DNA from: a virus
Reading direction: 5' to 3' (one strand)
IMG/VR virus record: IMGVR_UViG_3300028197_001229
Coordinates: 1-64,000 of that record
DNA: 64,000 bases
Part shown: in pieces, positions 1 to 64,000 of the stretch
Numbering within the stretch: the stretch's first letter is position 1
How the letters are laid out: each line of letters opens with the position of its first letter
The notes under the pieces: generated by a model
What the model saw: the letters and a program-made list of their open reading frames with translations, nothing else
The model's database searches: none
What the model was told of the DNA's origin: nothing
Program-made: the position numbers and the translations under genes

Positions 1-9
1 GGATTTAAT

Positions 10-2199
10 ATGAACTACGTGCCTGAGATAGGTACGGAAGTTACTGTATTTTACCCGGGAGGTGGTGTTGGTTACATTATAGGTAGTACTCCTGAGACTA
101 CGTATATAAATAGAGAAGGTATGGCACGTAGGATCGGCACTGGTGGTAAACTAGAACAGACAAACAGTAGCTACGGAAAGCAGGGTATTTTTGAACATTT
201 ACGTCAGAAATGGGCAGGTGGTAACACATCTGATTTTGATCCCTTAAACTCATTCTCAGGAACTACACCACCGTCAGATCTAGTTGAGGGTGAATTTGAC
301 ATGTCTAATGCTATGGGTGTTGGGCTTCAGTTAATAAAACACTTTGCAATATTGAAAGGTGGTGACTTTGCAAAAGTAGAAGCTTGCGTCATAGATGACA
401 TGGTTAGAATAGTCAGTCATACATTTAGACACTTCTCTTCTTTCGGAGATTATAAAATCTATAATGATAGTGGTCGGTTAAACGTAGTATGGGATGGTAC
501 TACTAATGATTGGGAAAGCTATGGTAAAGAAAGTCCTAATGAGCCACGTGTAGAGACAAATGGAAAAGACATAGTAGATATTGAAAGTGACAAGTTTCAA
601 AACTTAGCTAAGTGGAGATTTTCAAGTTATATAGGGTTCTTAGGAGACTTTATTAACTTATTTGTAACGGATAAGTTAGAAGCTGTGCCACCCGAAGAGC
701 ATTTAGAACGTAGTGGTAAGGGTCGCTTCCATGTAAACGAAGACGGTTCGGTAGTGGTACAGAGTGTTTCGGATATAGTATTAGAGCGTGTCTGTAGAAT
801 ACCCGTACCATTGCAGTTACTGCCTGAACACGATGCAGACGGTGACGGGGAACAGACTAATGGTGAGTTACCATTCCCTTCAGACCAAGAACCTATTAAG
901 GCATGGGATTGGAATGCGTCAGGTGGTGTAGACAAATCTTTTTGGTGTGTTTATCAGTTAAGAGACTACGGTAGGTGGTTTTCTAACTACTATACCAAGG
1001 CAAGGTTCCATCAGTTAAAACTAGATTGGCGTGTACCTCCGGAGTCAGAAGTTAAAGAACCTAAGCGTAAAGATTCTGATGAAGTAGATAAACGACAAGC
1101 TAATGCAGGTATACCGGAGACTTACTATGACGTGTATTCTGCTATACGCCTATACAGGGATGGGTCTGTTTCTGTCACGGATGGTTACGAGAACTCTATA
1201 ACATTAAGTGAAAGTGGAATAAGTGTATCTTCCGCTACAAACTTACAACTTGAAGCAGCCGGTTCAGTAAACATAGTTGCCGGTAGAGACTTCAATGTAA
1301 TTGCCAAAAATTCAGTAGACTTAAGCGCACTTAGTGGTGGTATGAGCTTACGTTCAGAAACTTTCTTACAACAGTTTTGTAAGCTGGGTGGTATACTACT
1401 AGAGACTGAGACATTTACTGGTCCAAACATATGGAACGATGACGCAATAGATACTCCTGACGCGCAACAACTTGACCCGTCTAAGATTGGTGGAATAGTT
1501 TTATGGTCAAAAAATTCAAGTCTTAGGTTACTCTCTAAAATGGACATGGGTTTGAGATCGGAAAATGGTTTTCAAATATTTACAGGAAATGTTCAACTTT
1601 GGGATTCAGAAGCTCCAATGCTTTTTAATAAACAATTATTATTAACTGGAGATGCTGCCTTCTTAAAAGGTTTATTTTGGACTGATAGCTCTATAATAAA
1701 AGACCTGTATATTGGAAACGATTACAAATCTATATTCGAACATCCCGGCCATATAATTGGAGACAACGAAGAGGAAAAAATTAAAGGACCACCCGAAGAT
1801 ATATTTCAAGGGTTTGAAAAGATTATTGATTCCTTTAAGTCCAGGAAATGGCATGGTAAGTTTCAGCATAGAACTGATGAGGAATATGGTACTGATAATT
1901 TTGGTGATCCAAAAGCTCCTGATGCTATTTATGAATCATTAACTCAACAAGGCTTAAGACTAACTGCTCAAAATGTAGAGATTGGAGCAGAGGCAAGTTA
2001 CGGATCTTTTAATGTTACAAGTGATGTAAAGCTTGAAGGTAGAGGATACGCATGGCCAGGAACTGAAAAGCAACACTGGCACATGCCCACTACAGTCAAT
2101 GGAGAAGAGAAACTTTGGGAGCCATGTGGTAGTGACTCATTTTTAAACTATGGTACTCCTTTGGAATTAACAGATATAAAACTAAAACAACTATTATAG
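10..2199 (+). CDS. Baseplate spike / gp5-VgrG-like protein (start may lie upstream)
   Basis: 729 residues from the first ATG in the window. Residues about 5-27 (PEIGTEVTVFYPGG, then GYIIGS) resemble the OB-fold opening of T4 gp5/VgrG/gpV spike proteins. Residues about 395-460 are a run of short alternating beta strands (for example SATNLQLEAAG, SVNIVAGRDFNV) of the kind that forms a trimeric beta-helix needle. Known role of the family: the membrane-puncturing tip of a contractile tail. No lysozyme domain is recognised. Only nine bases precede the ATG and they contain no in-frame stop, so the real start could be outside the window. It sits directly upstream of the tail chaperone and tape measure genes, as expected for a tail module. 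The spike assignment is inferred from these motifs and the context. Confidence 0.6.
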   Translation: MNYVPEIGTEVTVFYPGGGVGYIIGSTPETTYINREGMARRIGTGGKLEQTNSSYGKQGIFEHLRQKWAGGNTSDFDPLNSFSGTTPPSDLVEGEFDMSNAMGVGLQLIKHFAILKGGDFAKVEACVIDDMVRIVSHTFRHFSSFGDYKIYNDSGRLNVVWDGTTNDWESYGKESPNEPRVETNGKDIVDIESDKFQNLAKWRFSSYIGFLGDFINLFVTDKLEAVPPEEHLERSGKGRFHVNEDGSVVVQSVSDIVLERVCRIPVPLQLLPEHDADGDGEQTNGELPFPSDQEPIKAWDWNASGGVDKSFWCVYQLRDYGRWFSNYYTKARFHQLKLDWRVPPESEVKEPKRKDSDEVDKRQANAGIPETYYDVYSAIRLYRDGSVSVTDGYENSITLSESGISVSSATNLQLEAAGSVNIVAGRDFNVIAKNSVDLSALSGGMSLRSETFLQQFCKLGGILLETETFTGPNIWNDDAIDTPDAQQLDPSKIGGIVLWSKNSSLRLLSKMDMGLRSENGFQIFTGNVQLWDSEAPMLFNKQLLLTGDAAFLKGLFWTDSSIIKDLYIGNDYKSIFEHPGHIIGDNEEEKIKGPPEDIFQGFEKIIDSFKSRKWHGKFQHRTDEEYGTDNFGDPKAPDAIYESLTQQGLRLTAQNVEIGAEASYGSFNVTSDVKLEGRGYAWPGTEKQHWHMPTTVNGEEKLWEPCGSDSFLNYGTPLELTDIKLKQLL

Positions 2200-2201
2200 T
2201 T

Positions 2202-2915
2202 ATGAGTGAAGAAGAAGAAGAAAATTTAGAAGACCTCTACAAAGAAGAGTCTGAAAGCTTGAAAGAAACTAACGACGAAGAACCCATACAGAAGGATCAA
2301 TCAGTCGATGATTTTATACAAGAAAACACACCTACAGCTGATAAGGAAGACACTCCTAAAGAAGATCCGATAGAGGTTAGTCGCGATAAAACCTTTGATG
2401 AAAATCCATCAAAGGTAGATGCTATCATGAGTGAAGTCTTGATCGACACTCAGAAGGTAGATATAACAGTAACGGATAGGCAGGGTTATTTAAAAGCAGT
2501 ACTTAATGATATGCCTGTGAAGTTAGACGTAGAATTGTGTGCTGGTCAAATAAAGTACAAGATTAGATCTAGGACTTCTTGGGAACAGACATGTCTATAT
2601 GCTGCACTACAAAAGGATCAGGAGGAAGAGATAGTAAAGGATCTAGCGTCTGTAGTTATACAGTTACAGAAATACGGTTGTGTACTTATGGTTGAATCTA
2701 TAAATGGCACCCTGTTTTCCAAAGAAACAATTCCGCAGGAAATGTCTGTAGAAGATGCAGTCGAAAGGCTCAGGACTTTACGACGGGAAAAAATTGAACC
2801 CATGAGTATGCCCAAGTGGGGACTTATGTTAAACGCACTTAGGTTATTTGAAAGTAAGCTAGCCAAGATGGGTACAGAGTGTCTTAACGAAAATTTTTGG
2901 GAACCCGCAGATTAA
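2202..2915 (+). CDS. Tail assembly chaperone, zero-frame product (gpG-like)
   Basis: 237 residues. The first ~70 residues are strongly acidic and low in complexity (MSEEEEENLEDLYKEE onward). The C-terminal ~150 residues form a compact domain with DVELCAGQIKYKIRSR and repeated amphipathic helices. No family is recognised from sequence alone. The call comes from position and architecture: it lies immediately before the tape measure gene and ends inside a canonical -1 slippery site leading into the next reading frame, the hallmark of lambda gpG/gpGT-type chaperones. The family coats the tape measure protein and recruits tube subunits during tail assembly. The start ATG follows the upstream stop by two bases, with no Shine-Dalgarno sequence. 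Confidence 0.7.
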   Translation: MSEEEEENLEDLYKEESESLKETNDEEPIQKDQSVDDFIQENTPTADKEDTPKEDPIEVSRDKTFDENPSKVDAIMSEVLIDTQKVDITVTDRQGYLKAVLNDMPVKLDVELCAGQIKYKIRSRTSWEQTCLYAALQKDQEEEIVKDLASVVIQLQKYGCVLMVESINGTLFSKETIPQEMSVEDAVERLRTLRREKIEPMSMPKWGLMLNALRLFESKLAKMGTECLNENFWEPAD

Positions 2916-2945
2916 GGCTATTCGTAGTAGCTTATTTGCGGGGTT
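2891..2945 (+). promoter_or_regulatory. Programmed -1 ribosomal frameshift signal
   Basis: The heptamer A AAT TTT at 2891-2897 is in the correct zero-frame phase (gaA AAT TTT) and fits X XXY YYZ. The zero frame stops at 2913-2915. The -1 frame is open only after the TAA at 2885-2887, so any shift must occur within 2888-2915, where the heptamer lies. Six bases downstream, CCCGCA (2904-2909) can pair with TGCGGG (2937-2942), giving a GC-rich stem; a CTA-TTCG-TAG mini-hairpin can form inside the loop. Slippery site, short spacer and stem together match the known gpG/gpGT arrangement. Confidence 0.85.
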
Positions 2946-3427
2946 TATTAAAACCATATTACGAAAACGGTAACCTCTCTATTATACGAGAGGAGCTTTT
3001 ACTTAAGGCGATATCAAGTGAATTTGATATGGAAGCTGCTAAACAAGTTCAAGCACTTGAAGTGGCTATGGCTCAGAACGTCAAAGATAAGTCGCAAATG
3101 TTCTCAAACCTATATGATAAGATAGTAGATTATAGGTTTGGTCTAGAATTTAGTCTGAATAAACAAAGATTAGAAGAAGAAGAGGAAATAGAGAGATTGA
3201 CCAATGACCCAGAAATTAATAAACTTATTCATACAGTTAATAAAATGGTGGAATCCGGAGAATGGGATGAGTCTACAAGACAAATGAATAAAGAAATAGA
3301 AAAAGATCAAAAAGAACTCGATAAACGGGAAGCGAATCCGTTTAAAGAGAACCCGAACCAAGATGGCTTGGTATGGCAGTGGGGATCTAGTGAGTCACAT
3401 CCCGGTCACCCTAACGACGAAGTTTAA
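2897..3427 (+). CDS. Tail assembly chaperone, -1 frame extension (gpT-like)
   Basis: 176 codons in the -1 frame relative to the preceding gene. The first codon that could act as a start is the TTG that overlaps the slippery site, so this is most likely not an independent gene but the extension made by frameshifting. The fusion would be 232 residues from the upstream frame plus 176 here, about 408 residues. The extension is highly charged and helical (EEEEIERLTNDPEINKLI, QMNKEIEKDQKELDKREA) and ends GSSESHPGHPNDEV. Known for the family: the T part binds tube protein while G binds the tape measure protein. It ends three bases before the tape measure ATG. Separate initiation at TTG 2897 cannot be excluded. 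Confidence 0.75.
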   Translation: MGTRRLRLFVVAYLRGLLKPYYENGNLSIIREELLLKAISSEFDMEAAKQVQALEVAMAQNVKDKSQMFSNLYDKIVDYRFGLEFSLNKQRLEEEEEIERLTNDPEINKLIHTVNKMVESGEWDESTRQMNKEIEKDQKELDKREANPFKENPNQDGLVWQWGSSESHPGHPNDEV

Positions 3428-3430
3428 GTT

Positions 3431-6400
3431 ATGGATAATCCCGTGGATAAAATGGTACAGCGTACAGCCTTGGATCAGCTGGGAGGAAAGGTACCCGGGG
3501 ACATGTCTGGTGGTGATGTTTTTTCCGGATTAACTCAAGTACTCATGGGTTTTATGAATGGGCAGTCCGGTAGTGGATCTTCTACCATGTCTTCATCTCA
3601 ATACTCAAATCAGCAAAGAGAGCAAGATTTTGTTAAAAGTGTAATGAACACGTCTAGTGGAGAAGATAGACGTATACCTTCTATGTTACAAGAGGCTGGA
3701 ACTGCTGTGACAGGAAGTAGAGCTGGTGGGGATGAGTGGGAGAATGCATTCAAACAGTTACCAGAACAAATAAAGTCGGCGATCTTAACAGCTTTCAATT
3801 CAAGCGAGCTGGGACAACTAATGGGTGGTGACAGTAGTCAGATGGCAATGGCTTCTATTGGTATGTTAAAGGGTACCAATGAATTCACCACACCAGGCGG
3901 TTTACAGTTAGGTGGTCAATTTAGTAGTAAACGGAAAGCTTTGGCTGGTGATATAAATAAAGAGTTAATGTCTGAATTTGTAGATCCCGACACTGGACTA
4001 CCTATTATGGACAAGACTCAAGGACAGAGTTTTGAGAATATAGGAAAATTTGCACAGACCATGGCCTCTGAGGGAGGGTTGAGTCCTAAGGAGCTTATAA
4101 AAAGCATAGATAGTGAAAGCGGAGCTGTAGAGTTGGATAAGTCTGCATTAGATGGTGCCCAGACAAATATAAAAAAAGGAATGGAGTTGTTCCGAAACTT
4201 ATCTGATGTATTCGGTAGTAATGATTTTAATGAGCTCATGAGTCAGGCTCAGCGTTTAGGAGGGCTAAACATGAGTGACCCTTCATCTATTGGGAAAACT
4301 TTATCTGCCGTTAGAAATGCTAGAGGTGTAGCTCGTTCAGTAGGTCTCGATGAACGTAAGGCTTTGGGGGATCTAGGTTTAGCAAATGACACGATGGTGC
4401 AAATGGGTGTAGACAGGCGGACAGCTGCAGCGTTTAACTTAAGTACCTTCGCAGGGGCTGCCACACAAGGCCAATCAAATACTCAAAACATTAGCCCGTT
4501 TGACTCAGGGTTTAGAAAAAGATTGGGTTCCAGTGAAATGATTCAACAAGCTGGCATGAGTAACACTCAAATGCTAGCTGAAGCTGAAGCTAATCCACAT
4601 GGTGAAGTAGCTATGGCTCAGGCAGCTAGAATATTTTTCTCAAAACCGGGTAGGGAGGATCAGTTCTCTCCTGAGTTAATTAAAAAGAAAAATGATGCTC
4701 TGAATGAAAAAGATCCTGCTAAAAGAGAGCAAAAGCTCAGAGAGGTTATGTCTAATATTAAGACTGAGTCTGGTATAGATGTACTAAGTCAAGTAAAGGA
4801 ACAGGGTTTAAGTAACTTACGGGAAACAGCAGACTCTGATACACTTGACGCTATGGCTGAGGATAATTTTCAGATCCTACAAAGTCGTAATAAAAACAGG
4901 TTCAGAGAGAACTACATGCGTCATGAATTCAACACTGGGAGAATGCGTGCAGAGTTGGGCGAGGGTCATGAGTTAATAGATGATGTAAATGAATTTGAAG
5001 ATCTACTTACAAACGCACCGGATACGGTTGGTTTGGAGAAGATGTCACACTTACTTGCAATATCCGAAGGTAGGGATGAAGAGATTACATTTTACGATAG
5101 CGAGTCAAAGTCTTACATAACTAAAAGTGCAAAAGAGATGACTCCGGATGAGCGGAGAAAATCTATAAACAGTCAACTAGTGGCAGAAGGTGTAGATGTA
5201 GGAGAAGCAAAAACTTTAACGGACTCTATAATGAAAGCTCCGCAAACACTTGATTCTGTTGAAAAAGAAACTGGTATGCGGCTGAACAATGCTTCTAAAG
5301 GAGCTGCTAACCTTAATGAAAACTTAGGTTCAGAGATGTCAGCTTTTAGGTTGTCGAAGTCAGCCCGCGATAGGGGTGCTTTAGCGGGCGAGCAAGGGGC
5401 TAAGGAGTTACGTGGAGGGCCTGCCATGACGGACCCCTTACAGAATGCTTTGTTTGGATTTCTAGGACAAAATATTCAAGCTGAAAAAGATCAGGCTTTT
5501 CGGGATCTAGAGGAAGCTGGAGATTTTGCAACTGACTCTATAGATATAAATTCACTATCCACTACAGCTACTCAAAAAGAATTGTTTAGTGATATATCAG
5601 ACACCACAGATCCAGAAAAACTTAAAGAAATAAGTAAGAGAAAAAATACAAAAACTGCAATGAACGATTTAGCTCAGAGGATTATACCTGAGCTTCAAGA
5701 CTTTAAGGTAAAAAATAAAGATGGAGAAGATGTAGGTTTAGCCGAGCAAATACTAGCTGATCAGGGATTTGAAGACCCGGCTGCGTTATTAGAGAAGTAC
5801 AGACTAGATATGGCTGAGGCTATTGAGTTAGAATCTCAAGGCAAAGATGAAGAGGCAGCAGCTTTGCGTGAGAAGAACCTAGCTGTAACTGGGGCTTTGT
5901 TAGGGGAATTGGGTGGTAGTGGTGGTAGTGCGCCCATGGGTGTGTTAAAGACTTTAAAAGATGCAGGTCATGCTACTAATGTAAGGAAGGAAACAAGTGA
6001 GGACAGGAAGAAAGAGATAGCAGAACTAGAAGAAAAGATAGGAATGGATTCTCTGGACGAACTTAATGAAGGTAAGGATAAGCTAGACAGTTTAGACGAA
6101 TTGGACGAACAGCGAAAACTTGTAGAAAATTTAAGAGCTGAGTCAGAAGGTAAAATTGATGAAGGTAAGCTAGGTGAAGCTGATATGCTACGTGAATCGG
6201 CTAACAATTTACTTACAGATGAAGATAAAGCTTTGTTGGCAGGAGAAGAACCTCAAGACGTTAAGATGGCCCGGCTCCGGCTTGAAAAGGGTAATGCACA
6301 GGACGGTGATGAGGAACTTATAGCTGAACATGATAAGAAGAAAGCAGCTGCCGAAGCTAAGATGGCACAAAGAGACAAAGATCTTGCTGCTGCTGACGAA

Positions 6401-7177
6401 CTTGATGCAGCAGGTGGTCGTGAATCAAAAGATAAATTGTCAGCGGAAGAAAAAGAACTAGCTGATATGGAAGCAGAATTTGGAGGTATTGATAGAGAAG
6501 AGTTACAGGAAAGTGTTGACGCATTAGAAGGTGGTATTGATCAAGATGCTGTAGATAGAAGAGAAGAGCTGTTAGCTCAAGGAGAAGATGATAGATTTTT
6601 ACTAGACGTTGCAGAAGGTGGTGCTGAAGATGTCGAGAAGAGAAGAGCTTTTAATAGGAATATAGATGTAAAGAAAGGCAAGAGATTACTAGATTTGAAA
6701 AAAGATCTAGGCATAGATGATATAGATACAACTAAGTTAGAAGAAGGTTTAGAAAGTGGAGAAGAAGATAACGTTACTGGTATAGACAAATTGTCTGATG
6801 AACTGATTACGGGAGATGCTTTGGGGCAAAAAGGAGAAGAGGATGCAGACTTGATAAGTAGGTTGGCTAGTGGTGGCGAAGATGCAGAGGAAGTAATGGG
6901 CGGTTTAAAGCAGTTCGGAATGGGAGCTAAAGATGTACGTAAAGACCTACAAGAAGCAGACAGCATGGTCAGGGAAGAGATGAAGAATACTGAAGACAAG
7001 GAGAGTGCAGGGTTTAAAGCTTTAGAGAACAGACTAAAAGAGATTGCAGAAGCTCAGAAAAATGTAAATGCAAGTTTTACATCTGACGATACGCCTGGAC
7101 TTTTAGTAGAGTTAATTGATAAGATGAGTACTCTCATAGGAGGTGGTACAACACTTCCTGTAACGCTAAAAAATTAA
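3431..7177 (+). CDS. Tail tape measure protein
   Basis: 1248 residues, the longest protein in the tail module, immediately after the chaperone pair. The N-terminal ~130 residues are Gly/Ser/Gln/Met-rich. The remainder is mostly helical, and the C-terminal third (from about residue 840) is very charged coiled coil (EEKIGMDSLDELNEGKDKL; KDLAAADELDAAGG). No peptidase or lysozyme motif and no obvious long membrane segment was seen. The tape measure family sets tail length. At roughly 1.5 angstrom per residue the tail would be near 185 nm, a rule-of-thumb figure. The call depends on position and composition rather than a sequence motif. Several minus-strand open frames across it are shadows of its biased codons. 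Confidence 0.7.
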   Translation: MDNPVDKMVQRTALDQLGGKVPGDMSGGDVFSGLTQVLMGFMNGQSGSGSSTMSSSQYSNQQREQDFVKSVMNTSSGEDRRIPSMLQEAGTAVTGSRAGGDEWENAFKQLPEQIKSAILTAFNSSELGQLMGGDSSQMAMASIGMLKGTNEFTTPGGLQLGGQFSSKRKALAGDINKELMSEFVDPDTGLPIMDKTQGQSFENIGKFAQTMASEGGLSPKELIKSIDSESGAVELDKSALDGAQTNIKKGMELFRNLSDVFGSNDFNELMSQAQRLGGLNMSDPSSIGKTLSAVRNARGVARSVGLDERKALGDLGLANDTMVQMGVDRRTAAAFNLSTFAGAATQGQSNTQNISPFDSGFRKRLGSSEMIQQAGMSNTQMLAEAEANPHGEVAMAQAARIFFSKPGREDQFSPELIKKKNDALNEKDPAKREQKLREVMSNIKTESGIDVLSQVKEQGLSNLRETADSDTLDAMAEDNFQILQSRNKNRFRENYMRHEFNTGRMRAELGEGHELIDDVNEFEDLLTNAPDTVGLEKMSHLLAISEGRDEEITFYDSESKSYITKSAKEMTPDERRKSINSQLVAEGVDVGEAKTLTDSIMKAPQTLDSVEKETGMRLNNASKGAANLNENLGSEMSAFRLSKSARDRGALAGEQGAKELRGGPAMTDPLQNALFGFLGQNIQAEKDQAFRDLEEAGDFATDSIDINSLSTTATQKELFSDISDTTDPEKLKEISKRKNTKTAMNDLAQRIIPELQDFKVKNKDGEDVGLAEQILADQGFEDPAALLEKYRLDMAEAIELESQGKDEEAAALREKNLAVTGALLGELGGSGGSAPMGVLKTLKDAGHATNVRKETSEDRKKEIAELEEKIGMDSLDELNEGKDKLDSLDELDEQRKLVENLRAESEGKIDEGKLGEADMLRESANNLLTDEDKALLAGEEPQDVKMARLRLEKGNAQDGDEELIAEHDKKKAAAEAKMAQRDKDLAAADELDAAGGRESKDKLSAEEKELADMEAEFGGIDREELQESVDALEGGIDQDAVDRREELLAQGEDDRFLLDVAEGGAEDVEKRRAFNRNIDVKKGKRLLDLKKDLGIDDIDTTKLEEGLESGEEDNVTGIDKLSDELITGDALGQKGEEDADLISRLASGGEDAEEVMGGLKQFGMGAKDVRKDLQEADSMVREEMKNTEDKESAGFKALENRLKEIAEAQKNVNASFTSDDTPGLLVELIDKMSTLIGGGTTLPVTLKN

Positions 7178-7663
7178 ATGAGTAAAATCTTACAGTTTGA
7201 AAATGGAGTAGCTATCTACAAACGTGGTGGAAAGCGCATATTTTCGGGCTCAGGATTACCTAACGTCTTAACTCCAGGTTCAGGTGGTAGCTTACCAATT
7301 TACTTAACAAGTGTTGACGTTTCTGATTTTGATGTAACAGGTAAAGTTATATGTCTGAACGACAAAAGAGTTCTTTATGAATTTGGTAAGGGTTTTGGTA
7401 CAATACAGATAAGTGGAGAAATACTAATGGGAACTCCAGCTGAAAGTAAACATATTCATGGTAAGTTAAAACCTATAATATCATTTTTTAACGAAAAAAG
7501 AGTGTCTTCTGCAGGCGGAAAAACTCCACTAACAATAAACGCAGGAAAGCTTGGTGGTAAGTTTAAGTTCTATCTAACTACATTTCAATTCGGACAAATT
7601 AGAGCAGACATTGGTTTAATAAATTTTACCATGTCCGGTGATATGATATCTATGACAGTATAA
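7178..7663 (+). CDS. Putative tail/baseplate structural protein
   Basis: 161 residues, starting directly at the tape measure stop (no gap, no Shine-Dalgarno). The sequence is beta-rich with regular glycine turns (SKILQFENGVAIYKRGGKR; FGTIQISGEILMG). Small proteins of this type directly after a tape measure are usually tail-tube completion or baseplate-core proteins, but no specific family is recognised. The next gene overlaps its stop codon, indicating co-translation. Function is inferred from position. Confidence 0.45.
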   Translation: MSKILQFENGVAIYKRGGKRIFSGSGLPNVLTPGSGGSLPIYLTSVDVSDFDVTGKVICLNDKRVLYEFGKGFGTIQISGEILMGTPAESKHIHGKLKPIISFFNEKRVSSAGGKTPLTINAGKLGGKFKFYLTTFQFGQIRADIGLINFTMSGDMISMTV

Positions 7664-8430
7664 TGATCTGTGACACTAAAGTAATAAAAAAAGGTAAACT
7701 AAAATATAATGAATTAGTTTATCGTATGACTAACCGAAGGGATGGTTTTGTTTCCAACAAAATAGCAGATTCCAATTGGTTTGTACCAGAGGAACAGACT
7801 AAGGATTGGTATAAACTACAATCAGGACTTTACCTAGACGTTATAAGTACTGACTACTACGTATTTCTAGCTACAAGTATACTCATGTCTCACCCGGACA
7901 TATACAGAGAGTACGACAACAAAACACTAACATTTGGTGTCAATGCTGTTCAAGATGTGAAATGTAATTTTACTGGTGGTAAGTTTACAACTGTTGGTAA
8001 GGAAATGGGTAGGATGCTTCCTTACAGAGACGTAATGCCTGTACCAACAAAATATTTAATAAGAAAGAAAAATACAAACAACTTACTAGTAAGCACTGAC
8101 GTTGGTAGGAACTATGGGTGTGAGTTTAATAGCTTTGACCGGGACGGTAACTCAGTACTTATGGTAGACTGGCACGAACGCCTTCCCTTTTCTGGACCTA
8201 TGGTGTTGGATGGTATGTTAAGTGATGCAAGCCAAGTAAATATAGACTACATTCCTTATGGTTTGGATATCGCACAATGGGTAAAATATATTGACGCAAA
8301 AATGGTAGTATCTAACCTGCTTAATAAAGTAAATCTTTTTGCACCTTACGCTAACGCCACAAGCGATTCAGAAAAACTTGCATTACTTATCATAACTCTG
8401 GTATTACTAAATACTTCTAAAAGTAATTAA
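7663..8430 (+). CDS. Putative baseplate protein, unknown family
   Basis: 255 residues; ATG overlaps the previous stop (TAATG). Mixed alpha/beta sequence with many aromatic residues and a hydrophobic C-terminal helix (LALLIITLVLLN) followed by TSKSN. That C-terminal stretch could be a membrane-interacting or buried helix, but it is short. No catalytic motif is visible. Its place between the small tail protein and the hub-like protein suggests a baseplate-core component, possibly one that links tape measure and hub. No homologous family is recognised. Confidence 0.4.
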   Translation: MICDTKVIKKGKLKYNELVYRMTNRRDGFVSNKIADSNWFVPEEQTKDWYKLQSGLYLDVISTDYYVFLATSILMSHPDIYREYDNKTLTFGVNAVQDVKCNFTGGKFTTVGKEMGRMLPYRDVMPVPTKYLIRKKNTNNLLVSTDVGRNYGCEFNSFDRDGNSVLMVDWHERLPFSGPMVLDGMLSDASQVNIDYIPYGLDIAQWVKYIDAKMVVSNLLNKVNLFAPYANATSDSEKLALLIITLVLLNTSKSN

Positions 8431-8433
8431 GTT

Positions 8434-10074
8434 ATGGCTAATGATAATGTAGAAGTACGTGAAGTAGACGTAGTTGTTACCGGTAGTGGTATGGAAAATT
8501 TTGCCATTACAGAACTTACGTTTACAAATGCAGTAAACTCATTTCCGTCGTGTGTTGTTCGTGGTGTAAGGGCAACTAGTACAGAAGGTGGTTTGATGTC
8601 TGCAGACGTAGGTGTAAAGTCAGTATCATTAAAAGATATATGTGATGGACTTTCTAAGGATCAGAACGATATGTTTAAAGATGGTAATGAATTAGACATA
8701 TTAGTTAAAGACGACGGGCAGGGTAACAGTATGACAATGACCGGGGTAAGTAGCGCACCCGGACTTAAAATAAACGCAGGTAAAATTGCTGAACAAAGAG
8801 CTGTTGTACATCCAGATCAGAAAATTTCAGGAATAAATTTAGGAATCTATGCACTAAAGGATGAGACTGGTAACTCCTCTGAGATACCTATGACTACTGT
8901 TAACCCTAAGGATAACGACATTGTGTCTTCGCATATTGACGCAATTGTGGACTGGATGATTTCTGGACCATCTACTGAGACAAAGGGTCATTCATTGGGG
9001 ATAAACAAACATTTAAAAGATACGCATGATAATAATAAAACTTTGTATGGTATCCTTTCTAAGATACTAAAAGGTTCATCTGATACAAACTTAGGTTGGG
9101 CAGATCGTTCTAAAGAGATACTTGCTGGTAACCAACAGTACTACTCGTGGTTTCATAATTTATTTAAAAGTAGTACCAGCTACTTAGGCACTGAGTTATC
9201 TACAATAAACCCATCATTTTTATTCACACATTGTTGTGGTTTTGATAACGTAGAAGGTGATAGTAGAATATTTCATTCACAAGTTAATTGTGGGTCGGGG
9301 AAATATTACAGTGAAGAATCTGTAGATCTAATAAGTTTACAATATGGTATGGGTGGGTTGGGAGAGCTCCCACTTGGGCAGATGATAATAACTACTAATA
9401 TAATTGGTAAGTATGGTGACAAAGGTCCTAAGGGGCATGGTCAGGAAACCGTAGCGGGTGCTATATCAAAAGGTATGCCTCTTAATGGTAACTGGCCTGA
9501 AAAAAAGAGCCCAAAGCATGGGGAGACAAAAACTGTAATGATGCCCCGTTGGATGGAACATCAATATGCAGCTGAAGATTCACCAAAGATACCAAAAGGA
9601 TTAGGTGGAAACCCAGGTAATCGTAACGCCAAAAAAGATGCTGAAGATTCTAAGAAAAAGATAAAAGATAAATTTGCAGATAAACGTATATCTAGCACTG
9701 AAGAGTTTTTGAGTTTGTGGGCTTCAAAGCATTACGTACAACAAACATTAGCAAACCACACGTGTTCTTTACAAATACCGTTGGATATTAGTTGGGGTTG
9801 TGGTGGGGGTGGTTTGCCTGGCGGTACATTAGGCGGTGGTGGTAAGCCTGTAGGCTCAGTGTATAGTATATCAGCAAACAACTATAAAGAAGGTGGGCAG
9901 GAAATTCATTTGTTTGAAGGCTACTTACACTCAGTAACCCACGAGATGTCCGTAGGAGAGGCTCAAGGTAGAGCTATAACACACTTGGTATTTACACATG
10001 TGAAGGGCGTGGCTTGGAGCGGTTATGAACCGCCATTTGGCTGCGGACCGTGGGTAGAGCCTACTACAACTTAA
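8434..10074 (+). CDS. Putative baseplate hub protein (gp27/gpD-like)
   Basis: 546 residues. The C-terminal ~90 residues (PVGSVYSISANNYKEG, then EGYLHSVTHEMSVGEAQGR and LVFTHVKG) resemble the last beta domain of hub proteins related to T4 gp27 and P2 gpD, where a turn of the form 'G.v.sv.H......G.a.t.l.fthv' is usual. A glycine-rich segment (CGGGGLPGGTLGGGGK) precedes it. Residues about 385-410 are charged and lysine-rich. In contractile tails the hub carries the spike and closes the tail tube. The N-terminal half is not recognised. Hub identity is an inference from the C-terminal pattern and gene order. Confidence 0.5.
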   Translation: MANDNVEVREVDVVVTGSGMENFAITELTFTNAVNSFPSCVVRGVRATSTEGGLMSADVGVKSVSLKDICDGLSKDQNDMFKDGNELDILVKDDGQGNSMTMTGVSSAPGLKINAGKIAEQRAVVHPDQKISGINLGIYALKDETGNSSEIPMTTVNPKDNDIVSSHIDAIVDWMISGPSTETKGHSLGINKHLKDTHDNNKTLYGILSKILKGSSDTNLGWADRSKEILAGNQQYYSWFHNLFKSSTSYLGTELSTINPSFLFTHCCGFDNVEGDSRIFHSQVNCGSGKYYSEESVDLISLQYGMGGLGELPLGQMIITTNIIGKYGDKGPKGHGQETVAGAISKGMPLNGNWPEKKSPKHGETKTVMMPRWMEHQYAAEDSPKIPKGLGGNPGNRNAKKDAEDSKKKIKDKFADKRISSTEEFLSLWASKHYVQQTLANHTCSLQIPLDISWGCGGGGLPGGTLGGGGKPVGSVYSISANNYKEGGQEIHLFEGYLHSVTHEMSVGEAQGRAITHLVFTHVKGVAWSGYEPPFGCGPWVEPTTT

Positions 10075-10080
10075 GTTTTT

Positions 10081-13000
10081 ATGCCAAGGGAAGAAAGCAC
10101 AGCTGATGACTTTCCAGATAAAGGAGACTTCTTAACGCCTTCGGCTAAAAGAAAAAAACCTGACTGTGATAGGAAAACTCTAATACCAGATCCTTGTGAT
10201 TTAAGAGTAGATAGAAGAAAAAAAACAGACGGTAACAATGATTGTGCCGTAGCACCAATTGTACAGGTTTGTCCTGAAGATCTTGGAAAGTTTAAAATTC
10301 CAGAATTACCAGTAGTACCAACTGTGTTCATGCCTAAAAGGTCTGAACCCATAACACTAGCTCCTTTAAAAGTTATACCAGCACCTGAGCTTGAATGTAA
10401 CGACTCATTTACACTTAGTTGCCCATCAGAGGGATGGTTAGACGCAGATTGGGCTAGAGAAAATTTAGGCGAGTCATCAGGATCTAGTGGCGAAGGTTAC
10501 GAAATAATAGAAGATCAATTTGGGGGTGTTAGTAACTTAAAAGAACTTAATCTTGATTACGATCAACTTCCAGATGACCCAGATATATTTATTGCTCCAG
10601 AAGATGATGAAAAAGAATTTGGACGACAAGTAATTGTAACATCTTGTTCGTTTGTTGCGGCTACAAAAAAAGAAGCAAACAAGAAAGCTAGGATAAATGC
10701 CATACGGTCATTAGACTGTCAGTTCTGTAATCCAGAACTAGTAGTTAACTGTTTAGACCACCAAGAGATGGCATTGGGTATAGGTGGTGAGGGTTACACT
10801 GCTGAAAACACGTATATAGAGATTAAAGGAGATGGTAACGGAGCTGCTGCCGAAGTAGTAATAGAAGAAGGAACAGGGCGAGTTACAGGAATAAACGTAA
10901 CATCTGGTGGTGACAAGTATACCGCTATACTTGCTGAAATAATTGGTGACGGTATTGGTGCAGCTATAGGTGGTGCAACATTAGAAGACGAAGATGGTTG
11001 TGGTGGCCCTTTACTATCCATGACTCTCGGACAGGTTTTTCCTGACCCAGCTTACAACCCATTGGTAGACCCTCCTATATACAGTACACAAAAAGGTGCT
11101 TGCGTACCCAAGTGTACAACAACTTCACGGGAAAGTGTAGCAGTTGCTAGGGATGAAGCACTAGCTGAAGCATTGCGAAGTTTAGATTGCTCATACCAAA
11201 GCCCGGAACTACATAAAGACTGTCCTGAGGGTGAAGTACCTAACACTGGATTTGACATGCCAATGGGTGCGTTTAAGACACCTATAACAAGGGGTACGCA
11301 ACTAGAGGTTACGGAAAGTTCTCAAGAAATAATAGATGCACTAACATGTATACAAATCCCCTGCCCGGATGGATTCCCAGAAGCGATAGTAGATATACAG
11401 ATTAACGATCCTAATGAATCTTGCGATGATAATGGTGGAGGGCAAAATGGTTCTTGGTTTGATGCAAGCTTTGATGAGGCTAATTGTGAGTACAAACTAG
11501 AGGGTGTATTAGAGCTTCCAGAAATACCGTGTGCTTGTGGATTTGAAACCACGACGTCTATCAACGGCATGACCGTTATTAGTGGTAGTAACGTAGAAAC
11601 AAATTCAAATTCAGAGTGCGTTGGTTCTTTAGATATAGGTATAGATGTTATAGGTAACACCGAATGTGAGCTCATCTTTAACCTAGAAACATGTGAATTT
11701 GATCTGGCTATTGACCTGCCCGATCTAAAGATGAAATGTGAAGAGATATCCATGGGGGTATCTGGTGGAGAATTTAATGCAACTGTAAACAAATCCGATA
11801 CATTTGGTGTAGACGTTACAGCAAACGGCAATGGTTGTGTTAGTGGTGACGGTTGTTCTCTTGACCTAGAACTTCCTAGTTACGAACTTACTATAAACGT
11901 ACCTGATATTAATGTACCTTGTCCTGATGGTTTCAATACAGAAACAGAGATAAGTATAGAAGGTGGTGAAATTTGTATAGGTGGTGAGTGTGACACAGCA
12001 AGTGGAGCTTTTGATTTTGATTTCGACATAAACACTTGTCAGTTCACAGGAGTTATGGAGCTGAATATACCCAGCATCAATATTGGTTGTGGAGAGTTTG
12101 AAACTTCAGTTGCTATATCGGGTGGAAATTTTACAGGGCCCGAGCCAGAAGAACCTGGTGGTGGTGGTGATAGTGACTGTTCTGCATCGTTAGACATAAC
12201 ACCTACAATTGAGACATCTGGAAATGCCTCGGCTGACTTTACTATATCTAACTGTGGATTTGAGTTAGATATAACCCTACCAGATATAAGTATGGAGGTT
12301 CCGTGTCAGACTATAACAGCATCAGCATCAGGTGGTACTGTTGATGCATCTATAGTGACAGGAGGTTCTGCATTTGGGGTTAGCGTAACTACAACGCCTG
12401 AAGAGCCGTGTGTTACTGGGGATGGATGCGGTATTAGTATAGACATACCTAGTACTTCTATAGAAATAACTGTACCGGATATAGACATACCTGAAATACC
12501 TTGTCCCGAAGGATTTACAGCAATTTCAAGTATAAACATAGCAGGTGGTGTAATTGAAGTTACAGAAGATGGAAACACTACAACAGTTGGTGGAAATCCT
12601 GAAGCAAATGTAAATCTAACTATTGACATGAATACATGTCAAATAATTCAAACGATGTCGCTAACTCTGCCTAACGCAGAAATAGAAATCCCATCAGTTG
12701 AATGTGCTAATGGTTACTCAGCTTCTGGATCGCTAGGAGTTTCAGGTGGTGACGTAACAGCAGGTAACAACGTAACTGTAAGTAACAGCACCAACGCAAG
12801 TGGTAACGCAACACTTACATCATCAAATTGCGGTATCGAACTTAGTGGAGATATAGTATTACCATCGTATCAAATAGACGTTGATATACCAGCTATGACC
12901 TGCGCAGATGGTTATTCAGCTTCTGGTAATATTGACGTTAGTGGTGGTAGTGTTTCTGGAGGAAATAACGTCACAATCTCCGGTGGTAATGGTGGTGCTA

Positions 13001-13800
13001 GTAGTAACGTATCATTTTCACAGAGTCAGTGCGCAATGGAAATTTCTGGTTCAATTATTCTACCAGACCTTACCATAGACGTTGATTTACCCAACATACC
13101 ATGTGCAAACGGATACTCAGTATCTGGAAGCCCATCTGTTACTGGTGGCAGTATTTCGGGAGGAAATAACGTAACAGTCTCCGGGGGTAACAGTGGAGCT
13201 AGCGGTAACTTATCACTCAGTGGTTCGGGGTGTAATATAACACTAGATGGTGAAATTACATTACCTGACGTTAGCATAGATGTTGATCTGCCAGCTTGTG
13301 CAGCTAATGGTTACACATTTTCAGGATCAGCAACAGTCTCTGGGGGAGCTGTATCTGGTGGTGATGGTATAACAGTGAGTGGTGGGAGTAGTGGAGCTAG
13401 TGGTAATGTAACAATAACTGAAAGTGGTTGTGGTGTAACTTTAGATGGTGCAATTACATTACCTGACATTACAATTACAGCATCTGCTGCAACATGTCCA
13501 AATGGAGTTTCAGGAGAAGGTACGGCAACAGTCTCTGGGGGAGCTATATCTGGTGGTGAGGGTATAACTGTTTCTGGCGGAAATAGTGGAGCTAGTGGTA
13601 ATGTAACTTTGTCCGGATCTGGTTGTAACCTATCACTCAGTGGTGAGATAAGTCTTCCAGATGTAACCATTACGGCTGAAGCAATAGATTGTGCAAATGT
13701 TACTGGGGCTATGTGTGAAGATGATTACACCGAAACTAGTCTTGACGTTTGTGACTCTAGCGGCAATACCACATCCATAACTGTATTAGTAAAAACGTAA
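10081..13800 (+). CDS. Large cysteine-containing beta-repeat virion protein (fibre/baseplate appendage candidate)
   Basis: 1239 residues. After a basic, Cys-containing N-terminus there are two segments of the type SCSFVAATKKEANKKARI...LDC (about residues 188-216 and 346-370). Between them is a glycine-rich beta segment (GDGNGAAAEVV, then VTSGGDKYT) like domains common in tail fibres. From about residue 420 to the end it is an array of beta repeats, degenerate at first and regular from residue 875 on, each starting with Cys-x-x-GY and containing SGGxxSGGxxVTVSGG and a second Cys. Regular Cys spacing suggests one disulfide or a buried Cys pair per repeat. Likely an elongated, surface-exposed virion appendage. 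No known adhesin family is recognised. It starts six bases after the hub gene stop. Confidence 0.5.
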   Translation: MPREESTADDFPDKGDFLTPSAKRKKPDCDRKTLIPDPCDLRVDRRKKTDGNNDCAVAPIVQVCPEDLGKFKIPELPVVPTVFMPKRSEPITLAPLKVIPAPELECNDSFTLSCPSEGWLDADWARENLGESSGSSGEGYEIIEDQFGGVSNLKELNLDYDQLPDDPDIFIAPEDDEKEFGRQVIVTSCSFVAATKKEANKKARINAIRSLDCQFCNPELVVNCLDHQEMALGIGGEGYTAENTYIEIKGDGNGAAAEVVIEEGTGRVTGINVTSGGDKYTAILAEIIGDGIGAAIGGATLEDEDGCGGPLLSMTLGQVFPDPAYNPLVDPPIYSTQKGACVPKCTTTSRESVAVARDEALAEALRSLDCSYQSPELHKDCPEGEVPNTGFDMPMGAFKTPITRGTQLEVTESSQEIIDALTCIQIPCPDGFPEAIVDIQINDPNESCDDNGGGQNGSWFDASFDEANCEYKLEGVLELPEIPCACGFETTTSINGMTVISGSNVETNSNSECVGSLDIGIDVIGNTECELIFNLETCEFDLAIDLPDLKMKCEEISMGVSGGEFNATVNKSDTFGVDVTANGNGCVSGDGCSLDLELPSYELTINVPDINVPCPDGFNTETEISIEGGEICIGGECDTASGAFDFDFDINTCQFTGVMELNIPSINIGCGEFETSVAISGGNFTGPEPEEPGGGGDSDCSASLDITPTIETSGNASADFTISNCGFELDITLPDISMEVPCQTITASASGGTVDASIVTGGSAFGVSVTTTPEEPCVTGDGCGISIDIPSTSIEITVPDIDIPEIPCPEGFTAISSINIAGGVIEVTEDGNTTTVGGNPEANVNLTIDMNTCQIIQTMSLTLPNAEIEIPSVECANGYSASGSLGVSGGDVTAGNNVTVSNSTNASGNATLTSSNCGIELSGDIVLPSYQIDVDIPAMTCADGYSASGNIDVSGGSVSGGNNVTISGGNGGASSNVSFSQSQCAMEISGSIILPDLTIDVDLPNIPCANGYSVSGSPSVTGGSISGGNNVTVSGGNSGASGNLSLSGSGCNITLDGEITLPDVSIDVDLPACAANGYTFSGSATVSGGAVSGGDGITVSGGSSGASGNVTITESGCGVTLDGAITLPDITITASAATCPNGVSGEGTATVSGGAISGGEGITVSGGNSGASGNVTLSGSGCNLSLSGEISLPDVTITAEAIDCANVTGAMCEDDYTETSLDVCDSSGNTTSITVLVKT
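12703..13692 (+). repeat. Tandem ~198-bp (65-67 residue) coding repeats
   Basis: Five regular repeat units, each beginning at a cysteine codon: 12703, 12901, 13102, 13297 and 13495, with a sixth cysteine at 13690. Spacings are 66, 67, 65, 66 and 65 codons. Units share C-x-(D/N)-GY, SGG-x-x-SGG, VSGGNSGASGN and LPDxxIDVDLP patterns. Two units (from 13297 and 13495) are nearly identical over long DNA stretches, which points to recent duplication or gene conversion. More degenerate copies extend upstream to about 11340. Confidence 0.85.
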
Positions 13801-13804
13801 AATT

Positions 13805-14017
13805 ATGATAGAGAAAATAGACTACACGATAATTATAAACAATTTTTTCAGAGACAATGAGTTACCTAATGAAAAACTCAAAGAAATACACCAAAACTAT
13901 AAAAATGAACTAGAAGGGTTGGGTAAGAATGGAGGTTGTACTCGTTGTAAGAAAAATACAGTACGTAGAAAATATAAGAAGCTTATACTTGAGCATCTAA
14001 AAACTTTAAAAAAGTAA
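13805..14017 (+). CDS. Small CxxC protein, paralogue A
   Basis: 70 residues. The C-terminal half has GGCTRCKKNTVRRKYKKLIL: a CxxC pair followed by a basic stretch, preceded by a charged helix. It clearly resembles the protein at 15143-15352 (GGGCAACKRMSLVTKYKNII), so the two are paralogues. The single CxxC could bind metal by dimerising or act as a redox pair; neither is shown. It starts four bases after the repeat-protein stop and its last base is the first base of the next start codon. Function unknown; possibly a small assembly factor, given its place in the tail region. Confidence 0.65.
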   Translation: MIEKIDYTIIINNFFRDNELPNEKLKEIHQNYKNELEGLGKNGGCTRCKKNTVRRKYKKLILEHLKTLKK

Positions 14018-14367
14018 TGGTTTTAGTTTACGGATGTACTTACGAGGAGAACTGCGCTTGCGACCCATGTTGTTGCAACACTACGCCTAATTGTGACTCC
14101 TCAAAAGGAGATGATTTAAAATTTTTTGAAGATTCTGGATGTTGTTATGGACCATGGGACACCTACATAAAAAAGAAAGGTGCGTGGGTACTGGAGCATA
14201 CTATATACTGCCTATCAGATGTATATGATTACTACCATGGAGGCCCGGGTGGTATGACTGATGAATACGTAGTCGTACTTTCTGGAAGACCTATAACTTG
14301 GGACTCTGTAGAAGATCCAGAGACGCCTGAGTGTTGGTTTGATTTAGACCCTTATAAACCTAGTTAA
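14017..14367 (+). CDS. Cysteine-rich small protein, unknown
   Basis: 116 residues with 11 cysteines, seven of them within the first ~27 residues (GCTYEENCACDPCCCN, then PNC). The rest is rich in Tyr, Trp, Asp and Gly with CCYGPWD, YCLSDVYDYYHGG and ECWF. No signal peptide is visible, so disulfides would form outside the cell or in the virion, or the cysteines bind metal. It follows the Cys-containing repeat protein and the CxxC protein, and the three may be functionally linked. No known family is recognised. The ATG overlaps the previous stop by one base. Confidence 0.55.
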   Translation: MVLVYGCTYEENCACDPCCCNTTPNCDSSKGDDLKFFEDSGCCYGPWDTYIKKKGAWVLEHTIYCLSDVYDYYHGGPGGMTDEYVVVLSGRPITWDSVEDPETPECWFDLDPYKPS

Positions 14368-14384
14368 TTTTTTACTTGCATGGT

Positions 14385-14402
14385 TCTACAGCCATCTGTA
14401 GA
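14385..14402 (+). promoter_or_regulatory. Perfect 7-bp stem-loop ahead of membrane-protein gene
   Basis: TCTACAG (14385-14391), loop CCAT, CTGTAGA (14396-14402), ending eight bases before the ATG at 14411. There is no T tract after it, so it is not a standard terminator. It may be an operator, an RNA processing site or a translational control hairpin. The longer T run TTTTTT lies upstream of the stem (about 14368-14373). Confidence 0.5.
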
Positions 14403-14410
14403 TCATAGGT

Positions 14411-14761
14411 ATGTTTGATTATGTATTATATTACATTGTTGGCGGACTTGCGGTATGTGGATTACAAACAATTTGGTTTTGTAGTAATTTCCCAATACAT
14501 GTACTGAGCTTGATTCGTGTTATTAAGCCCAAAGATGAAGTCTACAATTGGGACGACTTACCCATACACTTAATAACGAAAAGTGATTTCTTTGGAGAGT
14601 TACTGTGTTGTACAGTATGTTTAAGTGTTTGGCTCTCAGTAACTGTAGCTATAATTCAAACTTATTTTTTAGAATTAGATTTAACATACCTTCCCGGTGC
14701 AATACTAGGTTGGCCAGCCATAGCGTATTTGATGTACACAACTACAGATAAGAATGAGTAA
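14411..14761 (+). CDS. Small membrane protein with C-x-x-C-x-x-x-W motif
   Basis: 116 residues with two to three hydrophobic segments: residues about 4-24 (VLYYIVGGLAVCGLQTIWF), about 70-90 and about 93-110. The motif FFGELLCCTVCLSVWLS resembles the 'LL-C-x-x-C-x-x-F/H/W' motif found in small phage inner-membrane proteins (DUF1360-like). The function of that group is unknown. A 43-base gap containing a hairpin separates it from the upstream gene, and it overlaps the next gene by eight bases. A membrane protein embedded in a tail operon may take part in DNA entry, superinfection control or lysis; none of these is shown. Confidence 0.55.
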   Translation: MFDYVLYYIVGGLAVCGLQTIWFCSNFPIHVLSLIRVIKPKDEVYNWDDLPIHLITKSDFFGELLCCTVCLSVWLSVTVAIIQTYFLELDLTYLPGAILGWPAIAYLMYTTTDKNE

Positions 14762-15146
14762 AATAATAGAAGACCTTTTCGACACAGATGAGATAAGTAT
14801 GCCGGTGTCTGTACAGATGCCTGAGAGAAAAAAAATAACAATTAAGCCTGTGGAGATGCGGAGTAACTCAGCACCCGACCCTGCATATACAGTTATTAAA
14901 AAGAATTCTCTAACAGAGACAGAGCATGAAATCTATAACGTAGCACTAGAAGGTATAGACGCTGTATCAAGGCAATTTGGAAAAATGGATGAGCGTTTAG
15001 CTAGAGACTGTGCTAAAATAAAATTAGAATTATTAGATATTCTAGCTAGGAAGTTTGGTTATAGGAACGCAACCGCAGCAAAGGATGATGGGTTGAGTTT
15101 TAAATTAAAGGGTAACTATGAGGTGGAACTACTAAAAGCTAGATGA
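14754..15146 (+). CDS. Unknown protein, 'LTE' paralogue A
   Basis: 130 residues. A variable N-terminal ~50 residues is followed by a helical domain beginning SLTETEHEIYNVALEG and ending LLDILARKFGYRNATAAKDDG with FKLKGNYEVELLK. The same domain layout (LTE-x-E, then IVKRFGF, then an A..G..F.LK..Y..E pattern) occurs in the gene at 15345-15740, so the two are paralogues. It overlaps the CxxC gene that follows (ATGA). No known family is recognised. The helical fold with a short C-terminal beta segment suggests a small structural or chaperone protein. Confidence 0.6.
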   Translation: MSKIIEDLFDTDEISMPVSVQMPERKKITIKPVEMRSNSAPDPAYTVIKKNSLTETEHEIYNVALEGIDAVSRQFGKMDERLARDCAKIKLELLDILARKFGYRNATAAKDDGLSFKLKGNYEVELLKAR

Positions 15147-15352
15147 GAAGATTAGAAGATAAGTATATAGGTAACTTCTTTAAGTTAGGAAACAAGTGTG
15201 AGTTCCCTGGGTGTGAGGGTTTAAGAAATTCTTATATTAAGGAGTTGAGAGCCACGAACAGTGGTGGGGGATGTGCTGCTTGTAAGCGTATGTCGTTAGT
15301 AACAAAGTATAAAAACATTATTAAAGGAAGGATAGGAGATTCAAATGGTTAA
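15143..15352 (+). CDS. Small CxxC protein, paralogue B
   Basis: 69 residues. GGGCAACKRMSLVTKYKNII matches paralogue A (13805-14017) in the CxxC pair, the following basic residues and the KYK. It has an extra cysteine pair near the N-terminus (KCEFPGCEG), so this copy could form a complete four-cysteine metal site (C-x4-C ... C-x2-C), which copy A lacks. The start is ATG inside an ATGA overlap with the LTE gene; the stop overlaps the next LTE gene. Function unknown. Confidence 0.6.
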   Translation: MRRLEDKYIGNFFKLGNKCEFPGCEGLRNSYIKELRATNSGGGCAACKRMSLVTKYKNIIKGRIGDSNG

Positions 15353-15740
15353 AGTAACAAGTAAAGACAAAATGTTAGAAGTGGAAGCGCCGCAAGAAAT
15401 TCGTGAAACTGCGGAGGATGCTATTATAACTGAAACTGAAAACAAAGAAACAGTTTATGAGGAAGCTCCAAAAGAGATAAGTCATAATCCACCGAAACAC
15501 ATAACGTTGACCGAGATGGAGTATGGGGCTGTATCAAAGACGCTACAGACTATAGGTACGCTAAAAGAAACAATAAGCGGTGACAGTGAGGAAACAAAGG
15601 CACAAATAAACATGCTCGAAGTATCAATATGGGATGACATTGTAAAGAGATTTGGGTTTGAATCTGTAGAAACAGCATCAGAAGCTGGCTTCACTTTTGG
15701 CTTAAAAAGATTGTACGTTGCAGAATGTACTAAAAAGTGA
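15345..15740 (+). CDS. Unknown protein, 'LTE' paralogue B
   Basis: 131 residues. An acidic, variable N-terminal ~50 residues is followed by a domain related to 14754-15146: ITLTEMEYGAVSKTLQTI, then MLEVSIWDDIVKRFGF, then FTFGLKRLYVAE. Unusually for this window, the start has an AGGAGA-like purine stretch a few bases upstream, although that lies inside the preceding coding sequence. It is the last gene before a 45-base gap with a strong dyad and the sigma-like gene. Function unknown; the duplication suggests a hetero-oligomer or two related assembly steps. Confidence 0.6.
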   Translation: MVKVTSKDKMLEVEAPQEIRETAEDAIITETENKETVYEEAPKEISHNPPKHITLTEMEYGAVSKTLQTIGTLKETISGDSEETKAQINMLEVSIWDDIVKRFGFESVETASEAGFTFGLKRLYVAECTKK

Positions 15741-15753
15741 GCTTGCTTTGAAT

Positions 15754-15784
15754 AATTAACCTCTGTATCATACAGAGGTTAATT
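15754..15784 (+). promoter_or_regulatory. Perfect 14-bp inverted repeat abutting the sigma-like gene start
   Basis: AATTAACCTCTGTA (15754-15767), loop TCA, TACAGAGGTTAATT (15771-15784). The arm ends one base before the ATG at 15786. There is no T tract on either side, so a plain terminator is unlikely. It could be an operator for a dimeric regulator or an RNA hairpin occluding the ribosome landing site of the sigma-like gene. Confidence 0.7.
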
Positions 15785-15785
15785 A

Positions 15786-16487
15786 ATGAAAAATAGTACA
15801 ATAGTAGAAGACGGTTATAATAACTACGTAATAGATCCCACACCTGAAAACCTTTCAGTTGTAGTTAACAGTTTAAAACCAACCATTGATTATCAGCTAG
15901 CTTCGTTAGGAGCTAATTCGGATCCTGTAATGAAAAATAAAGCTATGCTTTACACAGCTCGGGCTGTAAAAGACTTTGACCCCGAAAGGAGTAGTCTTCC
16001 TACTTTTGTATCTTCACAACTTAGACGATTGTCACGTGACAGGAGAAACTCACTAAGCCCAGTGCGAGTTCCAGAACGTGTTCAATTAGAAGCATTTGGA
16101 TTACACAGGTCTGAGTTAGAGTATATAGATAAACATCAGAGGGAGCCAACTGTAGCAGAGCTTGCAGATTTTTCTAATATGTCTGTTAAGAAAGTTACAG
16201 ATGTAAGGAACGCTATGGTAGCGGTACCAACCGAAGAAGCTTTCGGAGAGCAAATGGAGAACGCAGTTCCAGACTACCTAAGTGAAGCCACAGACTATAT
16301 TTACGCGGACTCTGATTATATCGATAGGAAGATAATAGAACTAAAGACAGGGTACGGTGGTACTCAGACTATGCTAAAGGCTACAGAAATTGCAACTAAG
16401 CTTAACGTAAGTCCTTCGCAAATCAGTAGAAGATCTATGAGATTATCTAAAAAAATAAATGAAATTAAAGATGCTTTAGAATCATGA
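15786..16487 (+). CDS. Sigma-70-family-like transcription factor
   Basis: 233 residues. FDPERSSLPTFVSSQLRRL (about 64-82) resembles sigma region 2 (a 'yDp.rg..F.tya...ir' pattern). VPERVQLEAFGL to REPTVAELADFSNMSVKKV (about 95-137) resembles region 3, and ATEIATKLNVSPSQISRRSMRL (about 200-222) resembles the region 4 helix-turn-helix. At this length it fits a compact phage or alternative sigma factor that would redirect host RNA polymerase, probably to late genes. It sits between two structural gene blocks. The start codon is one base downstream of a perfect dyad, suggesting tight control. A virion-assembly protein with chance similarity is possible but less likely. Confidence 0.65.
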   Translation: MKNSTIVEDGYNNYVIDPTPENLSVVVNSLKPTIDYQLASLGANSDPVMKNKAMLYTARAVKDFDPERSSLPTFVSSQLRRLSRDRRNSLSPVRVPERVQLEAFGLHRSELEYIDKHQREPTVAELADFSNMSVKKVTDVRNAMVAVPTEEAFGEQMENAVPDYLSEATDYIYADSDYIDRKIIELKTGYGGTQTMLKATEIATKLNVSPSQISRRSMRLSKKINEIKDALES

Positions 16488-16840
16488 AAGTTGAATCAAC
16501 AAAAAATACTGTAGTCAAAAGAGAAGAGAAAAATCTAAAAACTACAGAAGATGTACGTAACGGTCAGAAACAATTTCACTTCATGAGTGAGCTCAATCCC
16601 AAAATAAAAACTCAGTTAACATGGTTTGACTCGGTAGTTAAGCAGTGGAATGAAAAGTCAATTGAGGAAGCAACAAGTTACAACAGGATGAATCATGCTG
16701 CAGCTTTTGCGTTACAGCGAGACGCCAACTACTGTTACTCTGACAGAAAAAGGCTCATGTGTATGGGTCACGATAGTAGGTTTGAAAGTTCATACCAAGA
16801 GCAGGTTAGGGCATATCTAGCAACAAACATAAAAGACTAA
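16484..16840 (+). CDS. Unknown 118-residue protein
   Basis: 118 residues; ATGA overlap with the sigma-like gene and shares its last base with the next start. The N-terminal ~30 residues are lysine- and glutamate-rich; the rest is helical with QLTWFDSVVKQWNEKS and a Cys/Tyr-rich stretch (NYCYSDRKRLMCMGHD). No motif or family is recognised. Tight translational coupling with the sigma-like gene upstream and the gp25-like gene downstream suggests a tail-assembly or regulatory accessory role. Confidence 0.5.
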   Translation: MKVESTKNTVVKREEKNLKTTEDVRNGQKQFHFMSELNPKIKTQLTWFDSVVKQWNEKSIEEATSYNRMNHAAAFALQRDANYCYSDRKRLMCMGHDSRFESSYQEQVRAYLATNIKD

Positions 16841-17229
16841 TGAGAGCTATACAACTAAACTTCGAAGGAAGAGGTGCTGTTTTTAACTTTGACACACCTA
16901 TAGATGGCTTCACGTCAACTGTACAGAATTGTTTAGTTAACATAGGTCAAAAAGAAAACACAGATATAATTTATCCAAATAAAGGAACAGCTATACATAA
17001 CAACGCAGTTTCCGGAGGTTTAACATCTCCCGATTTGTTAGAAACAGCTTTATACGAATTAGCTACAGAAACACAGGATTTTGTACAAGATACAGAAGAA
17101 GATTTCAGCGAAGAAGAGTTAGCAGCTTTGGAAATTGAACTTGAAGTTTGGCAAGGGGATAAAGCCCGGGTCGAAGTTACAGCAACATCATCTACGGGTA
17201 CTATAGTCGGCAACATTTCTGAAATATAA
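16840..17229 (+). CDS. Baseplate wedge protein, gp25/GpW-like
   Basis: 129 residues. NIGQKENTDIIYPNKGTAIH (about residues 34-53) fits the gp25-like pattern, in which a short loop with 'gsd...P..Gt.l' follows the first helix. The C-terminus is acidic then beta-rich (ELEVWQGDKARVEV). Family role: part of the baseplate wedge that triggers sheath polymerisation, normally encoded just before the J/gp6-like gene, as it is here. Its stop overlaps the start of the next gene. The domain match is read by eye. Confidence 0.55.
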   Translation: MRAIQLNFEGRGAVFNFDTPIDGFTSTVQNCLVNIGQKENTDIIYPNKGTAIHNNAVSGGLTSPDLLETALYELATETQDFVQDTEEDFSEEELAALEIELEVWQGDKARVEVTATSSTGTIVGNISEI

Positions 17230-19256
17230 TGGAAATTAAAATAACAGATTATTTACCTAAAATATCAGAAGTACCAACCGAGCTGGTATCGGATGTCCGG
17301 TCTAGGTTGACTGCATATTTAAAAACTAAAGAAGAGTTTAAAGATATAGACTGTAGACCTAACTCGGTAGTTGGAGATTTAATAATATCTCCGTTGGCTC
17401 ACCTGGTAGCATCTTTAGAGCTAGGAATGAACAGGATAACTTCAGACATAGACTTAGCTAACGTAGCTGAGGGTACAATATACAATTGTGACTTTGTAAA
17501 ACAATACCTTAATAATTTCGGTCAAGGTCAAGTTTATGAGTATCCATCTACTGGCATTGTACAACTTACGTACAGTGATCCTACTTCAAAAATTTTAGAC
17601 TACGGAACTAAGTTTATGTTTGGTGCAGATGGTGGCGATAACTACATCTACGAGCTAGTTGGTGTTACCAATAATCTTAAAATAAAGAGCCCTTACGAAC
17701 AGATTGATTTAAATAATCCTGATGAAAAACAGTTAGTAAAAGTTTCTGAAAATAAGTATGTTATAAATTTAGCTGTAAAAGGACCTGCCGGTGTTGGTGT
17801 AAACGCAAATACGGATGCCGCTACTGATGTTCCGCACTCCTCTCTAATCTCAGCTAAAGCTTTGGGAGACTTCGATAGGGGTACGCTTCCAGAAAACATA
17901 ATGGAGCTAGCCAATAACGTACAGAAGACATATTACTCATCTAGTTTAAACAATAGGTCTGGTGCTGTAAGTTTTGTGATGCAGACATTTCCAGAAGCTA
18001 GAGGGGTTTCTCCAGTTATAAACGGAGACGTAGAAATGACCCGTGATAAAACTAACATATTAGGTGTTAAAACTGGGGCTATGGATATTTACATAAAATC
18101 TAGAGATAGGTATCTAGTAACCGAACAAGAGGCTAAGTTAGTTTACGATAACGATCGTGACTTATGGTTAGGCGCAACAGATGCCATAGAGCCTATGTTA
18201 TGGGTTGATAGTATACGTCGTGTAGGATCAGAAGAAATTTCTGTAATAGAAAATGTATATGGGAAATCATTAAATACAGAATTATGTCCTGACATGTCAG
18301 GATCTTACTCAAAATTTGAAAAACTAGGATTTGAAATAAGAGAAGGAGTAACCTCAGATGATGTTACTCCTGAAAATTATGTAAACGGTAGTTTGAATGA
18401 AGATGTTTTATCTAGTGATGTAAAGATAAGTATTATAGGTCAGTACCGTGGAGATGTATACATTAGCGATTACGAGCGGAACTTTACTTTACAATTCACA
18501 GATGTATTTACCGATGAGACTGATGGTCAGCCTAAGGTAAAAGCTATACTGCGAGACGACAAGTACCAAGATATTAGAATGGAACTTATACTCTCTCAGA
18601 ACCCTGATAACACTACAATGGCTCAGATAGAAAACTTATCTGAATTTAACGATTTTCTTAAAGGTATAGATATAGCTATCAGGAATCAATCTGGAACATT
18701 TAGTGAGAAGATATCGGTTCTTTCCGGTAATTCCGTAAGGTTAAAGATTACTGGTCGCGGTGGTGTATTTATAGTACGTTACAGATACGACCCAAGTTAT
18801 AGTATCGTAGATAAAACAGTTTCTGGTAAAGATGTACAGCCTGTTAATACGAGTGTACTTACCCGTAACTTCAAAACTTGTTATGTAAACAAAATCAATA
18901 TAGATTACAGAAAAAAATCAGGGCAAAATGTAGATTTACTCAAAGCTAAAGAAGAAATTGTAAACTACGTAAACAGACTGACATACCCTTACTCTTACGA
19001 AGAATATACGATTGCAGAAATAATGTTATATTATGGTGCCGAGGGTGTTCAGAAAATAACACAAGATGGACAGTTTTTTAGAACTTTAGCTAATATATAT
19101 TCGGTAGAAACGAGTGGGGATCATACGCTTATTGATGTAGAGAACCCTTACAGTACAACATTACAGCCGCCTGATAATGTGGACGGTATCGGACCTAGAA
19201 ACATAAACTATATACTGGACGGAGATAACGTCGTATTTAATGCAATACTCCTCTAA
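17229..19256 (+). CDS. Baseplate J-like / gp6-like wedge protein
   Basis: 675 residues. The N-terminus (EIKITDYLPKISEVP, then RSRLTAYLKTKEEFKDIDCRPNSVVGDLIISPLAHL) matches the typical opening of phage baseplate J/gp6-like proteins, where a helix is followed by a 'pGs...d.l..p.a.l' segment. The middle and C-terminal parts are mixed alpha/beta, with a conserved-looking NVDLLKAKEEIVNYVNRLTYPYSYEEYTIAEI near the end. J-like proteins form the wedge ring around the hub in contractile tails. It sits directly after the gp25-like gene and overlaps the next gene by 17 bases. This is one of the clearest structural calls in the region. Confidence 0.7.
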   Translation: MEIKITDYLPKISEVPTELVSDVRSRLTAYLKTKEEFKDIDCRPNSVVGDLIISPLAHLVASLELGMNRITSDIDLANVAEGTIYNCDFVKQYLNNFGQGQVYEYPSTGIVQLTYSDPTSKILDYGTKFMFGADGGDNYIYELVGVTNNLKIKSPYEQIDLNNPDEKQLVKVSENKYVINLAVKGPAGVGVNANTDAATDVPHSSLISAKALGDFDRGTLPENIMELANNVQKTYYSSSLNNRSGAVSFVMQTFPEARGVSPVINGDVEMTRDKTNILGVKTGAMDIYIKSRDRYLVTEQEAKLVYDNDRDLWLGATDAIEPMLWVDSIRRVGSEEISVIENVYGKSLNTELCPDMSGSYSKFEKLGFEIREGVTSDDVTPENYVNGSLNEDVLSSDVKISIIGQYRGDVYISDYERNFTLQFTDVFTDETDGQPKVKAILRDDKYQDIRMELILSQNPDNTTMAQIENLSEFNDFLKGIDIAIRNQSGTFSEKISVLSGNSVRLKITGRGGVFIVRYRYDPSYSIVDKTVSGKDVQPVNTSVLTRNFKTCYVNKINIDYRKKSGQNVDLLKAKEEIVNYVNRLTYPYSYEEYTIAEIMLYYGAEGVQKITQDGQFFRTLANIYSVETSGDHTLIDVENPYSTTLQPPDNVDGIGPRNINYILDGDNVVFNAILL

Positions 19257-20850
19257 AGATTTAGATCATTACAAGACAAATGAGTCTCTAATTAACTCAG
19301 GATCTTTTTGGTCAGATAGCATAACTGAAAAGCAGAAAGGAATACCTCTAGCCCTAGTACAGCTGTGTCACGAGTCTAGGTTGGTGCAGCAGACAGAAAC
19401 TATAATTAAACAACTACTGAATAGCGATACATATTCAGTAGAAAATATACATCATCCCTTTTCTGATACAGATGTCGTTTTTACTGGAGACAACACATTT
19501 GACGCGAGTTTGCAGGCAGATGCTGCACATCAGTTAGAAAATAGATTTGACCAAGGTAACAGGGGGTTATGGATGGTTAAGCTAGAACCTGTACTTGTAA
19601 CTAAGGGACTAGATAAAGATCTAGAAGAACTAGTAATTCCCATACGTATTAAGGGCTCTTACGGTACAGACCTAATTTTAAATTCTGATTTCTACGTAAG
19701 GAACAACTATATATGTTTCCTTCGAGATCCTGTAGGATTGTTTAGCGAAAATAAATTTTTAATAACGTTGGGTACTACTAACCCTAACAGTATTTATAGT
19801 TTTCCACTTAGAGTAAGCGCTGTTAAAGACGCAGAGTATTTAGTAAACTTTGCTAGACTAAGCCAATCAGCTAAAAATTTTAGATTAGTACTAGCGGAAC
19901 TGGGTGGTCTAAAGGTAATTACCGAAACTCAGTTTTTGGTACACAAGTCGAAAGATTTATCTAAGTTTACATATACTTTTGAAACCGAAATTATAACCGT
20001 AGACTATCCACATCAGGAATTACAAGTAGGTAAAAGGTATACTGCGGACACGATAATAGGTGATGGTATCAAACTGTACACACCAGATGGTACTCAAAAC
20101 TGGTGGAAAAAAATAGATTTTAAAGGTGGCATAGCCCTTAACAGTATAGCTGATAGTAAAAACATACTTATTCCTAACGAAACTGTTATGTCTTACGTAG
20201 CAGATGTAGATACGAATAGTAACATGGGTGACAAAGCACACGTACGGGTAGAGTTAATAGGCGAGCCGGATGATGTAGATGCTTACTGGGATTTAGTAGA
20301 AGTTCAGGAAAAAACTAACAATATTTATTTAAACGAAGTTATTGGTATAGGTAGAAACGATGTTAACTTTGACGACCAGATATTTTCGGGAATACTAAAT
20401 AGGGTTTTAGTTAAGTACGAAGATATAAATAAAGTTAACGACATATTCGGTTGGCAACGTGAGTATAGGAATCTGAATCTATTAAAAGATCCTGATATTA
20501 TAAAACCAAGCGACCCAACAACAAGTCCTGATCCTGCTATTAAATATGTAAATGCATTGGATGTATTTTTTAAAAGTGTATTAAAAGACACAGCTGTAGT
20601 AATACTAATTGATTACGAAGCAATTAGTAAAAATTTTCACAGGGTATGTAAGTTTATAGAAAATGAACAACCAGCCGGGTGTACAATGATTGTAATTATT
20701 AATTGTCCTAGCAAAAATGACACATATGATCTCGCAACCATTGGAAGTTCAGAATATAATTCTTTCCACTTAACAGTTTCAGAGGATGAAACATCTTACG
20801 ACCTCAACTCAATAATCGTTGACAGTTTTACAGCAGAATTAAATACTTAG
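19240..20850 (+). CDS. Putative baseplate wedge / peripheral protein
   Basis: 536 residues; start ATG lies 17 bases inside the J-like gene. The N-terminus is helical (SKDLDHYKTNESLINSGSFW) and the rest mixed beta strands with several aromatic clusters. No domain is recognised. Position directly after the J/gp6-like gene is where gp7-like or tail-protein-I-like wedge partners occur, so a wedge or fibre-attachment role is inferred. The final ~100 residues (TAVVILIDYEAISKNFHRV, then MIVIINCPS) look like a separate alpha/beta domain. Confidence 0.45.
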   Translation: MQYSSKDLDHYKTNESLINSGSFWSDSITEKQKGIPLALVQLCHESRLVQQTETIIKQLLNSDTYSVENIHHPFSDTDVVFTGDNTFDASLQADAAHQLENRFDQGNRGLWMVKLEPVLVTKGLDKDLEELVIPIRIKGSYGTDLILNSDFYVRNNYICFLRDPVGLFSENKFLITLGTTNPNSIYSFPLRVSAVKDAEYLVNFARLSQSAKNFRLVLAELGGLKVITETQFLVHKSKDLSKFTYTFETEIITVDYPHQELQVGKRYTADTIIGDGIKLYTPDGTQNWWKKIDFKGGIALNSIADSKNILIPNETVMSYVADVDTNSNMGDKAHVRVELIGEPDDVDAYWDLVEVQEKTNNIYLNEVIGIGRNDVNFDDQIFSGILNRVLVKYEDINKVNDIFGWQREYRNLNLLKDPDIIKPSDPTTSPDPAIKYVNALDVFFKSVLKDTAVVILIDYEAISKNFHRVCKFIENEQPAGCTMIVIINCPSKNDTYDLATIGSSEYNSFHLTVSEDETSYDLNSIIVDSFTAELNT

Positions 20851-20853
20851 ACA

Positions 20854-21411
20854 ATGACTAGCCTAAAAAAATTAGTTAGCACAGAGATAACAATAAAAAC
20901 TCTAGACAGTAATGGTAATGAAATTTCAGAAAAGAAATTTCAAAATCAATTCATTAAGGAAGGTGCCACCGTGTTATCACGACTTATGGTAGACCCCAGT
21001 GCGCCGAGGCCTTCTCACATCTACGCTAGGTTCAGTAGTGATTTAAGCAATGCGTCTGACGGTACAAACTTTACGATTGCACCCTTGGATGTAACTTATT
21101 CTGATTTTGTTACAGCTAATTCTAATACTGGTTGTTTGCGATCCAGGATATTTAGTACTGCAAAGTTAGAACCTAACGGAGATGTTGTAGATTCAAAAAT
21201 AACATTTTTCTTTAGAGTTACATCTGACAATGAATTAGAAGGAACATTTTTTCCAGAAAGTTCTAAGATTTATTATTTAGGACTTGCCGCAGCTAGAACA
21301 GTAAGTGACCCATCACAGGATCTAATGATGTCATTACTTTTAGCGGATGGTTTGGAAATTCCTACAAATGGGCAGCTGGCTATAGACTACACGCTTAAGT
21401 TAGGAGTATAA
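20854..21411 (+). CDS. Putative fibre-connector / baseplate appendage protein
   Basis: 185 residues, mostly beta, with the pattern NQFIKEGATVLSRLMVDPSAPRPSHIYARFS. A start of this type (residues that lead into 'G...la.l......p.yi..g') is common in small phage proteins that join fibres to the baseplate. The start is three bases after the previous stop, and the next gene begins at the base after its stop. No catalytic residues are visible. Assignment is by position and composition. Confidence 0.4.
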   Translation: MTSLKKLVSTEITIKTLDSNGNEISEKKFQNQFIKEGATVLSRLMVDPSAPRPSHIYARFSSDLSNASDGTNFTIAPLDVTYSDFVTANSNTGCLRSRIFSTAKLEPNGDVVDSKITFFFRVTSDNELEGTFFPESSKIYYLGLAAARTVSDPSQDLMMSLLLADGLEIPTNGQLAIDYTLKLGV

Positions 21412-23520
21412 ATGAGTAAACAACCAATACGTCACGTACAACCACTAGATGCACTGTCTAGTGATATAGTATCTACCCCAACTAAAGAACTTGAGGAGCG
21501 ACTTAGATTACTAGAAAACTCAGTAGCAAATTTGGCAACCAAAGGGACGCTGACAAATGTAATAATAAAGAATAAAAAAATACACAGTTCGGTAGAGTTG
21601 TATAATACTGTCTATTACAACAATAACTCAGGACTTTATGAACAAACTTTAGCACGTGTTGAGTTTACAGGTAACACTTACAATACTTTACCCACAGCTA
21701 TGGTTGTTGGTATAGTAGTTAAAATTTTAGGTAATACAGCAGATATCTTAGTAGATGGTAGTTGGCCTTCCGCAGTATTTCAATCGAGTAACAAACTTTT
21801 AGAACCGGGTGAGAATTATCAGGCAGGTAAGCCGTACTACATAAGCTCTGAATATTATGGTAGGATAACCGCAAGACCCCCTGCACTAGCTGTACAAGCT
21901 ATACTAGCTACAGGTGACACTATACTTATGAACAAAGTGTACGGTACACCTGAAGGGTTTGAGAAAACAGCAAAGTTTGAAATGAGCATGCGCCCGGTTG
22001 GTAGTACACGCACTGTCGGTAATGAAAGTAGGATAGTAGGATTTGATGGTCTAGAATCAAGTTCACTTACAGGTGAATGGACATCGACTAAAGATAGTTC
22101 TACATTTTCACAATCAGGATTCATGGTAGCTGAGGGTCAAGCTTTAGGGTTACCTCCCAGTTCATTGTGGGTGGAGTTTATAATCGGAACAGACGGTCAC
22201 TTAGTTGTAAACACCGCTAGTAGCTTAGCCCAGTTAGGTGAGCCTGACATTAAGAGTGAAACGTTTACGTCAGGAGTTTACGAAGCTGAAGATAGGCCGT
22301 TTGCGGTTACACTAGATAACCACGAAGACTTAAGAAGTTATGTAGTTAGCGACCAGAACAATGTAGCCATACAGCGGATTTACTTTAAATTTATTTGCAA
22401 CGAAGGTGAAACATTTAACTTAGACAAATACAGATCTGTAATATTTAAAGTACCTGACTCACTAAAGGGTTGGAAAGAATTAGATGCATCGAATATTGAG
22501 CCAGGTGCAGCAGGTTCCAAATACCAAATACAACCTTATTATTCAGAAGGTCTAAACAGTGATTACCCTGAGTATGAACATGTTCCTAATGATGTTAAAA
22601 AGTATTACGATACAAAGTCAGACTTTGGATTTGTTCAAAATTGGCCAGCCGAACCATTAAACAAAGCAATAGTAATGGTTAATGGTACTGAAACTAATTT
22701 GTCTGAAATGAGCGAGTTAGGTCTAACATCAAATTTCGGTGATGAGTACTATGATATGGGTATCTCTATAAAAACTCTATACTGGGGTACATCTTATGTA
22801 GAGACGCAACCATGGGACATAAGTTACGATAGGGTTATAGAATCCGGGGAGGATACACACAACTCAAACGCAAAGGTAGCGCATAGGGGTGCAAGCTCAG
22901 GTTCTAGTTGGTACTGGCAAGAAAGTCTATACAGTTTTGAGCCACTACTGAATCGTGGTTGGGTTTACACAAACAAACTGAGTGTATATCACAAGTCATC
23001 TAGGGTATTAGGTGTGGGAGTATTATCACCACTTAAGATAAAAGATTCTATAACTGGATTAGAACCCTCTTATGAAGGTGAACCTATTTCAGGGAATTTA
23101 TTACTTTGGTCGGAGGATCAGGAGAATGTATCACATACGACACAAGACATACATTTAGGTAGGTTTAGTACTACACCTATATACACTAACAACACTAAGT
23201 TTAATGTAGTTTTACGAGAGTTGATATTTATAGTACGTTCACAAAATAATTCAGAACTAAGCAACCAAGAGCTGGGTCAAACATTTGATGAATCAGACTA
23301 CGCGCAAGTTGATGTCGGTACCGGAACAGAAGGGCATAGTGTGTATAACATACTACAAAGAGCACCCGTAAAGGTACTGGAATATAATACATCTTGTGTA
23401 TTAACTTTAAATGAAACAGCCGCAATAATTCCACCTAATGGAGTAGTTCGTATAAATGTCTGGAGACCATTTGATGTAGAACAACGGGTGTCAGTAATAG
23501 TTACTGGTAAGGTATTCTAA
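21412..23520 (+). CDS. Putative tail fibre / baseplate-associated structural protein
   Basis: 702 residues. The N-terminal ~50 residues include a short coiled coil (TKELEERLRLLENSVANL) suited to trimerisation, followed by beta-rich domains (VELYNTVYYNNNSGLYEQ; ILGNTADILVDGSWPSA). The C-terminal half has Tyr/Trp-rich segments (GASSGSSWYWQESLYSF). This layout, coiled coil then beta modules, is typical of fibres or long baseplate appendages. No receptor-binding family is recognised. It is preceded by an AGGAG-like sequence within the upstream coding end, and its stop overlaps the next ATG. Confidence 0.45.
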   Translation: MSKQPIRHVQPLDALSSDIVSTPTKELEERLRLLENSVANLATKGTLTNVIIKNKKIHSSVELYNTVYYNNNSGLYEQTLARVEFTGNTYNTLPTAMVVGIVVKILGNTADILVDGSWPSAVFQSSNKLLEPGENYQAGKPYYISSEYYGRITARPPALAVQAILATGDTILMNKVYGTPEGFEKTAKFEMSMRPVGSTRTVGNESRIVGFDGLESSSLTGEWTSTKDSSTFSQSGFMVAEGQALGLPPSSLWVEFIIGTDGHLVVNTASSLAQLGEPDIKSETFTSGVYEAEDRPFAVTLDNHEDLRSYVVSDQNNVAIQRIYFKFICNEGETFNLDKYRSVIFKVPDSLKGWKELDASNIEPGAAGSKYQIQPYYSEGLNSDYPEYEHVPNDVKKYYDTKSDFGFVQNWPAEPLNKAIVMVNGTETNLSEMSELGLTSNFGDEYYDMGISIKTLYWGTSYVETQPWDISYDRVIESGEDTHNSNAKVAHRGASSGSSWYWQESLYSFEPLLNRGWVYTNKLSVYHKSSRVLGVGVLSPLKIKDSITGLEPSYEGEPISGNLLLWSEDQENVSHTTQDIHLGRFSTTPIYTNNTKFNVVLRELIFIVRSQNNSELSNQELGQTFDESDYAQVDVGTGTEGHSVYNILQRAPVKVLEYNTSCVLTLNETAAIIPPNGVVRINVWRPFDVEQRVSVIVTGKVF

Positions 23521-24398
23521 TGAAAGCTGCAGTTACACTAGAAAAGTTTACAGCTGAGTACAATTTCGATCCAGACCAAAGAAAAGGTTGGGCACTTATG
23601 GTGCGTGCAACAAATGCAGTTAATATGGACCCGGAAATATTTGTGTATCACAGGATGTTAAATACAGATGCCTATACAGGTGACTTGTTTGAAGCTGTAG
23701 CGTCTGTAAATCAATATTACGAAATACCAAAAAATGCTCCTAAGATCATAAATGAAGATGAATTGATTCCGTACTATAAAAGAAATCAATTAGAGGTATT
23801 TGCAAGAACCCCCAGCGAATTAGAAGAAATTTGGGAGTATATAAAAATAGATGTAAGTAGGTTGGTAGCAGATATAAATTCTACAGATATACTTACTGCA
23901 TTCCAAGGAGCTAACATAGCTGACGATGGTGGTTTAGAAACTTACGAAATATCGGAAAATAGAGTGTCCCTGGCTTTAAATTTTATGCCGGCTGGAAACT
24001 GGGACGGAGAGACAATAACCGATCCCAGCCACGATAAACAAGGTTGGTTACCAGTTACTGAGTTTGAAAATGGAATAGCCGAGCCTATAGACGCTATTCC
24101 GGAACATGCTTTGTTCTACTATAACATAGATGCTGACAAAGACTTTAAATTATTTTTTAAAAAATATATCAATAAACCATACAACAATAACATACTGGAA
24201 CTGAATGGGATGATGCTGTTATATGGTAGTGCAGGTGCATACAGCGTGACTAAAGATACAGTGTTCTGGTTAGAAAATAAAAACTGGACAATAGAGGGTA
24301 CACAACAAAATCCTTGGCCGGATGATTATATAGATGGTCTACCGTTATCTTACCTACCACAGTTGCGCCTAATCATGCCTGATTCTCAAAAGACTTAA
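23520..24398 (+). CDS. Unknown protein, last gene of the tail block
   Basis: 292 residues; TAATG coupling with the upstream fibre-like gene. The N-terminus (VTLEKFTAEYNFDPDQRKGWALMV) and the many acidic and aromatic residues give no family match. It is the 3' end of the tail transcription block and its last 26 bases overlap the 3' end of the convergent minus-strand gene. Likely a tail accessory or fibre-assembly protein by position only. No terminator hairpin separates it from the opposing gene. Confidence 0.4.
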   Translation: MKAAVTLEKFTAEYNFDPDQRKGWALMVRATNAVNMDPEIFVYHRMLNTDAYTGDLFEAVASVNQYYEIPKNAPKIINEDELIPYYKRNQLEVFARTPSELEEIWEYIKIDVSRLVADINSTDILTAFQGANIADDGGLETYEISENRVSLALNFMPAGNWDGETITDPSHDKQGWLPVTEFENGIAEPIDAIPEHALFYYNIDADKDFKLFFKKYINKPYNNNILELNGMMLLYGSAGAYSVTKDTVFWLENKNWTIEGTQQNPWPDDYIDGLPLSYLPQLRLIMPDSQKT

Positions 24399-26619
24399 TA
24401 TCTAAGTCGGAAACCTCAATGGGCCCACTACGGCTCTCGTATGTAAACGCTTTTAAATCTAGAGCCAGCCTAATAAATTGAGCTCCAGAATAAGCTAAGT
24501 TTTCCACATTATTTTCGGTTATTGTAAAGTCAGTACACTCTGTACGTATTATGTGATTTATAATCTTAGGTAGTAGTACTTTGAAGTATATAACATAGTC
24601 GTAGTTTAAACTAAAGTTACTAACGTCTAAACCTTCATCACAAAATATAAAAACTCCATGTTTGTAAAAATCGTGACAGTTGTCCTCACTAAAACAAACT
24701 ACTGGGTAACCTTCTATCTCTTCTATTTTAGTACCCTTAGATCGAGTATTAGTATTTAATTCTAATACAGAAGTTTGTCCGAAAACTTCGAACAACTGTA
24801 TTAGTAACTTTCTAGATTTTGTACTATCTACCAACCTTACAGTTGGAATATCCCACTTCATATAGGACCGACACAACATACCTACTAATAAGGACAATAT
24901 AAGATTTAATTTTGAATCAAACTTTAGCTTATTAGACTTAGGTAGCATACTGTAATCATAGTTACTAAAAAAAGAACGCTCCGGATGTGGCGTAGCAGTT
25001 CGTTCGGTTACAGTAAAACCAGAAGCTTCCCAAGCAAAACTACGAAAACTAGATCTATCGTCAGACCAACCCAACCTAGCTAGTCCGAATTCTGCTTTGG
25101 CAGAATTAGCTTCCTGCAGTAATATGTTGTTTAAATATTTGGCGTACCTTGTATCGTAAATTGTGGGTAGTTTAATATTCTCGTTAGTGTCACTAGTAAG
25201 TGCTTTCGTTAAAACTTTTATGACTTCGTAAGGCTGCTGTAAAGTTCTCTTAGAAAACACTACATCTTTAGCGACATCAGATATGTAGGCCGTGCCTTTA
25301 TAAAAAACATCTGAACTATTTTTAAACACTAATGTCCTCTTAAGTATTATTGTGAAATTAGTAATAGGTATAGACTCACCATTAAGATCTACATGGTAAC
25401 CATCCACAGTACTCCCCACTTGTTTACCTAATGCTCTGAAGTTTTTATTACTCCGTATAATCTCCTGCCCTGCTAACTCGAGAACTTGTTGTCGTCCAGA
25501 TTGTTTTAATTTTTCTATAATCTCAGATCTTATAAGTGCATCTGTAAAAGCGTGACCCATAAATTTAGTTATAGATTCCGTATCTTCTGATTTTTTAGTC
25601 AATAGACTAAAGAAACTATTAACAACTTTTGCCCTACAACACTTACTTAGCTTAAATGGTTCTAAATAAATATCGTTAGTAATACGTACTCTACTGGCAT
25701 ACTTAAAATAAACCATCATGCTAGCCAATACTTTACAGTTTTCTGCCGAAACAAGTAATGTCGGTAGTCTGTCGGGCTGTAGTGAGTAACTAAAACTTTT
25801 ACCCTTCCTTACACTATTCTTCCTAGACAGTAAAGTGCCGTACCCATTTCGGCTATGTTTCACCATATTATGCCTAGCGTGAGCGAGTTGTGTTATATCA
25901 TCACATATTACGCATATTTGATTATCAGGAGGCATAGTGTGGTAACCTAAGTACCCATGTGCAAATTCTGATTCATAAACTAGTATAAATTTACCAGATA
26001 CAATATCTTCTACAACTACAGAAGCTAAGGTGTGATAACTTGTGTGGTATGTATAAACTAGATAATCACTGCTCGTTGCTACTTTACAAATTTCTTTGGT
26101 AAAATCTTTAGACTCCCATAAACTTATAAGCTTTTTAAGAGAATCCCCAGACATATAAAACAAAAATTGAGGAATGTTCCCCTGTAACATGTTCTTATTA
26201 ATTAAACTCTCTTTTACAGTTGTAGGTATTTTGATACTTTTCGAACACTTAGCGAACACTCTATTAGCCAAACTAAGGTCTTTCAGATATAGTGCTATAT
26301 CGTTTTTCCACCACAATAACGTAGAAGCAACAGTAGGATCAGCACTATCAGAGCTTGCATCTAAGATAGACTCTACAGACTCTAAGTAACTTAGACCCTT
26401 TACATAAACAATTAGATCAACTATATTGCCATACTGAAACTCAGGATTATAAAACTGTGAAACCAATTCCTTACTTAATACATAAAACGAATTACCAGGA
26501 TTCTTTGGATCTTGGAAAACTGGTATGTGGTTTACACTGTTTAGTTCTACTAAACCCAACTCCTTACACACAGCATAGGGCGACCGAAGATCAAAAAGCA
26601 TATTGACTTTAGTGCGCAT
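24373..26619 (-). CDS. Unknown 748-residue protein, weak DUF927-helicase-like C-terminus
   Basis: 748 residues, a lone minus-strand gene. The N-terminal ~330 residues are not recognised and include CVICDDITQLAHA and a Cys pair (LSKCCRAK). From about residue 470 the sequence recalls the layout of DUF927/D5-like phage helicases: LARLGWSDDRSSFRSFAW, then a conserved-looking SLLVGMLCRSYM, then VRLVDSTKSRKLLIQLFEVFG where a Walker A loop would be, then NTNTRSKGTKIEEIEGYPVV and CFSEDN where Walker B would be. The Walker A glycines are absent, so ATPase activity is doubtful if the resemblance is real. The start is 28 bases from a divergent gene; the 3' end overlaps the convergent gene by 26 bases. 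Confidence 0.55.
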   Translation of the reverse strand: MRTKVNMLFDLRSPYAVCKELGLVELNSVNHIPVFQDPKNPGNSFYVLSKELVSQFYNPEFQYGNIVDLIVYVKGLSYLESVESILDASSDSADPTVASTLLWWKNDIALYLKDLSLANRVFAKCSKSIKIPTTVKESLINKNMLQGNIPQFLFYMSGDSLKKLISLWESKDFTKEICKVATSSDYLVYTYHTSYHTLASVVVEDIVSGKFILVYESEFAHGYLGYHTMPPDNQICVICDDITQLAHARHNMVKHSRNGYGTLLSRKNSVRKGKSFSYSLQPDRLPTLLVSAENCKVLASMMVYFKYASRVRITNDIYLEPFKLSKCCRAKVVNSFFSLLTKKSEDTESITKFMGHAFTDALIRSEIIEKLKQSGRQQVLELAGQEIIRSNKNFRALGKQVGSTVDGYHVDLNGESIPITNFTIILKRTLVFKNSSDVFYKGTAYISDVAKDVVFSKRTLQQPYEVIKVLTKALTSDTNENIKLPTIYDTRYAKYLNNILLQEANSAKAEFGLARLGWSDDRSSFRSFAWEASGFTVTERTATPHPERSFFSNYDYSMLPKSNKLKFDSKLNLILSLLVGMLCRSYMKWDIPTVRLVDSTKSRKLLIQLFEVFGQTSVLELNTNTRSKGTKIEEIEGYPVVCFSEDNCHDFYKHGVFIFCDEGLDVSNFSLNYDYVIYFKVLLPKIINHIIRTECTDFTITENNVENLAYSGAQFIRLALDLKAFTYESRSGPIEVSDLDIKSFENQA

Positions 26620-26631
26620 CTAATTAAGAAT
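26603..26631 (+). promoter_or_regulatory. Weak sigma-70-like promoter candidate
   Basis: TTGACT (26603-26608), 17-base spacer, AAGAAT (26626-26631), 17 bases before the ATG at 26648. The -35 half lies within the first codons of the divergent gene. The -10 match is poor. It is noted because a similar TTGACT-17-AATAAT arrangement occurs at 54365-54393. Confidence 0.25.
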
Positions 26632-26647
26632 TGAAAGATCAAACATC

Positions 26648-27700
26648 ATGGACTTTGTAAAAGATAATAACCCTAAGCATTTGTTGCAAGTTTCTGCTAT
26701 GATCGGGAATTTCCCGGCATATGTCAAGGAAGCTTCAGCTAATGAGCGACAAGAAGAAGTAAAGAATTTAGTGAAATCAGCATTTGCTGATCAACGCACT
26801 AAAGAGTTCCCGCTTAACACTAAGGAGAACACTTACTTAAGTTATGCTTACTACAAGTCAGCAAACTGTGAAGATGTTAATATTCTAAAAAATATAGAGA
26901 CTGCGGTAGGGTTACATGGTATAGGCGAAGACGTGGAGCCTATAGACAGCGTCTTTAATGATTTAGATAAGCAAGCTTCGACTGATGTGTTATCTGAAAA
27001 TTTTGCATTATCTATAAATTACGGAGATTCTGTAGGTGTAAAGTACTACTACCCTGTCAATGATCAGCAAACCATAACTAAGTCAGCTAGAGATTTGTCA
27101 AATGATTTTGCAAAGATGCCTATAGAAGCATTTAGACATGCATCTAAAAACTTAGTAAAAGCTGCAAGAAAAATAAATTTAGAAGTATCAAGTTTGCCCG
27201 ACCGAATAAGGCGTAACGGTATAGATCGGGAGTTTAACTATTCAGGTGCCAAAGTTGCATGCAAACAACGTTCAGAACTTTTAGGAGAGGGTGCTGGAAA
27301 TGTATATGAAGAAATTTTAAAGTCAGCGAGTATTGATGTTGAGAACATTGAAGATTACATAAACTTGTTCACAGATATGGATCGTATGAATGGTGTAAAG
27401 TATAGCTCAACACTACTAAACCCTTACGAATCATTCTTTTCTGGAATTGACAAATTAGCATTAGAAAAGGTTGCTAACGCATACGTAGTAGTTTCTGATG
27501 CTCCAATTCCACTAGATGATTTCACTAAAGCTGCTAGGAAAGCTATTGAAGAAAATTTCTGTAGTGAAGATCAAGAAAAGCTATTAGGAATAGTTAAAGC
27601 AGCTGAAGACCTTGGCGGGTTATCAGCTAGCGAAAAACTAATACAGTTTCCAGAAGAATTACAAAAACAATTCCTAGGTAGCTTGTTGGATAGAAAATGA
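26648..27700 (+). CDS. Probable virion protein with repeated K-x-A motifs
   Basis: 350 residues, mainly helical, no known family. A K-x-A-(S/A/small) motif recurs about nine times: VKEASANE, KSANCED, KQASTDV, KSARDLS, KAARKIN, KSASIDV, KLALEK, KAARKA, KAAEDL. The same motif occurs in the neighbouring genes and in the portal-proximal cluster at 55.8-64 kb, suggesting a common partner, processing or packaging signal. It is the first gene of a four-gene + strand block between two minus-strand genes. The ATG lies in an A/T-rich leader with no Shine-Dalgarno sequence. Structural role is inferred. Confidence 0.45.
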   Translation: MDFVKDNNPKHLLQVSAMIGNFPAYVKEASANERQEEVKNLVKSAFADQRTKEFPLNTKENTYLSYAYYKSANCEDVNILKNIETAVGLHGIGEDVEPIDSVFNDLDKQASTDVLSENFALSINYGDSVGVKYYYPVNDQQTITKSARDLSNDFAKMPIEAFRHASKNLVKAARKINLEVSSLPDRIRRNGIDREFNYSGAKVACKQRSELLGEGAGNVYEEILKSASIDVENIEDYINLFTDMDRMNGVKYSSTLLNPYESFFSGIDKLALEKVANAYVVVSDAPIPLDDFTKAARKAIEENFCSEDQEKLLGIVKAAEDLGGLSASEKLIQFPEELQKQFLGSLLDRK

Positions 27701-27999
27701 ATAACAAAGAAAAATTGTTACTAGTTAAATTGGCAGAAACTGTAGTACAAGACAGTATGCCTACACCTAGTGGTGACGGTGAAATGAATATGGAGCAACC
27801 AGCAAACATGTTCCAAAACAATTCATTTAATCTATTTCCACAAAATAAAAACTTTGGACCAAAGATATTACCAAATGCTGGAGGTGTTCAGCCTAACTTA
27901 ATGTTGGGAGGAGATCCGCAAAATATGGGAGCGCCTAGCACAATGAGTATGACAGCTCCCGGAGGCGGGAAAGGGACTACTCCGAATATAGGTGTATGA
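27697..27999 (+). CDS. Low-complexity Asn/Pro/Gly/Met-rich protein
   Basis: 100 residues; ATGA overlap with the upstream gene and ATGA overlap with the downstream one. The N-terminus, LLLVKLAETVVQDSMPTP, contains the KLA form of the recurrent K-x-A motif; the remainder is disordered-looking (NNSFNLFPQNKNFGPK; APSTMSMTAPGGGKG). No domain is recognised. A flexible linker or scaffold-like virion component is a reasonable guess but is not shown. Confidence 0.45.
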   Translation: MNNKEKLLLVKLAETVVQDSMPTPSGDGEMNMEQPANMFQNNSFNLFPQNKNFGPKILPNAGGVQPNLMLGGDPQNMGAPSTMSMTAPGGGKGTTPNIGV

Positions 28000-28862
28000 A
28001 ACTGCCTGTAATAGGCGCTAGCTTAGGTGGACTTATAGGTTACCTAAAGTCTAAAAAGAATAAAAAAGACGAAAGAGAAAATCCCCTAGAAGATTCGCTA
28101 CGTGGTAGTGCAGTGGGAGGTTTGACCGGATTAGGTGCTACGCTAGGAGATACGTATGGTTTAAAAGGTGGTTACGCATTAGGGGAGATGGTAAGTGATG
28201 ACTTACAAACTAAATCAAACTACGCAAACATAGCCCGTATAATCGGCTTACTAAGCGGTGGAACTTTAGGTTATATGGGTGGTAAAAAACTTGTAGATAA
28301 AGAAGAAGGGCCTGAAGAGGAGAAGTCTGCAATGCTAGGAACTACATTAGGTGCAGTCTATGGTTCAAATGCCGCAACTGAGAGTGAAGTTTACAAAAGA
28401 AAAACTAACCCCGATGTAGCAGAAAGATCTGGAGCTTTGCGAGGAGCAGGGATTGGTGCTATAGCAGACATATTTGCTGCATTGGGTTTAACCGGCGGAA
28501 AATCTCTAGGTACTGAAACTGCTAGGCAATTAGAATTTTCAAACCTTGGTCCGATGCGTGGACTGGGAGGACTTCTTGGGGCTGTAGGTGGTGGTGTAGC
28601 AGGTTACGGTCTAGGTAAGAAGTTACTATGGCCAGAAGAGTGGTCTGCTGATAATACTGCTTCTGAAATAGAAGTTATAGAAAAAGATATGGGCAGGTTA
28701 CTAAATAGACCGTGGTCAGAATCAACTGAAAATGAATATTTTGCTTTGGAAGGAGAGTTAAAAGACTTGAAAGAAGAGTTGAGCGAATATGAAATGCCCA
28801 AGGCAGCAAGTCAAGAAGCACCGTATAAGGACACTTTGAGTGTATTAGGCTATGGGGACTAA
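27996..28862 (+). CDS. Glycine-zipper membrane-type protein
   Basis: 288 residues with several glycine-zipper hydrophobic stretches: VIGASLGGLIGYL (5-17), AVGGLTGLGATLG, IIGLLSGGTLGYMGG, GAGIGAIADIFAALGL and GLLGAVGGGVAGYGLG, separated by charged loops. The C-terminal ~70 residues are charged helix and contain PKAASQEAPY. Such Gly-xxx-Gly segments usually pack as oligomeric membrane helices, so a membrane-penetrating or internal virion protein is likely. It resembles in style, not in clear sequence, the proteins at 56010, 60534, 61307, 61897 and 62821. It overlaps the next gene by 11 bases. Confidence 0.5.
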   Translation: MKLPVIGASLGGLIGYLKSKKNKKDERENPLEDSLRGSAVGGLTGLGATLGDTYGLKGGYALGEMVSDDLQTKSNYANIARIIGLLSGGTLGYMGGKKLVDKEEGPEEEKSAMLGTTLGAVYGSNAATESEVYKRKTNPDVAERSGALRGAGIGAIADIFAALGLTGGKSLGTETARQLEFSNLGPMRGLGGLLGAVGGGVAGYGLGKKLLWPEEWSADNTASEIEVIEKDMGRLLNRPWSESTENEYFALEGELKDLKEELSEYEMPKAASQEAPYKDTLSVLGYGD

Positions 28863-29415
28863 ACTAGACAAGAAAGAGGTTTTTAAGGCCCTGTCTGACG
28901 ACGCAACGTTTGGTACTACAGCACATGTAATTGCAATTGCTACGTTTGGTGAGGAAGTTTACCAGATGGACCCACTAGAATTATTTATGAATCTAGAGGA
29001 TGAGTACAAGATGGAAATTTCAGATGAAGTTTGTGAAAAGTTACAAGCTATACTACTGGCAACTACAACAGACGCATTCTATGAAGATGCTACGGCTTTC
29101 CGCGCAATAGCTAATACGCTAATTGAAGGTAACCCAGGATTCGAAGGTTTCGACAATTTAACTGTACCAGAGATATTGTGGTCAATATATGAGGTAGAAC
29201 TAAATCACGAACCAATAGAGTTTTCAGCTAGTGTTAACAAATTGATAGCAACAGAGCTTGAAGAAGAAGTAGAAGACATGGATGAGATAAGCGAAGCCAT
29301 GGAAGTACCTTATTACCAGCGTGCTGTTAGAGATTTACGAGGTGAATTAGCCGAACAGCTTGTGGCTATAGGCTTCGAGCAACATAACTTACCATCTGTA
29401 GACAGTCTGCAATAA
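28852..29415 (+). CDS. Unknown acidic helical protein
   Basis: 187 residues, strongly acidic (ATELEEEVEDMDEISEAMEV) and helical. The first ATG lies in the last codons of the glycine-zipper gene. No motif is recognised. It is the last gene before the hairpin at 29452-29471 and converges on the terminase gene. As an acidic partner of a membrane-type protein it might be a chaperone or connector component; this is inference from position only. Confidence 0.45.
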   Translation: MGTKLDKKEVFKALSDDATFGTTAHVIAIATFGEEVYQMDPLELFMNLEDEYKMEISDEVCEKLQAILLATTTDAFYEDATAFRAIANTLIEGNPGFEGFDNLTVPEILWSIYEVELNHEPIEFSASVNKLIATELEEEVEDMDEISEAMEVPYYQRAVRDLRGELAEQLVAIGFEQHNLPSVDSLQ

Positions 29416-29416
29416 C

Positions 29417-29431
29417 GACACGTATTGTGTC
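29417..29431 (+). promoter_or_regulatory. 5-bp dyad followed by the shared ATATAT-ATTGGTA element
   Basis: GACAC (29417-29421), loop GTATT, GTGTC (29427-29431), just after the stop of the upstream gene. It runs into CATATATTATTGGTAA (29431-29446), which resembles the promoter-like elements at 46211 and 52998. Here no + strand gene follows, so a promoter would produce antisense RNA across the end of the terminase gene. Confidence 0.3.
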
Positions 29432-29451
29432 ATATATTATTGGTAATCCAG

Positions 29452-29492
29452 AAACTATCGTAAGATAGTTTAAAACGAAAAACTATTTTTTT
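29452..29492 (+). terminator. Rho-independent-like terminator between convergent genes
   Basis: AAACTATC (29452-29459), loop GTAA, GATAGTTT (29464-29471): a perfect 8-bp AT-rich stem. A T run (CTATTTTTTT) ends about 20 bases later, so the spacing to the T tract is longer than usual. It lies exactly between the 3' ends of a + strand gene and the minus-strand terminase, where termination is expected. Confidence 0.5.
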
Positions 29493-29501
29493 CCCTATTG
29501 G

Positions 29502-31352
29502 TCACATACTAAATGAAGTACCAACGTTTCCTATAATCTCTTCTCGGGCAATGAGGTTTCCAGCATTGGATGTCATTGACAATTTCATTCTGTTTAGTAG
29601 CGCAGTATCTTCAACTAGATTTTCTTGTAAAAATACACGCCCAGTAATGTAAGCAAAGTTTAAAGCGTGTAAGAAGTCATCAGACCGAGCGCCATGCTTC
29701 CTATACAGAAACCCGGTACCACCGCCTGAGGTCTCCTGTGGTATACGTATTAGGTTTAGACATTCGGAAAGATAATCACCCATACGCTCCCAGTGTAACG
29801 ATCGTATTCTTAAATTCTTCATACCGTAATATAATGCTGTAATACTTTCCGTACGATTAAGAGAAAACATATTAAACATAGTTTTACTCTCTTGTATAAC
29901 TTGTGAATTAGGTCCGGAATACTTATATATAAAATGATTTTCAGGCGCCATCTGTTCCCTCAATAACATATTGTAGGCATAACCAACACCGTAATCAGAC
30001 CCTAGTGCCATTCCGTGAAACTCGTTGTGTCTAGCAAGTATATCAGAAGCTATCGCTCTATAAGACATGCCCTCGTAACGCTTACCATGTATCAAATCAA
30101 ATGTACCATCCCTGTTTAAACCTATAATTGCGTGAGTAGTATATGAAAGTTTTGTTTTGTTAGACACATCATAGTCCGAGCCGCCCCAGTCGCATCCTGA
30201 AAATACTGCATAGTACTCACCGCTTTGAGCCTTAGCTAAGTAAGGTGCGTTAGATTCTCCTAAAATACACATTCTACGTAAATCGCCTTCTGTGATTTCA
30301 CGCTCACCTTCTTGTGTTGGTATTCCTAAATTTTCCTGCAAAAATTTTCTAGGATCTTGGTGTAGTTTTTTTCTATATATTTCGTCCCACCGTATGTGGT
30401 TATTAACAACTGCAGGTACAATAATCTGAGGAATGTGAAAACCGAATCTACCAATCTTAAACTTATCTTCGTCTAAATGTACGAATCTACCTTTAGTAAC
30501 ATCTAGCCTAGCACCACACTTACAACAACAAACTCCCTTGGGTTGTATCATATCCAAAACGCCATCTTCGGGTGTAGGAACATTTTCGTGATTACAACTA
30601 TCACATTTCATAATCCATACGCCTTGAGAAGAATCTGCGTACTTACCTTCTAACGCAGTATCTGTGGTCAATGACGTACCTGCATATATAGTAACAGGCA
30701 TATGCGACGCTCGTTGGATTTCGTCAATTTCAGGTTCAAAACTTGGGTCAAAGTTTTGATACTCATCGTATAGCAGTTCATCGGTAGACATACCACGTGC
30801 ACTAGAAACCTGCGTATCAACATTAATTAGCTGTATACTAGACCCGTTAGGATACTCCTTATACTGTAGGTTCTGCCTATATTTGTGACTGGTAGTCGGG
30901 AAACGAAATGCAGTTTCCAAATCTCGCAACCTATTAGCATATGTCTTAACTTGATCAGCCTTAGGTGCTATGTACAAACTTTTTAATTTGGGTATCATGT
31001 GCGCGTTCAACCTTTGTCTCGCTGCAAAAGTTGTAGACTTTGCTATTTGTCTACTACCACGAATAACCATAAACCCACCAATGTTTATAGGTAATAAATG
31101 ATAGGCAAACGGAAAGTCCCTAAGACTCATTGGCTTGTTTTTAGGATACTGCGGGTAATAGTACGGAAGTAAAAACGCAGGATTGTATTTGCAAAACCTA
31201 AGTATCTCTCTCAGTATTTCCTGAGCGAGTTGAGTGTGGTATCCACTACTTTCAGCTTTATGAGTTAATACTTGTAACTCATTTGTCAATTTAGTAAGCT
31301 TGTCTCTAAATTGACCATTAGTCCTAACAGTATATTCTAAATCAAAATACAT
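29502..31352 (-). CDS. terL: Terminase large subunit
   Basis: 616 residues; the DNA-packaging motor ATPase and headful/site nuclease. VIRGSRQIAKSTTF (about 96-109) is a Walker A-type loop with Ala in place of the final Gly, as in many terminases; DELLYDEYQ (191-199) gives Walker B with D196/E197; an SAT-like TIYAGTSL follows. A zinc-binding insert has CDSC (250-253) and CCCKC (275-279). The RNase H-like nuclease is marked by GCDWGGSD (387-393), GSDYGVGY (451-458) and ARSDDFLHA (555-563). It is a single minus-strand gene, nine bases from a divergent + gene. The small subunit is not identified. Confidence 0.9.
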   Translation of the reverse strand: MYFDLEYTVRTNGQFRDKLTKLTNELQVLTHKAESSGYHTQLAQEILREILRFCKYNPAFLLPYYYPQYPKNKPMSLRDFPFAYHLLPINIGGFMVIRGSRQIAKSTTFAARQRLNAHMIPKLKSLYIAPKADQVKTYANRLRDLETAFRFPTTSHKYRQNLQYKEYPNGSSIQLINVDTQVSSARGMSTDELLYDEYQNFDPSFEPEIDEIQRASHMPVTIYAGTSLTTDTALEGKYADSSQGVWIMKCDSCNHENVPTPEDGVLDMIQPKGVCCCKCGARLDVTKGRFVHLDEDKFKIGRFGFHIPQIIVPAVVNNHIRWDEIYRKKLHQDPRKFLQENLGIPTQEGEREITEGDLRRMCILGESNAPYLAKAQSGEYYAVFSGCDWGGSDYDVSNKTKLSYTTHAIIGLNRDGTFDLIHGKRYEGMSYRAIASDILARHNEFHGMALGSDYGVGYAYNMLLREQMAPENHFIYKYSGPNSQVIQESKTMFNMFSLNRTESITALYYGMKNLRIRSLHWERMGDYLSECLNLIRIPQETSGGGTGFLYRKHGARSDDFLHALNFAYITGRVFLQENLVEDTALLNRMKLSMTSNAGNLIAREEIIGNVGTSFSM

Positions 31353-31361
31353 AATAAAAAT

Positions 31362-31724
31362 ATGGATGAATTAAACATTTCGGGATCTGGATCTGGTTCA
31401 TTAACTGACCCAGACATACATAACCCAGACCACAAAATAAGTAAAGCAAAACCAACTATAAACAAATCACCGGTATTGTATTTACGGAGAAGGAGAAATA
31501 ACGACTTCCCCAGAGCAGGTGATAGTGGAAGATCAGTAGACAGTAGTATTTGGTACACGGGTAAAGATGGAGACCCGCGTAACGTACAACGTGTAGATGA
31601 TGGAAGTATATACCCTAACCACAGCAGTGTTGGTAGAGTAGGTGAGCAAGAGTGGGTAAAGTTTAGAGATTACAAACGACAATTACCAAAATGGGTAAAA
31701 CAGTTAGAGTTAAGGATTGACTGA
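31362..31724 (+). CDS. Unknown small basic protein
   Basis: 120 residues, low in hydrophobic residues, with repeated Ser/Gly at the N-terminus (NISGSGSGSLTDPD) and a basic middle (LYLRRRRNNDFPRAG). The C-terminus is helical and basic (KFRDYKRQLPKWVKQLEL). It begins nine bases from the terminase start on the opposite strand. No family recognised; a DNA-binding or terminase-accessory role is possible by position but not shown. Confidence 0.4.
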   Translation: MDELNISGSGSGSLTDPDIHNPDHKISKAKPTINKSPVLYLRRRRNNDFPRAGDSGRSVDSSIWYTGKDGDPRNVQRVDDGSIYPNHSSVGRVGEQEWVKFRDYKRQLPKWVKQLELRID

Positions 31725-31753
31725 ACATAAGCCCAAAGTTTATAAATTTTAAA

Positions 31754-32113
31754 ATGTCCGAAGAAGAAAATAAAGATCCCCAGGAAGAAAATAAAGATCC
31801 TCAGGAAGAAAATGACGAGAGAACATATAGACTCTTGGTTAAACTTTCATTAAAACCTGAAGGGGAAAACGTAAAACCATTTTCTATGGTAGAAACAGAA
31901 ATGCCTATACCATTTTTATTAGATAAAGATCAGTTGTTGTTAGCAGAGCCTAGATTTAGGCAGTTACTAGATTCTGTAGTAGAATCTTTTACACTTAAGA
32001 CTAGTATTGAAATTAACAAACTAATTGAACTTAATAAAGATGAGGATGACCAACCGGTTCAAAACCAAGGTCTAGGTATGTCAGATATAGATGAATTAGA
32101 AATAGATGAGTAA
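31754..32113 (+). CDS. Unknown acidic protein with N-terminal EENKDPQ repeat
   Basis: 119 residues. The first ~20 residues repeat EENKDPQ twice (a near-perfect 21-base DNA repeat at about 31762-31803), then EENDERTY. The rest is a small alpha/beta domain (YRLLVKLSLKPEGENVKPF) ending in an acidic tail (MSDIDELEIDE). It is preceded by a 29-base A/T-rich gap and followed five bases later by the SbcD-like gene, so it may open the replication/recombination operon. No family recognised. Confidence 0.5.
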   Translation: MSEEENKDPQEENKDPQEENDERTYRLLVKLSLKPEGENVKPFSMVETEMPIPFLLDKDQLLLAEPRFRQLLDSVVESFTLKTSIEINKLIELNKDEDDQPVQNQGLGMSDIDELEIDE

Positions 32114-32118
32114 ACAAA

Positions 32119-33231
32119 ATGAAAATTTTATCAACCGCCGACAACCATCTAGGGTTTCGGCAATATGGTTTAATCCAGCGAGAACTGGATATAGAGGATA
32201 GTTTTAGAGCTATTTTAGAATTAGGCGTAAAAGAAAAAGTAGATGCGATAACAGTAAGTGGAGACATACTACATAGTGTACGTCCTACATCACATACAAT
32301 ACAATTCCTGAAGAATTGTCAGGAATACTTAAAATACAATAAGTTACTGTGCCTGGTTAGTATAGGTAATCACGATAACTCCAAGCCACACTGGATACGG
32401 AATTTATCTGAATCTAGTATAGACTACGGGTTTAAGGTTCTTAACGACGAGACTTATGTAGTTGAGAACGTAAGTCAAAAGATAACTGTATACGGTAAAA
32501 CGTTTTGTAGTAGAGAAGAGTTTGATACGGGTAACTGTTTGCCGAAGTCGGTGGACATGTTACTAATGCATCAATCATTCAATGAAATAACTACTTTCCC
32601 AAATGAAAAAAGTTTTGGGGTAAGTGATTTTGAAAACGTAACAGCTAAGTTAGTTGTAGTGGGTGATACACACATTCACCGTAAAGGATTGTACACTTTG
32701 GATAACGGGGGCGAAATAGAAATATGCTCTCCCGGATCTTCAGAACTAATGAGCGAATCAGAAGAGGTGGAGAAGTTTGTCTTCATACACACTTTTTGCG
32801 AAGGAGAACTCAATACAGAATCAGTAGCAATTGATACTAGAAAAGTAGTAAAATTTGAGGTACGAACAGAAGAAGAAGCTGAAAATGCTTTGATTGTTCT
32901 GGAAGAAGTTAAAAAATTAAAGCCACTGGTCTTCTTAAAGTTTGATACTGATATTAAGGATATACTACACAGGTGTAGAAAACAAGTAGACGCGGGAGAG
33001 GTTATAATCCGACCCAAGCCTATAATGAAAAATATAGACGGTTCTGTAGATCAAGAAAGTAAACAAGATCTTACGTTTTCTGATATATTGAAATCACTTA
33101 TCCCAGATAAACCGTCTCAATTTGAACTTGTATCTCAGCTCTTGAATCCCGAGGCTGATGTTAACTCATTAATAGATAACTATGTCGAAACAAGGTTAAA
33201 GTATTTTGACACAACTGAGGAACAGTCATGA
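32119..33231 (+). CDS. SbcD/Mre11/T4 gp47-like nuclease subunit
   Basis: 370 residues, calcineurin-type metallophosphoesterase. Metal-binding motifs in order: STADNHLG (5-12, D8 and H10), VSGDILH (46-52, D49), IGNHD (82-86), LLMHQSF and VGDTHIHR. The final ~100 residues match the region that in SbcD/gp47 contacts the ATPase partner. Known role: with SbcC/gp46 it resects DNA ends for recombination-dependent replication. The partner is encoded one gene downstream. It overlaps the next gene by four bases (ATGA). Confidence 0.85.
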   Translation: MKILSTADNHLGFRQYGLIQRELDIEDSFRAILELGVKEKVDAITVSGDILHSVRPTSHTIQFLKNCQEYLKYNKLLCLVSIGNHDNSKPHWIRNLSESSIDYGFKVLNDETYVVENVSQKITVYGKTFCSREEFDTGNCLPKSVDMLLMHQSFNEITTFPNEKSFGVSDFENVTAKLVVVGDTHIHRKGLYTLDNGGEIEICSPGSSELMSESEEVEKFVFIHTFCEGELNTESVAIDTRKVVKFEVRTEEEAENALIVLEEVKKLKPLVFLKFDTDIKDILHRCRKQVDAGEVIIRPKPIMKNIDGSVDQESKQDLTFSDILKSLIPDKPSQFELVSQLLNPEADVNSLIDNYVETRLKYFDTTEEQS

Positions 33232-33872
33232 GCGTTCAAGAACCTGTAACCCCCATAAGGATTTATCAAAAAATACCAAACGACGTACTGACAAGACAAA
33301 GAACGTACGCCCGTTACCACCCGTATGGTGGACATAGAGCATTCACAGACTCAAAGTATGGTGACCTAGAAGAAGCTAATGGTCTAAGGATTTTGGGAGA
33401 GTGTATTAACGCTAACGGTCAAACATTCAATTATTTGTATGACGCACTTAGTGGACATTACCAACAAATTTATGATCCTAGGTTTATACTTACAGTACAG
33501 CCCTGTGAGGGGTGGTTTGATCTTTTTACTCCAGCGTATTTTGGTTTTTATATTGAGTACGAAGACTTAATGACGGAATCTGTAGTAAACATTATATATA
33601 GGATATACAAAAAAATTATATCGAAATCTAAAAAAACAATTGAGTTTAAAAAACTAAAAAAAGCTGTCACAACAAGTGGTGTGGGTGTCGCAGGTGCTTT
33701 AATCGATATGTTTAATGTTCGCGTGTTAGAGTATACTGCTACAGACACAGATCGTCTACGGCATGAAAAAGTAAAAGCGTATGAAGTTCATAGTGATTCA
33801 ACTGAAGTGCTACGAGAAGCAGCAAACATTCTTGCTATGATGAAGTATGGAGTAGATCCAGTTAAGATATGA
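33228..33872 (+). CDS. Unknown protein inserted between the nuclease-pair genes
   Basis: 214 residues; ATGA overlap at both ends (33228 and 33869). The N-terminal half is aromatic-rich (RTYARYHPYGGHRAFTDSK; LSGHYQQIYDPRFILTV); the C-terminal half is basic and helical (IYRIYKKIISKSKKTIEF). No known domain is recognised. Strict translational coupling with the SbcD- and SbcC-like genes suggests it acts with the end-processing complex, or is a small accessory as seen between T4 genes 47 and 46. Confidence 0.5.
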   Translation: MSVQEPVTPIRIYQKIPNDVLTRQRTYARYHPYGGHRAFTDSKYGDLEEANGLRILGECINANGQTFNYLYDALSGHYQQIYDPRFILTVQPCEGWFDLFTPAYFGFYIEYEDLMTESVVNIIYRIYKKIISKSKKTIEFKKLKKAVTTSGVGVAGALIDMFNVRVLEYTATDTDRLRHEKVKAYEVHSDSTEVLREAANILAMMKYGVDPVKI

Positions 33873-36097
33873 AAATTAAAAAAATAACACTTAATAATTT
33901 CGGTATACATCGAAATTTATCATTTGAGATTGGAGATGCTCCAGTTGTTGGTTTACTCGGCAAGAACGGATCTGGTAAAAGTACAATACTAGATTCTGTA
34001 AAGTATGCACTTACAGGTGAGATCGAGGGAAAAATAGAAGATTCAGTAACAATAGGTGAGAAGAAAGGTTTTGTTGAATTACTAATAGAAAAAGACGGAG
34101 CTAGTATACGCATAAAGCGAGAGGTAGGTAAAACACCCAAAAAAGAATTCGAGAAAGACGGTAAAGTAGTAACTAGCTCAAAAGAAATTGAGAGCGAAAT
34201 ACAAGGAATGTTATCTGTTGATAAAAAAGCATTGTCCAATGCCTGTTTTCTAAAACAAGGTAGTTTAAATGACTTGTTGTTTGGTACAGAATCCTCGCGT
34301 GAACAGTTGTTTATAAAGCTAGTCAATCTCTCGTTCTGCGAGAGATATGCAGCAGTAGTAGATACAAAGCTAAAGTCATTACAGGCAGGTGTTGAAGATT
34401 TACAAGGCTTGACTGACGAAATAAACATTCAGCGTATGGACTCTATTGTAGAGAAAGAACTGCTTGAAAAACAACTAGCTAGAGTAACTGACTACAAACC
34501 TATAACATCTGTCGTTTACGAACAGATCAGGCTTTCGGATGAAAACGAAAGACTATCTAGAGAGATAACACTGATAGGGTCCGATGATAAACTTACTAAA
34601 ACTACAATCGGTACTATTAACCTTAGGTGGAATACTGTGGACAGAATACAACTTGAAGATAAGTTAAAAGAATCCAGAAATAGTTCAACAGAGTTATTGC
34701 AGAAAAAATCTAATGTAATTAGTGAAAAAAATGCAAAAATACGGTATGAAAATACCCTACAAAAAATAACAGAAACTAAAAATGAAATCGAAGACCTAGA
34801 AAAGTTAATTACTAGTAACGATACTAGTCTAGAGCAGTTAGTTATACCAGATACTAATATAGAAGTTTATAAAAAAGAACTAGACGATGCTAAAGACTCA
34901 ATAAAAAAACTAGGTATGTTACTATCAATATATCATACGTGTGACAGTGAGTCTGCAACGTGCCCTACATGTGGGTCAGATATATCCAGTAAATTAAATT
35001 CTGGAGATGTCGAAACTTGGAATAAAGAACTAAAAATAGCAGTTGCAGATAAAGGATCAGTAGAAGTTAAAATAGCAAAAGATACCGAACGGTTCAGTAA
35101 CTATGAACTCACCAAACACAACCTGATGTCGGAAAACCAAATAAATAAAATACGTTTGGAACATATGACTAAGGATTTTCACCGATACACCGAAAGTATG
35201 GTGAGCTTAATGGATGGTGCCAACATAGGTAGTAAAGAAAAAGAATTAGAAACTATAAACCAAGCTATAAATGAACAAGATGCTACTGTAAAACTATTGG
35301 AGCAAGATCTGTATAGAGTTATCGAGGCCGAGACAAAGCTTGCAAACAACAGCAGCTTTGTAGTTAGTAAGAAAGCTATGCTAGACTCAAATCACACAAA
35401 AAGTGTAACAAACTCAAAAAACATACCTGAGTTTTTAGAGTCTCTAAACCTTAGTGATTTTATAGGACTAGATAATGAAAAATTAATAAAAGAATTAGAA
35501 TGCTTACAGTTACAACGGTCGGAGGCTGAGGGTAGGTTAAAACAAGCTAGTGAATCATTTGATAAGATAAATAACAGGTATGCTGAGGTACAAGACAGAA
35601 TGACTAAAAATAAAAGTCGACTGGCTGTTGCTGAAGAGTTACGTGAAATAAAAGAAATTTTATCAAAAAAAGGACTACCTAGCGCTTACATAGCTCACAA
35701 GTTTACGATACTAGCAAAACTCACATCAGAAAACCTGACGATTCTAAATGCTGATTTTACAGTAGATATAGATCCAGACGCTTTTCTTTCATTCGTTTTT
35801 GAAAGATTTGACGGAAAAGATATGGTGCGGTTGCCTATGAACAGACTGTCAGGTGGACAAAAAGTACGATTGTGTATTGCATTCTTACTGTCCGTACAAC
35901 AAGAGCTCGTACCAGATATAGGTTTCCAGACATTTGACGAACCGTCTACGCATTTAGACGAAGATGGCGTCGAAAGACTATGTTCTATGTTTAAGAGTTT
36001 ACAAGACTTGTTAAGGTGTATAGACCATCAAGTGTGGGTGTGTGATCATAATCCTTTACTTGAAGAATCTTTTAGTACAACCTTAAATCTGCAGTGA
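33869..36097 (+). CDS. SbcC/Rad50/T4 gp46-like ATPase subunit
   Basis: 742 residues. Walker A GKNGSGKST (31-39); Q-loop region with CFLKQGSLNDLL (126-137); two long coiled-coil arms (about 170-340 and 380-600) flanking a zinc hook CPTC (365-368); ABC signature LSGGQKVRL (660-668); Walker B QTFDEPSTHLD (688-698); and a D/H-loop CDHNP near the end. All SMC-type elements are present. Shorter than bacterial SbcC (about 1050) and close to phage gp46 forms. It is co-translated with its neighbours on both sides (ATGA in, GTGA out). Confidence 0.9.
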   Translation: MKIKKITLNNFGIHRNLSFEIGDAPVVGLLGKNGSGKSTILDSVKYALTGEIEGKIEDSVTIGEKKGFVELLIEKDGASIRIKREVGKTPKKEFEKDGKVVTSSKEIESEIQGMLSVDKKALSNACFLKQGSLNDLLFGTESSREQLFIKLVNLSFCERYAAVVDTKLKSLQAGVEDLQGLTDEINIQRMDSIVEKELLEKQLARVTDYKPITSVVYEQIRLSDENERLSREITLIGSDDKLTKTTIGTINLRWNTVDRIQLEDKLKESRNSSTELLQKKSNVISEKNAKIRYENTLQKITETKNEIEDLEKLITSNDTSLEQLVIPDTNIEVYKKELDDAKDSIKKLGMLLSIYHTCDSESATCPTCGSDISSKLNSGDVETWNKELKIAVADKGSVEVKIAKDTERFSNYELTKHNLMSENQINKIRLEHMTKDFHRYTESMVSLMDGANIGSKEKELETINQAINEQDATVKLLEQDLYRVIEAETKLANNSSFVVSKKAMLDSNHTKSVTNSKNIPEFLESLNLSDFIGLDNEKLIKELECLQLQRSEAEGRLKQASESFDKINNRYAEVQDRMTKNKSRLAVAEELREIKEILSKKGLPSAYIAHKFTILAKLTSENLTILNADFTVDIDPDAFLSFVFERFDGKDMVRLPMNRLSGGQKVRLCIAFLLSVQQELVPDIGFQTFDEPSTHLDEDGVERLCSMFKSLQDLLRCIDHQVWVCDHNPLLEESFSTTLNLQ

Positions 36098-36579
36098 TAC
36101 TTGAAGTTAAAATAATTTTAACAACAAACTACTTAGGTGGTGGACCCCGGGTAAATGGGGTCCGCCAGTTAAGACGTACTCACGACAACAGACTTGCTGT
36201 TAACGAAAAAGAATGGAAAGAAGATATGGCGGCAGCAGCAGCAGATTTAAAGTTAGACTTTAATAAGAACAGTGTAAGTTTAGAGCCGGGTATAGACTTC
36301 CCAGAAGTTAATGTACTAAAACGAGTATATAATAAAACAAATGTAGATCTGTTTGAAGGTGTATCAGCGGGTAATGAATTAGTATTCTCTGTGCGAATTA
36401 ATGAAAATTTAGACAACTCACCAACAAAAGAAGATTTAATAAAAATATTTACCGTAGTTGGTAAGTTTATAGGTATATCCCAATTCGGTAAAAAGTTCCA
36501 TTGCGGGAGGTTCACAGTTAAAACAATAATCATTTTAGGAGAAAAAGATTTTAATGTTGATAAAGATATTCTGGTTTAG
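36094..36579 (+). CDS. Unknown 161-residue phage protein
   Basis: Begins with GTG in a GTGA overlap with the SbcC-like gene. The N-terminal ~35 residues (LEVKIILTTNYLGGG, then RQLRRTHDNRLAV) and the C-terminal VGKFIGISQFGKKFHCGRFTV resemble a small phage-protein type that ends in a 'G...GI.....G.GRF.v' motif; the function of that group is not known to me. Tight coupling with the recombination genes suggests a DNA-metabolism role. It is followed after 16 bases by the SF2 helicase at its preferred start. Confidence 0.5.
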   Translation: MILEVKIILTTNYLGGGPRVNGVRQLRRTHDNRLAVNEKEWKEDMAAAAADLKLDFNKNSVSLEPGIDFPEVNVLKRVYNKTNVDLFEGVSAGNELVFSVRINENLDNSPTKEDLIKIFTVVGKFIGISQFGKKFHCGRFTVKTIIILGEKDFNVDKDILV

Positions 36580-36595
36580 CGGAAGCTTAACAGTA

Positions 36596-38002
36596 ATGGG
36601 GTCTTTCAAAGAATTAGAAAAAGCCCTGACGTATACGAAAAAATCTTTAGATTGGAACCCAGCTAAAGGTAGAAGAGAAACAAAAAGAACAGTTGAAAAG
36701 CTGTACAGCATAGTACATCCAGGCCCTGAGAACAGGACTATTATGACTATGCAGGGTTTTAAAAACAAAGTTTTAGAAATATGTAGAAAACATAATAAAG
36801 CTATTGAGTTTTATGATCATCGACGAGTAATGCCGGATCCTAAGCTTAATTTAGCTGGAAGCTTTAGATTCAGTCAAAAAGAATTGTTTAATGAACTAAT
36901 GTCTAAGGGAGAGTCAGGATTACTAAAAGCACCTACTCGTTACGGGAAGACTGTTATGATAGCAAATGCAGCTAGAGTATTTCCTAGAACTAAGACAGTT
37001 GTAGCAGCCCCGGGAGTTGATTTACTTAACCAGCTAGTAGTACAGTTAAGAGAATGGTTACCAAACAGAGAAGTTAAAGGAATATTTACCGGATCTAGAA
37101 ATAAAATACCATCAAATGATATTACTGTTTGTTCTTTTGATAGTTTGCAAAAACTAAACGCTGAAGATGTACATTTACTACTTATAGACGAGCCACACGC
37201 AGCGGTGTCAGAAAGTAGGGCTCCGTTACTAGCTAGGTTTAGGAATGCTAGGATTTACGGATTCGGAGCAACACTAGAAGGTAGGTACGATGGTGGTGAT
37301 AAGCTAATAACCGGTTTGATAGGACCTATACATGCTAGTAGATCATTTACAGAAGCTGTAGAAGAAGGTGCTATTTGTCCTATCAAAGTTTATTTCTTAA
37401 AAGTACCATTCGAAGCTTGGCCTTGTTCTACTAGAGACGCTGCTTACAGGAAACTTGTATGGAAAAATACTTATCTGTTTGAGTTAGTAAGAGAATTAAC
37501 TCGATCTGTAATACCAACTGAGTGGCAAACCTTGATATTTATAGATCAAAAGAAACAAGCCGATATGTTATCAGAGTTTGTGGACGATAGTGAAGTAGCA
37601 ATAGCTGGTCGTATGAAAGCTAAAGATCGTAAAGCTTTGTTTGAAAACATGGCGGCTGGTCATATAAAGCGCTGCATAGCGACTAGCATATACGCCCAGG
37701 GAGTTACATTTCCAGATCTTAGGGTCATGGTTAACGCATCGGGAGGTGGTGGATCGATATCATCTATACAAAAGCCCGGTCGTCTAGCTCAAGTCATAGA
37801 TGGGAAGTCTAAGGGTTACCTTATAGATTTCAAGCTAGAGTGTGTGAATGACCCAAGAGAAAATAGTAACGAAGCTATATCCGAAAACTCTGTTATGTGG
37901 CAGCAGGTGGTTACAGATTGTGACAACAGAATGCGTACTTACAGAAAAATGGGTTACGAAGTTGAAATAGTAGAATCTATAAATGATTTAGAATTAGTTT
38001 AA
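36596..38002 (+). CDS. SF2 helicase, UvsW/DEAH-like
   Basis: 468 residues from ATG 36596. An upstream in-frame ATG (36554) would add 14 hydrophobic residues and overlap the previous gene by 26 bases, so the later start is preferred. Motif I KAPTRYGKTV (about 111-120); motif Ia VVAAPGVDLLNQL; motif II LLIDEPHAAV (about 195-204); motif III GFGATLEG; and C-terminal motifs including ATSIYAQGVTFPDL and IQKPGRLAQ (motif VI-like). Known relatives (T4 UvsW) remodel forks and R-loops. It lies in the recombination-replication operon, two bases before the next gene. Confidence 0.8.
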   Translation: MGSFKELEKALTYTKKSLDWNPAKGRRETKRTVEKLYSIVHPGPENRTIMTMQGFKNKVLEICRKHNKAIEFYDHRRVMPDPKLNLAGSFRFSQKELFNELMSKGESGLLKAPTRYGKTVMIANAARVFPRTKTVVAAPGVDLLNQLVVQLREWLPNREVKGIFTGSRNKIPSNDITVCSFDSLQKLNAEDVHLLLIDEPHAAVSESRAPLLARFRNARIYGFGATLEGRYDGGDKLITGLIGPIHASRSFTEAVEEGAICPIKVYFLKVPFEAWPCSTRDAAYRKLVWKNTYLFELVRELTRSVIPTEWQTLIFIDQKKQADMLSEFVDDSEVAIAGRMKAKDRKALFENMAAGHIKRCIATSIYAQGVTFPDLRVMVNASGGGGSISSIQKPGRLAQVIDGKSKGYLIDFKLECVNDPRENSNEAISENSVMWQQVVTDCDNRMRTYRKMGYEVEIVESINDLELV

Positions 38003-38003
38003 T

Positions 38004-38588
38004 ATGATAGATTATGACCTGTTAGAAATTGAAAACACAGCAACAAAATTAAGAACGTTATTCATTGATAAAAAAACAAAGCAACTAGGTCGTAGTTATA
38101 GACCTAGCAGAAAAATTGATACAAAAGAAAATTGGAATAAAGCAGCTATAAAGTGTGAAGCATTAGACGCGCGCCCGGAAGATTTTATAAACTCAGTATT
38201 TGCATCTGAAGTTGGTAAAAAACATGGAGGACCCTACGTTAACCACCTACACGGTATCATGTGTGAAAAAGCATATGAGAAGTATGAGTTAGCAGGTGGT
38301 CACTTAATAGAAGAAAATAAATTGTTGTCAGAACTAAAATCTGCAACAAATCAGTGTTTTTCTGCACTTAAATATCAAGGTATTACCGCAGAAGAATATT
38401 TGTTAAAAGACACAGTACCAATAAGTTCTTGGATACGTTTGTACTTTTGTCAGGGTTCTAAGCGAATATGGCGTAAGTATGTAAGCTCTACTAAAAAAGA
38501 AATGATTGTAAATAGCGGTATTGAAAAACTGCTACGTAAGTTTAAATTTAAAATAGAAAAGATTTATGAGTTTGATAAGTACGGTTAA
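38004..38588 (+). CDS. Unknown 194-residue protein
   Basis: 194 residues, helical, rich in Lys and aromatic residues, with two cysteines in separate segments (IKCEALDARPEDF; NHLHGIMCEKAYEKY). No family recognised. It sits between the SF2 helicase and the DnaB-like helicase and overlaps the latter by 23 bases, so a helicase-loader or replisome accessory role is plausible by position only. The start follows the upstream stop by one base. Confidence 0.45.
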   Translation: MIDYDLLEIENTATKLRTLFIDKKTKQLGRSYRPSRKIDTKENWNKAAIKCEALDARPEDFINSVFASEVGKKHGGPYVNHLHGIMCEKAYEKYELAGGHLIEENKLLSELKSATNQCFSALKYQGITAEEYLLKDTVPISSWIRLYFCQGSKRIWRKYVSSTKKEMIVNSGIEKLLRKFKFKIEKIYEFDKYG

Positions 38589-39960
38589 AGAAAACCCAAC
38601 TATTGTTGAAAACCAGATTATAGCAGCGTTTATAGGATCCAAAAAGTTCTTTTATGACTATGGAGAAAGTATACGAAACCTATCATCTGAGTTAGGACCC
38701 AGGCACAGTAAATTTGATAGTTATATCAATAAGATAATCTTTGAAGCAATATGTGAATTCAGAGATAAAGCAAAAGCCGAACTCGTGCCTATGGAGTTTA
38801 TTACAGACTACATTGACGGTTGTAAGGTAGGAGGCAGGTTATTACCCGAAGAAGCGGAAAATATAAGTACATACCTTTCGGGTATATATACTAGGGCTAA
38901 TACAGACACAGCCAGTTTCATACGTGGCGATTTATTTGACGCTTGGTTCGATGCTGGAATGGTAGATAGTATAATGCAGTTATCTCAATCCGCAGATACA
39001 GCTGTAACTATAGATGACTTAGAAGTTAAGTTACGTAGAATAAAAATTGCCAAATCAAGACAAGAGAAGAAATCTTTGTCGTTTATTGAGGGTATGCAGA
39101 CTGAGCATGACGATGGCTTTGTAATACCAACAGGTATACATACGTTAGACGACAAGTTAGCTGGTGGCTTTAGACGTGGAGAATCCACAGTCTGTGCAGC
39201 TACCACTGGTGGTGGTAAAACTGTACTAGCTTGTCAGTTTGCAGCTCAATGTGCAACTATGGGTCGTAAGGTAATATTTGTTACTACAGAGCAGCCTCCA
39301 TCCGAGCTAACACCTAGGTTTTTAGCAAATCAATGTGCTATACCTTTTAATATGTTTACACAAAACCCAAATCCGGGAAACTCGGTTATACCACCGGAAG
39401 TATCTAATGTTAGGAAATATAGTTTAAAAATTATAAGTACAATTTCTGCTATGAATGCTAACATTAAATTTCTAGATTGGTCACAAGGTGGCGGACAATC
39501 AATAGAAAATGATTTAGATGCAGCTATAGAGGCAATAATGGAAGATCCAGAAGATGAGTTTCCGGCGGAGGTTATAATATTTGACTGGTTAGGTGGCGCA
39601 CTAAAAAAAGATAGTAATAAAGATTTGCGTATTATGTACTTAGAAGGTGCCGAACACTTGCATGCTATGGCTAAACGAATGCGTTTGTCTGTAATATTGT
39701 TTGCTCAGCTTAATAAAGTAAAAGCTTACAATAAATGGAGATGTGATTCATCAATGCTAGCAGAGTGTACATCCATCCCGGATAAAGCCTCTAATGCTAT
39801 ATATGTAAGTACAAAATTAAATGATGACCTATCGGGACCAAACATAGCGCAAAAGTTTAACGTAGATAAAGCACGTAAGGGAACTGGGGGTATGATAGAT
39901 ATGCTCCGAGACTTTGGTTACCAGCGTTTTATGGTACCATCTGGAACTAACAGTGTTTAA
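38566..39960 (+). CDS. Replicative DNA helicase, DnaB/gp41-like
   Basis: 464 residues. A helical N-terminal ~170 residues is followed by a RecA-fold ATPase: PTGIHTLDDKLAGGFRRGE (188-206) is the characteristic entry to DnaB-type domains, then Walker A ATTGGGKTV (212-220), FVTTEQPPSE (catalytic Glu region), Walker B-like AEVIIFDWLG, and ILFAQLNK, with arginine-finger candidates near the C-terminus (DKARKGTGG). Known role: hexameric unwinding at the fork, partnered with the primase encoded nearby. The ATG lies inside the end of the upstream gene. Confidence 0.85.
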   Translation: MSLISTVKENPTIVENQIIAAFIGSKKFFYDYGESIRNLSSELGPRHSKFDSYINKIIFEAICEFRDKAKAELVPMEFITDYIDGCKVGGRLLPEEAENISTYLSGIYTRANTDTASFIRGDLFDAWFDAGMVDSIMQLSQSADTAVTIDDLEVKLRRIKIAKSRQEKKSLSFIEGMQTEHDDGFVIPTGIHTLDDKLAGGFRRGESTVCAATTGGGKTVLACQFAAQCATMGRKVIFVTTEQPPSELTPRFLANQCAIPFNMFTQNPNPGNSVIPPEVSNVRKYSLKIISTISAMNANIKFLDWSQGGGQSIENDLDAAIEAIMEDPEDEFPAEVIIFDWLGGALKKDSNKDLRIMYLEGAEHLHAMAKRMRLSVILFAQLNKVKAYNKWRCDSSMLAECTSIPDKASNAIYVSTKLNDDLSGPNIAQKFNVDKARKGTGGMIDMLRDFGYQRFMVPSGTNSV

Positions 39961-39962
39961 CT

Positions 39963-40970
39963 ATGGAAACTAATAATACGGAAATGGAACTTTGTGTTAT
40001 AATGAATAAATTTTTTAAAAGAGGAGATTGGATACCTGATGCTTTTAAGAAAATATTTAAACTAAGATCCGGGACAGATTTACCAACATGTGTGGTATTT
40101 AGTAAAATAGTATATTGGTTATCTCCTAAAAAAAATGGTAAGAAACGATACTATGGTAAACAGTTAAAATTAAGTGTATCCAATATTTCCGAGCAGACCT
40201 ACTTGTCAAAAAAACAAGTTAGTCATGCTATGGAAAAGTTAGAAAAAAAATATAAGTTTATTAACAGAACAGTAAACGGTACGACAGTTTATGTTAGTCT
40301 AAATGTAGAGATAATAGAAAAAGTTTTAGAAAATAGCTTTCCAAATATGTTTAGCAAAAACGAAGTAGCTATACAAATTTGTAACACTCATATACATAAA
40401 GAACAGCATAGACCATTTCTTTCTAAGTTTCCGAAGGGAGTAACTGAACTTAATTATTGTGACAAAGATCAAATTATCGAAGAGGTTGAAAAATTAGAAA
40501 TTGCTTTGAATACGAAGCAAAATGAAAAGTCTATGTACTCAATGTCCGAAGATAAATTTTATTCAATATGTAGAACTACAAAATACGCTTTAAGAGAAAA
40601 GCTAAACTATATGTCTGAAGCTGAATTAATAGAGGCTTTTATAGTTGATGACGAATCGTCTTATCCAGCTTTCTCTAGATTTGTGTTTTTGTACAATAGT
40701 TTGTATGAGCATTACGTAGGTTATCTTACAAGTAATGACGCTGAGTTTAAAAACTTGTTACAAACTGTGTCAGTAGAGTGCATATCAAATTTAGATGTGT
40801 ACAGTAATTTATTAGTAGCATGTAGGGGTTTGGACGTAAAGTTGTTATCCGTTACTAGTGTAGCCGATTTAAAGTTAAAAAATAATTTAAAATTAACTAC
40901 GCTAGAATCAGAGATAAAAACTTACGAACAAACCCTGTGCTCATTACGACAACATTTAACGTCGATTTAA
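39963..40970 (+). CDS. Winged-helix replication protein (initiator/loader candidate)
   Basis: 335 residues. The N-terminal ~100 residues (TCVVFSKIVYWLSPKKNG, then SEQTYLSKKQVSHAMEKLEKKYKF) match the winged-helix pattern of phage O-like and related replication proteins: an 'a..ls.i.yw' helix and a recognition helix before the wing. The C-terminal part is helical and unrecognised. In this setting it could bind the origin or load the helicase. Two bases separate it from the DnaB-like gene. A transcriptional regulator is the main alternative. Confidence 0.5.
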   Translation: METNNTEMELCVIMNKFFKRGDWIPDAFKKIFKLRSGTDLPTCVVFSKIVYWLSPKKNGKKRYYGKQLKLSVSNISEQTYLSKKQVSHAMEKLEKKYKFINRTVNGTTVYVSLNVEIIEKVLENSFPNMFSKNEVAIQICNTHIHKEQHRPFLSKFPKGVTELNYCDKDQIIEEVEKLEIALNTKQNEKSMYSMSEDKFYSICRTTKYALREKLNYMSEAELIEAFIVDDESSYPAFSRFVFLYNSLYEHYVGYLTSNDAEFKNLLQTVSVECISNLDVYSNLLVACRGLDVKLLSVTSVADLKLKNNLKLTTLESEIKTYEQTLCSLRQHLTSI

Positions 40971-40974
40971 AAAA

Positions 40975-41364
40975 ATGGGATTCTTTTCATGGAATTGTGT
41001 GGCCTGCAATAAGGCCTTTATAAGTGCGTGTAACTTTGATGAAAAAACAAAGTGGGCAGCAGAAGTAACAGTAGCTCTCTACTGTAAAGCTTACAGATCA
41101 ACACCAGCTACTATTATACATGGTATATATGACGGTTACGGTGACGTTGGTTCTGGTGAATTTAACTTCCTTGATTGGGATACATCTCAGTATCCTGACT
41201 ACAGAGCATTTCATACTACTTGCTGGGAGTTACTAGATGAGCCTGAGTTAGTAAAAGACTTGTCTTTTTACAAACCCAATCAATCGGCAGATAACCAAGG
41301 TTATTTTTTATCCGAAAGTGAGTGGGTAGACTTAGAAGACCAGCCACGACTAATACTTCACTAA
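40975..41364 (+). CDS. MGFFSW-family conserved phage protein, unknown function
   Basis: 129 residues. The N-terminus MGFFSWNCVACNKAF and the later HGIYDGYGDVG and FHTTCWELL match a widely seen but uncharacterised phage/bacterial family that starts MGFFSW, has a CxxC, a 'YDGYG' and a final 'H..CW'. The conserved Cys and His suggest a metal site. The start follows an A-rich leader (ttaaaaaaatg) without Shine-Dalgarno sequence. It lies between replication genes and adjoins a small unknown gene by one base. Confidence 0.6.
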   Translation: MGFFSWNCVACNKAFISACNFDEKTKWAAEVTVALYCKAYRSTPATIIHGIYDGYGDVGSGEFNFLDWDTSQYPDYRAFHTTCWELLDEPELVKDLSFYKPNQSADNQGYFLSESEWVDLEDQPRLILH

Positions 41365-41365
41365 G

Positions 41366-41620
41366 ATGTCTGCAAATATACTACCAAACCGGAGATCACG
41401 ACCTGGTTGCTTCAGATTCTTCTTTCACTACAACAAGCATAAACAATGCATGACTGTACACTGGAAGGGTAGTTGTCTGTTAGTTGATGAGTTAGTGTGT
41501 AATGTTCCTGTAGAAACAAAAACTTCTCAAAAACAACCACATTACGTCCTGCAAGGTTGGGCCGAGGGTGTAGAACTAGAGTTAATAAAAAATGGAAAAA
41601 CAATGGCATTAATAACATGA
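41366..41620 (+). CDS. Unknown small basic protein
   Basis: 84 residues, basic at the N-terminus (LPNRRSRPGCFRFFFHYNKHK) with a beta-rich remainder (HYVLQGWAEGVELELI). It ends in an ATGA overlap with the primase start at 41617. No family recognised. It was kept because it fills the gap exactly and is translationally coupled on both sides. Confidence 0.45.
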   Translation: MSANILPNRRSRPGCFRFFFHYNKHKQCMTVHWKGSCLLVDELVCNVPVETKTSQKQPHYVLQGWAEGVELELIKNGKTMALIT

Positions 41621-42801
41621 GTCAAAGTGTAATAACTTATAGCCCATCACTAGATGAGGCTACACGAGCTGGTATCAGTAGAGATGCACTGAGGTTAGCT
41701 AGAGAGCTATCTATACGACATGGTAACATCCGTATAACTAAGGAGGCGAGTGGGATTCATTTTTATATGGCTTCGCCTGTTTGCTTACAACAATACGGTC
41801 CTAGTGAACTGTATAAAATGCATCTAGCAGTAAACGTCGATAAATATGAATCTGGCGTAGATTTGTGCGGTATGTGTATGAAAACAAATACACCATATTC
41901 GGTAGACGATTTACGTACTATGACAAACTTAAAGCGTAGGGGTTTTACCGATGCCCAACACACTATAACTATTAAACGTAATGATAACTACTTAGAAAAA
42001 GATAAAAATGGAAACTCTATACCAAAGCCTCCGGGAGATGTTACTCCTGTTATAGACTTACCTGATGGGCATCCTGTAGTGGCTTATATAAAATCACGTG
42101 ATTACGACCCACAGAAACTATATGATCAGTTCAAAGCAGCCTACTGTACTACTGCACGCGCTGATTACCCTACTAAAAGGTTATCAGGCGGTTTTTCTAT
42201 TACACCCCAGTGTAGGCTTATATTTTATATATACGTAGATGGTGTTCGTTTAGGTTGGCAGGGTCGTATCCTTGATTTCTCGGAAGATGGTACTAAACAT
42301 TATTACCACCCTACTTACGAAAAATGGGTTCCTATGGAATCAAAAAATGCTAGTGGTAAATGGGTACCACTACAAAATGTCGCAGATGGTTGGAATCCGG
42401 CTAAGTATATTCATGCCCCTGGCACTAATACTACTTTAGCCTTAATGGGATTTGATGCAGCCGTTGAATTTAACAAAGATAGAAATGTCAAAGTCATAGG
42501 TTTGACCGAGGGCCCGCTGGATTCAGCGCGTCTTGGTATTCCTTTTTGCGCAGTTATGGGTAAACATTTTAGCCCAGATAAAGCAAAATTGTTGAGAAGG
42601 TTTGACAAAGTAGTACTAGCTATACAAAATGACGATGCTAGTAAAACGTTACTAGATGAAGTAACTTCGGTGTTGTCAATCTACGGAGTTTCTTTGAAAG
42701 TTATCAAACCACCAAAGCAATACAATGACTACGGAGATATGCCACAGCATATTGTTGACTCCGTTGTAAAACCTGAGATAAACGAATACTTAAGCTTATG
42801 A
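41617..42801 (+). CDS. DNA primase with zinc finger and Toprim domain
   Basis: 394 residues from ATG 41617; an upstream TTG (41557) would duplicate the preceding gene's end and is not favoured. A zinc-ribbon-like set is C56, H69, C84 and C87 (VDLCGMCMKT). The Toprim domain has VIGLTEGPLDSARLGIP (about 293-309, catalytic E298) and the acidic pair in LAIQNDDASK (D339, D340). This fits gp61/gp4-primase-like enzymes that prime lagging-strand synthesis with the DnaB-like helicase. The next gene starts in the overlapping ATGA. An unusually high aromatic content surrounds residues 200-260. Confidence 0.75.
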   Translation: MSQSVITYSPSLDEATRAGISRDALRLARELSIRHGNIRITKEASGIHFYMASPVCLQQYGPSELYKMHLAVNVDKYESGVDLCGMCMKTNTPYSVDDLRTMTNLKRRGFTDAQHTITIKRNDNYLEKDKNGNSIPKPPGDVTPVIDLPDGHPVVAYIKSRDYDPQKLYDQFKAAYCTTARADYPTKRLSGGFSITPQCRLIFYIYVDGVRLGWQGRILDFSEDGTKHYYHPTYEKWVPMESKNASGKWVPLQNVADGWNPAKYIHAPGTNTTLALMGFDAAVEFNKDRNVKVIGLTEGPLDSARLGIPFCAVMGKHFSPDKAKLLRRFDKVVLAIQNDDASKTLLDEVTSVLSIYGVSLKVIKPPKQYNDYGDMPQHIVDSVVKPEINEYLSL

Positions 42802-43022
42802 ATAAATTGGAAGACGAAATAGTTAAATTGAGCTACACAGCTAACATGTTGCAATCAATAATCGATAGATTAAATAAATGCTCTATAAACCTAGATTCGG
42901 ATCCCGATCTTTCCTTAAGACTAAAAAGTATTCTTTATTACCAAGGTTGTGGTGATTACAATCGTACTTTGTTTGAAACTATTGATCTAGATAAAAATAT
43001 TACAAAAAAGTGTCAGAAATAA
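42798..43022 (+). CDS. Small unknown protein between primase and polymerase
   Basis: 74 residues, a helical charged N-terminus (LEDEIVKLSYTANMLQSIID) then a short Cys-containing tail. ATGA coupling to the primase; its end overlaps the GTG start of the polymerase by 13 bases. No family recognised. Size and coupling suggest a small replisome accessory, or simply a linker gene. Confidence 0.45.
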   Translation: MNKLEDEIVKLSYTANMLQSIIDRLNKCSINLDSDPDLSLRLKSILYYQGCGDYNRTLFETIDLDKNITKKCQK

Positions 43023-46000
43023 AACGTCAGCTGGCAAAAGGCGAGTACCCTGAGTGGTGCAAGTCTAGCCCGCCAAATTCGTTAAATAAAAATAGAACTA
43101 TAGATGGTGTACTTCACTTTGCAGGTGTGGGTAAAAAACCTGCAGATGTTATGTTTGTTGCCCCATGTGTATTATTCGAGGAGGCTAATGATCGGACATC
43201 TCCGGCAAGACTATTAAAAGGTCCAGCATCTAATCTGTTTTTACGGAATCTAAAAAGAGTTGGTTTTAACACCGACGAAATATATTATACAACATTATGT
43301 AAATACACACTTCCAATGGGTCGTAACATGCGCCCAAAGATGGAAGATTTACGTTGGAGTCAAACAATAATTGAAAAAGAGATTGAAGAAGTATCTCCTA
43401 AAATAATTGTTTGCTTGGGGAAACAAGTTTTTGATTTCTTTGTTGATTTCAAAGCTACATTTAAAGACGTACACGGTGGGTTTTTCCACAGTACTTATTA
43501 TGACTGTTTGGTTTATGTTACGGATCAGCTTACTACTTCTTTCCTTAAGCCTGAATACATAAGTCGTTCCATAACCGATTTAGCTTGTGTAAAGCGACAT
43601 CTAGACGATGTAGCTGGAGTAGGTATACCCACACACCCAATAGACTATAAAACAGTCTCTACACGTACTGAGTTAGTTAAACTGTTTTCTGATATTGAAG
43701 CTCTTAAGCCCTCTGTACTAAGTGTAGACTGTGAGTGGGCAGGTGATACCTATATTAGTGGTACACTAAGATCTATTCAGCTATGTTGGGCACCGGGTAA
43801 AGCAGCTTACATAATGTTCAGGGACCAAGCCGGTTTATGGGTTTGGGATAAGCCGCAACCAGACATCTATAAACAAGTTGGTAACTTTCTTAACAAAGGT
43901 TATAAGTTTATAGGTCATAACTTGTGTGCTGACTTTATGTGGATGCATCATTGTTTAGGTGTTGATACTTATCAGAAATGTGCGTTTGACACTATGTATG
44001 CTGAGTTCTTGTTAGATGAGTATGCAGACTTAAAGTTAGAACGTTTATCACTTAAGTACACGGACCTCGGTCGTTACGACACAGAGTTATTCTTAACTAA
44101 GAAAAAATTAAAAATAACATCTGATGAAGGTTATGGTCGTATACCAGACGACGTACTTATACCTTACGCTTGTAAGGATGTGGATGTTGTAATGAGGGCT
44201 TATCCCATTTTACTACAAAAGCTTTATGCGGAAAAATTAAATTCATATTATTTCGATATAAACTTACCATATGTTGCCGACTCGTTTTTTGAAATGGCTC
44301 TTGCCGGGTTACCTATAAATAGATCTTATCTAGATGTAATGCGCTCGGTGTTCACAAATAATGAAACTCTGCTACTGCTCGAGCTTAGGATGAGTCTTAA
44401 AGAAGAAGCTAATCTCTTTCTAGCAGAAAAGCTCTACAAAGCATTCGGCCAAGCTGGTTACACTCTGTTTAGTGAATTGGTTCAACTAGACAATCGTAGA
44501 TTTGAACTTAGAGAACAACTGTATACTTACCCAGAGTTAGATACAACATATGTTCCTTGGGATTCTGCTAAATATTCTTCTGCAAAAATTATTGCGATGT
44601 ATTCTGAACCACTTGAAATAAAAGAAAATTTATCTTCAAGTGAAAAATCTGAATGTATTAAAGAACTAACAGATGTACATAATAAATGTTTAACTAAACT
44701 TAAAAGCCTAGTAAATCCGGAATCGTTTCCTGAATTTCTACCTTTGTTTGAGCATTGGTGGGACGCAAATGAGTTTAAAATAAGAAGTGATGCTCATAAA
44801 CGACGTTGGTTATTTTCTGTAAAAAAGTTTGAACCTGTAAAGACTACTAAGAAAGATGGTGTCCAAATGCCCTGGGAGTCTGTTTTGAAGTTGGATAAAG
44901 CTAGACAATTAGAGCATTCACCATCTACTGATAAGGAAACTATACAAATACTATCTGAGAAATGTATTTTAGTTTCTCGGGTCTTGGAGTTAAACTCTGT
45001 AGGCAACATTGTGAAGATGTTTCTTAAAGGTCCAGATGCTAATGGTAAAGAACAAGGTCTACATAAATGGATACAATCTGATGGTAGGCTTCACTGTAAT
45101 TTTGCTACAACAGAAACTGGTCGTCCTCGTACTTGGAATCCTAACGTATTGAACTACCCAAAAGCTATTACACGTCCGATCGAAGCAGCTTTCAAGCGGT
45201 TAGGTCAGGACAAACCTTACAGCTTACGATCATGTGTAGAGGCTCCAGAAGGTTGGTGTCTTGTTGACGCTGATTTGGAAACTGCAGAGGTGCTTGGATT
45301 AGCTTATATATCTGGGGATGATGAGATGATAGATGTCTGTTCTTCCGGAGATAAGAACTTCGTACAGATAAACTCGGATAAAGCAGAAGAATATTCCATA
45401 CCGTGGATTCGCTTTAAAGGAATTGATTGTGCCAGGTTAGAAAATATAGCCGATCACGACGATTGCTTGATACTTGATAACTCTGGTGAGTACATACGAC
45501 CGCTTAGGGATATGCACTGGGAGATGGCCGAGACAATGCACAGTAAATCTAGAGAAGAACTAGATGCGGATATAGATAGGCTTGCTGGTAAGATAGGTAT
45601 GTTTTCTATACCATATGGTGCGTCACCTAAGTTACTCGAAAGAACCATTGAGAGTATCACAGGTATAAAGCCTGATCCGGATATTGGTGAAAAGTTAATA
45701 GATGCTTATGAAACTAAGTTTCCTGTAGCTGCAGCTTTTCTGAAAGCACAGGAAGCTTGCGTAGAGGAGCCCGGTTACTATAGATCGATATCAGGTAGGG
45801 TTCGTCATTTTCATACACATGGGTTATCTACAGAAGGTTTATCGGAACGAGCCCGAAAGTCTCTAATGGCTCCACTAGCTAGGGAAGCTAGGAACTATCC
45901 TATGCAAGAGATTGTTGCTGCTACTATGGCTAGAGCTGTTAATTCTTTAGTTGCTGAGTTTAAAGCACGCGGTATGAGTGCTAGACCTATGATACTACTA

Positions 46001-46195
46001 CACGACGCATTGACTGTACTTAGTCCTATAGAAGAAAGATGGGAAGTCCGAAAACTTTTGCAGAAATGTATGAGTGACGGTACAACCTGGGATGTTAATA
46101 GTAAAACACTTCAGTTTGCTATAGATGTTGACTTTTCATTTAGGTGGGGTATGAAACCATCTAAAGAAGAATCATTATTACTAAACACACAATAG
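43010..46195 (+). CDS. DNA polymerase, family A, with N-terminal UDG-like domain and 3'-5' exonuclease
   Basis: 1061 residues from GTG 43010; the next ATG (43150) would cut into the first domain. Residues ~35-195 resemble the uracil-DNA-glycosylase superfamily: GPASNLFLRNLKRVGF (71-86), YYTTLCKYTLP, EVSPKIIVCLGKQV (127-140); the usual motif A GEAPG and a final HPS are not evident, so activity is doubtful. The exonuclease has SVDCEWAGD (D240, E242), FIGHNLCADF and a YACKDVD motif III. Polymerase motif A VDADLETAEV (D753), motif B R857...K861 then MFSIPYG (F865 at the sugar-discrimination position), motif C LLHDALTV (H998, D999). Fused UDG-exo-pol proteins are known in some phages. Confidence 0.85.
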   Translation: MSEIKRQLAKGEYPEWCKSSPPNSLNKNRTIDGVLHFAGVGKKPADVMFVAPCVLFEEANDRTSPARLLKGPASNLFLRNLKRVGFNTDEIYYTTLCKYTLPMGRNMRPKMEDLRWSQTIIEKEIEEVSPKIIVCLGKQVFDFFVDFKATFKDVHGGFFHSTYYDCLVYVTDQLTTSFLKPEYISRSITDLACVKRHLDDVAGVGIPTHPIDYKTVSTRTELVKLFSDIEALKPSVLSVDCEWAGDTYISGTLRSIQLCWAPGKAAYIMFRDQAGLWVWDKPQPDIYKQVGNFLNKGYKFIGHNLCADFMWMHHCLGVDTYQKCAFDTMYAEFLLDEYADLKLERLSLKYTDLGRYDTELFLTKKKLKITSDEGYGRIPDDVLIPYACKDVDVVMRAYPILLQKLYAEKLNSYYFDINLPYVADSFFEMALAGLPINRSYLDVMRSVFTNNETLLLLELRMSLKEEANLFLAEKLYKAFGQAGYTLFSELVQLDNRRFELREQLYTYPELDTTYVPWDSAKYSSAKIIAMYSEPLEIKENLSSSEKSECIKELTDVHNKCLTKLKSLVNPESFPEFLPLFEHWWDANEFKIRSDAHKRRWLFSVKKFEPVKTTKKDGVQMPWESVLKLDKARQLEHSPSTDKETIQILSEKCILVSRVLELNSVGNIVKMFLKGPDANGKEQGLHKWIQSDGRLHCNFATTETGRPRTWNPNVLNYPKAITRPIEAAFKRLGQDKPYSLRSCVEAPEGWCLVDADLETAEVLGLAYISGDDEMIDVCSSGDKNFVQINSDKAEEYSIPWIRFKGIDCARLENIADHDDCLILDNSGEYIRPLRDMHWEMAETMHSKSREELDADIDRLAGKIGMFSIPYGASPKLLERTIESITGIKPDPDIGEKLIDAYETKFPVAAAFLKAQEACVEEPGYYRSISGRVRHFHTHGLSTEGLSERARKSLMAPLAREARNYPMQEIVAATMARAVNSLVAEFKARGMSARPMILLHDALTVLSPIEERWEVRKLLQKCMSDGTTWDVNSKTLQFAIDVDFSFRWGMKPSKEESLLLNTQ

Positions 46196-46210
46196 AATTA
46201 TTGCTAATTT

Positions 46211-46231
46211 TACGTTATATATAATTGGTAC
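46211..46231 (+). promoter_or_regulatory. Promoter-like element upstream of the SSB candidate
   Basis: TACGTTATATATAATTGGTAC is nearly the same as the element at 52998-53020. It contains TATAATTG, one mismatch from the Bacteroidota -7 box TAnnTTTG. GGTACC (46227-46232) and GGTATC (46239-46244) can form a small hairpin ending in CATTCCTTTTTG, so a terminator for the polymerase operon may overlap it. A gene start follows at 46309 after an A/T-rich leader. Confidence 0.5.
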
Positions 46232-46308
46232 CACACATGGTATCATTCCTTTTTGTTATGTATTCACAAGATACTGAATTAAACTAACCAAATAAAAAAA
46301 TATACATT

Positions 46309-47592
46309 ATGTTAATAGGTGGATCCCAAGCAGATAGTTCCCGGAGTTTTACTCACGGGTTCTTTCACGATGGTGTTAAAAGCACCCAGTTTAAAGCGTC
46401 GTCTCAATATTTCTTGAGACTATTGCCGGCATTTGATCAGGACAAACAAGGTACTCCTGATTTTGAAAGTTCACACGTACCTTACCGGAATAAAGAGCTT
46501 CCGGAAGATTGGAAAACCAAAACTCCTGGCTTTAGTAGCTGGTTTTTTGTGGTTCAAGGTTATACGTTCTTTGGAAAAGGAAACGTATCGCTATTGTCTC
46601 CGTTGTCCGCTGTTCACGGTGGTCACAGTAAAGTTGGTAAGGATCCTATACTGGACATCCGTAACTTTGCTGAGAAATCTGACGATCCGTTGGTACGTCA
46701 GCTTACAGAGGATAAAAGTTTCAAAGAGCGTGCAGCAGCACCAACTCCGCGTTACTTTGTTCTAACTAACGTACTGTTGATGACAGATCTTAATAGTAAG
46801 CGTACTGAGAATCAAGTCGGGATTTTCACAAATGCTGCTTGGACAGATCTTAAGGGTAAGCTTGCTGGACGTGCTGGACGTAACGACGAAGTTATTTCCC
46901 GCGACTGGGAAGATTTCTTGTATGGCGACGTCACGCATCCATCGGAGGGTCTTGCTGCAACAGTAAGGGAGACTTCTGCTGAAGCTAATGAATCTATACG
47001 ATTTGCTGGCATTCATTTTGCAGACGCACCCGGTCGTCTTGATGGTCATCAGAAGTGGGATATTACAGATAACCCTGGTGCTTTGACTAATCGTTACAGT
47101 ATATCTGATGACGAAAATGTTACTAGAATTTGGTCTTATGACGAGATACTAGAGTATCTTGTCCAGGATGGTATTGTTCCTTATGACATTATTGAGCGCG
47201 CTTGCTCTCAGTACGCTGAAAATGACATACCAAAGCAATCAGGCCAAGCAAAGGAAGCAACATACTCCATACCTAGTCAAACTACGGTAGAAAGTGATGT
47301 GGAAGAAAACGCTCAGGAAGCTAATACCTTAGGTACTAGTAGTACACCAACACCACCAGCCGAAAAGGTTGCTGAAGTTGCACCTACTCCACGTGTACCC
47401 GTAGAAGCATCCGTAGGTAATACCACTGAACCGGAAGTAGGAGCTGCTACTGAAGCAGATTCTAGTCCCGACGTAGCTCGTTACAATGACTTGGCTGCTA
47501 AGTTTAAGGATAATCCAAACAACTTAGCAGCGGAAGAACTTCCAGAGTTTTTTGACTTATGTGCAAAACTCGGAGTTTCTCCTAACAGCTAA
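46309..47592 (+). CDS. Putative gp32-like ssDNA-binding protein
   Basis: 427 residues. SSQYFLRLLPAFDQDKQG (about 31-48) matches the 'fRlLPp' segment common to phage single-stranded-DNA-binding proteins, and the middle is a beta-rich core with aromatics (SWFFVVQGYTFFGKG). From about residue 300 the tail is low in complexity and rich in Thr/Pro/Val/Glu, ending with a helical stretch. A T4 gp32-like tail that contacts replication proteins is plausible. Own promoter candidate upstream and strong terminator downstream imply high, separate expression, as expected for a stoichiometric protein. It lies next to the RecA-like gene. The OB fold itself is inferred. Confidence 0.55.
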   Translation: MLIGGSQADSSRSFTHGFFHDGVKSTQFKASSQYFLRLLPAFDQDKQGTPDFESSHVPYRNKELPEDWKTKTPGFSSWFFVVQGYTFFGKGNVSLLSPLSAVHGGHSKVGKDPILDIRNFAEKSDDPLVRQLTEDKSFKERAAAPTPRYFVLTNVLLMTDLNSKRTENQVGIFTNAAWTDLKGKLAGRAGRNDEVISRDWEDFLYGDVTHPSEGLAATVRETSAEANESIRFAGIHFADAPGRLDGHQKWDITDNPGALTNRYSISDDENVTRIWSYDEILEYLVQDGIVPYDIIERACSQYAENDIPKQSGQAKEATYSIPSQTTVESDVEENAQEANTLGTSSTPTPPAEKVAEVAPTPRVPVEASVGNTTEPEVGAATEADSSPDVARYNDLAAKFKDNPNNLAAEELPEFFDLCAKLGVSPNS

Positions 47593-47605
47593 AACTTGAA
47601 TAATT

Positions 47606-47635
47606 AAGTCGGGGGTCATCTGGCCCCCGACTTTT
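47606..47635 (+). terminator. Strong rho-independent terminator
   Basis: AAGTCGGGGG (47606-47615), loop TCATCTGG, CCCCCGACTT (47624-47633), followed by TTAT. A perfect 10-bp GC-rich stem. It ends 17 bases before the RecA-like ATG at 47652, so it closes the SSB unit and may attenuate transcription into the recombinase operon. Confidence 0.85.
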
Positions 47636-47651
47636 ATACCAACAAAATATA

Positions 47652-48926
47652 ATGCCAAGAAAGAAAAAAATAGTTGAAACTCCTAGTTGTGAGTTCAATC
47701 TTTTGGAAGACAATAGTTTTTCAGATCAAGTAAAAGAAACAATGTTGGCTATGGCCAGCAAACGAAAGTCAGCATCCTCTGTTACAGCTATGTCTGATCT
47801 ACAACGTGAGTATGTAACCTTAGACAGTTTTTACATGCAGGCAACCCTGGGTATGTGTGGTCTCCCGCATGGTACACTGTTAGAGATATTAGGACAAGAC
47901 GGTGTGGGTAAGAGTTCTTTGATATTTACCATAGCAGGCAATGCTATGGCACAAGGTTCTCCATTTTTTTACGTGGAGACAGAAGGTAAGCCAATGAATG
48001 ATGAACGTGTTCGTAGGTGTCTACATCCCGACCCAACAGCTGCAGAAAACATTTTTTCTAAAATTACTATGCAGACTTGCGATGACATACCAAGTATGGT
48101 TGCAGCGTTAGAAGATTTTGTAGAAGTTTGTCGTAACCAGATTGGCGTGCCTAAAAGTACTCCACTTGTTTGCGCTGTAGATTCTTTTTCAAAGCTTATG
48201 TCTCCTAACGAAGCTATGGGTAGATCGTTCTATGCTGAGGATGCTAAAAAGAAAGAATTTGGTACTGACAAGGTCAATTTTGGACATAGTAAATTTGCTC
48301 ATCAGTGGTGTAGAATACTTCCATCTTGGTTAAAGCAGAACAATGTTGTGTTAATGATTGTATCGCACCAGAATCAGCAAGTAAGTACAGGTTTCGGTGG
48401 TGGCAGTTTTATGTCACCTGAGGTTGCTGCAAGCTATAACCGTACAAAGATTGGTGGTAATGCTTTTAATCAAAACGCAGCATTGCAATTAATACTTACA
48501 CGTAAGGGTGTGGCAAAACGTGGTACAGAAAAAGTGGGTTCTATAATAAAGGCAACTGTGGCAAAAAACTCTTACGGGCCGGAAGGCGGATTCTTTGAGT
48601 TTGAAGTAGTAGGTCGCCCATACCTCGATACTGAGACATGGAAACAACCTTCTCTTTATATGGGAAACACTACAGCAGCTTGGCTAGCTACTAACAAGCA
48701 CTGTGGTGTAGTGGAAACCCGAAAACGTTATTCGTGTGAAGAGTTGAATATAGTTGGTGAAACAGCAGAAGACTTTTATCCAAAATTTATGGATAGTCAT
48801 CTCAAGGACGAACTTGGTTCTCAACTTAACATTGTTGGTTACACTGTTACAGACACTGCTAACGACGAACTTGAAAAATTAGAAGATGAAACTGAGCAAG
48901 TACAATCTGAAACTGACACTGAGTAA
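47652..48926 (+). CDS. RecA/UvsX-like strand-exchange recombinase
   Basis: 424 residues. Walker A EILGQDGVGKSSL (78-90), YVETEGKP (catalytic Glu region, about 107-114), Walker B LVCAVDSFS (172-180), and L1/L2-like loops around VSHQNQQVSTGFGGGSF. The C-terminus is acidic (LEKLEDETEQVQSETDTE). Known role: filament formation on ssDNA and strand invasion for recombination-dependent replication. It follows a terminator and overlaps the next gene by 41 bases. RecA versus UvsX subfamily cannot be separated by eye; RadA-like proteins are the main alternative. Confidence 0.8.
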   Translation: MPRKKKIVETPSCEFNLLEDNSFSDQVKETMLAMASKRKSASSVTAMSDLQREYVTLDSFYMQATLGMCGLPHGTLLEILGQDGVGKSSLIFTIAGNAMAQGSPFFYVETEGKPMNDERVRRCLHPDPTAAENIFSKITMQTCDDIPSMVAALEDFVEVCRNQIGVPKSTPLVCAVDSFSKLMSPNEAMGRSFYAEDAKKKEFGTDKVNFGHSKFAHQWCRILPSWLKQNNVVLMIVSHQNQQVSTGFGGGSFMSPEVAASYNRTKIGGNAFNQNAALQLILTRKGVAKRGTEKVGSIIKATVAKNSYGPEGGFFEFEVVGRPYLDTETWKQPSLYMGNTTAAWLATNKHCGVVETRKRYSCEELNIVGETAEDFYPKFMDSHLKDELGSQLNIVGYTVTDTANDELEKLEDETEQVQSETDTE

Positions 48927-49383
48927 ACTGAACATAGTCATAGATTCTGACTCGGATTGGGAAGCTATACTTGATACAATATACGAACGGATTGACGTAA
49001 CAGTAGGTCCTTTTTATAGGGAAATAGCGAATAGAGATTTCCTTTTAGTTTACGAAGATAGATACCCCCTATATGCAGATATGCATAGGGGGGTTAAGTC
49101 TTCTTTTGTGTCGCGTATAGTAAACAATGATTTGGAATGTTTGGTACTAGTACATGACTCAGTTTTATCTGGGTTGGACGGGCTTTACATAGCATATGCT
49201 ACTGAAGAAAGGAACAACATGGAGCTGTTATTTGCAGCAATTAAATTTGATTTAAACTTTTACTGCAAACAGTTAAAAGTTAAATCTAGTATAGGACATG
49301 GTGGGGATAATGATATAAACTTAGCAATAGTGCCTGTAGCATCCCTATTAAGTTCGGACAAAGAATATCAATACGAGCCGTAA
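48886..49383 (+). CDS. Unknown 165-residue protein
   Basis: The only ATG start available lies 41 bases inside the RecA-like gene, in a different frame. Alpha/beta sequence with VTVGPFYREIANRDFLLVYE and ECLVLVHDSVLSGLDGLYIAY. No family recognised. It is immediately followed by the GTG-initiated gene at 49384. Position in the recombinase operon is the only functional hint. Confidence 0.45.
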   Translation: MKLSKYNLKLTLSKLNIVIDSDSDWEAILDTIYERIDVTVGPFYREIANRDFLLVYEDRYPLYADMHRGVKSSFVSRIVNNDLECLVLVHDSVLSGLDGLYIAYATEERNNMELLFAAIKFDLNFYCKQLKVKSSIGHGGDNDINLAIVPVASLLSSDKEYQYEP

Positions 49384-49827
49384 GTGGATAATATACACTA
49401 CCCTTTACAAGGAGTAGCTTATTATTTTCTTCGCCGCAGACGTAAGCCAGAAATTTGTTTCTGGCATTTAAATCATACTTCGTACGAAAAGGTCATAGGA
49501 CCGCTACCTACCAAGGAGTTTGACAGTGAAGGTTCAGTTATCTTCGAGGACATACACAGTTATTTAAATCAATTTAACAAACACATGTACGTAGATAGAG
49601 GAAACCCTCCTCGTCTAGGTGATATGATACTGTATATTCCTGATGACACTGCAACTATCTATGACAAGATTATAGGAGCGTTCTTCGTTTCAAGAAGTTT
49701 GTTTGACAGTTTTCAAGTCGAATGTAGTTTCGTAGATTTTACACCTGATGACAGATATGGATTTGTCTTAGTTGATCACAAATTTATGAACAAAAATATT
49801 ATTCACGAAATAACCCAATCACTATGA
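49384..49827 (+). CDS. Unknown 147-residue protein (GTG start)
   Basis: Starts with GTG directly after the previous stop. The N-terminus (YPLQGVAYYFLRRRRKPE) is basic, then beta/helix with CFWHLNHTSYEKV and RLGDMILYIPDD. No family recognised. The end overlaps the next ATG (ATGA). If the GTG is not used, the next ATG (in NKHMYVD) would remove nearly half of the protein, so GTG is preferred. Confidence 0.45.
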   Translation: MDNIHYPLQGVAYYFLRRRRKPEICFWHLNHTSYEKVIGPLPTKEFDSEGSVIFEDIHSYLNQFNKHMYVDRGNPPRLGDMILYIPDDTATIYDKIIGAFFVSRSLFDSFQVECSFVDFTPDDRYGFVLVDHKFMNKNIIHEITQSL

Positions 49828-50375
49828 CAACCAATCCCGGTACACCATCACCACCAGATCCGTTTTACAACAAACATGTTGTTTACGTTTATCCTGCAAT
49901 AGATGCTTATACCAATATGCATCCACGGCATCCTGATACTCCTTGCACTCTTGTACTTGAGCACACCAAAGGCTCTGAAGTTTTAGATCATAAAGTTTAC
50001 GAGTTACATACAACACTAGTCTCGGCAAGAGATTGGGATCCTGTTATAGAAACTATAAACGTATACTATAATGTTTCTGGGCCTAGTACATACATGGTGA
50101 GTATACACAACTTGTCTCTTATACAGAGGGCTGCCTGGTGGTGGTCTAGGCGTTGTATGCTACCCGATCCAACATGGAACAGTAATCATGTCCAGAAGGA
50201 CATTGTGAATCATTATAATGGTCCTGCTATAATTACAGCAGAGGAGCGTTTTAATTTTAACGTAAACTTAGCTTGTTTGTCACTAGGTGAAGATGTTATG
50301 CAATCTAATGCATACAAATCTATTGACGATCAGTTTTTAAATTTTAAAAAATTATGGCAATTAGTGCGAAGTTAA
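49824..50375 (+). CDS. Unknown 183-residue protein
   Basis: ATGA overlap with the upstream gene. Pro/Asp-rich start (NPGTPSPPDPFYNKH), a beta-rich middle (THLVLEHTKG-like VLEHTKGSEVLDH), and a Trp-rich segment (AAWWWSRRCM) that may be buried or membrane-adjacent. No family recognised. Its last 22 bases overlap the RecQ-like gene. Confidence 0.45.
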   Translation: MTTNPGTPSPPDPFYNKHVVYVYPAIDAYTNMHPRHPDTPCTLVLEHTKGSEVLDHKVYELHTTLVSARDWDPVIETINVYYNVSGPSTYMVSIHNLSLIQRAAWWWSRRCMLPDPTWNSNHVQKDIVNHYNGPAIITAEERFNFNVNLACLSLGEDVMQSNAYKSIDDQFLNFKKLWQLVRS

Positions 50376-52000
50376 AACCTAGAGAAGTTAAATCCTGTGG
50401 AGACAGCTACTTAAAGGGGTGTCAGAAAATAGAAGAAGTTTTAAAAGAACTAAATTTTGGCTCATTACGAGAGGGTCAAGATCAAGCCGTTATGAACTTA
50501 TTAATGAAGCGGGATACACTTTGTGTATTACCCACAGGCTTCGGTAAGTCTGCTATATACATTGTACCTACTCGTGCACTAGAATGGAAAGCTCTTATAT
50601 TTAGTCCCTTAGTATCACTTATGAAAGATCAAGTTGAGTCACTTTGGGATAAAGGTTATAAGGCTGGTCAAATATCCTCTGGACAAACTGCTTCTGAAAA
50701 TAACGCAGTTATAGCTGATTGGGAGCGAGGTGATCTTCAATTTTTGCTTGTTGCACCCGAACGTTTGCAAAACGAGCAGTTCGTTGACATGATGCGTTGT
50801 TATAAACCTAACATGGTTGTAGTAGATGAGGCTCACTGCGTTTCACAGTGGGCACATAGCTTTCGCCCAGACTATGTAAAGATAGGAGATTTTGTTTCTG
50901 ACATTTCTCCGGAAGTTGTTTTAGCGTTAACTGCAACATTGACTCCAGACATGGAAACTGATGTAAGAGATACATTAACAATAACTGGGGCTGAGAGGAT
51001 AACATTTTATCCACAACGTAGGAATCTTACGTTTGAAAGATATCCTTACAGTATAGATGTGTTACGTTCTACACTTAACAGTATGAGTGGTAGCACTATT
51101 GTTTACTGCTCTACACGTAAGAAAACACAGGAGTTATATACTACACTAAAGGGTCAGATAACAGGAGACTGTTTAGTCTACAACGGCGGTATGAGTTCTG
51201 ACGAGCGAACAACTAGTCAAAACTTGTTTATGAGTAATGACGTTAGGGTTATGTTTGCTACGAATGCATTCGGACTAGGTGTTGATAAGGGTGACATACG
51301 TTGTGTCGTACATGTTGATATTCCAGGCTCGGTCGAGCAATATGTACAGGAAACTGGACGTGCTGGACGTGATGGTGGAGATTCTAGGTGTATACTATTA
51401 GAGGACGTTAGATCTATATCTACACAACAGTGGTTCTTAGAAACTACATATCCTGACGAGCAAACTATCCGATCAGTGTACACTATATTCTCAAATGTTG
51501 CTGACTCTAACGGAGTAGCCCGGTTAACTAATGTTGACGTTGCTAAAAAATTAAATCTCAATGCAGCATATGTTACTTCTGCTAAATCAGTGCTTATAGC
51601 AAATAACGTTATAGAATCAAAACCCTCAAAAACAAAAATATGTAAAGTTAAAATTATTGACAAGGAATCTACCGAAGACTTACTAGAAAGTGTTCAAACA
51701 TATGGTCATCCAGTTAATGATTTCTTTGAAGTAAATATTGAGTTTCTTTCTGAGCAGCTTGGTATAGCCCCGCCCACACTTAAGTCTAAACTTTCAAAGT
51801 TGGATAAAGAAGGCGTAATCATTTACATAGCTCCATTTAGGGGGAATCCAGTTACACTGTTGGGTGACATAACTTTGGTGGATTTTAAATCCTGTGATTC
51901 TAAAAGAAAGATTGCTCAAAACAAACTTGTAGATTTACTAGAGTTTTTAAAACTCGAAAATAATGAGAAACATGAATATCTAACAGAATATTTTTCATGA
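50354..52000 (+). CDS. recQ: RecQ-like DNA helicase
   Basis: 548 residues. Motif 0 FGSLREGQDQAV (35-46), Walker A LPTGFGKSAIY (59-69), motif Ia FSPLVSLMKDQV, DEAHCVSQWAHSFRPDY (158-174; the RecQ aromatic-rich loop follows DEAH), motif III ALTATLT, motif V ATNAFGLGVDKGDIR and motif VI QETGRAGRDGG. The region after ~370 is a winged-helix-like domain; no cysteine cluster for the RecQ zinc site is evident, so this is a shortened or phage-type RecQ. Known role: 3'-5' unwinding of forks and recombination intermediates. It overlaps both neighbours. Confidence 0.85.
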   Translation: MAISAKLKPREVKSCGDSYLKGCQKIEEVLKELNFGSLREGQDQAVMNLLMKRDTLCVLPTGFGKSAIYIVPTRALEWKALIFSPLVSLMKDQVESLWDKGYKAGQISSGQTASENNAVIADWERGDLQFLLVAPERLQNEQFVDMMRCYKPNMVVVDEAHCVSQWAHSFRPDYVKIGDFVSDISPEVVLALTATLTPDMETDVRDTLTITGAERITFYPQRRNLTFERYPYSIDVLRSTLNSMSGSTIVYCSTRKKTQELYTTLKGQITGDCLVYNGGMSSDERTTSQNLFMSNDVRVMFATNAFGLGVDKGDIRCVVHVDIPGSVEQYVQETGRAGRDGGDSRCILLEDVRSISTQQWFLETTYPDEQTIRSVYTIFSNVADSNGVARLTNVDVAKKLNLNAAYVTSAKSVLIANNVIESKPSKTKICKVKIIDKESTEDLLESVQTYGHPVNDFFEVNIEFLSEQLGIAPPTLKSKLSKLDKEGVIIYIAPFRGNPVTLLGDITLVDFKSCDSKRKIAQNKLVDLLEFLKLENNEKHEYLTEYFS

Positions 52001-52485
52001 TACCACAAGAACATCCAAAGTTTAAGAAACATGTAAGCTATTTAGTAGACATGATACAACGTACTAAGGGTATGACACCATACTTTACTCGTACTGAAGA
52101 GTTTGAAAACCCAGAAGATATAGCTGCATCTGAATGGGTTACATGTGGTAAATGTTCTAAGCGCGTCAGTGTTTCGGATGAATGTAAATGGTTAGATACT
52201 GGTTCCGTCAAGTTTTTAGAAAATGTAAAATATACAAAATGTTGTGGTAGAACGTTAGAACCGGAAATGTGTACATTTGTATGCGTTTGCTGTGAGCGTC
52301 CTGCTGTTTACATAACTCCGCACTCTAACGAAACTGGATTCGAATACAAGCCAGGTCAAATCTACCATATAGACGCATGTAGCGAATGCGACGGAACGGG
52401 TGGAATGAAATCAATGATTATAGAACAAACTGTTCACAACAAGTTAAATAATACTAAATCACAAGATAGTACAACGTCACAATGA
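51997..52485 (+). CDS. Cysteine-rich zinc-binding protein, unknown function
   Basis: 162 residues with 11 cysteines in pairs: C50-x2-C53, C63, C82-C83, C92, C96, C98-C99, C128-x2-C131. Segments FVCVCCERPAVYITP and YHIDACSECDGTGG look like zinc ribbon or treble-clef folds; the last (CSECDGTGG) is close to the DnaJ-type CxxCxGxG repeat but occurs once. ATGA overlap with RecQ-like gene. No enzyme motif is visible. Possible roles: nucleic-acid binding or protein-protein adaptor. Confidence 0.5.
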   Translation: MIPQEHPKFKKHVSYLVDMIQRTKGMTPYFTRTEEFENPEDIAASEWVTCGKCSKRVSVSDECKWLDTGSVKFLENVKYTKCCGRTLEPEMCTFVCVCCERPAVYITPHSNETGFEYKPGQIYHIDACSECDGTGGMKSMIIEQTVHNKLNNTKSQDSTTSQ

Positions 52486-52682
52486 TAGATCTAAACATAA
52501 TAGCATATATCCTGTTAGGCTTTTACCTCGGAGTTTATTGCTCTGAGAAAATGGAGCTGAAATTTAAAACAATAACATTCCCAATCACAGTATTTTGGGG
52601 ATGGGTATCAAAACTAATAAATAAAACAAACAACAAAGATGAAGAAAACAACAAAGAAGAAAACATCAAAGGCAAACTTTGA
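52482..52682 (+). CDS. Small single-pass membrane protein
   Basis: 66 residues. Hydrophobic residues about 4-20 (LNIIAYILLGFYLGVYC) form one membrane helix; a second weaker segment is about 31-44 (ITFPITVFWGWVSKL). The tail is charged (NKTNNKDEENNKEEN). ATGA overlap with the upstream gene and a 44-base overlap with the next. A lysis-related or membrane-anchoring role is possible but not shown. Confidence 0.45.
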   Translation: MIDLNIIAYILLGFYLGVYCSEKMELKFKTITFPITVFWGWVSKLINKTNNKDEENNKEENIKGKL

Positions 52683-52989
52683 GACTTACAACTGCTCACG
52701 TATTAACGAACCTTACCTCACAGATGAGGGACAAGCTTACATAGAGTTAATAACTAGTGATGGGGACTGTACTACTCTAGAGTGTACACTCGATCTTTAC
52801 CGGGCTCTTATGAAAAATAATATAAACGCTAACAGCCGTGTAGATTTTTGTTTTTATAAAAGTAAAGATACAGATCTAGTTGAGTATGTTAGTAGTACAC
52901 CTAAAAACGAGTACCGTGCTTATCAGGTAGAATATGAAGATTCTATAACTCTTCCTAAAGAAACTGTGTTTAAGAATCCGGAGGAATAG
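52639..52989 (+). CDS. Unknown 116-residue protein
   Basis: Starts 44 bases inside the membrane-protein gene in another frame. Lysine/threonine-rich N-terminus (MKKTTKKKTSKANFETY), then a beta-rich domain (GQAYIELITSDGDCTTLECT). No family recognised. It ends 60 bases before the insulated gene at 53049, and there is no hairpin terminator after it. A later start is possible but not obvious. Confidence 0.5.
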   Translation: MKKTTKKKTSKANFETYNCSRINEPYLTDEGQAYIELITSDGDCTTLECTLDLYRALMKNNINANSRVDFCFYKSKDTDLVEYVSSTPKNEYRAYQVEYEDSITLPKETVFKNPEE

Positions 52990-52997
52990 CCGTATAC

Positions 52998-53020
52998 TAC
53001 GTGTTATATATATTTGGTAC
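52998..53020 (+). promoter_or_regulatory. Bacteroidota-type promoter candidate
   Basis: TACGTGTTATATATATTTGG followed by TAC. It contains TATATTTG (53009-53016), an exact match to the -7 consensus TAnnTTTG. A clear -33 TTTG box is not visible. The element closely matches 46211-46231. A TATAAT is also present at 53032-53037. The gene start follows at 53049. Confidence 0.55.
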
Positions 53021-53048
53021 TCTTTTAATCTTATAATAAAAAACAAAA

Positions 53049-53954
53049 ATGACTAATAATAATAATCAAAAAGTTACAATTGAAAAGACACCTATGTATA
53101 TGACTACTTCGAAACTAAAGTTTATGGACAAAGTTGTACGTCCCGAGACATGGGTTCCGTTGGAGACTTCTAAACTGTATGTTGAGACTTATAACATACA
53201 GTTTACATATGTTCGTTCTACAAAACAAGGCACATCAACAATAGGTCGACCGACCACAACCATTAATGAAAAGTTTGTTTTTAATCTGGCTACAGGTCCT
53301 AAGCTTACTATTGTGGTAGGTGCAACGCCAGCCGAGTTAGATGAAGCCTTTATACCAGGCGCTTGTCTGGATACATTGGACTCGTCTTCGGCAATAACCA
53401 GGAGTTGGATTTCTGCTAATGGTGGCGCCGGTATGGAACTTGGTTCTGTACAGGGCTGGGATAGGGCTGGATCGGATCACTTCCCAGTTAAAGTTTCAGA
53501 CCTCAGACGTATGTTTACATCTAACAATGATAGATATTACTACAATGGTGAGTCTCGTGTTTTCACTTGCTTTGCTGATATAGACACTCCTACACAAAAC
53601 AAGGAACATCTATATTACAAAAGTGGAGAAAATGGTACAGCTAGGCTGCTTCCCTGTTTCTCATATTACACATTTGAGGAATACGTCTTCGGATCTGACA
53701 TCTGGGAGGATCAACCTTCCTCTGTCGACATGGGCCCAGCCCCTTACATTCAGTGGAACCCACTTGATTACAGTCCATCCTGCAGATTCTCTCAAGATGA
53801 ACTGACACCGAGTGGTTCGTTACTTAACAATTCAGCTGCATTGTCAAAAATTCCTATAAATTTTTCTTTTCATACTAAAGAAACTCCGTGGGAGTTAGAC
53901 TCAGATGCACTGGCTTATTACAGCCCTGATCGTAAGTTCATAACAAAGCCTTAA
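53049..53954 (+). CDS. Unknown 301-residue protein in its own transcription unit
   Basis: No family recognised. Mixed beta-rich sequence with aromatics and scattered Asp/Ser (KLYVETYNIQFTYVRST; FVFNLATGPKLTIVVG; ANGGAGMELGSVQGWDRAG). It has a promoter candidate 30-50 bases upstream and a strong terminator 12 bases downstream, an arrangement in this window shared only with the ssDNA-binding-protein candidate. Codon use looks richer in C/G-ending choices than the neighbours in places. High, independent expression is inferred. Possible identities: an abundant structural or DNA-associated protein, or an early host-takeover factor. Confidence 0.6.
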   Translation: MTNNNNQKVTIEKTPMYMTTSKLKFMDKVVRPETWVPLETSKLYVETYNIQFTYVRSTKQGTSTIGRPTTTINEKFVFNLATGPKLTIVVGATPAELDEAFIPGACLDTLDSSSAITRSWISANGGAGMELGSVQGWDRAGSDHFPVKVSDLRRMFTSNNDRYYYNGESRVFTCFADIDTPTQNKEHLYYKSGENGTARLLPCFSYYTFEEYVFGSDIWEDQPSSVDMGPAPYIQWNPLDYSPSCRFSQDELTPSGSLLNNSAALSKIPINFSFHTKETPWELDSDALAYYSPDRKFITKP

Positions 53955-53965
53955 TTAACTACCTT

Positions 53966-54001
53966 AAAAAAAACACCTTGCAATGCGCTGGTGTTTTTTT
54001 T
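53966..54001 (+). terminator. Strong rho-independent terminator
   Basis: AAAAAAAACACC (53966-53977), loop TTGCAATGCGCT, GGTGTTTTTTTT (53990-54001). The A-tract/T-tract arms make it potentially bidirectional. It lies 12 bases after the stop of the 301-residue gene and ends 12 bases before the next ATG. Confidence 0.85.
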
Positions 54002-54012
54002 AACTCTCAACT

Positions 54013-54354
54013 ATGACTAAAGTAAAAACTATAGAAGATATAGAAGTTTTAGAAAAAAATACTAGCGTTATGCTAGCCGTTAGCTCAGAGCAAGGAGTTG
54101 TTTTTATGTCACAAATTGGTGGCGACAATTTAGCTCGCTTGTTAAAAGAAGCCTCTAATATTCCAAACATTCCAATTCACAGTCAGGAAAATCAACTTGA
54201 TATTATAGGTCAGGAAATTTTAGTAACCTCGGACCGTTCTTACTTTAAACGTATAACAGGTTTGTTTACTTATTTAGATTGGTCAGATATGTCCACTGTT
54301 GAAAAATTATTGTCTAGGGAGCAGTACACTTATTCTTTTGTATTGTCTTACTAA
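54013..54354 (+). CDS. Unknown 113-residue protein
   Basis: Alpha/beta sequence (TSVMLAVSSEQGVVFMSQIGG; NQLDIIGQEILVTSD). No family recognised. It begins 12 bases after a strong terminator, so it needs read-through or its own promoter; none is obvious in the 12-base gap. A/T-rich leader, no Shine-Dalgarno sequence. It is followed by an 80-base gap that holds a promoter candidate. Confidence 0.5.
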   Translation: MTKVKTIEDIEVLEKNTSVMLAVSSEQGVVFMSQIGGDNLARLLKEASNIPNIPIHSQENQLDIIGQEILVTSDRSYFKRITGLFTYLDWSDMSTVEKLLSREQYTYSFVLSY

Positions 54355-54364
54355 TATTTTTTAA

Positions 54365-54393
54365 TTGACTAAGTAACGTATTTACTTAATAAT
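54365..54393 (+). promoter_or_regulatory. Sigma-70-like promoter candidate
   Basis: TTGACT (54365-54370), exactly 17 bases, then AATAAT (54388-54393), 42 bases ahead of the ATG at 54435. The spacer carries a small dyad, AAGTAA (54371-54376) with TTACTT (54382-54387), which may be an operator. Five of six bases match each consensus hexamer. Confidence 0.5.
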
Positions 54394-54434
54394 TTTATTT
54401 AACTTTCAAGACTAACTAACCTAGAATTATACTA

Positions 54435-54701
54435 ATGAGCAAAAATCAAGAACTTACTCAAGAAGAAGCACAGCTTCGTTTCAAAAAAGCAAATGCACAA
54501 GGATTCATCAATCAGATGATTTCTGGTTCTGGTGCAACTGCAGAACAAGCAGTTGAGCTTTTCAACAAAAGCGACGCTAAAGCAGACCGGATGATATCAA
54601 AACAAGCAAGCATAAGAGAATCTATTCTAGCTGAGGTTAATAACCAGGTTAGCCCAGATACTCAAAACTTGCCTGAGAATCTGAGACAAGCTGCTTCGTA
54701 A
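54435..54701 (+). CDS. Small 88-residue helical protein in its own unit
   Basis: 88 residues, helical, polar, Gln/Ala/Asn-rich (MSKNQELTQEEAQLRFKKANAQGFINQ; AKADRMISKQASIRESI). Contains the SKQAS form of the K-x-A motif. No family recognised. It has a promoter candidate upstream and a two-hairpin terminator region downstream, suggesting strong expression. Small, abundant, helical and monocistronic: candidates include a decoration or scaffold-type protein or a regulator. Function unknown. Confidence 0.55.
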   Translation: MSKNQELTQEEAQLRFKKANAQGFINQMISGSGATAEQAVELFNKSDAKADRMISKQASIRESILAEVNNQVSPDTQNLPENLRQAAS

Positions 54702-54730
54702 CTTTATTTCTCGCGCCACACGCTGACAAA

Positions 54731-54750
54731 AGACTGGAGCAATTCAGTCT
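54731..54750 (+). other. First hairpin of a double stem-loop
   Basis: AGACTG (54731-54736), loop GAGCAATT, CAGTCT (54745-54750). Directly adjoins the terminator hairpin that begins at 54751. The pair of stem-loops in a 119-base gap might form the 3' end of a stable RNA or a composite terminator. Confidence 0.45.
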
Positions 54751-54782
54751 AAAACCCACGGTTTTATCGCTGTGGGTTTTTT
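54751..54782 (+). terminator. Rho-independent terminator
   Basis: AAAACCCAC (54751-54759), loop GGTTTTATCGCT, GTGGGTTTT (54772-54780) continuing TT. Fifty bases after the stop of the 88-residue gene. The remaining bases to 54820 hold an A/T-rich leader for the HTH gene. Confidence 0.8.
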
Positions 54783-54820
54783 GTCTTTACAATTAACTTT
54801 TAATCTATCATTTATATATC

Positions 54821-55420
54821 ATGGAACGATCATTACTCCAAGAAAAGTTGTCAGAACTTCTTGAATTCAAGCGTATAGAACACGGATTCAGCTGTCATGA
54901 CATGGCTTCATTTTTAGGTGTCTCATACTTACAATACCACAGGTGGGTTACTAAAAAAACTTTACCTCGTATGAAGGCACTACAAGACGTATGCACTCGT
55001 TGCAGTGTAGACTATTTATCGTTTATAAACACTACAACTAACTGTCTAAGTCCGGTCACATTTGATTCTATATGTAGCATGTATACTAGATCGGATTTGG
55101 ATGACACTACATTTAAAACGTTCTTAGTTGCTGTCAGTTTACTATTTAAAGAATTAGTTTCTGAGTACAGCATATCTCCAAGTATGGTTTTAGCTGACAT
55201 TGCGGCACCTGACATTAGAAATTTAAGCCGTTTTTCTGTTCAAGCTTTTTACTCTTGTGGACCAGACTGGGGCAACCTAACAGTTATAGGTGGTAAGAAG
55301 ACTATTCTATTTCGTGCATCTAAGTTAGAAACTCCTACTTCGCAGTATGGCTTTGAAGCTCTGAGCGCGGCATCTCTGAGTCGTGTTATAGAATTAACTA
55401 AACTGAAACATAACCTTTAA
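54821..55420 (+). CDS. HTH (XRE-like) regulator with C-terminal unknown domain
   Basis: 199 residues. FSCHDMASFLGVSYLQYHRW (about 23-42) and the following KKTLPRMKALQDVCTRCSVDY fit a Cro/C1/XRE helix-turn-helix, in which the 'A..lgvs...........P....l..i...l.v' pattern is seen. The remaining ~130 residues are helical then beta (DWGNLTVIGGKKTILF) and unrecognised, possibly sensing or dimerisation. It follows a terminator; its own promoter is probably in the A/T-rich 38 bases upstream. It is the only clear DNA-binding regulator besides the sigma-like factor. It may control the nearby insulated genes. Confidence 0.65.
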   Translation: MERSLLQEKLSELLEFKRIEHGFSCHDMASFLGVSYLQYHRWVTKKTLPRMKALQDVCTRCSVDYLSFINTTTNCLSPVTFDSICSMYTRSDLDDTTFKTFLVAVSLLFKELVSEYSISPSMVLADIAAPDIRNLSRFSVQAFYSCGPDWGNLTVIGGKKTILFRASKLETPTSQYGFEALSAASLSRVIELTKLKHNL

Positions 55421-55421
55421 A

Positions 55422-55844
55422 ATGTCTAAAACAAATATTGATACAGGTATACCACCTAGTGAGGTAACAAAAAGAAAACGTATACAAGATTTAATACTAT
55501 CTGGTGAAGATCCAGGAGGTATTGATAATACTGAAGTAAAGACACCTCCGGAAGTAGCACCCAGGGTTGATAACATATCATACATTCGAGTCAAGATAAG
55601 GCACGATCTTTATACGCTTCATCTTCCAGCTCTTGACGTTTCTGTTGCAGAACACCAGGTGGCTATACGGCTACCCAACAATGGTGTTAAATTTGAGCCT
55701 AGTGAACTAAATGGAGATTTTGTAATAACGCACATGAACAGTGATTATAAAGTAGCTTACCTAGGTGGAATATTCGAGTTCCCGGGAGACAACTCTTGGG
55801 TTATAGCATTTATTAGGGACAAACGTGATGAGGAGGAAGATTAA
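55422..55844 (+). CDS. Unknown 140-residue protein
   Basis: Starts one base after the HTH gene stop. N-terminal ~40 residues are disordered-looking; the rest is a small beta-rich domain (YIRVKIRHDLYTLHLPALDV; VAIRLPNNGVKFEPSELNG; FEFPGDNSWVIAFIRDKRD) with an acidic end. The C-terminal WVIAFIRDKRDEEED suggests a compact domain with a charged tail. No family recognised. Confidence 0.45.
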   Translation: MSKTNIDTGIPPSEVTKRKRIQDLILSGEDPGGIDNTEVKTPPEVAPRVDNISYIRVKIRHDLYTLHLPALDVSVAEHQVAIRLPNNGVKFEPSELNGDFVITHMNSDYKVAYLGGIFEFPGDNSWVIAFIRDKRDEEED

Positions 55845-55846
55845 TA

Positions 55847-56074
55847 ATGATTAAAAATTCTAAAATTGAAGTTGGTAAAACTCCGGCTGAAAACTCAAAC
55901 GGTTCTAAGTGCGACGATATTGTAAACGGAAACCCGGTCAAAAAATCTGCTAGTTCAAATAATTGTTTTGATAAAGTATCTTCAATAGTCTTTAATATAG
56001 AAGATCAAAATGATGAATCAAATACAGAGATACAAGATGGTAAAACTAGCGGGGTTAGACCCAAAAGTTCTTGA
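55847..56074 (+). CDS. Small unknown protein, overlapping the next gene
   Basis: 75 residues, low in hydrophobic residues (VGKTPAENSNGSKCDDIVNG). Contains VKKSASSNNCFDK, the K-x-A motif. It overlaps the next gene by 65 bases in another frame. Between 55845 and 56010 no other open frame is plausible, which supports translation here, but the protein has no recognised features and the overlap is long. Confidence 0.4.
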   Translation: MIKNSKIEVGKTPAENSNGSKCDDIVNGNPVKKSASSNNCFDKVSSIVFNIEDQNDESNTEIQDGKTSGVRPKSS

Positions 56075-56345
56075 AGCCTTGGTAAGTGCGGCAGCTGGTG
56101 CTACAGCCGGTGGTGTTATAGGTTCTACATCCGCTATGCTGATACCTCATAAGTATGATCCGAACAACCCTGAGTTTTTGGCTAGTAAGGATAATGACGA
56201 TAAGTACGTCAGAGATCCCGTAGGTCAGGGTTTGCGTAGTGCCCTTGTTGGTGCCTTAATAGGTGGTTCTAAGCCTTGGGTGGAAGATCCTATGCGTGAT
56301 TGGATGAAGGATCAAGACTGGTACAGTAATTTAACAAAGAAATAA
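56010..56345 (+). CDS. Glycine-zipper protein upstream of portal
   Basis: 111 residues from ATG 56010; ATG 56037 (MVKLAGLDPKVLEAL) is an alternative that would shorten the overlap. ALVSAAAGATAGGVIGSTSAML (about 24-45) is an Ala/Gly membrane-type helix; LRSALVGALIGGSK is a second. The KLAGLD start recalls the K-x-A motif. It ends four bases before the portal gene. Likely a small virion or portal-associated membrane-active protein. Confidence 0.5.
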   Translation: MMNQIQRYKMVKLAGLDPKVLEALVSAAAGATAGGVIGSTSAMLIPHKYDPNNPEFLASKDNDDKYVRDPVGQGLRSALVGALIGGSKPWVEDPMRDWMKDQDWYSNLTKK

Positions 56346-56349
56346 TATT

Positions 56350-58149
56350 ATGGATGACTTGAAATTTCATTTCACAACAGATCAAGCTAAGAAATTTGAT
56401 GATCCGTTCTTACTACCCTCTAGTGAGTATATACCAGACAACCTTGAATCTGCCTTAGATTTTTGTCTGTTTTTGTATTACCTAAACCCACAGTACAGAC
56501 GAGCTTCTATGCGTGTTGTTAGGCACTTCATAACAGATTTTGAATTCCCTGGGGATGGTTCAGCTACTGAGAAAGACGAGGCAGATGAATATTTTACCCA
56601 CACACTTCGACTACCACAGGCAATGGCTGAAATGGGTGACGAGTGGGCTTGCTTCGGCAATTCTTTCTATAGGATTCATTTTCCTTTTGATCGCGTACTC
56701 ATTGATGATAGGTTTGACGCTGAGTATTCTCTTAATATGTTTTCTGAAAGTTCGATTAAGTTTAATATTAAAAAAATGAAATATGAGGTTCCAGACCCTA
56801 AGGAGCCAAAAAAGAAAATTGAACTTTGTTTTCGCGACATTCCCGTAAAAGACAAAGGTAGAATTAGATTAAGGAAACTTGATCCTAAAAATGTTTCTAT
56901 TAGGCATAACCCTATATCAGGAACTAATTCTTACATTTATAGTTTCGAGAAAGAATTAATAAAGGACTGTAAGGATGGTAAACCATACGTAGTTAACGAG
57001 GTCCCAATGGACATGCTCAAAGCTATATCTGATAGTAAAGATTTTTTATTTTACGAAGATGAGATTTTTCATTTTAAATCTCCAACTATTTCAGGGATAA
57101 GTAATAGGGGTTGGGGTCTTCCAGAAACAATAGCTAACTACAGGTCTCTCCATATTTTGCAGGTTTATCGTAAAATAGATGAAGCTATTGGTTTAGACTA
57201 TATGGTTCCGTTTAGAATATTTACCCCGGAACCAGGTACTAATGAAACTGGTATTGTTAAAAATTTAATACTTAGTCAGTGGCGTGGTCAGGTTGAGAAC
57301 ATAATTAAGAACCGTAGGAAAGATAAATTTGCAATGCATGCTTTTCCTTTTCCTTTAAAATATGAAGAGTTTGGTGCTAGTGGTAAGAATTTGGCGCCAA
57401 AAGATTTAATTGAGTATCAAACTAATAGTATGCTTGATGCCATGGGCTACCCTGCTGAATTGTTTAAAGGTTCCCTTGCTGTTCAGCAGGTTCCAACTGC
57501 AGTTCGTCTTTTTGAGAATAGTTTTATGTTTGTACATTTGGGCTTTAATGATTTTGCCCAGTGGGTGTCTAAAAAGGTTTCTAAATTTATGGGTGAGCCT
57601 TACATGCACCTTAAGTTGGAACGTCCTAGTTTGGCTGATAATATTGATAAACAAAATGTTATCATGCAGCTTTCTTCTGCTGGTGAGATTTCACGTAAGA
57701 AAGCTTACAGCTGGCTTGGAATTACCGATGCTGTTGATGAGCGGAAAGAACGTCTTGAGGAAGATGCTGAAATTCAAAAAGTTCAGATGCAGAAAGAAGA
57801 AGAACTTCGCAGGGAGATGGAGCAAGGTTCTATTGACAAACAACTTGACGCACAAGCTCAGGCACAACAGCAACAGGGTGGCGGAGGAACACCTCCAGGT
57901 GGCCCACCACAACAGGGTGGAGGCGGTGCAGGTGGTGGAGTTACACCAATGGATGTGCAAGGTCAGGCTCAAGAGTTAGCCCAGCAATGGGCATCAATGC
58001 CTGAAGGTGATCGTAGGAAAAATATGCAACAAATAAAAGCTAGTGATCAAACTTTGTATTCTTTAGCTAAACAGTTTTTAGAAGATATGCGTAGCAGCGC
58101 TAAGTCACAAGGTGTACAGCAAATGTACGATCAAGCTGGTGGTCAATAA
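56350..58149 (+). CDS. Portal protein
   Basis: 599 residues. The mid-section has the portal hallmark of an amphipathic segment and a wing region: FHFKSPTISGISNRGWGLPE (about 239-258), then QVYRKIDEAIGLDYMVPFRIF and a charged stem (LILSQWRGQVENIIKNRRKDK), then YQTNSMLDAMGYPAELF. The C-terminal ~130 residues are Gln/Gly/Pro-rich (QAQQQQGGGGTPPGGPPQQGG). Similar portals occur in large myoviruses. Role: dodecameric ring at the capsid vertex through which DNA passes. Followed by membrane and glycine-zipper genes, so the capsid genes are probably outside the window. The 189-residue + frame inside it is a shadow. Confidence 0.75.
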   Translation: MDDLKFHFTTDQAKKFDDPFLLPSSEYIPDNLESALDFCLFLYYLNPQYRRASMRVVRHFITDFEFPGDGSATEKDEADEYFTHTLRLPQAMAEMGDEWACFGNSFYRIHFPFDRVLIDDRFDAEYSLNMFSESSIKFNIKKMKYEVPDPKEPKKKIELCFRDIPVKDKGRIRLRKLDPKNVSIRHNPISGTNSYIYSFEKELIKDCKDGKPYVVNEVPMDMLKAISDSKDFLFYEDEIFHFKSPTISGISNRGWGLPETIANYRSLHILQVYRKIDEAIGLDYMVPFRIFTPEPGTNETGIVKNLILSQWRGQVENIIKNRRKDKFAMHAFPFPLKYEEFGASGKNLAPKDLIEYQTNSMLDAMGYPAELFKGSLAVQQVPTAVRLFENSFMFVHLGFNDFAQWVSKKVSKFMGEPYMHLKLERPSLADNIDKQNVIMQLSSAGEISRKKAYSWLGITDAVDERKERLEEDAEIQKVQMQKEEELRREMEQGSIDKQLDAQAQAQQQQGGGGTPPGGPPQQGGGGAGGGVTPMDVQGQAQELAQQWASMPEGDRRKNMQQIKASDQTLYSLAKQFLEDMRSSAKSQGVQQMYDQAGGQ

Positions 58150-59653
58150 GAAACATATACCGCAACAACCTAAGGCACCCTTGATACGGTCTGCCTCAGA
58201 TAACTACAACCCAAAATATAAGGGTAAATCGGGCAAGCATGGCAAGCCCGAACATATGGGTAGTTCGTTGCCAAACAATAAATCAAAAAAAGAAATGAAT
58301 GAACAAGATGCAAGCCATAACGACTCCGCAGAACGTAAAGAAAAAGCCGATTCTGCTTTTTCAGAAAACCCCAACACTGTTGTCAGTGCTTCCCCTAAAG
58401 ATACTCCAAAAGATAAGGGATTCAGCGATGATGATAAGTATATGGAGTGGAAGGGCAAAAGAGTATTGCGTGACCAGTCATCCTACCAAGCAGATTCTGA
58501 AGAGAAAAAGCCTGAAGAGAAAAAGCCTGAAGAGAAAAAGCCTGAAGAGAAAAAGCCTGAAGAGAAAAAGCCTGAAGAGAAAAAGCCTGGTTCAGAGGAT
58601 ACGGCTAAGCTGACACGGGTTTTGGCACGAGAAGCTTTGGACACGTGGGTACAGACGAAGAAGCATCAAAAAAATACTACTAACTCAGTTGTTGGCTCGT
58701 TTTCTTACATATTAGGTATAAGTTCATTAGTCGTGGCTGGCTGTGCAGCTTTCTTTAGCGTAAAAGGTATAGCTCTGTTGTTTGCTGGATCATTTGTTGC
58801 TGTGAGTATAATGGCAGCAGGCTTAGAAGTAGCTAAGCTAGTGGCCGCAAGTTACTTATACCGGTACTGGCGTAGTACACCAACACTACTTCGGTGCTAT
58901 ATGTTTTCTGCTATAGGTATATTAATTGGCATAACATCTTTAGGTATATTCGGTTTTTTAAGCGATGCATTTGAGACCACAAAGACTAGGATAGATATTT
59001 ACGAGACTCAGATTGAAAACTTAGTTACTGAAAATCAAACTATAACTATTCAAATTGAAGAGCATCAATCGGCCGAAACCATTGCAAGCTCTAGATCTGA
59101 ATCTGCAATTACTGACTACAAAGATATTTATGACTCTTTTGTATCGAGGAAGGGTACATCCAAAGGTCAGTATATAGATAGACTTTCAGCTTTAGACCAA
59201 GTAGTTTACGAGTTAGAAAATTCTCCTGGTGGGTTGTTTAGTAGTAAAAAGACTAAACTAAAAAACTTGAATATAGAACAAGCCGATGAAAGACAATCAC
59301 TAGCTATAGCTATAGCCAAGATTGATACAGACATAGAAACTGAATATAAATCTTTTCTAACTAAAGTTGAGAGTTACAAGGAGGAAAGTAGAAAGCTTGA
59401 CTCTAGGGTAGACACGGCACCGCTATACGACGTTATAGCTAAGAACAATGACAGTATCTTAGTTTTAAAAGAACAAATAGCTAATACGGACATTGGTAGC
59501 TTTAAATTTATTGCACGAGCTTTTGACACTGAATTAGACAGTGTTGTTAAGTATTTTATATTAATAATAGTTTTAGTATTTGATCCACTCGCTGTTACAT
59601 TAGTTCTAGCTTATAACGTTACATTGGTTAACAAGCAGGATTCATCGGTATGA
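58112..59653 (+). CDS. Coiled-coil membrane protein with EEKKP repeats
   Basis: 513 residues; ATG 58112 overlaps the portal by 38 bases, and GTG 58139 is an alternative start. Residues ~1-170 are hydrophilic and disordered, with six perfect EEKKP repeats. Four hydrophobic helices follow: about 196-215 (SYILGISSLVVAGCAAFF), 221-240, 262-285 (SAIGILIGITSLGIFGFL), and one near the C-terminus (ILIIVLVFDPLAVTLVL). The segment between is a long coiled coil (about 290-480). 'ITSLGIFGFLSDAFETT' recalls membrane proteins of some large phages. Probably inner-membrane or virion-associated; a DNA-injection or anchoring role is inferred. Confidence 0.5.
   Translation: MYSKCTIKLVVNKKHIPQQPKAPLIRSASDNYNPKYKGKSGKHGKPEHMGSSLPNNKSKKEMNEQDASHNDSAERKEKADSAFSENPNTVVSASPKDTPKDKGFSDDDKYMEWKGKRVLRDQSSYQADSEEKKPEEKKPEEKKPEEKKPEEKKPEEKKPGSEDTAKLTRVLAREALDTWVQTKKHQKNTTNSVVGSFSYILGISSLVVAGCAAFFSVKGIALLFAGSFVAVSIMAAGLEVAKLVAASYLYRYWRSTPTLLRCYMFSAIGILIGITSLGIFGFLSDAFETTKTRIDIYETQIENLVTENQTITIQIEEHQSAETIASSRSESAITDYKDIYDSFVSRKGTSKGQYIDRLSALDQVVYELENSPGGLFSSKKTKLKNLNIEQADERQSLAIAIAKIDTDIETEYKSFLTKVESYKEESRKLDSRVDTAPLYDVIAKNNDSILVLKEQIANTDIGSFKFIARAFDTELDSVVKYFILIIVLVFDPLAVTLVLAYNVTLVNKQDSSV
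58499..58588 (+). repeat. Six perfect 15-bp tandem repeats (EEKKP codons)
   Basis: GAAGAGAAAAAGCCT repeated at 58499, 58514, 58529, 58544, 58559 and 58574, in frame, encoding EEKKP six times. Copies are identical at the DNA level, a recent slippage expansion and a likely site of copy-number variation. Confidence 0.95.
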
Positions 59654-60141
59654 ATTTAAGTTTTAGGGAACTACTACAAAATAGTGAGATTTGGTCGGAG
59701 GCTATATCTCTTTTGCAGACAAAGTATGCTAATGAGGGTTTTTCTGGTGAAACTATTTCTAGTGATGAGATACAACACACTTACATAAAGGTTATTATGA
59801 AGCTGTTGTCCCTACCATGCAACATAGAGGATTACTCTATCTATCTAACATTTATACCAAAAGATAGTTTCAACGAAAGCGAGTACATAGATGTTTCGGT
59901 TGTAGATGAAATCACTGGTATTAATGAAGATTTTAATTCTTTAAATTGGTCTCGCCTTGTTGACTTACCCATAACGCTAGATGAAAATATAGCACATTTG
60001 GATGATTCAGAATTATTGTGTGAGCTACTATGGGAACTTACTGTATGGGGTTTTAGCGAAGACATGTCGGTCTTTTCAGAAAAAGATAAGTTTACTACAT
60101 TTGTGTCTGGTTTTTTAAGAAAAGATTTAGATCGTAATTAA
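59650..60141 (+). CDS. Unknown 163-residue protein
   Basis: ATGA overlap with the coiled-coil membrane gene. Acidic, helical and hydrophobic segments alternate (FRELLQNSEIWSEAISLLQTK; ELLCELLWELTVWGFSED). No family recognised. A short non-coding stretch follows that begins with AATTATTGCTA, also found at 46196. Confidence 0.45.
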   Translation: MNLSFRELLQNSEIWSEAISLLQTKYANEGFSGETISSDEIQHTYIKVIMKLLSLPCNIEDYSIYLTFIPKDSFNESEYIDVSVVDEITGINEDFNSLNWSRLVDLPITLDENIAHLDDSELLCELLWELTVWGFSEDMSVFSEKDKFTTFVSGFLRKDLDRN

Positions 60142-60183
60142 TTATTGCTAGGTTTAAGTAAATTCTTTATAGTTCTAACCATT

Positions 60184-60534
60184 ATGAGTAGTAGTAACAT
60201 TAAAGACATCGCTAAATCAGTAGTTAAAAACTTAATAGAAAAACCGGCTGCTATCGATAAGCAAATCGGTGCAGAGTCTTCTACAGATCTGTTTGGTTCC
60301 GATGCAAAACCCGAACCAGCTTCTAAAGATTATTCAAACGTAGATTTATTTGGTAATGTTTCTGACCAAGCTGAAGAAGATCGTTCTGACTCGGCTTTAC
60401 CTGAAAAAGTTGAAAATACTAATTCTGGTAACGAGGAATCCGAATCTAGTGCAGATTTAAACCAAGGTTATCAAGCATCTAGCGATAAGGCTGATAATAT
60501 GTATACTGGTAGTGGTAGTGGTCCCAAGATATAA
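60184..60534 (+). CDS. Disordered acidic/Ser-rich protein
   Basis: 116 residues from ATG 60184. A TTG at 60145 in the same frame would add 13 hydrophobic residues, but the bases there look like a promoter or leader. The body is low in complexity, Ser/Asp/Glu/Gly-rich, with DLFGSDAKPEPAS and DLFGNVSDQAEED repeating DLFG. No fold is recognised. The stop overlaps the start of the next gene. A linker or scaffold role is possible. Confidence 0.45.
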   Translation: MSSSNIKDIAKSVVKNLIEKPAAIDKQIGAESSTDLFGSDAKPEPASKDYSNVDLFGNVSDQAEEDRSDSALPEKVENTNSGNEESESSADLNQGYQASSDKADNMYTGSGSGPKI

Positions 60535-61304
60535 TGCCAAGTATAGAACAGACTGCAGCTAATCGCTTAACAGATAAAGGCGATGTGGCTAATTCTAAAG
60601 CTAACCAGTTTGGTTATTGGCTCCGTGGTAAAGTATTACCTAACTTAAAGTTTTTACACGACTCAACCAACGACAACAAATACATGCCTGGATGGGCAAG
60701 TGCTGGTATTACTGGCAGCGTACTTGGAGCTGGACTGGGTGGTCTGGCTGGTATGTTTACGGGTAGTCCAGGCAGAGGTGCTCTACTAGGTGCTGGCATA
60801 GGTGGTTTGGGAATGGGTGCGTTAGGATTTATGCGTAACAATCCTGAATGGGCACAAGACATGGGCATGGCATTACGTAGAGGTGAGAAAGCCGAATCCT
60901 ATGACGCTAAGAATCCACTCAGTGACCTTACTCCTGAAGAACAGGCCGAGGATTTACTAACTTTAAACAAACAATCTATGCACAAGATTGCTTACGGTCT
61001 TAATAGCTCTGGTGACGATGTCATACGTAAACTATATAGAGACACAGAATTAACATTGAGACAGAAACAAGAGCTAACAAATCAAGTTGGAAACTTGAAT
61101 GCTAACGAGCTACAACGCTTGAATCAAATGATTAGAGGTGCTGTTGGTGGCGGTGTAGGTTTTGTTGTTGCTAAGTATCTATTAGGTTTAGGTAAGTTTG
61201 GTACTGTACTAACTACTATTGTGTCAGGACTTGCGAGTGCTAGGTTCGGTTCTCCCACACCATCCCGCCCTACTGATAGTCTGGGACGACCTTACTATAT
61301 GTAA
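60534..61304 (+). CDS. Glycine-zipper virion-type protein
   Basis: 256 residues. Two adjacent glycine-zipper segments (ITGSVLGAGLGGLAGMF; GALLGAGIGGLGMGALGF; about 60-101) and a C-terminal one (AVGGGVGFVVAKYLLGLG, about 203-220). Between them is a helical region with SMHKIAYGLNSS. The layout (membrane-active zippers flanking a helical region) is shared with the neighbours. Likely an internal or ejected virion protein. No named family. Confidence 0.5.
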   Translation: MPSIEQTAANRLTDKGDVANSKANQFGYWLRGKVLPNLKFLHDSTNDNKYMPGWASAGITGSVLGAGLGGLAGMFTGSPGRGALLGAGIGGLGMGALGFMRNNPEWAQDMGMALRRGEKAESYDAKNPLSDLTPEEQAEDLLTLNKQSMHKIAYGLNSSGDDVIRKLYRDTELTLRQKQELTNQVGNLNANELQRLNQMIRGAVGGGVGFVVAKYLLGLGKFGTVLTTIVSGLASARFGSPTPSRPTDSLGRPYYM

Positions 61305-61306
61305 TT

Positions 61307-61900
61307 ATGTCAACTTCAGTTAAAAAGCAAAAAGGTGGTTCGGTCAAAGATGACAGTTCTTGGTTTGGTAGGTACATTGCACAGAAGACATTAAGGCAGG
61401 CTGCTAGGAACAATGCTCCAAACTCTGGATTAACTGCTGGTTTAGCCGCATTATCCGCACCCGCACTCGGCCCTGGTGCTTACGCTTTAAACGAAGTTAC
61501 TCAGAATAAAATGACATTACCTAACCCTAAGGAGGGTTACAAAAATCTGACAGATGCAGAGCGAGATATACTTGAACGTAGTTGGCCTGATCAATTGTTA
61601 TCTGGTTTAAAACAGTCAGCAGGTTGGGGACTCGCATCTGGTTTGGCAGGAGGTCTGGCAAATGCTGGAATTTCAAAATTTAAAGGAGAGGATATAGATT
61701 TGTCTGATCTCGCTTTATGGGCAGCAGTTTCGGGAGGTGTAGGTGGTGCTGCTCCAATTGGATCAGCTGTTGTAAATAAATTCTTATTAGAAAAACTTAC
61801 TACAAAATCCGATCGTAATACTGCAAAGAAAACAGTTTCTAATCACCCAGGAAAAACAGCACTTCCCTTTGGGGATGCAATAGGAGCAATTAATAGATGA
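61307..61900 (+). CDS. Ala/Gly-rich membrane-type protein
   Basis: 197 residues. Zipper-like segments: SGLTAGLAALSAPALGPGAYAL (about 41-62) split by charged residues, ASGLAGGLANAGI, and AVSGGVGGAAPIGSAVV. Starts two bases after the upstream stop; ATGA overlap with the next gene. Lys-rich N-terminus (SVKKQKGGSVKDD). Belongs with the other glycine-zipper genes of this cluster. No specific family. Confidence 0.45.
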   Translation: MSTSVKKQKGGSVKDDSSWFGRYIAQKTLRQAARNNAPNSGLTAGLAALSAPALGPGAYALNEVTQNKMTLPNPKEGYKNLTDAERDILERSWPDQLLSGLKQSAGWGLASGLAGGLANAGISKFKGEDIDLSDLALWAAVSGGVGGAAPIGSAVVNKFLLEKLTTKSDRNTAKKTVSNHPGKTALPFGDAIGAINR

Positions 61901-62463
61901 ATATAGAAAAACAAATAGGAAAAGACTTAGGGATATTCTACGGTGCTAAAGAGGCTGGTGTACATCCAGAGCATGCATACAAATCAATTGGTGCAACTGA
62001 TGCCCATGAGTTAAGTTTTAGAAAAAGAGCACATAAAACTGTAATGACTTCTATTCATAGGCTAATGACTAACGAAGGTCATGGTCACACCAAAGCAGCT
62101 CAGTTTGTAGCAGCAATATCTAACGTTGAGTGGGATCATGATCCTTTCGTGGAAAAAGCTAGTAATTTGATGTATGATACTATACACCAATCTACCAACG
62201 ATTTTATAAGATCATGTGGTTCAAATGTTTTATCAAAAACAGCAAGTGCACCACTTCTTGCTTCTGGCAGCCAAGGTTTGTTGTGGCTTCTCGGAACTTT
62301 TTCAGCTTTGGGCGGAGCAGGAGCAGGAGCACTAACTTGGAAAGCTAACCGTGACATAGATGAGGATCGCGCTGACAATGAAGCAATGAAACGAAAGCGT
62401 GATTACTATAAAAAACTAACTGGAGATATTCAGTCAAAACTTAATAAAAACTACGATGTCTGA
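61897..62463 (+). CDS. Helical protein with C-terminal membrane-type segment
   Basis: 188 residues. The first ~130 residues are polar helices (KEAGVHPEHAYKSIGATDAH; VEKASNLMYDTIHQSTND). Then LLWLLGTFSALGGAGAGALTW (about 127-147) forms a Gly/Ala membrane-type segment, preceded by SKTASAPLL. Contains several K-x-A motifs. Overlaps the next gene by eight bases. Confidence 0.45.
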   Translation: MNIEKQIGKDLGIFYGAKEAGVHPEHAYKSIGATDAHELSFRKRAHKTVMTSIHRLMTNEGHGHTKAAQFVAAISNVEWDHDPFVEKASNLMYDTIHQSTNDFIRSCGSNVLSKTASAPLLASGSQGLLWLLGTFSALGGAGAGALTWKANRDIDEDRADNEAMKRKRDYYKKLTGDIQSKLNKNYDV

Positions 62464-62824
62464 GGTAAATTTAGAAGAAATTTTAGCAAAGTCTTTAGCT
62501 GAAAACAACTTGATGTCTATGATGTCCACTAAAGAAGTTAACCTGGATGGTAAGTCTGTCTGGGACGAGCAAGCTTCTGTTGAAGGTCAGGCTAATAGGT
62601 CTGATGCTTGGAAGATTGAAGATGTCACGACTCGTGTGTACGACATGTCTAACAGTAAAGATGCTAAAGCATATCAGCAACTACTTACAGACAGTTATAA
62701 AGAAGATCCCCTTAGGGTAATTATAGAGCAAGAAAGAAAGTTTTGTTCTGAATTATCCAATTGGAAAATTTTTGTAATTAGTGCAAACTTATCTTATAAA
62801 AAATTAACTGGTGTTCCAAAATGA
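62456..62824 (+). CDS. Unknown 122-residue protein
   Basis: Helical, polar (LEEILAKSLAENNLMSMMST; DAKAYQQLLTDSYKEDPL). No family recognised. ATG overlaps the upstream gene by eight bases and the end overlaps the next gene (ATGA). It probably acts with the zipper-type neighbours, by position only. Confidence 0.45.
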   Translation: MSEVNLEEILAKSLAENNLMSMMSTKEVNLDGKSVWDEQASVEGQANRSDAWKIEDVTTRVYDMSNSKDAKAYQQLLTDSYKEDPLRVIIEQERKFCSELSNWKIFVISANLSYKKLTGVPK

Positions 62825-64000
62825 ATAAAAAATCTAATTTAGATCTAGAATCTATCGCTAAGTGGGGATTGGGTGGTGCAGCTGGCGGAGCTGGTTTATC
62901 TGCATTGTACCACTACATAAGGGATTACAAAAGATTACAAGAGGAAGAAACTGATAGTAGTTCAGACGATGATGTATTGTACATACAGGGTAAGAAACGA
63001 GAAGCTGGAGAGAAAGCTGCTAGTACACCTATAGACAATTCGGGTGTCGGTAAATTTTTAAAGCTAACAGCAGGAGCAGGTGGCCTTGTAGCAGGCTATA
63101 AAGGTGTTGCTAAGCTATATGACATTATTCGTGAAAAAAGCCTTCAAAAAGAATTAGATAATGCTCAATTCGCTTACGTTGACGCTCTTGAATCTAAACG
63201 CGAAAAAGAAAACAAGAAATATGCTTCTATAAATAAAGAGGCTATATTAAGTGACACCAAGGCAGGTATATATACATCCATGCTTTTGCTGGCTCTGGCT
63301 AGTGGTGTAGTATCTTACAAAACGCTTGATAAATCTTTCCCAGGACGTAAAGATTCAGATAAAGTTCGTGGTAAGAACAGACCTGTAGGTGGTAGGACTA
63401 TTAAGAGTAGGAGATCAGAACATTTTCCAGAGGAAATAAAAGTTTTAGATGAACAAGGTCAAGTAACCGAAAGTATTGACACTACTTCTAACCCTGATGC
63501 TGACGCTATAGAGGGTATGATACGTACTACCAGTTCTGATCCAAAAATTAGTAAAGAGGCAGGATTTGACGATTTAATAGCGGCTGTAGCTGATGGTAGG
63601 ACTAATGAGATAAAAGAAAACTTACAGTATGGTATAAACCATACCTTTAATACTATAAAGGGTGCTTCTTATAAAAACCCATCTCCAGCAAAAGAATCAT
63701 TTGCTATAGGCTTGTTAGCTAGAGACCCAATGTTTAAAGAAGCTTTTCTTCCATTATTTGCATCTGAGTTTAGAGAGATGAGCCCGCATATATTTCACTC
63801 GGCTTCAGTTATGAATAAAGAAGCACAAGATGTTTTATGTAAGGTAGCTTCAAGTTATGCTCAAGCATTTAGATCCGAAAGAATATCTGCAGATAAAAAA
63901 TTAGTATCAATACTAAAGAACGCATCTACTCAAGAGAAACAAGCTGCAGCATTTCTCGGTGGCCCTTTAGCTCTAGAAGAAGTTCTTGATGAAGGTACTA
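62821..64000 (+). CDS. Large zipper-type protein with K-x-A motifs, truncated by the window edge
   Basis: Open to the last base, about 393 codons seen. N-terminal zipper (WGLGGAAGGAGLSAL), a second (LKLTAGAGGLVAGYKGV), and a hydrophobic helix (TSMLLLALASGVVSY). The K-x-A motif recurs as EKAAST, NKEAIL, SKEAGF, NKEAQD and CKVASS. Thus it resembles the protein at 26648-27700 in motif use and helical content. The 3' end is not visible. Likely an internal virion or ejection protein. ATGA coupling to the gene before. Confidence 0.5.
   Translation, partial: MNKKSNLDLESIAKWGLGGAAGGAGLSALYHYIRDYKRLQEEETDSSSDDDVLYIQGKKREAGEKAASTPIDNSGVGKFLKLTAGAGGLVAGYKGVAKLYDIIREKSLQKELDNAQFAYVDALESKREKENKKYASINKEAILSDTKAGIYTSMLLLALASGVVSYKTLDKSFPGRKDSDKVRGKNRPVGGRTIKSRRSEHFPEEIKVLDEQGQVTESIDTTSNPDADAIEGMIRTTSSDPKISKEAGFDDLIAAVADGRTNEIKENLQYGINHTFNTIKGASYKNPSPAKESFAIGLLARDPMFKEAFLPLFASEFREMSPHIFHSASVMNKEAQDVLCKVASSYAQAFRSERISADKKLVSILKNASTQEKQAAAFLGGPLALEEVLDEGT

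Follow-up and report, generated by a model that had tools for sequence, protein, structure and literature searches.

A probable -1 frameshift site conserved in a divergent pair of putative phage tail assembly chaperone genes

In phage lambda, gpG and gpGT are encoded by two overlapping open reading frames (ORFs) directly upstream of the tape measure gene; a -1 slip shortly before the first ORF ends connects them (PMC5009743). Slips of this type occur at a low level and are conserved across long-tailed phages except T4 (PMC5009743). The locus described here was found in a stretch of 64,000 nucleotides (the window) that belongs to a virus record of 85,105 bases (IMGVR_UViG_3300028197_001229). 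Like lambda gpG/gpGT, its two ORFs, A and B, overlap in the -1 frame and directly precede a tape measure candidate. Unlike the lambda genes, the pair shows no detectable resemblance in sequence to known chaperone families, the slippery heptamer of its lineage is A_AAT_TTY or G_GAT_TTT, and the gene upstream is not a major tail protein, which is the usual neighbour of such pairs but does not define them: it is spike-like in the window (ORF 10-2199, with a weak DUF2345/VgrG-type match) and a terminase in Salmonella phage Arash and Vibrio phage D69. These two phages carry a related pair (gp2/gp3 and VPHD69_0002/0003, respectively) with the same -1 overlap and a very large ORF next to it, in both cases annotated as two separate hypothetical proteins. 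Their phased A_AAT_TTC is directly followed by a stop codon, unlike the site in the window. The published Arash paper makes no mention of a frameshift or a chaperone.

ORF A (positions 2202-2915, plus strand) encodes a gpG-like zero-frame chaperone candidate of 237 amino acids, with an acidic, disordered N-terminus and folded C-terminal two thirds. The -1 frame is closed by a TAA at 2885-2887 and open immediately thereafter from 2888 to 3427 on the same strand (ORF B), where it encodes the gpT-like C-terminal 176 amino acids of a predicted A-B fusion. Between this stop and the zero-frame stop of A (TAA, 2913-2915) lies the slippery heptamer A_AAT_TTT (AAATTTT, 2891-2897, plus strand), which is in phase with A (GAA AAT TTT TGG) and ends 15 nt 5' of the stop. 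A shift at this site would yield a protein of 232 + 176 = 408 amino acids. The limits of the overlap, the phase of the heptamer and the approximate length of the fusion had all been given correctly by an earlier sequence-only reading of the window. By itself the heptamer is weak evidence, because phased XXXYYYZ motifs occur at a frequency of 0.0082 per codon in the genes of the window and about 6% of overlaps of this length hold one by chance; it rises above chance because it is kept in every recognised relative. Another phased motif, TTTAAAC at 2142-2148 near the end of the spike gene, lies where the frame of ORF A is open upstream of its ATG and is probably a chance occurrence.

When viral contigs were scanned with single proteins (A, B and the product of 8434-10074), nothing matched, and a tblastn search of A against annotated phages was equally negative. 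The terminase (29502-31352) weakly matches its counterparts in Arash and D69, and an alignment of the three terminases led to 24 viral contigs. Subsequent whole-record searches exposed both proteins in G001 and G003, with identities of 38% and 31% for A and 41% and 42% for B, respectively. Scanning with B and A then brought in L034, L035 and L038; G004 and G015 came from a profile search, and L056 and L058 from a final scan. Of the two patterns behind this final scan, one contains K-F-L and biases it toward the heptamer; all other relatives were reached via the terminase or other parts of A and B. The terminase matches L012, L015, L020, L022 and L023 lack a recognisable A or B and count neither for nor against the site. 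Genome contigs were also scanned, without yielding a relative.

Conservation is the decisive evidence for the putative slip site. A phased slippery heptamer is present at the same place in 21 of the 21 other genomes or contigs with a recognised pair, down to 11-19% protein identity, and B is in the -1 frame of A in all of them; including the window this set comprises 22 genomes or contigs, some of which are near-identical copies. The heptamer reads A_AAT_TTT in the window, G004, L021, L034, L035, L038 and L058, G_GAT_TTT in G001, G003 and G015, and A_AAT_TTC in Arash, D69, L013, L014, L016-L019, L024, L026, L027 and L056. With the codon usage of each locus, the joint probability of the required synonymous bases in 12 divergent representatives is about 3e-10, a figure that ignores shared ancestry and serves as an illustration rather than a formal test. 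In six relatives (D69, L021, L024, L026, L027 and L058), the site is pinned without any assumption about the motif, because the stops of the -1 and zero frames confine the shift to 13 nt that include the heptamer. The conserved residues of B start at the shift, with K/G-F-L followed by LRGLLKP or LGSPRDV. Conservation in related genomes had been proposed as a check of the heptamer, and it was lost in no relative that retains the gene pair. The same comparison bears on the reading of the open -1 frame as a sequencing error or a broken gene, in which A and B are truly one ORF. One indel could create such an overlap, but the same arrangement at the same codon recurs in genomes assembled independently from separate environments, two isolates among them. 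This reading is thereby refuted, with a negligible residual probability.

The heptamers A_AAT_TTT and G_GAT_TTT have counterparts outside phages: pea enation mosaic virus shifts at GGAUUUU, and two umbraviruses, groundnut rosette virus among them, shift at AAAUUUU (PMC5009743, PMC4737148, PMC13098196). In G001 and G003, G_GAT_TTT is even followed by TGG, as at the pea enation mosaic virus site (GGAUUUU, UGG). The umbravirus sites are found in plant RNA viruses and act on eukaryotic ribosomes, unlike the phage pair, and the likeness is one of convergence on slippery letters and not of kinship. Among the openly accessible papers searched, none was found to describe a G_GAT_TTT or AAATTT site in the tail chaperone genes of phages.

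All 43 scanned large ORFs of the window start with ATG, and only 8 of the 43 have a Shine-Dalgarno-like motif upstream. Translation may therefore mostly start without such a motif, and starts of this kind may point to a host such as a member of the Bacteroidota. For the same reason, the absent Shine-Dalgarno sequence at 2897 says little about the alternative that B is an independent gene, re-initiating from TTG 2897 or another internal start, with the heptamer being incidental. The TTG is indeed there, an ATG is located 6-15 codons into B in many relatives, and the annotators of Arash and D69 chose such internal starts for B (gp3, L002:2134-2538, and VPHD69_0003, L004:2039-2395). However, TTG 2897 exists only because a T and a G come after the last T of the heptamer, and the corresponding codon is CTA or TTA in the Arash-type relatives; this start, named by the sequence-only reading as one that would speak against a frameshift, is thus not conserved. 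The positions of ATG codons within B differ among relatives, no start is common to all, and the window, G003 and G004 have no ATG in the first 25 codons. Moreover, residues upstream of the annotated internal starts are conserved and the heptamer is retained at synonymous sites. Since the starts of B are not conserved and the 43 scanned genes of the window all begin with ATG, independent initiation is very unlikely. As the frame is conserved from the shift site onward, the annotations of Arash gp3 and D69 VPHD69_0003 are probably truncated.

Frameshifting would be assisted by a candidate stimulatory hairpin (2904-2942, plus strand), separated from the heptamer by a spacer of 6 nt (2898-2903, plus strand). 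Its 17 pairs form a 9-bp outer stem (2904-2912/2934-2942) and an 8-bp inner stem (2915-2922/2926-2933). When 2898-2945 was folded, the energy was -20.9 kcal/mol (z -4.6) and none of 200 dinucleotide shuffles folded as well; none of 300 random 50-nt stretches from the window reached the same stability. A CCCGCA/TGCGGG stem six bases 3' of the heptamer had been recognised earlier and is present, but it was under-described, as it forms part of this larger hairpin. In most of seven near relatives, the 5' arm of a hairpin begins about 5-7 nt 3' of the heptamer and the 3' arm lies over the conserved L-R-G codons. A conserved position rather than a conserved structure is claimed here, because the exact pairs vary and covariation is not above controls: a pair-by-pair analysis found 71% of cells paired, with 142 of 500 shuffles as good, and RNAalifold found no shared stem. 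A search of Rfam revealed nothing relevant. The main structure of Arash-type relatives lies farther away than usual, beginning about 20 nt downstream, so that stimulation may differ there. The stem is GC-rich within an AT-rich region and followed by some T, as might be seen in a transcription terminator located between A and B. Yet a terminator scan does not call this hairpin, its sole hit falls within B (2974-2993) and one hit is what chance would give, and B and the next gene need transcription through the hairpin unless they have their own promoter. A terminator in place of a frameshift stimulator is therefore highly improbable.

Directly after B, the ORF at 3431-7177 (plus strand) encodes 1248 amino acids and is homologous to the gene at the same place in G001 and G003. 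The gene after B encodes 824-1249 amino acids in the relatives and is homologous among the near relatives, the window included; all relatives checked have a long ORF after B, which is homologous within each clade. The product of 3431-7177 has no family match, and its position, size and homology mark it as a tape measure protein candidate that behaves as the sequence-only reading had supposed. The -1 overlap, the conserved phased heptamer and the position before this candidate lend support to the proposed gpG/gpGT-like arrangement. The positional counterpart in Arash, Gp4, is listed with 1952 spectra among the most abundant proteins in virion mass spectrometry (PMC10585845 Table 2). Gp2 and Gp3 are both absent from the 116 proteins that the authors identified in the Arash virion (PMC10585845), which would fit a pair that takes part in assembly only; this is negative evidence, and further small proteins, Gp5 and Gp9 for instance, are likewise missing from the table (PMC10585845).

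Neither A nor B matches a Pfam or PHROG family. The earlier statement that the proteins belong to no recognised family thus holds for their sequences, but the predicted fold of A weakly matches annotated chaperones. The AlphaFold2 model of A (pLDDT 75, pTM 0.64) was compared with BFVD by Foldseek, and the Rhodococcus phage Finch tail assembly chaperone ranked second (E 1.6e-3, probability 1.00, TM-score <0.5). Seven further named tail assembly chaperones appeared in the top 50 at weaker E values, all TM-scores to named chaperones were below 0.5, and only the top match, an unnamed phage protein, passed an E value of 0.001. A fold search of A in the PDB gave no significant match. B is predicted to be helical, and a fold search in viral structures revealed nothing useful for it. 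It is conceivable that the pair is frameshifted without being a tail chaperone, and acts for example as a baseplate-hub or other assembly factor: it has no sequence family, the upstream gene is spike-like, and the evidence for a chaperone role consists of its position, weak fold matches and the lack of its Arash counterparts in the virion. However, annotated tail assembly chaperones are enriched among the fold matches of A, and the gene directly after the pair encodes a large protein of variable length, which in Arash is part of the virion. A different role is thus improbable, if the least so of the alternatives considered here.

Further observations concern the tail region and the remainder of the window. 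A protein of 1239 amino acids with repeated Gly/Ser/Val-rich and Cys-bearing segments is encoded right after the baseplate genes (10081-13800). A sigma-factor-like ORF (15786-16487) lies in the tail/baseplate region; the sigma factor gene of Arash, gp10, is similarly placed, and its protein was found in virions. The DNA polymerase A encoded at 43010-46195 combines an N-terminal uracil-DNA glycosylase-superfamily domain with a 3'-5' exonuclease domain in one ORF.

The best explanation, to which a probability of about 90% is assigned, is that A and B encode tail assembly chaperones of a contractile-tailed phage that are produced in unequal amounts via programmed -1 ribosomal frameshifting. The majority of ribosomes would terminate A at TAA 2913. 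A minority would be held up by the hairpin while AAT occupies the P site and TTT the A site, slip by -1 onto AAA and TTT and read on into B, giving rise to the fusion of 408 residues. If the pair works as lambda gpG/gpGT do, A would coat the tape measure protein encoded at 3431-7177 and the B part of the fusion would recruit tail-tube subunits. The slip itself and the chaperone roles are what we infer from the overlap, the conserved phased site, the hairpin and the finding that relatives carry homologues of A, B and the gene after them; the slip rate, the product ratio and the binding partners are taken from lambda.

It is well supported that this is the known lambda G/GT device, here in a divergent lineage formed by Arash, Vibrio phage D69 and uncultured phages. 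The chaperones and the probable tape measure protein are thereby located in a mostly uncultured group of phages in which sequence families fail, and the annotation is corrected for at least two isolated phages. Somewhat favoured, at a clearly lower confidence than the frameshift itself, is the view that these phages share an unnamed chaperone family in which the slip site alternates between the canonical A_AAU_UUY and the non-canonical G_GAU_UUU while its position stays fixed. If true, this switch at a fixed site would provide a natural series of how the ribosomes of various bacterial hosts tolerate a P-site mismatch.
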